From IMG/VR virus record IMGVR_UViG_3300046500_000125, positions 1-21,245 of that record: a stretch of 21,245 bases of DNA; one strand, 5' to 3'. This stretch comes from a virus. Positions 1 to 21,245 of this stretch are shown here, piece after piece; position 1 is the stretch's first letter, and every line of letters starts with the position of its first letter. A program made the translations under genes and the position numbers. The notes under the pieces are model-generated. The model did not search any database, was not told where the DNA came from, and saw nothing but the letters and a program-made list of their open reading frames with translations.

Positions 1-1
1 C

Positions 2-436
2 CCCTCCAAAAGACCCCCTAAAGGGGGTCCAAAAGGTTCCCCCAACCCAGCCGGTTTCGACGAGGCTTGGGCGCTGTGGCCGAAGCATCACCGCCAATCC
101 TCGAAGCCCATTTCGGTGCAACGCTGGAACCGAATTGGGGCTGAACCGGAAAAACTCCTGGCGGCGATCCGGGCCTACCTCGCAAGCCCTGAGGCCAAGA
201 AAACTACCCCGGACGGTGTGGCGGGCGGTTTCGTCAACGCCTTCGAGGTTTGGCTGAACAAATACGCGGAATTCTGGCTAGAGCGCACAGCCAGCATCGT
301 GCCGGCGCACTCGGATGCCGATCTCCGCGCTGCGCGGATCGCCTGGGCGAAGGCCAAGCACGATTGGCGTGCCGAATGGGGTTCTCCCGACCCCGAAGTC
401 CTGCCCTTCCTCAAAGCCCAAGGAGCTGCGCCATGA
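2..436 (+). CDS. Phage replication initiator, C-terminal part (5' end outside window)
   Basis: The reading frame is open from the left edge to a TGA at 434-436, so this is the last 144 residues of a longer protein. A GTG at 116 could be taken as a start, but the frame upstream encodes a convincing conserved stretch, so the gene continues leftwards. After a Lys/Pro/Gly-rich linker comes FDEAWALWPKHHRQSSKP, the tryptophan-rich 'F-x-x-W-x-x-(Y/W)-P-K' motif. It recurs in the C-terminal domain of lambda-O-like replication and helicase-loader proteins, followed by repeated 'A-x-x-A-W' helices. Such proteins bind the phage origin through an N-terminal winged helix and recruit a helicase; that N-terminal half is not visible here. 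The gene overlaps the nuclease gene by ATGA. The family-level role is fairly sure, the exact subfamily is not. Confidence 0.6.
   Translation, partial: PSKRPPKGGPKGSPNPAGFDEAWALWPKHHRQSSKPISVQRWNRIGAEPEKLLAAIRAYLASPEAKKTTPDGVAGGFVNAFEVWLNKYAEFWLERTASIVPAHSDADLRAARIAWAKAKHDWRAEWGSPDPEVLPFLKAQGAAP
5..43. repeat. Palindrome and 8-bp direct repeat inside the replication-gene linker
   Basis: Positions 12-19 (GACCCCCT) and 22-29 (AGGGGGTC) form a perfect 8-bp palindrome with a two-base loop. TCCAAAAG occurs twice, at 5-12 and 28-35, 23 bases apart. An alternative pairing joins GGGGG (23-27) with CCCCC (39-43). All of it lies in the codons of the low-complexity linker of the replication protein. Lambda keeps its origin iterons inside the O gene, so this could be the edge of a comparable origin, but only one repeat pair is in view. 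Confidence 0.4.
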
Positions 437-840
437 GACGCGAAGACGCGTTGCACAAATCCATTGTCGCTCACCTGCGAGCGCGCCTGCAAAAGCCATG
501 GATGTTCTGGCATACACCCAATTCCGGGATCCGCCGCAGCGGCGACAATGCCGCAGCTTACGGCGGCTACCTCAAGTCGATGGGGCAGCAATCGGGCATC
601 CCAGATTTGTTCATCCTCGGCCCGGACCGTCACCTGATCGCTATCGAGCTGAAAGCCCCGCCTGTGACGCTGAAGGGCGGCAAGCTCTCGGAAGCCAAGC
701 CGCGCATCAGCGACGACCAGCGGGCCGTGATCAACGCCCTGGGCGTCAACGGCGTACCCACCCTGATCATCCGCGATCTCGACCAGTGCATGATCGCTCT
801 GGGCGAGATGGGCGTGCCGATTGCTGGGCTGGTCCGATGA
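433..840 (+). CDS. VRR-NUC family nuclease
   Basis: This 135-residue protein has the compact VRR-NUC (PD-(D/E)XK-type) nuclease pattern. There is an N-terminal helix with Glu4, then HTPNSG (27-32), GIPDLF (56-61, Asp58) and the catalytic strand AIELK (70-74, Glu72 and Lys74). ISDDQ (92-96) gives the conserved Gln96, and VNGVPTLIIRD is the final strand. Stand-alone phage members of this family act on DNA structures, probably resolving or trimming branched intermediates of replication or recombination; the substrate here is an inference. The start is ATG 433, overlapping the upstream stop as ATGA, with AAGGAG at 420-425 as ribosome binding site. An in-frame start at 250 would run far into the upstream gene and is not credible. 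Confidence 0.88.
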   Translation: MRREDALHKSIVAHLRARLQKPWMFWHTPNSGIRRSGDNAAAYGGYLKSMGQQSGIPDLFILGPDRHLIAIELKAPPVTLKGGKLSEAKPRISDDQRAVINALGVNGVPTLIIRDLDQCMIALGEMGVPIAGLVR

Positions 841-1106
841 GGGCGACGCTTTCCGAAGCCGCAGCGAAGCGGAGCTGCATCGTCATTGCGGCGCGCTTTG
901 CGCTCACCTTCGATGAGATGGCGAGCAAGAACAAATTCCGGATGCACGTCCAGGCCCGGCGCGAATGCTACGCGCTGCTGCGGTCGCATGATTGGTCCCT
1001 GGAGCGGATCGGCAAATTCATGGGCGGGCGTGATCACACATCGGTCGGCTGGGCGCTTGGCCAGTTTCACAAGCAGGGCCGTGAAAATCCAGGGAGGGGT
1101 GTATGA
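837..1106 (+). CDS. Freestanding DnaA domain IV-like DNA-binding protein
   Basis: The 89-residue product matches only the C-terminal DNA-binding domain of the chromosomal initiator DnaA. Helices run from about residue 13 (CIVIAARFALTFDEMAS) through the basic segment VQARRECYALLR, then SLERIGKFM and the DnaA signature GGRDHTSV at 63-70, which in DnaA contacts the DnaA box. No AAA+ ATPase domain or Walker motif is present, so it cannot act as a full initiator. It may bind origin or host DnaA-box sequences as a helper, competitor or repressor; that is inference. The start is ATG 837, overlapping the nuclease stop as ATGA, and the 3' end overlaps the next gene the same way. In-frame start codons upstream at 315 lie inside other genes and are not used. 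Confidence 0.85.
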   Translation: MRATLSEAAAKRSCIVIAARFALTFDEMASKNKFRMHVQARRECYALLRSHDWSLERIGKFMGGRDHTSVGWALGQFHKQGRENPGRGV

Positions 1107-1627
1107 GCCGCACACAACAGATCGCCGCCGACATCGAGTGGAAGCGGATGGCGGATAATGAATCCTACTATCCGCTGCGTGACGGCCCACGCCTCTACAA
1201 GGCGGTGTGGTGCGTCGAGACGCAGCGGCGCTTCCTGCCGCCTGATCACGTTGCACTCGCCACCAATCTTCATGCGATCCAGTTTGAGGTGTCAGGTGGT
1301 GCGGGTCGGGGCGGCATGGAAGAATTGGGCATCGTGATCCCTTCCAATCCGGCGACGCTGGACTTCAAGCTGCGCTGCGGCGCTGAGATGATCCGAACGC
1401 TGGCCAGCTTCGAGGCGGCTGCGTTGAAGCGCGGCGGCGTGTCCGCGCGCCATTGCTTCCATGCGATTACGCAGGGCGACAGCCAGGCCGAGCTGGCCCG
1501 GCGTGTCCAAGTGAAGGACACGAGCATCCGCACATTGCGGCGTTTGGTGCAGACCACGATGGAAGTGCTTGCCGAATACGAGACCGAAAACGCGATTGAT
1601 CTACATCGATGGAACAGGGCCGCTTGA
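1103..1627 (+). CDS. Helix-turn-helix protein, possible late-gene regulator
   Basis: I do not recognise a named family for this 174-residue protein. Residues 1-95 look like a globular alpha/beta region with tryptophans and charged loops. Residues about 125-150 (SQAELARRVQ, turn, TSIRTLRRLVQ) fit a helix-turn-helix similar to sigma region 4 or transposase-type HTHs, followed by a final helix. The gene is coupled by ATGA to the DnaA-like gene, has a purine-rich GGGAGGGG 5-12 bases before ATG 1103, and is the last gene before the structured gap that precedes the late genes. In lambdoid phages this slot holds the late antiterminator Q or an analogue, so a late-transcription role is a reasonable guess from position only. 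Confidence 0.6.
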   Translation: MSRTQQIAADIEWKRMADNESYYPLRDGPRLYKAVWCVETQRRFLPPDHVALATNLHAIQFEVSGGAGRGGMEELGIVIPSNPATLDFKLRCGAEMIRTLASFEAAALKRGGVSARHCFHAITQGDSQAELARRVQVKDTSIRTLRRLVQTTMEVLAEYETENAIDLHRWNRAA

Positions 1628-1669
1628 CACAGCAGGAAAATCACTTGAGTTTTTGCAGCATACGAAATT

Positions 1670-1700
1670 GCGCCCGCATCCAGAAATGGTTTGCGGGCGC
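1670..1700. repeat. Perfect 9-bp hairpin, GCGCCCGCA / TGCGGGCGC
   Basis: The arms at 1670-1678 and 1692-1700 are perfectly complementary around a 13-base loop. On the plus strand no run of T follows, so it is not a classical intrinsic terminator in the direction of the genes. It may be an RNA element or a DNA-binding site. Confidence 0.6.
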
Positions 1701-1708
1701 TTCCGATT

Positions 1709-1780
1709 CCAGCCGGTCCACTCAAGCTCGACAACCCCACCCCCGGTAAATCCAACGGGCTTTGGGTCGTGACCGGCTGG
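1709..1780. repeat. Perfect 10-bp inverted repeat with nested short stems, 72 bases long
   Basis: CCAGCCGGTC (1709-1718) pairs perfectly with GACCGGCTGG (1771-1780). Inside, ACCC (1734-1737) can pair with GGGT (1764-1767), and CCCG (1742-1745) with CGGG (1756-1759), giving a long irregular arm that ends nine bases before the AGGAG ribosome binding site of the next gene. This could form a folded leader RNA that affects translation or transcription of the late genes. The pairing is seen directly; the function is inferred. Confidence 0.5.
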
Positions 1781-1800
1781 GAGCATTTAGGAGAAGCAGC

Positions 1801-2019
1801 ATGAGAATTGATCAATCAGAGGCGGAGACTAAGTGCGACCCATATCTGAATGGCGCATCTGGGCAGGTCGCTAGCAACGCCCCCGGCCTGTGGCGCAAGG
1901 GCGAGGCGCGCCGTGCTGCGTTGGCTGTGGTGCTTGAATCAACCCGCTTCAACGGCACATCGACGGACGACATCCGCGCCGCCTGCGATGCGATTGATGC
2001 TTTCACGGAGGGCAATTGA
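1801..2019 (+). CDS. Small hypothetical protein, first late gene
   Basis: This 72-residue soluble, mildly acidic protein has no family I recognise. The second half (WRKGEARRAALAVVLESTR, then DDIRAACDAIDAFTEG) looks like two or three helices. The start is ATG 1801, chosen because AGGAG lies at 1789-1793. A TTG at 1762 in the same frame lies inside the inverted repeat and lacks a binding site. The next gene begins two bases after the stop. Its place straight after the structured gap makes it the first translated product of the late block. Confidence 0.65.
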   Translation: MRIDQSEAETKCDPYLNGASGQVASNAPGLWRKGEARRAALAVVLESTRFNGTSTDDIRAACDAIDAFTEGN

Positions 2020-2021
2020 TC

Positions 2022-2159
2022 ATGGCGAAAGCAACAAAGAAGGCGGTCAAGGCGACCGCGAAGAAACCAGTTCGCAAGGCCGTGAAGCCCGTAGCGAAGC
2101 GTAAGATCGGCACAGGCCGGGCCAAGGCCCCGTCAGCCAAGACGGCGAAGGCGCGGTAA
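2022..2159 (+). CDS. Lys/Ala-rich basic protein, histone-H1-tail-like
   Basis: A short gene of 46 codons encodes a 45-residue protein with 13 Lys, 4 Arg and about 12 Ala and no acidic residue. It has AKK/KAVK-type repeats like the C-terminal tail of histone H1 and bacterial HU-tail or Hc1-type proteins. Such tails bind DNA without sequence specificity. Here it could condense phage DNA or neutralise charge in the capsid, but this is inference from composition. The start ATG 2022 follows GGAGG at 2007-2011. It sits between two other small genes with gaps of two bases and one base, so it fits the operon and is unlikely to be a chance frame. Confidence 0.7.
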   Translation: MAKATKKAVKATAKKPVRKAVKPVAKRKIGTGRAKAPSAKTAKAR

Positions 2160-2160
2160 C

Positions 2161-2496
2161 GTGGAGCCGCTGCCCAAGGATTTGACCGAGCTGAACGCGC
2201 GAGAGCAGCGTTTGCGCGGCGAGATCAAGCAAGCGACCGACGATGCATCAGAAGCCTGCCTGCGTGAGCAGCGGGCGCTGGAGGCGTTGGAGATCGAGGG
2301 CAGGGCGCATCAGGCCGCCAATGACCGCCTGGCGGCGCTGCTGGCGTATCGTGATGCGATCGCTGATCATGCCGCCGTGCTGATCCGCAATGGCGGCAGG
2401 CCGCTTGACCCGCCCATCGCTGATGAAAGCGATCCTGTCGAGATCGAGTTCAGCTCGTTTGGCGATGCCCAATCTGAGTCAGTGGCCGCCGAGTGA
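2161..2496 (+). CDS. Coiled-coil hypothetical protein
   Basis: This 111-residue protein starts with GTG 2161, directly after the upstream stop. Residues about 7-70 are a continuous charged helix (ELNAREQRLRGEIKQATDD and onward), rich in Glu, Arg, Ala and Leu with heptad-like spacing, typical of a coiled coil. The last 35 residues are acidic and probably unstructured. No enzymatic motif or signal peptide is present. Its stop overlaps the next start as GTGA, so it is translationally coupled to the membrane protein that follows; the two may work together. I cannot assign a function. Confidence 0.65.
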   Translation: MEPLPKDLTELNAREQRLRGEIKQATDDASEACLREQRALEALEIEGRAHQAANDRLAALLAYRDAIADHAAVLIRNGGRPLDPPIADESDPVEIEFSSFGDAQSESVAAE

Positions 2497-2927
2497 CCGT
2501 TCACGCTATCCCATCCGATGCGACGTCGCGCGGCCAGGCCGTTGCCGACCGCATCCGCGCTGAGGGTTTTGAACAAGGCAAGCAGGAACGCTTCGCCGAA
2601 GTCACAGCAACGCACGTCAGCGAGATTGGCCGCATCGGCCAGGCGCATTCAACCGAGATAGCGAAAGCAGAACACCGAGCAGAGGCTCATGGTTTTTGGC
2701 GCGGCTCGGCGCTCGCGCTGCTGGTTGGCCTCGCTATCGGCGGCATGGGTGCATACAGCGCTGTGCAGTCGGGTATGTTCGGACTTGTCGCCGCTGATCG
2801 TGCGCGTCATGATCGATGGAGCCCGCCGCTCGGCCCGATCGACAGCGGCGTTGTGGATCAGCCGGCGGGCTACGACCACAATCCAAGCAATGGCCGTCCG
2901 CTGCATGAGCCGGCGGATGCGCCGTAA
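2493..2927 (+). CDS. Single-pass membrane protein of unknown function
   Basis: This 144-residue protein starts at GTG 2493, coupled to the upstream gene. Residues 10-66 form a charged, helix-rich cytoplasmic-type region. Residues about 69-92 (WRGSALALLVGLAIGGMGAY) are a clear transmembrane helix with small residues and Gly packing motifs. The last 50 residues are polar and proline-rich (PPLGPIDSG, GYDHNPSNGRPLHEPADAP). There is no lipobox or cleavable signal. Phage proteins of this shape include spanin subunits, holin-associated factors and membrane-anchored virion proteins. No lysis enzyme is next to it in this window, so a lysis role is only possible, not shown. Confidence 0.65.
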   Translation: MTVHAIPSDATSRGQAVADRIRAEGFEQGKQERFAEVTATHVSEIGRIGQAHSTEIAKAEHRAEAHGFWRGSALALLVGLAIGGMGAYSAVQSGMFGLVAADRARHDRWSPPLGPIDSGVVDQPAGYDHNPSNGRPLHEPADAP

Positions 2928-2948
2928 AATACGGGCATTTACGGGATC

Positions 2949-3197
2949 ATGAGCGGGAATAGGGGAAAGGGCCGCCCTAAGGGCGTGCCAAACAAGACCA
3001 CAGCTGAAGTGAAGCGCGCCTTCGAGATGGCTTACGATCATCTGGGCGGGCAGGCCAATTTCAACAAGTGGGCCAAGACCAACCAGGATATTTTCTACAC
3101 GCAGCTTTTGCCTAAGTTAATTCCTGTGCAACTGAACCACGCTGACAATGAGGGCGGCAAGATTGTGTTCTCGTGGCAGACGGATACCAAAGGGTAG
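2949..3197 (+). CDS. Terminase small subunit-like DNA-binding protein
   Basis: The 82-residue product begins with a basic segment GKGRPKGVPNKTTAEVKRAFE. This is the GRPKG-x-x-N-K-T pattern of the phage family placed beside large terminases (DUF5681-like), with an AT-hook-like GRP core. It ends with FYTQLLPKLIPVQL, also typical of these proteins. Small terminases recognise the packaging site and regulate the large subunit. The product is shorter than classical small terminases (usually 140-180 residues), and a helix-turn-helix is not obvious, so the assignment rests on family resemblance and on the 25-base overlap with the large subunit gene. ATG 2949 follows a weak ACGGGA site. Confidence 0.72.
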   Translation: MSGNRGKGRPKGVPNKTTAEVKRAFEMAYDHLGGQANFNKWAKTNQDIFYTQLLPKLIPVQLNHADNEGGKIVFSWQTDTKG

Positions 3198-4471
3198 AGA
3201 TACCCTATCGGCCACGTGCGCCATTCAAGCCGTTCCATGAGCGCATACAGCGCTGGTCGAGCATGGTGGTGCATCGGCGCGGCGGAAAGACCGTCGCAAG
3301 CCTGAATGATCTACAGCGTGCGGCGTTGCGCAATGAGCGCACTTGGCCGCCGCCGCGTTACGCATACATCGCGCCATTCTATAATCAGGCGAAGCGGATC
3401 GCCTGGGGCTACGCCAAGCATTACGCGAATCCAGTGCCGGGGCGGCAGTTCAATGAGAGCGAGCTGAAGCTCACCTACCCGAATGGCGCTGAGCTTCGGT
3501 TATTTGGCGCTGACAACCCGGACAGCCTTCGCGGTGATTATCTCGATGGTGTGGTGCCGGATGAGTATGGCGATTGGGCTCCGACCGTGTGGCCGCTGAT
3601 TATTCGCCCGATGCTGTCGGATTACAAAGGATGGGCGGCCTTTATCGGCACGCCAAAGGGCAAGAACGCATTCTATCGTTTGCACAAGGAAGCCGAGGCT
3701 GATCCGGACAATTGGTTTTCAATGACGCTGCGGGCGAGCGAGAGCGGCATCATTCCATCAGACGAGCTTGATGACCTGCGACGTGGCATGTCTGACGATC
3801 AATATCGGCAGGAGTTTGAGTGCGATTTCGATGCGGCGATTCAGGGCGCTTATTACGCTCAATTGCTGCGCGAGGCCGAGCAGCAAGGGCGTATTTGCAA
3901 TGTGGCTCAAGATCCACTGATGCAGATCCGGGCCTATTTCGATATCGGCGGGCCAGGCAAAAAAGCCGACGCGATGACGATCATCATCTGCCAGTTTGTG
4001 GACCGCGAGATGCGCATTCTTGATGCGATTGAAGGCGTAGGCCAAGTGCTTGGCTATTATGTCAATGAGTTGCGCGCTCGCGGCTGGGGGAGGGCGTTAT
4101 GCGTTGTGCCGCACGATGCGGCGCAGACGCACGCTGATAACCCATACGGGATCGACTTCGAGGCCCAATTAAAGAGTGCCGGCTTTCAAACAAAGAAAGT
4201 GCATAGCCCGCCCGGCATTGTGATGCAGCGTATCCAGACGGCGCGGCGGTATTTTTCGCGGATATGGTTCAACAGGGCGACGACGCAGAATCTGCGCGAT
4301 GCGCTGCAGGGATATCATGAGCGCAAGCACAAAGAGACGGATGAAGGTCTTGGCCCGATGCACGATTGGGCCTCGCACTTCGCGGACGCGTTTGGCCTGA
4401 TGGCGATCGATTACGAAGAGCCACGCAAGCATATCGAGCACTTGCCGATGCCAGTTTTAGGGATGGTGTGA
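3173..4471 (+). CDS. Terminase large subunit (packaging ATPase-nuclease)
   Basis: This 432-residue protein drives DNA into the capsid with ATP and cuts genome ends. Walker A is VVHRRGGKT (32-40). Walker B is DGVVPDE (125-131) with catalytic Glu131, and the coupling motif is FIGTPKG (158-164). The RNase H-like nuclease half has acidic residues in AYFDIGG (Asp257), VVPHDA (Asp315) and HDWASHFADAF (Asp398, Asp405). Arg-rich HRRGGKT in place of GxxxxGKT is the common variant in large terminases. The start is GTG 3173, inside the small-subunit gene. The first residues are basic and aromatic as expected, although the region before Walker A (31 residues) is short. A long-range match to P22/SU10-type terminases is likely. 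Confidence 0.95.
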   Translation: MADGYQRVEIPYRPRAPFKPFHERIQRWSSMVVHRRGGKTVASLNDLQRAALRNERTWPPPRYAYIAPFYNQAKRIAWGYAKHYANPVPGRQFNESELKLTYPNGAELRLFGADNPDSLRGDYLDGVVPDEYGDWAPTVWPLIIRPMLSDYKGWAAFIGTPKGKNAFYRLHKEAEADPDNWFSMTLRASESGIIPSDELDDLRRGMSDDQYRQEFECDFDAAIQGAYYAQLLREAEQQGRICNVAQDPLMQIRAYFDIGGPGKKADAMTIIICQFVDREMRILDAIEGVGQVLGYYVNELRARGWGRALCVVPHDAAQTHADNPYGIDFEAQLKSAGFQTKKVHSPPGIVMQRIQTARRYFSRIWFNRATTQNLRDALQGYHERKHKETDEGLGPMHDWASHFADAFGLMAIDYEEPRKHIEHLPMPVLGMV

Positions 4472-4487
4472 TGAAGGATAAATCGCA

Positions 4488-4895
4488 ATGTCATTGATCG
4501 TACCGGCGCAATTCCCCGGCTTTTCACAGCTGTTGTTCAAGCTGATTGGCGCTAATATGAACGTCACGACTGATCAGCTTATGTCGGTCATCGGCGGATC
4601 GCTGCCAGCGGCATACATGATCGACGCGATCCGCGTTGCTAATGCGAGTATTAGCCTCGATACTGCGGCTGGCGGTGTTTATACGGCGATTACAAAGCCC
4701 GCAGGCGGCATTATCGTAGCCGCGGCGCAGGCTTATTCTGATCTCACCGGACCGACATTGGCGCTTGATTTGACGCTGACAGCGCTTGGGAAGGCAATCC
4801 GGTCTACCGCGCCATATTTCTCGTTGACCACGGCGCAGGGCGCGGCGGCGACTGCGGACATCTACGTCTTTGGCCGCGTCATGACGGGCGTCTGA
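4488..4895 (+). CDS. Small beta-rich virion-type protein
   Basis: This 135-residue protein is low in charge and rich in Ala, Thr and Ile. Alternating strands such as VANASISLDTAAGGVYTAI and a C-terminal SLTTAQGAAATADIYVFG motif are a pattern I associate with small structural proteins in phage head operons. It has no signal peptide; the first 24 residues are hydrophobic in part but contain no clean membrane helix. It starts at ATG 4488 with AAGGA at 4474-4478. It lies between terminase and portal with three other small genes, so a capsid decoration or head-fibre role is plausible. Function is not established from sequence. Confidence 0.7.
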   Translation: MSLIVPAQFPGFSQLLFKLIGANMNVTTDQLMSVIGGSLPAAYMIDAIRVANASISLDTAAGGVYTAITKPAGGIIVAAAQAYSDLTGPTLALDLTLTALGKAIRSTAPYFSLTTAQGAAATADIYVFGRVMTGV

Positions 4896-4896
4896 G

Positions 4897-5133
4897 ATGA
4901 GTTTCAACAATAGCGGCATTTTGACCGACATGGTGGCGGTGACGCCGCACGCGACCAACCAGAATCATTGGGTGGGGCTTTATGTCGGCGGCGCTGGCGA
5001 CGTGAAGGTGAAGACGGCTGGCGGGACCGACGTCACGTTTTCGTCTGTTCCGGCGGGCGGCTGGCTGCCGATTGCAACGCAATTGGTTTATGCGGTCGGC
5101 ACCACCGCGACGTTGATCTTGGGCGGGCGATGA
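4897..5133 (+). CDS. Head spike-base-like protein (GTA RCAP_rcc01079-type)
   Basis: This 78-residue protein carries HWVGLYVGGAGDVKVKTAGG, then VTFSSVPAGGWLPI and VYAVGTTATLI. This is the pattern 'alYVGgaGdv-v...vtF..vpaGt.lPi...-v.aTGTTA' that I associate with the spike base protein of the Rhodobacter capsidensis-type gene transfer agent. Those proteins sit on the head surface and anchor spikes that touch the host capsule. The whole protein is predicted beta-strand with no signal peptide. The start ATG 4897 follows the previous stop by one base, and the stop overlaps the next gene as ATGA. The call is by remembered family pattern, so moderate. Confidence 0.62.
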   Translation: MSFNNSGILTDMVAVTPHATNQNHWVGLYVGGAGDVKVKTAGGTDVTFSSVPAGGWLPIATQLVYAVGTTATLILGGR

Positions 5134-5279
5134 ACTTCATCCTTGGCTTCTTCATGCCGTCGATTTGGCTCTTGAACACGTCGGCCGATGTGGATTCTGG
5201 CACACAAGACCCAGGTGGAGGCGCTGGCGGCGCGGGATCTCCGGTTGGGCTTCTTCTCATTTTGACGAGCGCGAGCTGA
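5130..5279 (+). CDS. 49-residue hypothetical protein with hydrophobic N-terminus
   Basis: The gene is coupled to the spike-base gene by ATGA at 5130-5133 and is followed after one base by the next ATG. Residues 1-16 (MNFILGFFMPSIWLLN) are strongly hydrophobic, the middle is a Gly/Asp-rich loop (DSGTQDPGGGAGGAGS) and the end is again hydrophobic (PVGLLLILTS). It may be a tiny membrane or virion protein. A chance frame is not excluded, but the exact tiling between two convincing genes and the absence of any alternative gene support it. No family is recognised. Confidence 0.55.
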   Translation: MNFILGFFMPSIWLLNTSADVDSGTQDPGGGAGGAGSPVGLLLILTSAS

Positions 5280-5280
5280 T

Positions 5281-5778
5281 ATGGCCGATAATGTAGACAT
5301 CACGCCCGGAACCGGAGCAACGGTGGCTGCCGACGAGATCGGCGGCGTTAAATATCAGCGTGTGAAGCTTTCACTTGGTGCGGATGGGACGGCGAATGAT
5401 GCGTCCGCTGGCGCTGGCGCGGTTGGAACTGGCACACAGCGTGTCACGTTGGCGAGCGATGATCCGCTTGTTGTCGGCGCAACGGGAAGCACGGAATACG
5501 AGACGGTTGCGGCATCGCAGACCGCTCAGGCGCTTGGCGCTACGGGAGCGGCAGGCGATCTAGTTTCCGGTCTTTTGGTGATTCCAGCGACGACAAGCCC
5601 CGGCGCTGTGGCGCTTTTGGATGATGCGACATCGATAACGGTTTTTGCAGGCGGCGCGTTGAGCGTGGGCGACTTAAAGCCGTTTTTCATCCCACTCGGG
5701 CTTAAGAGCGTGTCTGGCGCATGGAAGGTGACGACTGGCGCGAATGTTTCGGTGATCGGCATGGGTAATTTCACCTGA
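5281..5778 (+). CDS. Virion protein with the 'GGVKYQRVKL' domain (head or tail fibre type)
   Basis: The 165-residue product opens with a segment (VDITPGTGATVAADEIGG, then KYQRVKLSLGADGTA) that is widespread at the N-terminus of small phage structural proteins and fibre-like proteins of proteobacterial phages. The rest alternates beta strands with Ala/Gly/Thr-rich loops and ends VTTGANVSVIGMGNFT. No charge clusters, signal or catalytic motif are present. It likely decorates the capsid or forms a short fibre; its place between the spike-base protein and the portal agrees with this. ATG 5281 starts one base after the preceding stop, and its TGA overlaps the portal ATG. Confidence 0.75.
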   Translation: MADNVDITPGTGATVAADEIGGVKYQRVKLSLGADGTANDASAGAGAVGTGTQRVTLASDDPLVVGATGSTEYETVAASQTAQALGATGAAGDLVSGLLVIPATTSPGAVALLDDATSITVFAGGALSVGDLKPFFIPLGLKSVSGAWKVTTGANVSVIGMGNFT

Positions 5779-8057
5779 TGGCGTATGGCGTAGCTGAGCA
5801 GTCCGCGGGAAAACCAGAAGCCGCCGAAAAGCTCATCTATGGCGACGACGACTTTCTCGCCATGGTCCGCGCCGAGCGTCAGAATGCAATCGGTCTCGAC
5901 AATGGTGATGAGCTGATTGATGATCGTGAACGCGCCCTGAATTATTACAAGGGCGACATGAGCGAGATCCCGGTCGCAGCCAATCGCTCCAAAGCTGTTC
6001 ATACTACCGTCAGCGACATGGTTTGGCAGGCGATGCCTGACCTTGTGGAAATCTTCCTTGGCGGCGAGGACATAGGCGCTTTCAAGCCGATCGGCGAAGA
6101 AGACGAAGAGGGCGCAAAGCAGGAAACCGCGGTCGTCAACAATGTTATAACCAATGACAATGACGGCTTCGGCCTGATCCATGATTACGTGCATGACGCG
6201 CTGCTGATGAAGGCTGGGGTTTTCCATGCCTGGATCGAACGTAAAGAGGCCTACGAAGAAGAGACGCTGCAAAACCAACATGCCTTAGCTGTGCAGCAAT
6301 TGCAGCAGCAAGAACAGGCTGGCGCGGTCAAGATTTTGAGCGTCGAGCAGAGTGGCGAAGACCCGCTGCTTGGTCCGATCTTCACCGTGACGATTGAGCG
6401 TGGACGCAAGAATGTGTGTGTGCAGATCGAGAACATCGCTCCCGAAGACTTCGCCTATGCGCGTGACACGGTGCGGCTCAGCAAATCCACTTATAGTGTC
6501 GCCCGTAAGCGTCCGCGCGCTCAGGAGCTGAAGTGGACCGGTTTCGATCCTGATTTGGTTGATGAACTGCCGGGCTGGAATGGCGCGGCGCAGATGCAAA
6601 TCGATACGGCGCGCGATACCGTGGGCGAAAGCGATCAGCCAATGCTTTCGGGCAGCCCGACGCACGATCTGCGTCAGGTCCTGATTTACGTGCATGTGTT
6701 GCGCGTCGATGCAGACGGCGACGGTGATCCCGAAATCTGGCGCATCATCACCGACGAGCGCGAGACGGTGCTGCTTGACAAGGAAAAACTAGAGGCCGTG
6801 CCGTTTGCGCTTGGCACGCCATTTCGTCAGCCGCATCGCGCGATTGGCCGCTCCCTCGCGGATCTGTCGATTGAGCTGCAGAAGATCATGACGGCGCTTC
6901 TGCGCTTGCATCTCGATGGCGGCTTTTTCTCGATTAACTCGCGCCATGAAATCAACATAGACAAGGTGACCGAGCACACGCTGCAGGATTATCTCAATAA
7001 CTCGCCCGGCTATCCGGTGAGGTCGCGCGGCGACGCGCTGGCGCCGTTGGTGAGCACCAAGAATGATTTTAACGCGCTTGAGTCGCTGGAATATATGGCG
7101 ACGGTTGGCGAGACGCGAACCGGTATTACGCGCAATGCGCAGGGGTTAAATCCTGACACGCTGCACGATACGGCCAAAGGCGCTCAGGCGCTGATGACCA
7201 ATGCGCAAAAGCGTCTCCGGCTGATCGCGCGCACGCTTGCAGAGACCGGTATTCGCGACCTTTTCCTGCTGGTGCATTCATTGCTTCGGACATCCGGCAT
7301 GGATCAACCGATGGCGCAACGCTTGCGCAATAAATGGGTGCAAGTCGATCCCACCAAATGGGGCGAGCGCAAGGATTTCACGGTTGAAATCGGCATGGGC
7401 GCCGGTGGCCGCGAGATGAACATGCAGCTTGCCGGCATGATCGGCGGTCTGATGGACAAAATCGTGGAAGGCCAGGCCACCGGCGCGATCAGCCCGCCTG
7501 TCGTGACGGCGAAGAACGTGTTCTCCTTCGCCGATTGGTTGAAAGAGCAGGCCGGCGTTAAGAAGACGACCTTCTTCACCGATCCGGAGAGTGAAGAGGG
7601 CCAACAGCTTGCGCAAGCGGCGGCGCAGCCGAAGCCAGATCCGAAAATGCTTGAGGTACAAGTTAAAGCGAAACTCGCTCAACAGCAGCAGGCGCATACG
7701 GAAGAAATCGGCAGGCGTGAACAAGACCGCAAGGATGCGGAGGCGGCGCAGACGCTGCAGCGCAAGAATCAGGAAGCCGCTTTGGCGGACAAGCTGGCAA
7801 ACGACAAAGCTCTCGCTGAGGCGGCCTTGGCGCACGGCAAGGCGGAGGCTGAAAAGCAGCTCGCTATCGACAAGCAAAACACAGAATACCAGCTCGCGAT
7901 CAGGCAGCAGGACTTAGAGTTTCAGCTAAAAGAGCGGCAAATCGAGCATGATCGCGAGATCGGCCATGCCAATGCGCAAGCCAAGATCGATATCGCTCAA
8001 AGCAAGGGCGACGAATCTTTGCCCTCCAATCGTCCAGGCGGCTCACTGAGTGAGTAG
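5778..8057 (+). CDS. Portal protein
   Basis: This 759-residue protein is a large podoviral portal. It carries the conserved ANRSKAVHTTVSDMVWQAMPDL block (about 68-89), a helical DALLMKAGVFHAWIE segment near 147-161, and the central wing region. A stem/clip region contains RQPHRAIGRSLADLSIELQKIMTALLR, whose repeated 'G-R-S' and helix pattern is typical, and TGITRNAQGL around 449-458 is the usual post-stem motif. Residues about 620-745 form a long Gln/Ala/Lys-rich coiled coil, resembling the barrel or C-terminal extension of P22-like portals. Twelve copies form the DNA channel at one capsid vertex. The start ATG 5778 overlaps the previous stop as TGATG. Length is as expected for the P22/SU10-like group. 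Confidence 0.92.
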   Translation: MAYGVAEQSAGKPEAAEKLIYGDDDFLAMVRAERQNAIGLDNGDELIDDRERALNYYKGDMSEIPVAANRSKAVHTTVSDMVWQAMPDLVEIFLGGEDIGAFKPIGEEDEEGAKQETAVVNNVITNDNDGFGLIHDYVHDALLMKAGVFHAWIERKEAYEEETLQNQHALAVQQLQQQEQAGAVKILSVEQSGEDPLLGPIFTVTIERGRKNVCVQIENIAPEDFAYARDTVRLSKSTYSVARKRPRAQELKWTGFDPDLVDELPGWNGAAQMQIDTARDTVGESDQPMLSGSPTHDLRQVLIYVHVLRVDADGDGDPEIWRIITDERETVLLDKEKLEAVPFALGTPFRQPHRAIGRSLADLSIELQKIMTALLRLHLDGGFFSINSRHEINIDKVTEHTLQDYLNNSPGYPVRSRGDALAPLVSTKNDFNALESLEYMATVGETRTGITRNAQGLNPDTLHDTAKGAQALMTNAQKRLRLIARTLAETGIRDLFLLVHSLLRTSGMDQPMAQRLRNKWVQVDPTKWGERKDFTVEIGMGAGGREMNMQLAGMIGGLMDKIVEGQATGAISPPVVTAKNVFSFADWLKEQAGVKKTTFFTDPESEEGQQLAQAAAQPKPDPKMLEVQVKAKLAQQQQAHTEEIGRREQDRKDAEAAQTLQRKNQEAALADKLANDKALAEAALAHGKAEAEKQLAIDKQNTEYQLAIRQQDLEFQLKERQIEHDREIGHANAQAKIDIAQSKGDESLPSNRPGGSLSE

Positions 8058-8331
8058 GGCGCCTCGGACGATATCTGAGCGTGTCTCCAAAGGCACCAGT
8101 GCAGAGCGCGAATTGCCGGGCCTGCGAGACGCCGTGGGGCGAGTCCGCAACCATCTGCTTGAAGCCATTGTCGCCAGCCCAATCGAAGCCAGCGTGGCGC
8201 GTGAGCGGATTTATATGGCGATCAACACGCTGCCGCAGCTTGAGCGGATGTTGATCGCTGATATTACGGACGGCGTAGCCGCCAATCATGAAAAAGAGAT
8301 CGCAGAATTAATGCAGGTGAACGATGAGTGA
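8050..8331 (+). CDS. Small hypothetical protein between portal and scaffold
   Basis: The 93-residue product starts with GTG 8050, eight bases inside the portal gene, and its end overlaps the scaffold gene by eight bases. It is helix-rich and charged (GLRDAVGRVRNHLLEAIVAS, then ERIYMAINTLPQLERMLIADI), with no membrane segment or known motif. Small helical proteins at this place can be head-assembly helpers or scaffold partners. The tight overlaps on both sides make it a real gene; the function is unknown. Confidence 0.65.
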   Translation: MSRAPRTISERVSKGTSAERELPGLRDAVGRVRNHLLEAIVASPIEASVARERIYMAINTLPQLERMLIADITDGVAANHEKEIAELMQVNDE

Positions 8332-9358
8332 GATTGCAGCGGCTGCGCCGTCCTTGTCGATCGACCAAATGGCGGCGGAATTTGATGCGGCGCCCAAAGT
8401 AAAAGACGAGGCCGTCGATGTTGCCGAGGACGCAGAAGAACAGGTTGAGACAGTTGATGGCGAGGCTGAAGAAGAACTAGAAGCCAGCGACTCCAGCGCC
8501 GAAGACGATGAAGGCGAGGCTGAAGAAGAAGAGACAGAAGAGCCCTCCGAGCCGGAAATCCCGCCGCCTGTTTCGTGGTCCAAGGAAGACGCTGCGACGT
8601 GGGCTGAGCTGACGCCCGCCGCGCGCGCTATTGTCGCACGGCGCGAAGCAGACCGCGACCGCGCCGTTGCGCAGGCCATGCAGAAGGCGAGCGAGGCCGG
8701 TAAGCAGGTCCAAACTGCCGCCGCGCAATTACAGGAATTCGCCAAGCTCGGCGCTGATGCGTTCGAGCAAAAATGGCAGGAGAAATCGCAAGGCCCGATC
8801 GATTGGGCCGCCGCGCTGCGCAATGCGCGCGATGATGCGGAATTTGACGCCATTACACGAAATAAAGCCCTGTACGATGCGGAGAAGGCCGAGGTGGAGC
8901 AGGCGAAAGCCGCTGCCGCCGAACGGGATGCCGAAGCGTTACAGGCTTTCAGAGCCGCCGAAGTGCAGAAACTTCCGGAGCTTGCACCCGAACTTTGCGA
9001 TCCGAAAACGGGTCTCAAGAGGGTGGAAGCCGTAGTGGAATTTCTGAGTACACGGGGCTTCGGGGACGTGATTGCGCGAGCAAGCGCGGTCGAACTCAGT
9101 ATTGCGAGCCTCGCTCTTGACGGCTTGAAGTACAGAGAGGCCCAAAGCGCTGCATCGAAGCAGGCCGCAATTCCTCGGAAAAATCCGACCTCACACGCCA
9201 AGCCGGTGCCCGGCGCGACTGGGCAAGGCGCAGCATCCCCACAACGCGTTCTTCAGGCGGTCAGTCAGCGCGCGACCAAAACAGGCGCCATCAGCGACAT
9301 GGTGGCGCTGTTTGACGCCGAGGACGCACAAAAAGCGAGAAAGGGCGTCCGTAGATGA
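8324..9358 (+). CDS. Head scaffolding protein
   Basis: This 344-residue protein has the composition of a scaffold. Residues about 27-78 are extremely acidic (Glu/Asp runs such as EAEEELEASDSSAEDDEGEA). This is followed by a proline spacer and SWSKEDAATWAELTPAARAIVARREADRDRA, a motif typical of podoviral scaffolds ('W-S-x-E-D-x-A-x-W-x-x-L-x-P-x-A-R'). A long Ala/Glu/Lys coiled-coil region comes next, and the C-terminal tail is basic (KARKGVRR). Such proteins guide capsid assembly and leave or are degraded before packaging. It lies between portal and major capsid genes and overlaps the capsid gene as ATGA. Confidence 0.85.
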   Translation: MSEIAAAAPSLSIDQMAAEFDAAPKVKDEAVDVAEDAEEQVETVDGEAEEELEASDSSAEDDEGEAEEEETEEPSEPEIPPPVSWSKEDAATWAELTPAARAIVARREADRDRAVAQAMQKASEAGKQVQTAAAQLQEFAKLGADAFEQKWQEKSQGPIDWAAALRNARDDAEFDAITRNKALYDAEKAEVEQAKAAAAERDAEALQAFRAAEVQKLPELAPELCDPKTGLKRVEAVVEFLSTRGFGDVIARASAVELSIASLALDGLKYREAQSAASKQAAIPRKNPTSHAKPVPGATGQGAASPQRVLQAVSQRATKTGAISDMVALFDAEDAQKARKGVRR

Positions 9359-10317
9359 CGGCTCCAACAAACACCGTAACCACGCTGGTCACGATTGGCC
9401 AGCGCGAGGATCTGAGAGATAAGATTTGGCGTGTCGCTCCTGAAGAGACGCCATTTTTGACGACCATCGGCAAGGGCGACGCTAACGCGCGCTATACGGA
9501 ATGGCAGACGGAAACGCTCGCCACGCCGGTCGCGACCAATGCGCAGCTTGAAGGCGACGATTACACGGCGGCGGCGGGCAATTTCACGACGCGGCTCGGT
9601 AATTTTTGCATGATCTCGGCGGCGGCATACACTGTGTCGCGCACTGCCGATAAAGTGCGGACTGCTGGCCGGCCGAACGAAACCAACCGCCTCAAGACCA
9701 TTCGTATGCTTGAAGTGCGGCGCGACCAGGAAATGCGTGCAATCGGCAATTACGCGTCAGTCAATGAATCTGGCGCCACGACCCGGAAATACGCTGGGGC
9801 TTTGGCGTGCTTGACTTCCAATGACAGCCGCGGCGCTGGCGGCTCTGACGGCGGTTTCTCGGCCGGCGTTGTCGCTGCGGCGACCAACGGCACGCAGCGC
9901 ACATTTACCGAAAGCCTCGTCAAAACCTGTATGTCGAATCTCTTCACGTCGCGCGGCATGGGCAAAAACAACTACATCGCTTTTATGGGCGGACCGCATA
10001 AGCAGCAGTTCAGCTCCTTCACCGGCATCGCTGCGATCCGCAAGGACGCGCCTGGCCGTGGGATGGCGAGCATCATCGGCGCAGCGGACACTTACACGTC
10101 CGACTTCGGCGAGATCACGTTGTTCCCGCACCCCTATGGCCTGACGCGAGACTGCTTCATCTGCGATCCCGATTATTGGGAATACGCATCGCTCGATGAG
10201 GCCGGGAACGAAGAGCTGGGCCGCACCGGCGACGCGCGCAAATGGCTGATCACTGTTGAGGGCTCGATTGTCTTCAAGAACGAAAAAGCTTCGGCTGTGA
10301 TCGCCGATTTGACCTGA
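9355..10317 (+). CDS. Major capsid protein, SU10-type HK97 fold
   Basis: This 320-residue protein matches the SU10 major capsid family (DUF5309). IGQREDLRDKIWRVAPEETPFLTTIGKGDAN is the conserved N-terminal segment. It is followed by YTEWQTETLATP, NAQLEGDDY, RLGNFCMISAAAYTVSRTADKV and AGRPNETNRLKTIRMLEVRRDQEMRAIGNYA. The C-terminal half has the KNNYIAFMGGPHKQQFS and FGEITLFPHP strands of the family and ends in EGSIVFKNEKASAVIADL. It self-assembles into the icosahedral or elongated shell around the scaffold. Length is normal for the family and no cleavage site is apparent. The start ATG 9355 overlaps the scaffold stop. Confidence 0.93.
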   Translation: MTAPTNTVTTLVTIGQREDLRDKIWRVAPEETPFLTTIGKGDANARYTEWQTETLATPVATNAQLEGDDYTAAAGNFTTRLGNFCMISAAAYTVSRTADKVRTAGRPNETNRLKTIRMLEVRRDQEMRAIGNYASVNESGATTRKYAGALACLTSNDSRGAGGSDGGFSAGVVAAATNGTQRTFTESLVKTCMSNLFTSRGMGKNNYIAFMGGPHKQQFSSFTGIAAIRKDAPGRGMASIIGAADTYTSDFGEITLFPHPYGLTRDCFICDPDYWEYASLDEAGNEELGRTGDARKWLITVEGSIVFKNEKASAVIADLT

Positions 10318-10321
10318 GGAG
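10316..10321 (+). promoter_or_regulatory. Ribosome binding site that sets the start at 10327
   Basis: GAGGAG lies five bases before ATG 10327. A GTG at 10321 in the same frame overlaps this site, so the ATG is the better start. Confidence 0.65.
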
Positions 10322-10326
10322 TGAGT

Positions 10327-10896
10327 ATGTCTGAAATCGAGAACGAGCCGCCGCCTCAGGAAGAGGCGGCGGTCGAAGCGCCATTGCGTTCCGATCCGAT
10401 GGCGAAAGCGCGCGAAGCAAAAGCGCTAAAGGCGGCGGCGAAAGCCATTGCCGATCGCGAGGCGTCTGAGGCCAGCATTGCGTCACAGGCGCAGGGCCAG
10501 CCTGTCGTGTCGTCGTTTCGCGGCCGAGCCGTCAATCCATACATGGGCGATCTGGTTGAGGTTCGCGTCACGCATTGGGGTCACGCGGAAATCAGCACTG
10601 GCGGCGAGGATGGATTCGAGCGCTTCGCGGCTGGCGCGGTGTGCCATATCCCGGAGCAATCGGCGCGCTCGCTATTCAACAAGCGCTGGATTGAACCGAT
10701 CGATCCAGCATTTGCGACAAAGTGGCTCCAGCAAAACAGGCGTGATCTCTTGGCCGCAATGCGGGCGAAGGCGAACACCGAGTTTCGGCTCGCCAATGGC
10801 GTCGCCCAAGGCGAGGAGTGGCGCTCGGCTTTGGATGGCGGTGAATTAGGCTTCAACCCGACAGAGCGCGACCTGAAGGAAATCGGCTTTGGCTGA
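10327..10896 (+). CDS. Hypothetical protein after the major capsid gene (head completion candidate)
   Basis: This 189-residue protein has an acidic/Ala-Lys helical N-terminus (MSEIENEPPPQEEAAVEAP, then KAREAKALKAAAKAIADRE). From about 60 to 125 there is a compact domain (RGRAVNPYMGDLVEVRVTHWGHAEISTGG, then FERFAAGAVCHIPEQSARSLFNKRW), followed by a helical tail. The central part reads like a small beta-barrel with a Cys/His. No catalytic motif is recognised. In SU10/P22-like operons the gene after the capsid often makes a structural or connector accessory, so a head completion role is likely but not shown. The stop overlaps the following TTG start by eight bases. Confidence 0.7.
   Translation: MSEIENEPPPQEEAAVEAPLRSDPMAKAREAKALKAAAKAIADREASEASIASQAQGQPVVSSFRGRAVNPYMGDLVEVRVTHWGHAEISTGGEDGFERFAAGAVCHIPEQSARSLFNKRWIEPIDPAFATKWLQQNRRDLLAAMRAKANTEFRLANGVAQGEEWRSALDGGELGFNPTERDLKEIGFG
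10876..10880 (+). promoter_or_regulatory. Ribosome binding site for a TTG start at 10889
   Basis: AAGGA sits eight bases ahead of TTG 10889. No ATG or GTG lies in the first part of that frame, so this site decides the unusual start. Confidence 0.6.
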
Positions 10897-11332
10897 TTTG
10901 CCCAAAGGGCGTTTACCTGAATTGGGGGCCGATGGTTATGCCGTTGGCCCCGCTATTCCGCCGCGCCTGCAGAGCTTTGAAAGGCAGATGCAGGGCGGCT
11001 CCGGCGAAGAGTCCGCCTTCATGTCTTCTGCCGGCGTCAAATACACGTTTGAGGATGACCCAGAGACGGGCGATTTGATCGTTCGAGGTTACCAGGATTG
11101 TTACGATATCCTCGAACTTAATAAGGCGATGCTCACCGAGAATGACGGCTACACTAAAGACAGATCCATGCGCCGGGTCGCATCGATCCCGGCATTGGTG
11201 CGCAATAAAGTGCTGATCCAGACCAATGGCGGCGTCGATCTCTGGCGGCCCGAGACGGACGAAAAGTGGTACAAGAAGTTTCTGAACGATTCGGATAACA
11301 AGCTTCTTCGCACGGCGCCGGGGCGGTTGTAA
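10889..11332 (+). CDS. Conserved virion-associated protein of the head-tail region (TTG start)
   Basis: The 147-residue protein has a loop-rich N-terminus, a middle with YQDCYDILELNKAMLTENDG, and a conserved C-terminus: MRRVASIPALVRNKVLIQ, then WYKKFLNDSDNKLLRT. I recall the R-x-V-A-S-I-P ... F-L-N-D-P-D-N pattern from small proteins just after the capsid gene in several podovirus groups, so it is a conserved virion or assembly protein without a known function. The start is TTG 10889 with AAGGA at 10876-10880. No ATG is available until residue 33. The next gene begins directly after its TAA. Confidence 0.72.
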   Translation: MADLPKGRLPELGADGYAVGPAIPPRLQSFERQMQGGSGEESAFMSSAGVKYTFEDDPETGDLIVRGYQDCYDILELNKAMLTENDGYTKDRSMRRVASIPALVRNKVLIQTNGGVDLWRPETDEKWYKKFLNDSDNKLLRTAPGRL

Positions 11333-11959
11333 TTGGCCGCGATCTCAGATTACACGGCGCTCCAAGCGGCTGTGCTCAATTTCAACTGGAATCGCTCCAC
11401 AGGCACGGTCGATCATTTCTGCCGCCTTGCGCACACGCGCATTAATCTCGGTCTGCGTGTGCCGTTTATGCAGAAAACAGCCGATCTGACGATCAATGCG
11501 CAGCGTGTCGCGGCGCCGACTGACTTCGCGGCTGTGTCCCGGCTCTGGATCGATGACAGCTTCGACACGCCTTTGACGCCGGAGACCCCGGAGCGCATCG
11601 CGATGCTGAATGCGATGTATTCGACGAATCGCCCGGAATGGTTCGCGATCGAGGGAGAAAGCGACGATCTAGATTATTTTAGCTTTGCGCCGAACCCGGG
11701 CGCGACGACCTACACAGGCAAACTGCTTTACACTCGCCGGCTTGACTTCTTTGCGTCAGGCGCGGCGGCGAACCGTGTCTTGCGCGATTATCCAAACCTC
11801 TACCTTTACGGCGCGCTCGATGAGGCTGGCGCCTTCTCGGACGATCCGCGTTCTTACGGGCAGCGCTTCGAGGCGCTTCTGGCGCAGATCAATATGCAGG
11901 TGCGATCAGATGCTGTGGGCGGCGGCGCGATGCAGATGCTGACGCCGTACACGTTCTGA
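11333..11959 (+). CDS. Head-tail adaptor protein
   Basis: The 208-residue product fits the phage adaptor family known from SU10 and relatives. SDYTALQAAVLNFNWNRS is followed by VDHFCRLAHTRINLGLRVPFM ('Y-x-x-L...fi-lAe-rin-xLrv'), then strands ITINAQ-like and APTDFAAVSRLWID, and a helical C-terminus with NLYLYGALDEAGAFSDDPR and RFEALLAQIN. These proteins form a ring under the portal that links it to the nozzle. The start is TTG 11333, directly after the previous TAA; the binding site (GGGCGG) is weak, suggesting re-initiation by ribosomes finishing the gene before. Its TGA overlaps the nozzle ATG. Confidence 0.8.
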   Translation: MAAISDYTALQAAVLNFNWNRSTGTVDHFCRLAHTRINLGLRVPFMQKTADLTINAQRVAAPTDFAAVSRLWIDDSFDTPLTPETPERIAMLNAMYSTNRPEWFAIEGESDDLDYFSFAPNPGATTYTGKLLYTRRLDFFASGAAANRVLRDYPNLYLYGALDEAGAFSDDPRSYGQRFEALLAQINMQVRSDAVGGGAMQMLTPYTF

Positions 11960-13437
11960 TGTTTGTCAAAACCAATGTGCAGCCTGGTCTTTCCCGGCGC
12001 GGCACGCTCTATCAAACGATGGGCCGCTGGTATGACGGCGCCTATGTGCGCTGGTATGAGGGCTCGCTGTTTCCGATAGGCGCATGGGCGGCGCGTACGG
12101 CGACGCCCGTCACAGGCAAGCCTCGTGCGATCATGACGTTCCGCGACGATGACGGGACGCGGTTTGTGATCGTCGGGACAGAATCGAAGCTCTATGCGCT
12201 GACGCCATCTTTGACTGCGCTGGTGGATATCACGCCGGTTGGGTTCACAGCAGGCCACGCCGATGCCGCTGCCGGCGGCGGTTATGGCTCCAGTTTTTAC
12301 GGCACTGGCGCATACGGAACGCCGCGCATCGACTCAATCGGCATCGCTTACGAGGCGACGATGTGGCAGCTCGACATGTTCGGCGCCACGCCGGTGATGT
12401 TGGCCGCCGACGATGGCGTGATTTACTCCTGGGACAAGGACATCGGCACGCCGCACAAGGCGGCTGCGGTGTCGGGAGCGCCGACCGGCAATCAAGGCAT
12501 CGTGGTGACGCAAGAGGGCTTCCTGGTGGCCCTGGGGTCCGGCGGCGCGCGGCGCACGGTGGCATGGAGCGACCGCGGCAATCACACGACCTGGACGCCA
12601 TCGAGCACCAACCAGGCAGGCGATTACGATATTCAAAGCCAGGGCGGCTTGATGTGCGGGGCCAAGACGCGCACGCAGACCCTGCTCTTCACCGAGCTTG
12701 ATATCCATCTGATGAGCTATGTCGGCTTGCCGAATGTCTATTTGATCGACCGCGTGGGCGAAAATTGCGGCGCGATTTCGAGGAAGCCTGGTGCTGCCGT
12801 GGGCAGCAATTACACTTGGATGAGCCAGGACAATTTCTGGCAATGGGACGGCGCCAGCGCACAGCAGCTATCGTGCGATGTTTACGATGCCGTATTTAGC
12901 GACATGAACAAGGTTCAGCGCTCCAAAATTAGCTGCACACTGGTCAGTCAGTTTTCCGAGATTTGGTGGTTTTACCCAAGCGCCGCGTCGAACGAAAACG
13001 ACATGGCTGTGGTCTATAATTACAAGGAGCAGCATTGGAATTTGCACCCCTTATCGCGGCTCTGCGGCGCGGATCGCGGGATTTACAATTACCCGATCAT
13101 GTGCAGCTCTGACGGCTATCTCTATGATCACGAGAACGGGATTTCCTGGGATCAAACACCATTCGTGGAGAGCGGCCCACTCGAGAGCGACAATGGTGAC
13201 AGGATCATCAAGGTGCGTGACGTGATCATGGACGAGCGCACGGCTGGCGATGTGGAGCTTTATGTGAAGGCGCGCGAATGGAACAATGATTCCGATACGA
13301 CCTTTGGCCCATTTGTCGCACCCAATCCCGTCGATGGGCATTTTGCAGGCCGGGCCATGCGGATGCGTGTAGAGTTTCAGGGCGCCGGCCAATGGGGCGC
13401 ACCGCGTTTTGATGTGATTCCTGGGGGGCGCCGCTAA
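11959..13437 (+). CDS. Tail nozzle / DNA stabilization protein (P22 gp10-like)
   Basis: This 492-residue, beta-rich protein resembles the P22 gp10 / SU10 nozzle family. The N-terminus has PGLSRRGTLYQTMGRWYDGAYVRW, then FPIGAW. Repeated beta-propeller-like blades follow, such as PRAIMTFRDDDGTRFVIVGTESKLY, TMWQLDMFGATPVMLAADDG and FWQWDGASAQQLSCDV. The Trp/Tyr pattern at regular intervals fits a beta-propeller. It plugs and extends the tail after packaging and touches the tail fibre. The start is ATG 11959 (TGATG), and the stop overlaps the next gene as TAATG. Length fits the family. Confidence 0.82.
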   Translation: MFVKTNVQPGLSRRGTLYQTMGRWYDGAYVRWYEGSLFPIGAWAARTATPVTGKPRAIMTFRDDDGTRFVIVGTESKLYALTPSLTALVDITPVGFTAGHADAAAGGGYGSSFYGTGAYGTPRIDSIGIAYEATMWQLDMFGATPVMLAADDGVIYSWDKDIGTPHKAAAVSGAPTGNQGIVVTQEGFLVALGSGGARRTVAWSDRGNHTTWTPSSTNQAGDYDIQSQGGLMCGAKTRTQTLLFTELDIHLMSYVGLPNVYLIDRVGENCGAISRKPGAAVGSNYTWMSQDNFWQWDGASAQQLSCDVYDAVFSDMNKVQRSKISCTLVSQFSEIWWFYPSAASNENDMAVVYNYKEQHWNLHPLSRLCGADRGIYNYPIMCSSDGYLYDHENGISWDQTPFVESGPLESDNGDRIIKVRDVIMDERTAGDVELYVKAREWNNDSDTTFGPFVAPNPVDGHFAGRAMRMRVEFQGAGQWGAPRFDVIPGGRR

Positions 13438-13880
13438 TGCCATCCAACGCCATGAAAATCAGCCAGCTCATCGCGCAGCTTTCCGAGTTGAAAGAGACGC
13501 ATGGCGATCTTGATTGCGTGCTGGCCTTGCCGAAAGCTGCTGAGGCGGTGGCCATCGACGGACGCAATGTTGGGGTGGCCGTAAGCTTCCCCTGGGGCCG
13601 CTTGCCGTCGCCTGTGGTCGCGATCGGCATTTGGGTCGATCAATTCAGTAATCAGACGAACATGCCTGGGCAACGCTATGCAGTGACGCCAGAGGGCGAA
13701 CAGCCGTTCAATTATGACCGCGATGCCGCGCCAGCGGATAAAACGCTGCTGGTCGTGTGGAAGCGTTATCAGGGCGAAGATACCGGCTATCGCGATGGCG
13801 AGAGATGGTTCGTCTATGAGGGTGGCGAGCAGCCGATCGAGATTGTCGCTGCTGGCATTTTGGGCTGGCGGTTGGTGTGA
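13437..13880 (+). CDS. Hypothetical protein with 'MKISQLI' N-terminal motif
   Basis: The 147-residue protein contains MKISQLIAQLSELKETHGDL at residues 6-25. This short helical motif ('MKI-x-E-L-I-x-x-L-x-x-h-x-x-x-x-G-D-x-x-V') opens many small phage proteins of unknown role. The rest alternates beta strands (VAIGIWVDQF, TLLVVWKRY) with loops, and no catalytic motif is visible. ATG 13437 is chosen over ATG 13452 because it overlaps the previous stop as TAATG and has a GGGGGG run before it. It is probably made with the tail proteins; the function is unknown. Confidence 0.65.
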   Translation: MPSNAMKISQLIAQLSELKETHGDLDCVLALPKAAEAVAIDGRNVGVAVSFPWGRLPSPVVAIGIWVDQFSNQTNMPGQRYAVTPEGEQPFNYDRDAAPADKTLLVVWKRYQGEDTGYRDGERWFVYEGGEQPIEIVAAGILGWRLV

Positions 13881-14074
13881 TTGAGCTTCCAACCGCGCCG
13901 CCGCAATACAGTGCCGCCGATCAAGCCGATGTTCGCCGCCTCGTGCGCAAAGCTGATTTGCTGAACGTCAAGAAGAATGAAGCCATCGCCTTCCTCGACT
14001 TCATCGACACGGCGACGAACAAGGTCGTTCGTTTGACCGTGGCGAGTGGTGCGCCGGTGTGGACGGTTCTGTGA
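13877..14074 (+). CDS. 65-residue hypothetical protein
   Basis: The small gene starts with GTG 13877 and is joined on both sides by GTGA overlaps. The protein has a helical middle (AADQADVRRLVRKADLLNVKKNEAIAFLDF, about 14-43) and a short C-terminal beta stretch (NKVVRLTVASGAPVWTVL). It has no signal, membrane helix or known motif. Coupling to both neighbours supports that it is expressed, and it may help fold or assemble a neighbouring product. Confidence 0.6.
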   Translation: MIELPTAPPQYSAADQADVRRLVRKADLLNVKKNEAIAFLDFIDTATNKVVRLTVASGAPVWTVL

Positions 14075-14418
14075 TCTCCGAGCGCGCGCGGCAGGGCTGG
14101 ACTGAAGCGCTTGAGGATCATCCGTTTCTCAGGATTGCCGATCTCGAAAGCGAGATCGCGGCCAATCACGCGCAATGGTGGGCCGGAGACAAGTCCGACA
14201 TCTTCACGCGGCTCTATACTAATGGCGTCCTGGAGGGCGGCCCCGTCGCGGGCGACCCTGACGAAATCGTCAATGAGATGACGCCGCGCATCGAGGCGTG
14301 GGCGGCGGCGGCCGGCGCAAAGGAAGTGATCATCCAAGCCGGCCGTGTTGGCTGGGCGCGTCTATTTGCGCCGCATGGTTATGAAGTAGCTGGCGTCATT
14401 TTGAGAAAGAAGTTGTAG
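14071..14418 (+). CDS. Hypothetical protein with acetyltransferase-like C-terminus
   Basis: The start GTG 14071 forms a GTGA overlap with the previous stop, which fits the operon's pattern better than GTG 14059 four codons upstream. The 115-residue protein begins with helices (ERARQGWTEALEDHPFLRI), then a Trp-rich segment (HAQWWAGDKSDIFTRLY). It ends with AAAAGAKEVIIQAGRVGWARLFAPHGYEVAGVILRKKL. The ending 'h-G-R-x-G-W-x-R-x-h-x-x-x-G-a-x-h' resembles the last strands of small phage proteins sometimes annotated as N-acetyltransferase-like or as T7-type internal virion proteins. No acetyl-CoA loop (Q/R-x-x-G-x-G/A) is clear, so an enzyme call is weak. Confidence 0.65.
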   Translation: MISERARQGWTEALEDHPFLRIADLESEIAANHAQWWAGDKSDIFTRLYTNGVLEGGPVAGDPDEIVNEMTPRIEAWAAAAGAKEVIIQAGRVGWARLFAPHGYEVAGVILRKKL

Positions 14419-14419
14419 C

Positions 14420-15181
14420 ATGGGCGTTTCAGGAGGCGGGAAGGGCACTATTTTAGACCCGGCTGGCGCCTTTAGTGACCCGCCGACGCAAAAGACCAAT
14501 GTGAAAACTGTCTCGACGCCAAAGGTGCCGGCGCAGTTTTCAACGCCGACAAACAATCTGCTTGGTCAGATCAACGATCTGGCCAATCAACCGGTGCAGA
14601 TCACACCCGCCTCGCAGCTTCAGCAAAGCGCATTTTCTGCCGCTGGGGATATGACGCCGTTCGCATTAGGCGAGGCCGATCTCAGCAAATACATGAACCC
14701 ATATCAGCAGGACGTGATCGACTCGACGATTGCGGATTGGGGCCATGGCGTCGATGTGGGAGCCAATGCGATTAGCGCCGGGATGCCAACGGGGGCTTAT
14801 GGCGGCTCGCGCATGGGAGTGACGCTGGGTCAGTACGGCGCTGACAATGCGCGCACTTTGGCGGCGACGCTGTCCGGCCTCAACAGCAGCAATTTCAGCC
14901 AGGCGCAAGACGCCGCGAAGTTCGACGTGAACAACAACAACACGCAACTCGGGCTGCTCGGCACACTTGGCGAGCAGCAGCGCAAGGTCGATCTGGAGAG
15001 CAACCCGCAGGCTGCGCACATGCAGCAGATCAGCGATCTGCTCGCCATGATCAGCCAGGCCAATCCGGCGCTTTACACGACGCAAACCAGCAAGAGTAAA
15101 GGCGAGGGCACGGTTCCGGACACCGGTCAGGGCGCCGCGGCGGCGGGAACCGCCATTTCGGCGGCAGCGGCGATCTTCTGA
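14420..15181 (+). CDS. Ejection (internal virion) protein, YMNPY type
   Basis: This 253-residue protein has the diagnostic segment SKYMNPYQQDVIDSTIADW (89-107), then NAISAGMPTGAYGGSRMGVTLGQ (117-138). I associate this pair of motifs with virion or ejection proteins in phages of alpha- and gammaproteobacteria. The N-terminus is Gly/Thr-rich and polar, the middle is amphipathic helices with Asn/Gln repeats, and the end is Ala-rich (GQGAAAAGTAISAAAAIF), likely membrane-interacting. Together with the next virion genes it is probably packed in the head and injected with the DNA. ATG 14420 follows the previous stop by one base, and its TGA overlaps the reductase ATG. Confidence 0.78.
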   Translation: MGVSGGGKGTILDPAGAFSDPPTQKTNVKTVSTPKVPAQFSTPTNNLLGQINDLANQPVQITPASQLQQSAFSAAGDMTPFALGEADLSKYMNPYQQDVIDSTIADWGHGVDVGANAISAGMPTGAYGGSRMGVTLGQYGADNARTLAATLSGLNSSNFSQAQDAAKFDVNNNNTQLGLLGTLGEQQRKVDLESNPQAAHMQQISDLLAMISQANPALYTTQTSKSKGEGTVPDTGQGAAAAGTAISAAAAIF

Positions 15182-15888
15182 TGACAAAAGCGGCGCTGCA
15201 ATTCGGCGGCGGCAAAGACAGCCTTGCTTGCCTCTATCTCCTGCGTCCGCGTTGGGATGAAACTACGGTGGTTTGGCTCAACACTGGAGCCGCATTTCCC
15301 GAGACAATCGCGCAGATGAAAGAAATCGCGGCGATGGTCCCGCATTTCTTAGAGGTGCGCTCCGATGTGGCGGCGGATATTGGCGAGCATGGCTGGCCGG
15401 TCGATGTGGTCCCAGTCGCCCATACTGAATGGGGTATGAAATTCACAGGCCGGAAGGGGGTCAAGTTGCGGTCTTGGATCGAGTGCTGCGGTCGTAATTT
15501 TTGGGCGCCGCTCGAAGCCAAAATGAAAGAACATGGCTTCACGACGATCATTCGCGGCCAACGCAATGACGAGCATTACAAGGGGATCGTGCGGCATGGC
15601 GATGTGGTCGGCGGCGTGACCTATGAATTGCCGTTGCAGGATTGGACTGAATCTGACGTGTTTGCATTTCTGGAGCGCGAAGGCGTCGCCGTTCCGGCGC
15701 ATTATGAGGTGACGAAAAGCTCGCTCGATTGTTGGCTGTGCACGGCGTTTCTCGATGCGAAAAATCCTCAGATGGATTATTTGCGGGCCAAGCATCCTGA
15801 GCAGCACGCTTTGGTGCGTCACGCTCTTGATCAGATCGCCGGCGCGACGGCTGCTGCTCTGACTCCACTCGAAGCGGCAGTACGCTGA
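15181..15888 (+). CDS. PAPS reductase-family (PP-loop) enzyme
   Basis: This 235-residue enzyme begins almost at once with the PP-loop FGGGKDS (8-14), which binds the adenylate of APS/PAPS or ATP. ECCGRNFWAPL (101-111) carries Cys102 and Cys103, RGQRNDE lies at 125-131, PLQDWTESDVFAFL at 151-164 is typical of CysH/DndC-like proteins, and DCWLC (183-187) carries Cys184 and Cys187. The four cysteines could bind an iron-sulfur cluster, as in APS reductases. The family also includes enzymes that move sulfur to DNA or tRNA. It lies between ejection genes with TGATG overlaps on both sides, so it is expressed with virion proteins. The substrate is unknown; sulfur metabolism for the host or nucleic-acid modification are both possible. 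Confidence 0.88.
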   Translation: MTKAALQFGGGKDSLACLYLLRPRWDETTVVWLNTGAAFPETIAQMKEIAAMVPHFLEVRSDVAADIGEHGWPVDVVPVAHTEWGMKFTGRKGVKLRSWIECCGRNFWAPLEAKMKEHGFTTIIRGQRNDEHYKGIVRHGDVVGGVTYELPLQDWTESDVFAFLEREGVAVPAHYEVTKSSLDCWLCTAFLDAKNPQMDYLRAKHPEQHALVRHALDQIAGATAAALTPLEAAVR

Positions 15889-16445
15889 TGGGCCTGTTTG
15901 GCAGCCGCGCTCCTGTGGCGCAGCCATCGGCGGCCAAGGCCGCGCTGCCGATCACGACCGCAGCGCCGGAGCCGCCAAAGACTGGCCCGCGCGGCCTGTT
16001 CGGCTCGTCCTGGGCAAACTGGGAGAGCCTCGGCACGCTCGGGGCTGCACTGCAGCAAATTGGCGGGAGTCGTGGCGCCCTGAATGCGAGACTGGAGGGC
16101 CTTCAGCAGGATCAAGCGGACGCGCTCGCAGCGCAAAGGCAGGCGGGCGAAGACGCATTCACCAAGTTACAGCGTACAAGGCAGGCGGAAGAGTGGGGCG
16201 CACAAGATTCTCAACAGCAAGCGCTTCAAGCTTGGGTCAGCGGCTTACCAGCTGAGCAACAGGCGGCAGCGCGCGCAAATCCGCAAGCCGCGATCCAAGC
16301 ATTTATGGCCGCCCAAGCGCGCGCCACACAACCGCTGACGCCGTATCAATCGCGTTATCTCGATCACCTTGAGCACTCTGGCGGCGCGGGTGGCAATAGC
16401 GATGTGCCTGATGGGTTTGTTCTTGATGATGACGGGGAGCAATAA
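15888..16445 (+). CDS. Ejection-cassette virion protein, Gln/Ala-rich
   Basis: The 185-residue product opens MGLFGSRAPV and has a second GLFGSSWANWESLGTLGAAL segment at about 36-55. The same short phrase GLFGS occurs twice, at residues 2-6 and 36-40. Residues 60-145 are a Gln/Ala-rich helix (LEGLQQDQADALAAQRQAG, then AWVSGLPAEQQAAARANP). The tail is acidic (DGFVLDDDGEQ). Small Gln/Ala-rich helical proteins next to the large ejection protein are usually internal virion proteins. ATG 15888 overlaps the reductase stop, and its TAA overlaps the next gene's ATG. No enzymatic motif is seen. Confidence 0.7.
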   Translation: MGLFGSRAPVAQPSAAKAALPITTAAPEPPKTGPRGLFGSSWANWESLGTLGAALQQIGGSRGALNARLEGLQQDQADALAAQRQAGEDAFTKLQRTRQAEEWGAQDSQQQALQAWVSGLPAEQQAAARANPQAAIQAFMAAQARATQPLTPYQSRYLDHLEHSGGAGGNSDVPDGFVLDDDGEQ

Positions 16446-17140
16446 TGCCCGGCCTCTATGACGGCGCGACCGCAACAAATCCGCAGACGGGCGAGCGTGT
16501 CGTTTATCGCATTAGCCAAGGCGGTAAAGGACGTTGGCAGGCGCTGAGCGCAGATACGGCTGTGCCGGAAGCGCGTGAGCGGTTCACCAATCTCAACAAT
16601 ATGTCGCAGATGGGGGTGCGTACGCTGCGCAGCGCTCAGCGCTTTATCGACATCAATGCTAATGCCGATACCGGCGGCATCCAGAATGATCCAAACCTTC
16701 CTGAATTTATGCGTCCGCCAAATGCGCAAAGGCTGCAATCGCTCTCACGGCAAATGGTAGGGGCGAATTGGCAACCCGGCACATCCGGGATGTTCAACAC
16801 TGCGACAGAGCAGAATATGGCGGCGGGCCGCTATCCATCGCCTACAAATAAGGAAGAGGTGAATCGAGACCTGTATTTTCGTCAAGCCGAAGACGCTGTG
16901 ACGCAACAGCACGCCGTTGCAGATATGCGCAATTGGCTTTCACAGCATCCGACGCTCGATGGATGGGATGAGCATTGGTCGGCAATCGAACCGCGATTGC
17001 GCGCGCAAGTGCGCCGGGATTCGCAGCGCTATTATAGTCAGCGGCATGGTGGCGGACAGCCTCCAGCACCCCAGGCGGCGCCGGCACAAGGCGGCGGCGC
17101 CGCACTTCGCTACAATCCAGCGACTGGCCAGATCGAATAA
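16445..17140 (+). CDS. Ejection-cassette virion protein
   Basis: The 231-residue protein has a basic, tyrosine-containing N-terminus (MPGLYDGATATNPQTGERVVY, then GGKGRWQAL). A helical middle has the segments FTNLNNMSQMGVRTLRSA and FMRPPNAQRLQSLSRQM. Then come NWQPGTSGMFNTATEQN (109-125) and a helical stretch with VNRDLYFRQAEDAVTQQH. The W-Q-P-G-T-S-G-M-F-N phrase recurs in phage internal virion proteins near large ejection proteins, by my memory of the family. The C-terminus is Pro/Ala/Gly-rich and ends with YNPATGQIE. It is coupled to both neighbours by TAATG. It likely travels into the cell with the DNA. Confidence 0.73.
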   Translation: MPGLYDGATATNPQTGERVVYRISQGGKGRWQALSADTAVPEARERFTNLNNMSQMGVRTLRSAQRFIDINANADTGGIQNDPNLPEFMRPPNAQRLQSLSRQMVGANWQPGTSGMFNTATEQNMAAGRYPSPTNKEEVNRDLYFRQAEDAVTQQHAVADMRNWLSQHPTLDGWDEHWSAIEPRLRAQVRRDSQRYYSQRHGGGQPPAPQAAPAQGGGAALRYNPATGQIE

Positions 17141-20100
17141 TGCCCACGACAATTTTGGGTCCAGGCGGGGAGCAAGTCCAGTTTCCCGATGGAACCCCGC
17201 GTGCCGAAATGCAGCGTGCGATGCAGGCTCGCTTCGGTGGTCCGCAGCAACAGCGCGCTGCAACGCCGCCGGCTCCTCCACGTCGAGGCCAGTCGCGCCC
17301 ACTCGCCGATGAGATCATGCGGAGCGTCAGCACGACGCTCAGCGGCGCCATTCCATTCAACGAAGAGATTGGCTCTGCGGTCGTCGGCGCAGGCAATGCG
17401 ATGAGCGAGGGTATTCATGGCCGCAATCCAGTCGAGGGTTATCAACGCGGCTATCGCGGCGCTGTAGACAATGCGCGCGCTGATAATCGGGACTTCCGCG
17501 CCCGCCGCCCGATTGTTGCGGATCTGCTGACGGGAACGGGCGGGGCTTTGCCGATCTTGGCGACGGCTGGCGGCGGCGCCGCGCCATCGATCGCCAATGC
17601 CGCCGCGCAGGGTTCTCGCGGGCTTCCGTTGCTTCTGCGCCAGATGACGGAAGGCGCGGCAAACGGCGCGTTATGGTCGGGCCTCTTTGCAGCCGGCAAT
17701 GAAGATGGGGGCGATGTCTCGCAGCGCTTGCAGGCGGGTAATGAGGCCATGCCTGCGGGTGCTACGCTTGGCGCGGCTGCGCCGATCGCTGTCAATGGCT
17801 TCTCCGCGCTAGGCTCGCTCGCGTCTCGCGCTCTTCCGCGCCGTGGCGGGCCGCCGATGCGCAATGTGACGCCGCCGCCTGAAATGCCGCCAAGCGGTGG
17901 GGCGCCGGCCACGCAGATGGCTCGTGCGTCTGATGGCTCTGTGCTGCCTGTGCGCCCTGCCGAGCCGTTTCGGCAATCGCATGTCGGCGGGAGCGAAGAT
18001 TTGCGCGCTGCGGCGAGACCTCGGCCGCCGATGGACGACGCCGCACGTCTCGCGCAATTGCGTGAACAGGGCTTCAACGTCGATCAACCGCTTTTTCACG
18101 GCACGACCCGCGACTTCGAGAATTTCAGCGGCGACAATGGCAACATCTATCTGACGCATAAGCCTGAGCTTGCGAGCATGTATGCCGATGGCGAAGGCGG
18201 CAATGTGCGTCCTGTCTATGCGCGCAATGCTGAGCGTGTTTCTGAGAACAGCTTCATGGTGCGCAATCCGAGCGATGTGCAGCCGCGTTTTGGGTTGCCG
18301 CAGCAAACGCAAGGTGATGGCGCTCTTCCCCGCCGCCCGCTGCAGATGGGCGACAATGCGGGCCCGCAGCAGGGGCAGATGAGGGGGCAAGATAACCCCA
18401 TGATCAACGGTCGGAATAGCTACTTGGACGAGCCGCCGCCTGGACCAATCGCTGACTATGTGGGGCGATTAAAAGCAAGAGCAACGGGCCAAGAAGGTTA
18501 CGACATCCTCGCTCAATTGGCGAACGACAAGCAGATAGGCAAAGATACTCTGGAGGAGATCGCCGGTCGCTTTTTAGGCGCCCGTCTTCGCTTCAAAAAC
18601 AAAGCTGAGGCTGTAGCCGCCATCCATGAGCGAATTGGACGACGCGAATGGGACAAGTCAGCAATTAACTTAATGAACAACCCACCTTCGAAGCCGTGGG
18701 TCAAAAATGAGTCTGGCGGCGACCAACAGCAATCCTCCATCCCCCGCCAATATCCGCAGATGCCGGCAAAGCCGCAGCCGCAATTCGGCATGACCCTCGC
18801 TCCGCCGAACAACCAGTTCTACAGCAACCCGATCCCGTTCCCGCGCCGTACTGGTGGGCCGAAGCCGCCGCGTCCGCCGGCAGCGAGCGGGCCGCCGCGT
18901 CTGCCGGGTGATGTGGTTCGCACGGTCGATACGCTGGCCTCGCGCCGCCGCATGAGCGCAACCGATGTGGAGCGCGCAATTGGCGAAGCGCGCCAAAAGC
19001 CGCAGGGCCGTGTCTTGGCCGATCTGTTCGATGATCCAGGCGTGCGCACGCTGCGGTCGATTGCGCAGCGCCCTGGTGAGACTGGACAGCGGGCGACTGA
19101 GCGCGCATCGGAGCGCTTCCATGCGGCGCCGGTGCGTATCCTGCGTGATCTTGAGCGGAGAATGAGCGTGTCGCAGACGAGACAGGCGGCCATCGAAGCG
19201 CTCTCGAAGCAATACAAAGAGGTGAGCGCAAACCTCTATCGGCCAATCTTCGAACGTCAGACGACAACCGAGCAAAAACTCGCCATTGGCGCCGCTGTGG
19301 AGCGTATCGAGCGCGCACCGCTGACGCGCGGCGCAATTTCTCGCGCCAGATCGCTTTTTGCCACTGACCGTGAGCTTGGACTCGTGGAAGGCGGCATCAC
19401 AGATAATGCGGCGCGGTATGCCCACTATGTGAAGATGGCGTTGGACGACCTCATTTCGTCTCGTACGCGTACAGGTGGTCTGACGGGCAACGCTTTGCGT
19501 GCAAGCATGGAAGCGAAATCACAACTTCTGAATGCCATGGACGACACCATCCCAGGCTATCGTGATGCGCGCGCGCAATGGGGCGGCCTGAAGGAAGCGG
19601 AAGACGCGCTCGATGAAGGCGCTCATTTCCTCAGCATGTCCTCAGATGAGGTCCGCGCCGCCATGGGCGAGATGACGCCGTTTGCGCAATATCATGCGCG
19701 CATCGGCTTGGCGCATGAGCTGCATCAGCGGCTTGGCTTGCGCGGCTCGGTGAACGGTAATCGCAATGTGGCCGAGGTCTTGGGTTCGCCCGAGATGCAG
19801 GCCCGCGTGGCGGCGGCTTTCGATAGCCCAGACCAGGCGGTGCACTTCCTCGATACGCTCAACACGCAAAACCGCCTGATGCGCAATGCTGGGCAGTGGG
19901 GGACTGGGTCGCAGACCTATTCGAATCTCACGCATGGCGACGATCAGAATTCGCGCGCGCTCATGGAGGCCGGCGGCCACGCCGCGAGCGGCAATCCTAT
20001 TGCGGCGATCGGTCGCCTCGCCCGGCGCGGTGTTGACGCAGCCGTTGGCCATCGCCTGGAGCAATCGGATAATCGCGTGGGCGAGGCGTTGCTGCGCCCG

Positions 20101-20253
20101 ATCGATGAAGGCGCGAGCGCGAAAGAATTCACCGATCAAGTGATCGCGGAATTGCGCCGCCTTGAGACGATGCGGAACAGCAACACTCGCACCTCCCGCG
20201 TCGCCGCTTCCGCAGCGGGCGCACAGACCGGACGCAACAGGAAGCGGCCATGA
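17140..20253 (+). CDS. Large ejection protein with embedded ADP-ribosyltransferase-like domain
   Basis: This 1037-residue protein begins with a small widespread motif (TILGPGGEQVQFPDGTP, then EMQRAMQARFGG). Residues about 124-230 are Gly/Ala-rich hydrophobic segments, likely membrane-active, and a Pro-rich linker follows (233-262). Residues 302-375 read ARLAQLREQGFNVDQPLFHGT (His320 in HGT), YLTHKPELASMYAD, then NVRPVYARN and SENSFMVRNP. This matches the pattern of ART-PolyVal domains found in phage polyvalent proteins. A separate helical segment lies at 430-512, then a second Pro-rich linker, then about 430 residues of helical bundle with repeated Arg/Leu/Gln helices and a basic tail (TGRNRKRP). 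It is probably packed in the head and injected. Whether the ART part is active is uncertain. Confidence 0.85.
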   Translation: MPTTILGPGGEQVQFPDGTPRAEMQRAMQARFGGPQQQRAATPPAPPRRGQSRPLADEIMRSVSTTLSGAIPFNEEIGSAVVGAGNAMSEGIHGRNPVEGYQRGYRGAVDNARADNRDFRARRPIVADLLTGTGGALPILATAGGGAAPSIANAAAQGSRGLPLLLRQMTEGAANGALWSGLFAAGNEDGGDVSQRLQAGNEAMPAGATLGAAAPIAVNGFSALGSLASRALPRRGGPPMRNVTPPPEMPPSGGAPATQMARASDGSVLPVRPAEPFRQSHVGGSEDLRAAARPRPPMDDAARLAQLREQGFNVDQPLFHGTTRDFENFSGDNGNIYLTHKPELASMYADGEGGNVRPVYARNAERVSENSFMVRNPSDVQPRFGLPQQTQGDGALPRRPLQMGDNAGPQQGQMRGQDNPMINGRNSYLDEPPPGPIADYVGRLKARATGQEGYDILAQLANDKQIGKDTLEEIAGRFLGARLRFKNKAEAVAAIHERIGRREWDKSAINLMNNPPSKPWVKNESGGDQQQSSIPRQYPQMPAKPQPQFGMTLAPPNNQFYSNPIPFPRRTGGPKPPRPPAASGPPRLPGDVVRTVDTLASRRRMSATDVERAIGEARQKPQGRVLADLFDDPGVRTLRSIAQRPGETGQRATERASERFHAAPVRILRDLERRMSVSQTRQAAIEALSKQYKEVSANLYRPIFERQTTTEQKLAIGAAVERIERAPLTRGAISRARSLFATDRELGLVEGGITDNAARYAHYVKMALDDLISSRTRTGGLTGNALRASMEAKSQLLNAMDDTIPGYRDARAQWGGLKEAEDALDEGAHFLSMSSDEVRAAMGEMTPFAQYHARIGLAHELHQRLGLRGSVNGNRNVAEVLGSPEMQARVAAAFDSPDQAVHFLDTLNTQNRLMRNAGQWGTGSQTYSNLTHGDDQNSRALMEAGGHAASGNPIAAIGRLARRGVDAAVGHRLEQSDNRVGEALLRPIDEGASAKEFTDQVIAELRRLETMRNSNTRTSRVAASAAGAQTGRNRKRP

Positions 20254-20891
20254 GGGGCCCCTCGCTGCTCGACTATCTGCGCAATCCCCAGGCGCACCGC
20301 GACGTGCCCCGGATCGCCAATGCGCGGCCCACGCCGGGGCGGCCCATGTCGGCGGCCACGCTGCCCCGTAGGCGCGCACCTGAGCGTCAGCAGCCCATGG
20401 GGCCAACCGGCTATCTGTCACGCCTGGAGAACCCGCCAGCGCAGCCCGCGCCGGTGATGAGCTTTGCAGACGCCAACGGGCAAGATGCGCGTCCAATGCA
20501 AGACGAGCAGTTCGATCAATGGCAATCTCGGACGGGGCCGCATCAGACGCTTTCGCCGTTCGATGGCGGCGGCGATCAATTCGCGGACGCCCGCCCGATC
20601 CAGAATACACGCGATGCGAGCTATTACCGTGACCCGCAGACGGCGATGACGCAGACGGAGATCGGGCCGGCGAAGCTGCCGCCTGTGCCGGCTGCGATGG
20701 CCGACATACTCAATGCACAGCAGCAAGGACCGACTTGGGCTCAAGCAAGTCTGCTCGCACGGCAAGCCATGGCGCGGGAAAACCGCGTGCAGCGACCCGG
20801 TCTCTTCGCTCGCCTAGGCATACAGCCGCAAGGCGATCCCATGCTGGACGCGCTTAGGGCGCGCTCTCGGCCAATAACGCGGCCCGAGTAG
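20250..20891 (+). CDS. Proline-rich protein at the end of the ejection cassette
   Basis: The 213-residue protein starts with ATG 20250, overlapping the large ejection gene as ATGA, with AGGAAG before it. Residues 1-70 are Pro/Arg-rich (HRDVPRIANARPTPGRPM, then LPRRRAPERQQP) with short helical starts like GPSLLDYLRNP and TGYLSRLENPP. Residues 70-150 are polar loops with Asp/Gln. The last 60 residues form one helix-rich part ending LFARLGIQPQGDPMLDALR. It has no membrane segment or enzyme motif. By place and composition it is a virion accessory protein. Its 3' end overlaps the reverse-strand lipoprotein gene by 38 bases. Confidence 0.68.
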   Translation: MRGPSLLDYLRNPQAHRDVPRIANARPTPGRPMSAATLPRRRAPERQQPMGPTGYLSRLENPPAQPAPVMSFADANGQDARPMQDEQFDQWQSRTGPHQTLSPFDGGGDQFADARPIQNTRDASYYRDPQTAMTQTEIGPAKLPPVPAAMADILNAQQQGPTWAQASLLARQAMARENRVQRPGLFARLGIQPQGDPMLDALRARSRPITRPE

Positions 20892-21081
20892 CTCTGTAGT
20901 CGCAGGATCGCCCGGTTTCTTCGATGAACACTTCACCGCTTGAGAGCGTGAAGATTGCCCCCTCTTGGCCGGTGACTGAACATACATGCTGCGGATCTGC
21001 GATCTGTGGCCCGATGAGACGCGCCTGGGGCGCTGGCTGTGAACAGGCGGCAAGTAGCAACACGAAAAACAAGGATCGCAT
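20854..21081 (-). CDS. Small lipoprotein on the reverse strand
   Basis: This is the only supported minus-strand gene. The 75-residue product begins MRSLFFVLLLAACSQPAP, a classical type II signal peptide with lipobox L10-A-A-C13. The mature part has Cys34 and Cys60, which could pair in the periplasm, and it contains IFTLSSGEVFIEETG as two strands. An upstream in-frame start at 21141 would add 20 residues that spoil the signal peptide, so ATG 21081 is chosen. It fills the gap between the ejection cassette and tail fibre, where phages often carry reverse-strand accessory genes ('morons'). Possible roles are surface exclusion or an outer-membrane spanin; neither is shown. I see no convincing promoter upstream. 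Confidence 0.68.
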   Translation of the reverse strand: MRSLFFVLLLAACSQPAPQARLIGPQIADPQHVCSVTGQEGAIFTLSSGEVFIEETGRSCDYRATRAALLAESAP

Positions 21082-21117
21082 CAGCGCACCATGACACAGA
21101 TTGAGGCGGGGACATAG

Positions 21118-21245
21118 ATGGCTGACGGCACGACTACGCACTACAGCCTGACGAAGCCCGAGGTCGGGGCCTCAGCAGATACTTGGGGCGGGAAATTAAA
21201 TACCAATTTCGACACCATAGACACACAACTCTACGCGAAGCAGGC
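21118..21245 (+). CDS. Tail fibre protein, N-terminus (3' end outside window)
   Basis: The first 42 codons read [23 protein letters not shown], then [19 protein letters not shown]. The phrase 'T-x-x-Y-x-L-x-K-P-E-x-G-x-S-x-D-T-W-G-x-K-x-N-x-N-x-D-x-I-D' is the head-binding N-terminal motif of many phage tail fibres or spikes that attach to the nozzle. The start ATG 21118 follows a TAG by zero bases, with GAGGCGGGG at 21103-21111 as binding site. The receptor-binding part lies beyond the window. Confidence 0.85.

What the first reader, a model, noticed from the sequence alone, without database searches (positions are those of the whole stretch)
18043..18264. ADP-ribosyltransferase-like domain in a protein likely injected with the DNA
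Residues 302-375 of the large ejection protein keep the HGT start, the Y-L-T-x-x-P-E-x-A-x-x-Y helix and a final E-x-x-F-x-V-x-N-P strand of ART-PolyVal domains. If active, it would modify host targets at the first moment of infection, much as T4 Alt does. The domain is shorter than most, so it may also be a remnant.
Basis: partly seen in the sequence, partly recalled or inferred. Interest (0 to 1): 0.64.

Follow-up and report, generated by a model that had tools for sequence, protein, structure and literature searches.

The report
Shortened ADP-ribosyltransferase domain in phage protein
A protein that this short-tailed phage probably injects with its DNA carries a real but stripped-down piece of an ADP-ribosyltransferase, an enzyme type that phages are known to send into bacteria, and the piece has lost the parts that normally do the chemistry, so it is more likely an enzyme relic than an active weapon.

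Summary
Residues 297-384 of the 1037-aa protein (18028-18291) are homologous to ART-PolyVal domains at both ends. A profile built without the window scores 68.5 bits (best of 1000 shuffles 4.9). The last strand is the best-matching block anywhere in the protein (1 of 5000 shuffles).

The domain is the shortest of about 60 relatives measured. The helix and strand 5, which carries the family's Asp, are missing. The acid at the start of the last strand (E or D in 18 of 23 relatives) is Ser371. His320, Tyr337 and Tyr348 remain. The AlphaFold model still resembles ART folds, best the compact KptA/Tpt1.

The host protein is an ejection-type protein (phrog_5880) with a ~320-aa insert holding the domain. 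Six homologues lack it. Two sister phages instead carry separate ART genes beside or near the ejection gene; two of these are also short forms, and they keep the acid.

Injection is probable by gene position but not shown. ART activity "as in T4 Alt" is doubtful. Injected ARTs are already known (Iyer 2017), and a solved cyanophage pre-ejectosome protein has an ART-like domain. I call it a new variant of a known kind, probably catalytically dead or altered.

The parts
17140..20253 (+). Ejection-type protein, 1037 aa, carrying the ART-derived insert
   Evidence: phrog_5880 E 5.4e-34; homologues in L159/G051 and L118/G052
17140..17844 (+). N-terminal backbone of the ejection-type protein, residues 1-235
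   Evidence: residues 63-231 match phrog_5880 positions 54-210, E 2.9e-10; alignment with two ART-less homologues
17845..18807 (+). Insert of about 320 aa (residues 236-556) absent from the homologues; boundaries approximate
   Evidence: alignment with P0015 and P0013
18028..18291 (+). Shortened ART domain, residues 297-384
   Evidence: hold-out profile 68.5 bits; last-strand block; alignment A7; model
18097..18099 (+). His320 of the HGT motif (strand 1)
   Evidence: H in 23 of 23 aligned relatives
18148..18150 (+). Tyr337 (strand 2, NIYLT)
   Evidence: Y 17, F 5, H 1 of 23 relatives
18250..18252 (+). Ser371 at the acid column of the last strand
   Evidence: E 17, D 1, Q 3, H 1, S 1 in 23 relatives
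18808..20253 (+). C-terminal backbone of the ejection-type protein, residues 557-1037
   Evidence: 38% identity to P0015 over 557-1036, E 1.7e-71; phrog_5880 positions 240-655

Best explanation
The domain descends from an ART-PolyVal ADP-ribosyltransferase that came to lie in the middle of an ejection-type protein at the position of the last ejection gene of P22-like phages. It then shrank to the NAD-pocket half of the fold: strands 1-4, the Tyr helix and the last strand. It lost strand 5 with its Asp and the acid of the last strand. It most likely travels into the host with the DNA as part of that protein. It is probably no longer an efficient ADP-ribosyltransferase, and is kept as a folded spacer or weak nucleotide- or substrate-binding module, or is decaying. 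Shown: the homology, the shortening, the missing residues, the insert architecture. Inferred: packaging and injection, loss of activity, any residual role.
For: Homology at both ends. Shortest His-to-Pro distance of those measured, 57 against 68 and 73 for two short relatives and 89 or more for the others. Strand-5 column is a gap and the acid column is Ser371. Published active site of this ART group is His-Tyr-Asp (PMC5512222). ART-like model, best match KptA/Tpt1, Z 6.2, rmsd 2.7, 71 residues. Insert architecture against ART-less homologues. Sister phages keep ARTs as separate genes near the ejection gene.
Against: His320, both Tyr and a confident fold (pLDDT 82.7) are kept, which a freely decaying relic need not keep. 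Short forms P0011 and P0012 that also lack strand 5 persist in two phages and keep the acid, so shortness alone need not abolish activity. Glu369 could stand in. Only one sequence of this fused form is known, so selection could not be tested.
Confidence: 0.6

Rival explanations
1. It is a working minimal ART. The short core binds NAD through His320, Tyr337 and Tyr348, and uses another acid (Glu369) or a KptA-like mechanism to modify a host molecule at the start of infection.
For: Conserved His and Tyr; fold nearest to the compact KptA/Tpt1; short relatives with an acid at the column in two sister phages; phage ARTs near head genes are thought to be injected (PMC5512222, PMC9503650).
Against: Ser at the acid column and no strand 5; Pfam score under the cut-off; no measured activity.
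Confidence: 0.2
2. It is an ART-derived part with a purely structural or binding role in the virion or the ejection channel, under selection for that role rather than for catalysis.
For: It sits between two conserved halves of an ejection-type protein, folds confidently, and an ART-like domain occurs in the solved pre-ejectosome protein of cyanophage A4.
Against: Homologues do without it, so it is not needed for ejection in general; no second sequence shows conservation.
Confidence: 0.15
3. The resemblance is chance in a proline- and glutamine-rich linker, with no ART fold.
For: The Pfam score is under the curated cut-off.
Against: 68.5 bits in a hold-out profile against at most 4.9 in 1000 shuffles; last-strand block 1 in 5000; predicted fold.
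Confidence: 0.02

Closest known systems
ART-PolyVal (PF18760), ART domains of phage polyvalent proteins (Iyer et al. 2017, PMC5512222)
   Same: HGT and IYLT motifs, Tyr helix, PVY strand and final NP-D-V strand; carried in a protein likely injected with DNA
   Different: Lacks the helix and strand 5 with its Asp, Ser at the acid column, score under the Pfam cut-off, no second enzymatic domain found
Short ART genes P0011 (L118) and P0012 (L159)
   Same: Also lack strand 5; in phages whose phrog_5880 protein is the closest found to the window's
   Different: Stand-alone genes of 167 and 169 aa; keep Glu or Asp at the acid column; over the Pfam cut-off
Cyanophage A4 pre-ejectosome protein (PDB 9k3a chain B; A-4L ORF27)
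   Same: ART-like domain within an internal virion protein
   Different: Different phage group and carrier protein; longer domain, H1426 to P1593; no Pfam ART match
T4 Alt
   Same: A virion-borne ART injected with DNA, as proposed for this protein
   Different: R-S-E clade (PMC5512222); the window has His and Tyr instead
KptA/Tpt1 RNA 2'-phosphotransferase
   Same: Best fold match of the window model
   Different: No sequence relation shown; different family; its catalytic residues were not tested in the window

Membership tests
ART-PolyVal (PF18760) | Profile match over the curated cut-off and over most of the profile | tested here: not met
   24.5 and 29.0 bits against 31.2; positions 9-66 of 140
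ART-PolyVal (PF18760) | His in strand 1 | tested here: met
   His320, 23 of 23 relatives
ART-PolyVal (PF18760) | Tyr in strand 2 | tested here: met
   Tyr337
ART-PolyVal (PF18760) | Asp in strand 5 | tested here: not met
   Strand 5 absent from alignment and model
ART-PolyVal (PF18760) | ART fold | tested here: inconclusive
   Model matches ART folds, best Z 6.2, below 8
ART-PolyVal (PF18760) | ADP-ribosyl transfer from NAD | not testable with these tools
   Needs a biochemical assay
phrog_5880 ejection-type protein | Sequence match over both halves | tested here: met
   E 5.4e-34 for the C-terminal half, E 2.9e-10 for the N-terminal half
phrog_5880 ejection-type protein | Packaged in the virion and ejected | not testable with these tools
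   Position next to a DNA-ejection gene in L118 only
Polyvalent proteins | Two or more domains with disparate activities in one polypeptide | tested here: inconclusive
   Only the ART match in Pfam; residues 384-556 without a match in PHROGs
T4 Alt (R-S-E ART) | Arg-Ser-Glu active site | tested here: not met
   His320 and Tyr337 at the strand 1 and 2 positions; definition from PMC5512222

The most novel reading that the evidence does not exclude
A functional ART of about 85 residues, without strand 5 and the usual acid, built into the middle of an ejection protein and acting on the host during DNA entry; related stand-alone short ARTs in sister phages would be the same minimal class.
Probability: 0.15. 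Interest if true: 0.6.

Novelty: new variant of a known kind. Interest (0 to 1): 0.36.

Why it matters
Injected ARTs are a predicted but mostly untested early weapon of phages. Here the same domain type is a separate gene beside or near the ejection gene in two phages and part of the ejection protein in a third. That gives a natural series for asking how such effectors are loaded into virions and what the smallest working ART is. If the window domain is dead, it is an example of an effector turned into a structural part or decaying.

Tried and rejected
Close relatives of the whole protein: none in IMG/VR by peptide patterns (one search gave only the two distant phages) and none in the phage collection at E 1e-5. 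A loose search with the C-terminal part alone gave seven weak records.

Fifty related IMG/VR records found through the portal and stabilization proteins: one weak hit to the ejection protein and one PF18760 hit, in a separate gene. Prophage copies of the ejection protein: none in 398 genomes of the phylum of G071 (no positive control, so weak).

Frameshift hiding the missing strand: other frames show nothing. Foreign origin from base composition: GC3 of the ART segment (0.66) matches the rest of the gene (0.63-0.70), so no sign either way.

Homology of the window's C-terminal domain to proteome-confirmed phiM5 internal virion proteins: not found (E 0.16 and 0.59). PDB sequence search with P0001: nothing. 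The paper on cyanophage A4 is not held. In the length table the row L187 is a false end match, rows repeat for overlapping contigs, and some relatives could not be measured.

Full report
WHAT THE WINDOW IS. The window is one whole IMG/VR record of 21,245 bases, apparently a fragment of a short-tailed phage: large terminase 3173-4471, SU10-type portal 5778-8057, major head protein 9355-10317, stabilization-type protein 11959-13437, a PAPS-reductase-like gene 15181-15888, and the large gene of the finding at 17140-20253. Its nearest named relatives include phages of Rhizobium, Sulfitobacter, Octadecabacter and Microcystis.

OBSERVATION. The domain is a little longer than the coordinates given: residues 297-384, 18028-18291. 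Pfam's ART-PolyVal matches only positions 9-66 of 140 and stays under its cut-off. I collected relatives from IMG/VR with degenerate patterns, aligned 23 of them with the window, and searched the window protein with a profile that did not contain it: 68.5 bits, best of 1000 shuffled inserts 4.9. A separate score for the last-strand block finds its best place in the whole protein at 371-384, with 1 of 5000 shuffles as good. The homology therefore covers both ends of the domain. The stretch before HGT (MDDAARLAQLREQGFNVDQP) also matches the leader of relatives (DEASRMARAREMGFDVDTP).

WHAT IS MISSING. From His to the final Pro the window has 57 residues; F116 has 109, P0014 100, and two short relatives 68 and 73. 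The other measured relatives have 89 or more, apart from one false row. The alignment shows that the helix and the strand with the YDG motif are gone. The column of the acid that opens the last strand is E in 17 and D in 1 of 23 relatives, and Ser371 in the window. Iyer et al. give His (strand 1), Tyr (strand 2) and Asp (strand 5) as the active site of ARTs in polyvalent proteins, and Arg-Ser-Glu for T4 Alt (PMC5512222). I take strand 5 to be the YDG strand because it is the fifth strand of the control model; this is my reading, not a statement of the paper. On either reading the window lacks the acid.

STRUCTURE. AlphaFold2 gives the window domain mean pLDDT 82.7 and pTM 0.72, with strands at 318-322, 335-339, 355-361, 365-368, 371-374 and a helix at 342-348 (model numbers plus 289). 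The best solved folds are KptA/Tpt1 (Z 6.2, rmsd 2.7, 71 residues), then PARPs. The control, P0014 from L118, matches bacterial ART toxins and PARPs at Z up to 7.3, and also chain B of the cyanophage A4 pre-ejectosome (Z 6.6, 108 residues, chain residues 1418-1605). These Z values are below 8, where unrelated arrangements are possible, but the best-ranked rows of both lists are ART-superfamily proteins.

THE CARRIER PROTEIN. The protein matches phrog_5880 in two stretches: residues 63-231 to positions 54-210 and 611-1034 to positions 240-655. Between them lies an insert of about 320 residues. Two phages with the closest homologues, G051/L159 (38% identity, E 1.7e-71) and G052/L118 (E 7e-31), have proteins of 767 and 824 residues without it. 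Homologues in RHph_I1_23, MJing1, pCB2047-C and ctjLE16 have no ART either; the link to the last two is weak. In L118 the genes run: DNA-ejection (phrog_598, E 1.2e-13), a 484-aa protein, the phrog_5880 protein, three ART genes in a row (P0010, P0014, P0011), then a head-closure protein. In L159 a short ART gene (P0012) lies one gene before the head-closure gene, on the opposite strand to the ejection gene and about 6 kb from it. So in two sister phages the ARTs are separate genes of the virion cassette, and in the window one is inside the ejection-type protein. Packaging and injection follow from this position and from the published model; they were not shown.

HOW IT MOST LIKELY WORKS. The most likely reading is a derived, probably inactive or altered ART core carried into the cell as part of the ejection protein (0.6). 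The main rival is a working minimal ART (0.2), because His and Tyr are kept, the fold resembles KptA, and short forms with the acid still present exist. Target and timing are unknown in either case.

KNOWN OR NEW. ARTs injected with phage DNA are a known proposal (PMC5512222; PMC9503650). An ART-like domain in a solved pre-ejectosome (PDB 9k3a; A-4L ORF27) supports delivery in general; that 9k3a chain B is A-4L ORF27 is my inference from the numbering and motifs, and the paper (doi 10.1073/pnas.2423403122, cited in PMC12810830) is not held. What is new here is the place (an insert in a phrog_5880 protein), the extreme shortening, and the change from separate genes to a fused domain among related phages. 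I do not file the domain as a member of ART-PolyVal, since two defining features were tested and not met; it is related to it by descent. In function it may or may not work like one.

Noticed in passing
L118 (IMGVR_UViG_3300025896_000310) 5279-6971: Three ART-PolyVal-type genes in a row directly after the ejection-type gene and before a head-closure gene; the third is a short form.
   Followed up: partly
Anabaena phage A-4L ORF27, L243 20116-25269 (-), residues 1426-1593: ART motifs (YHGT, GTYFS, VDAL, LVINPDAV) in what appears to be the solved pre-ejectosome protein (PDB 9k3a), without a Pfam ART match.
   Followed up: partly
window 15181-15888 (+): PAPS-reductase-like gene inside the virion gene cassette; the same position in phage ctyzp037 (L013 12999-13688).
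   Followed up: no
window 18424-18730 (residues about 429-530): Second part of the insert, looks helical by eye; no match in Pfam or PHROGs.
   Followed up: no
L008 (phage ctOsX528) 5152-6390: Fusion of a transglycosylase (SLT) and an ART-PolyVal domain, 412 aa, after two large genes.
   Followed up: no
L012 (Octadecabacter Antarctic DB virus 2, gp6) 2752-4233: Protein with a stretch that looks ParB-like by eye and a weak ART-PolyVal match, in the gene cassette between terminase and tail tubular protein.
   Followed up: no
window 20854-21141 (-): Minus-strand ORF with a lipobox-like signal (LLLAACSQ); possibly a small lipoprotein, opposite to the virion genes.
   Followed up: no
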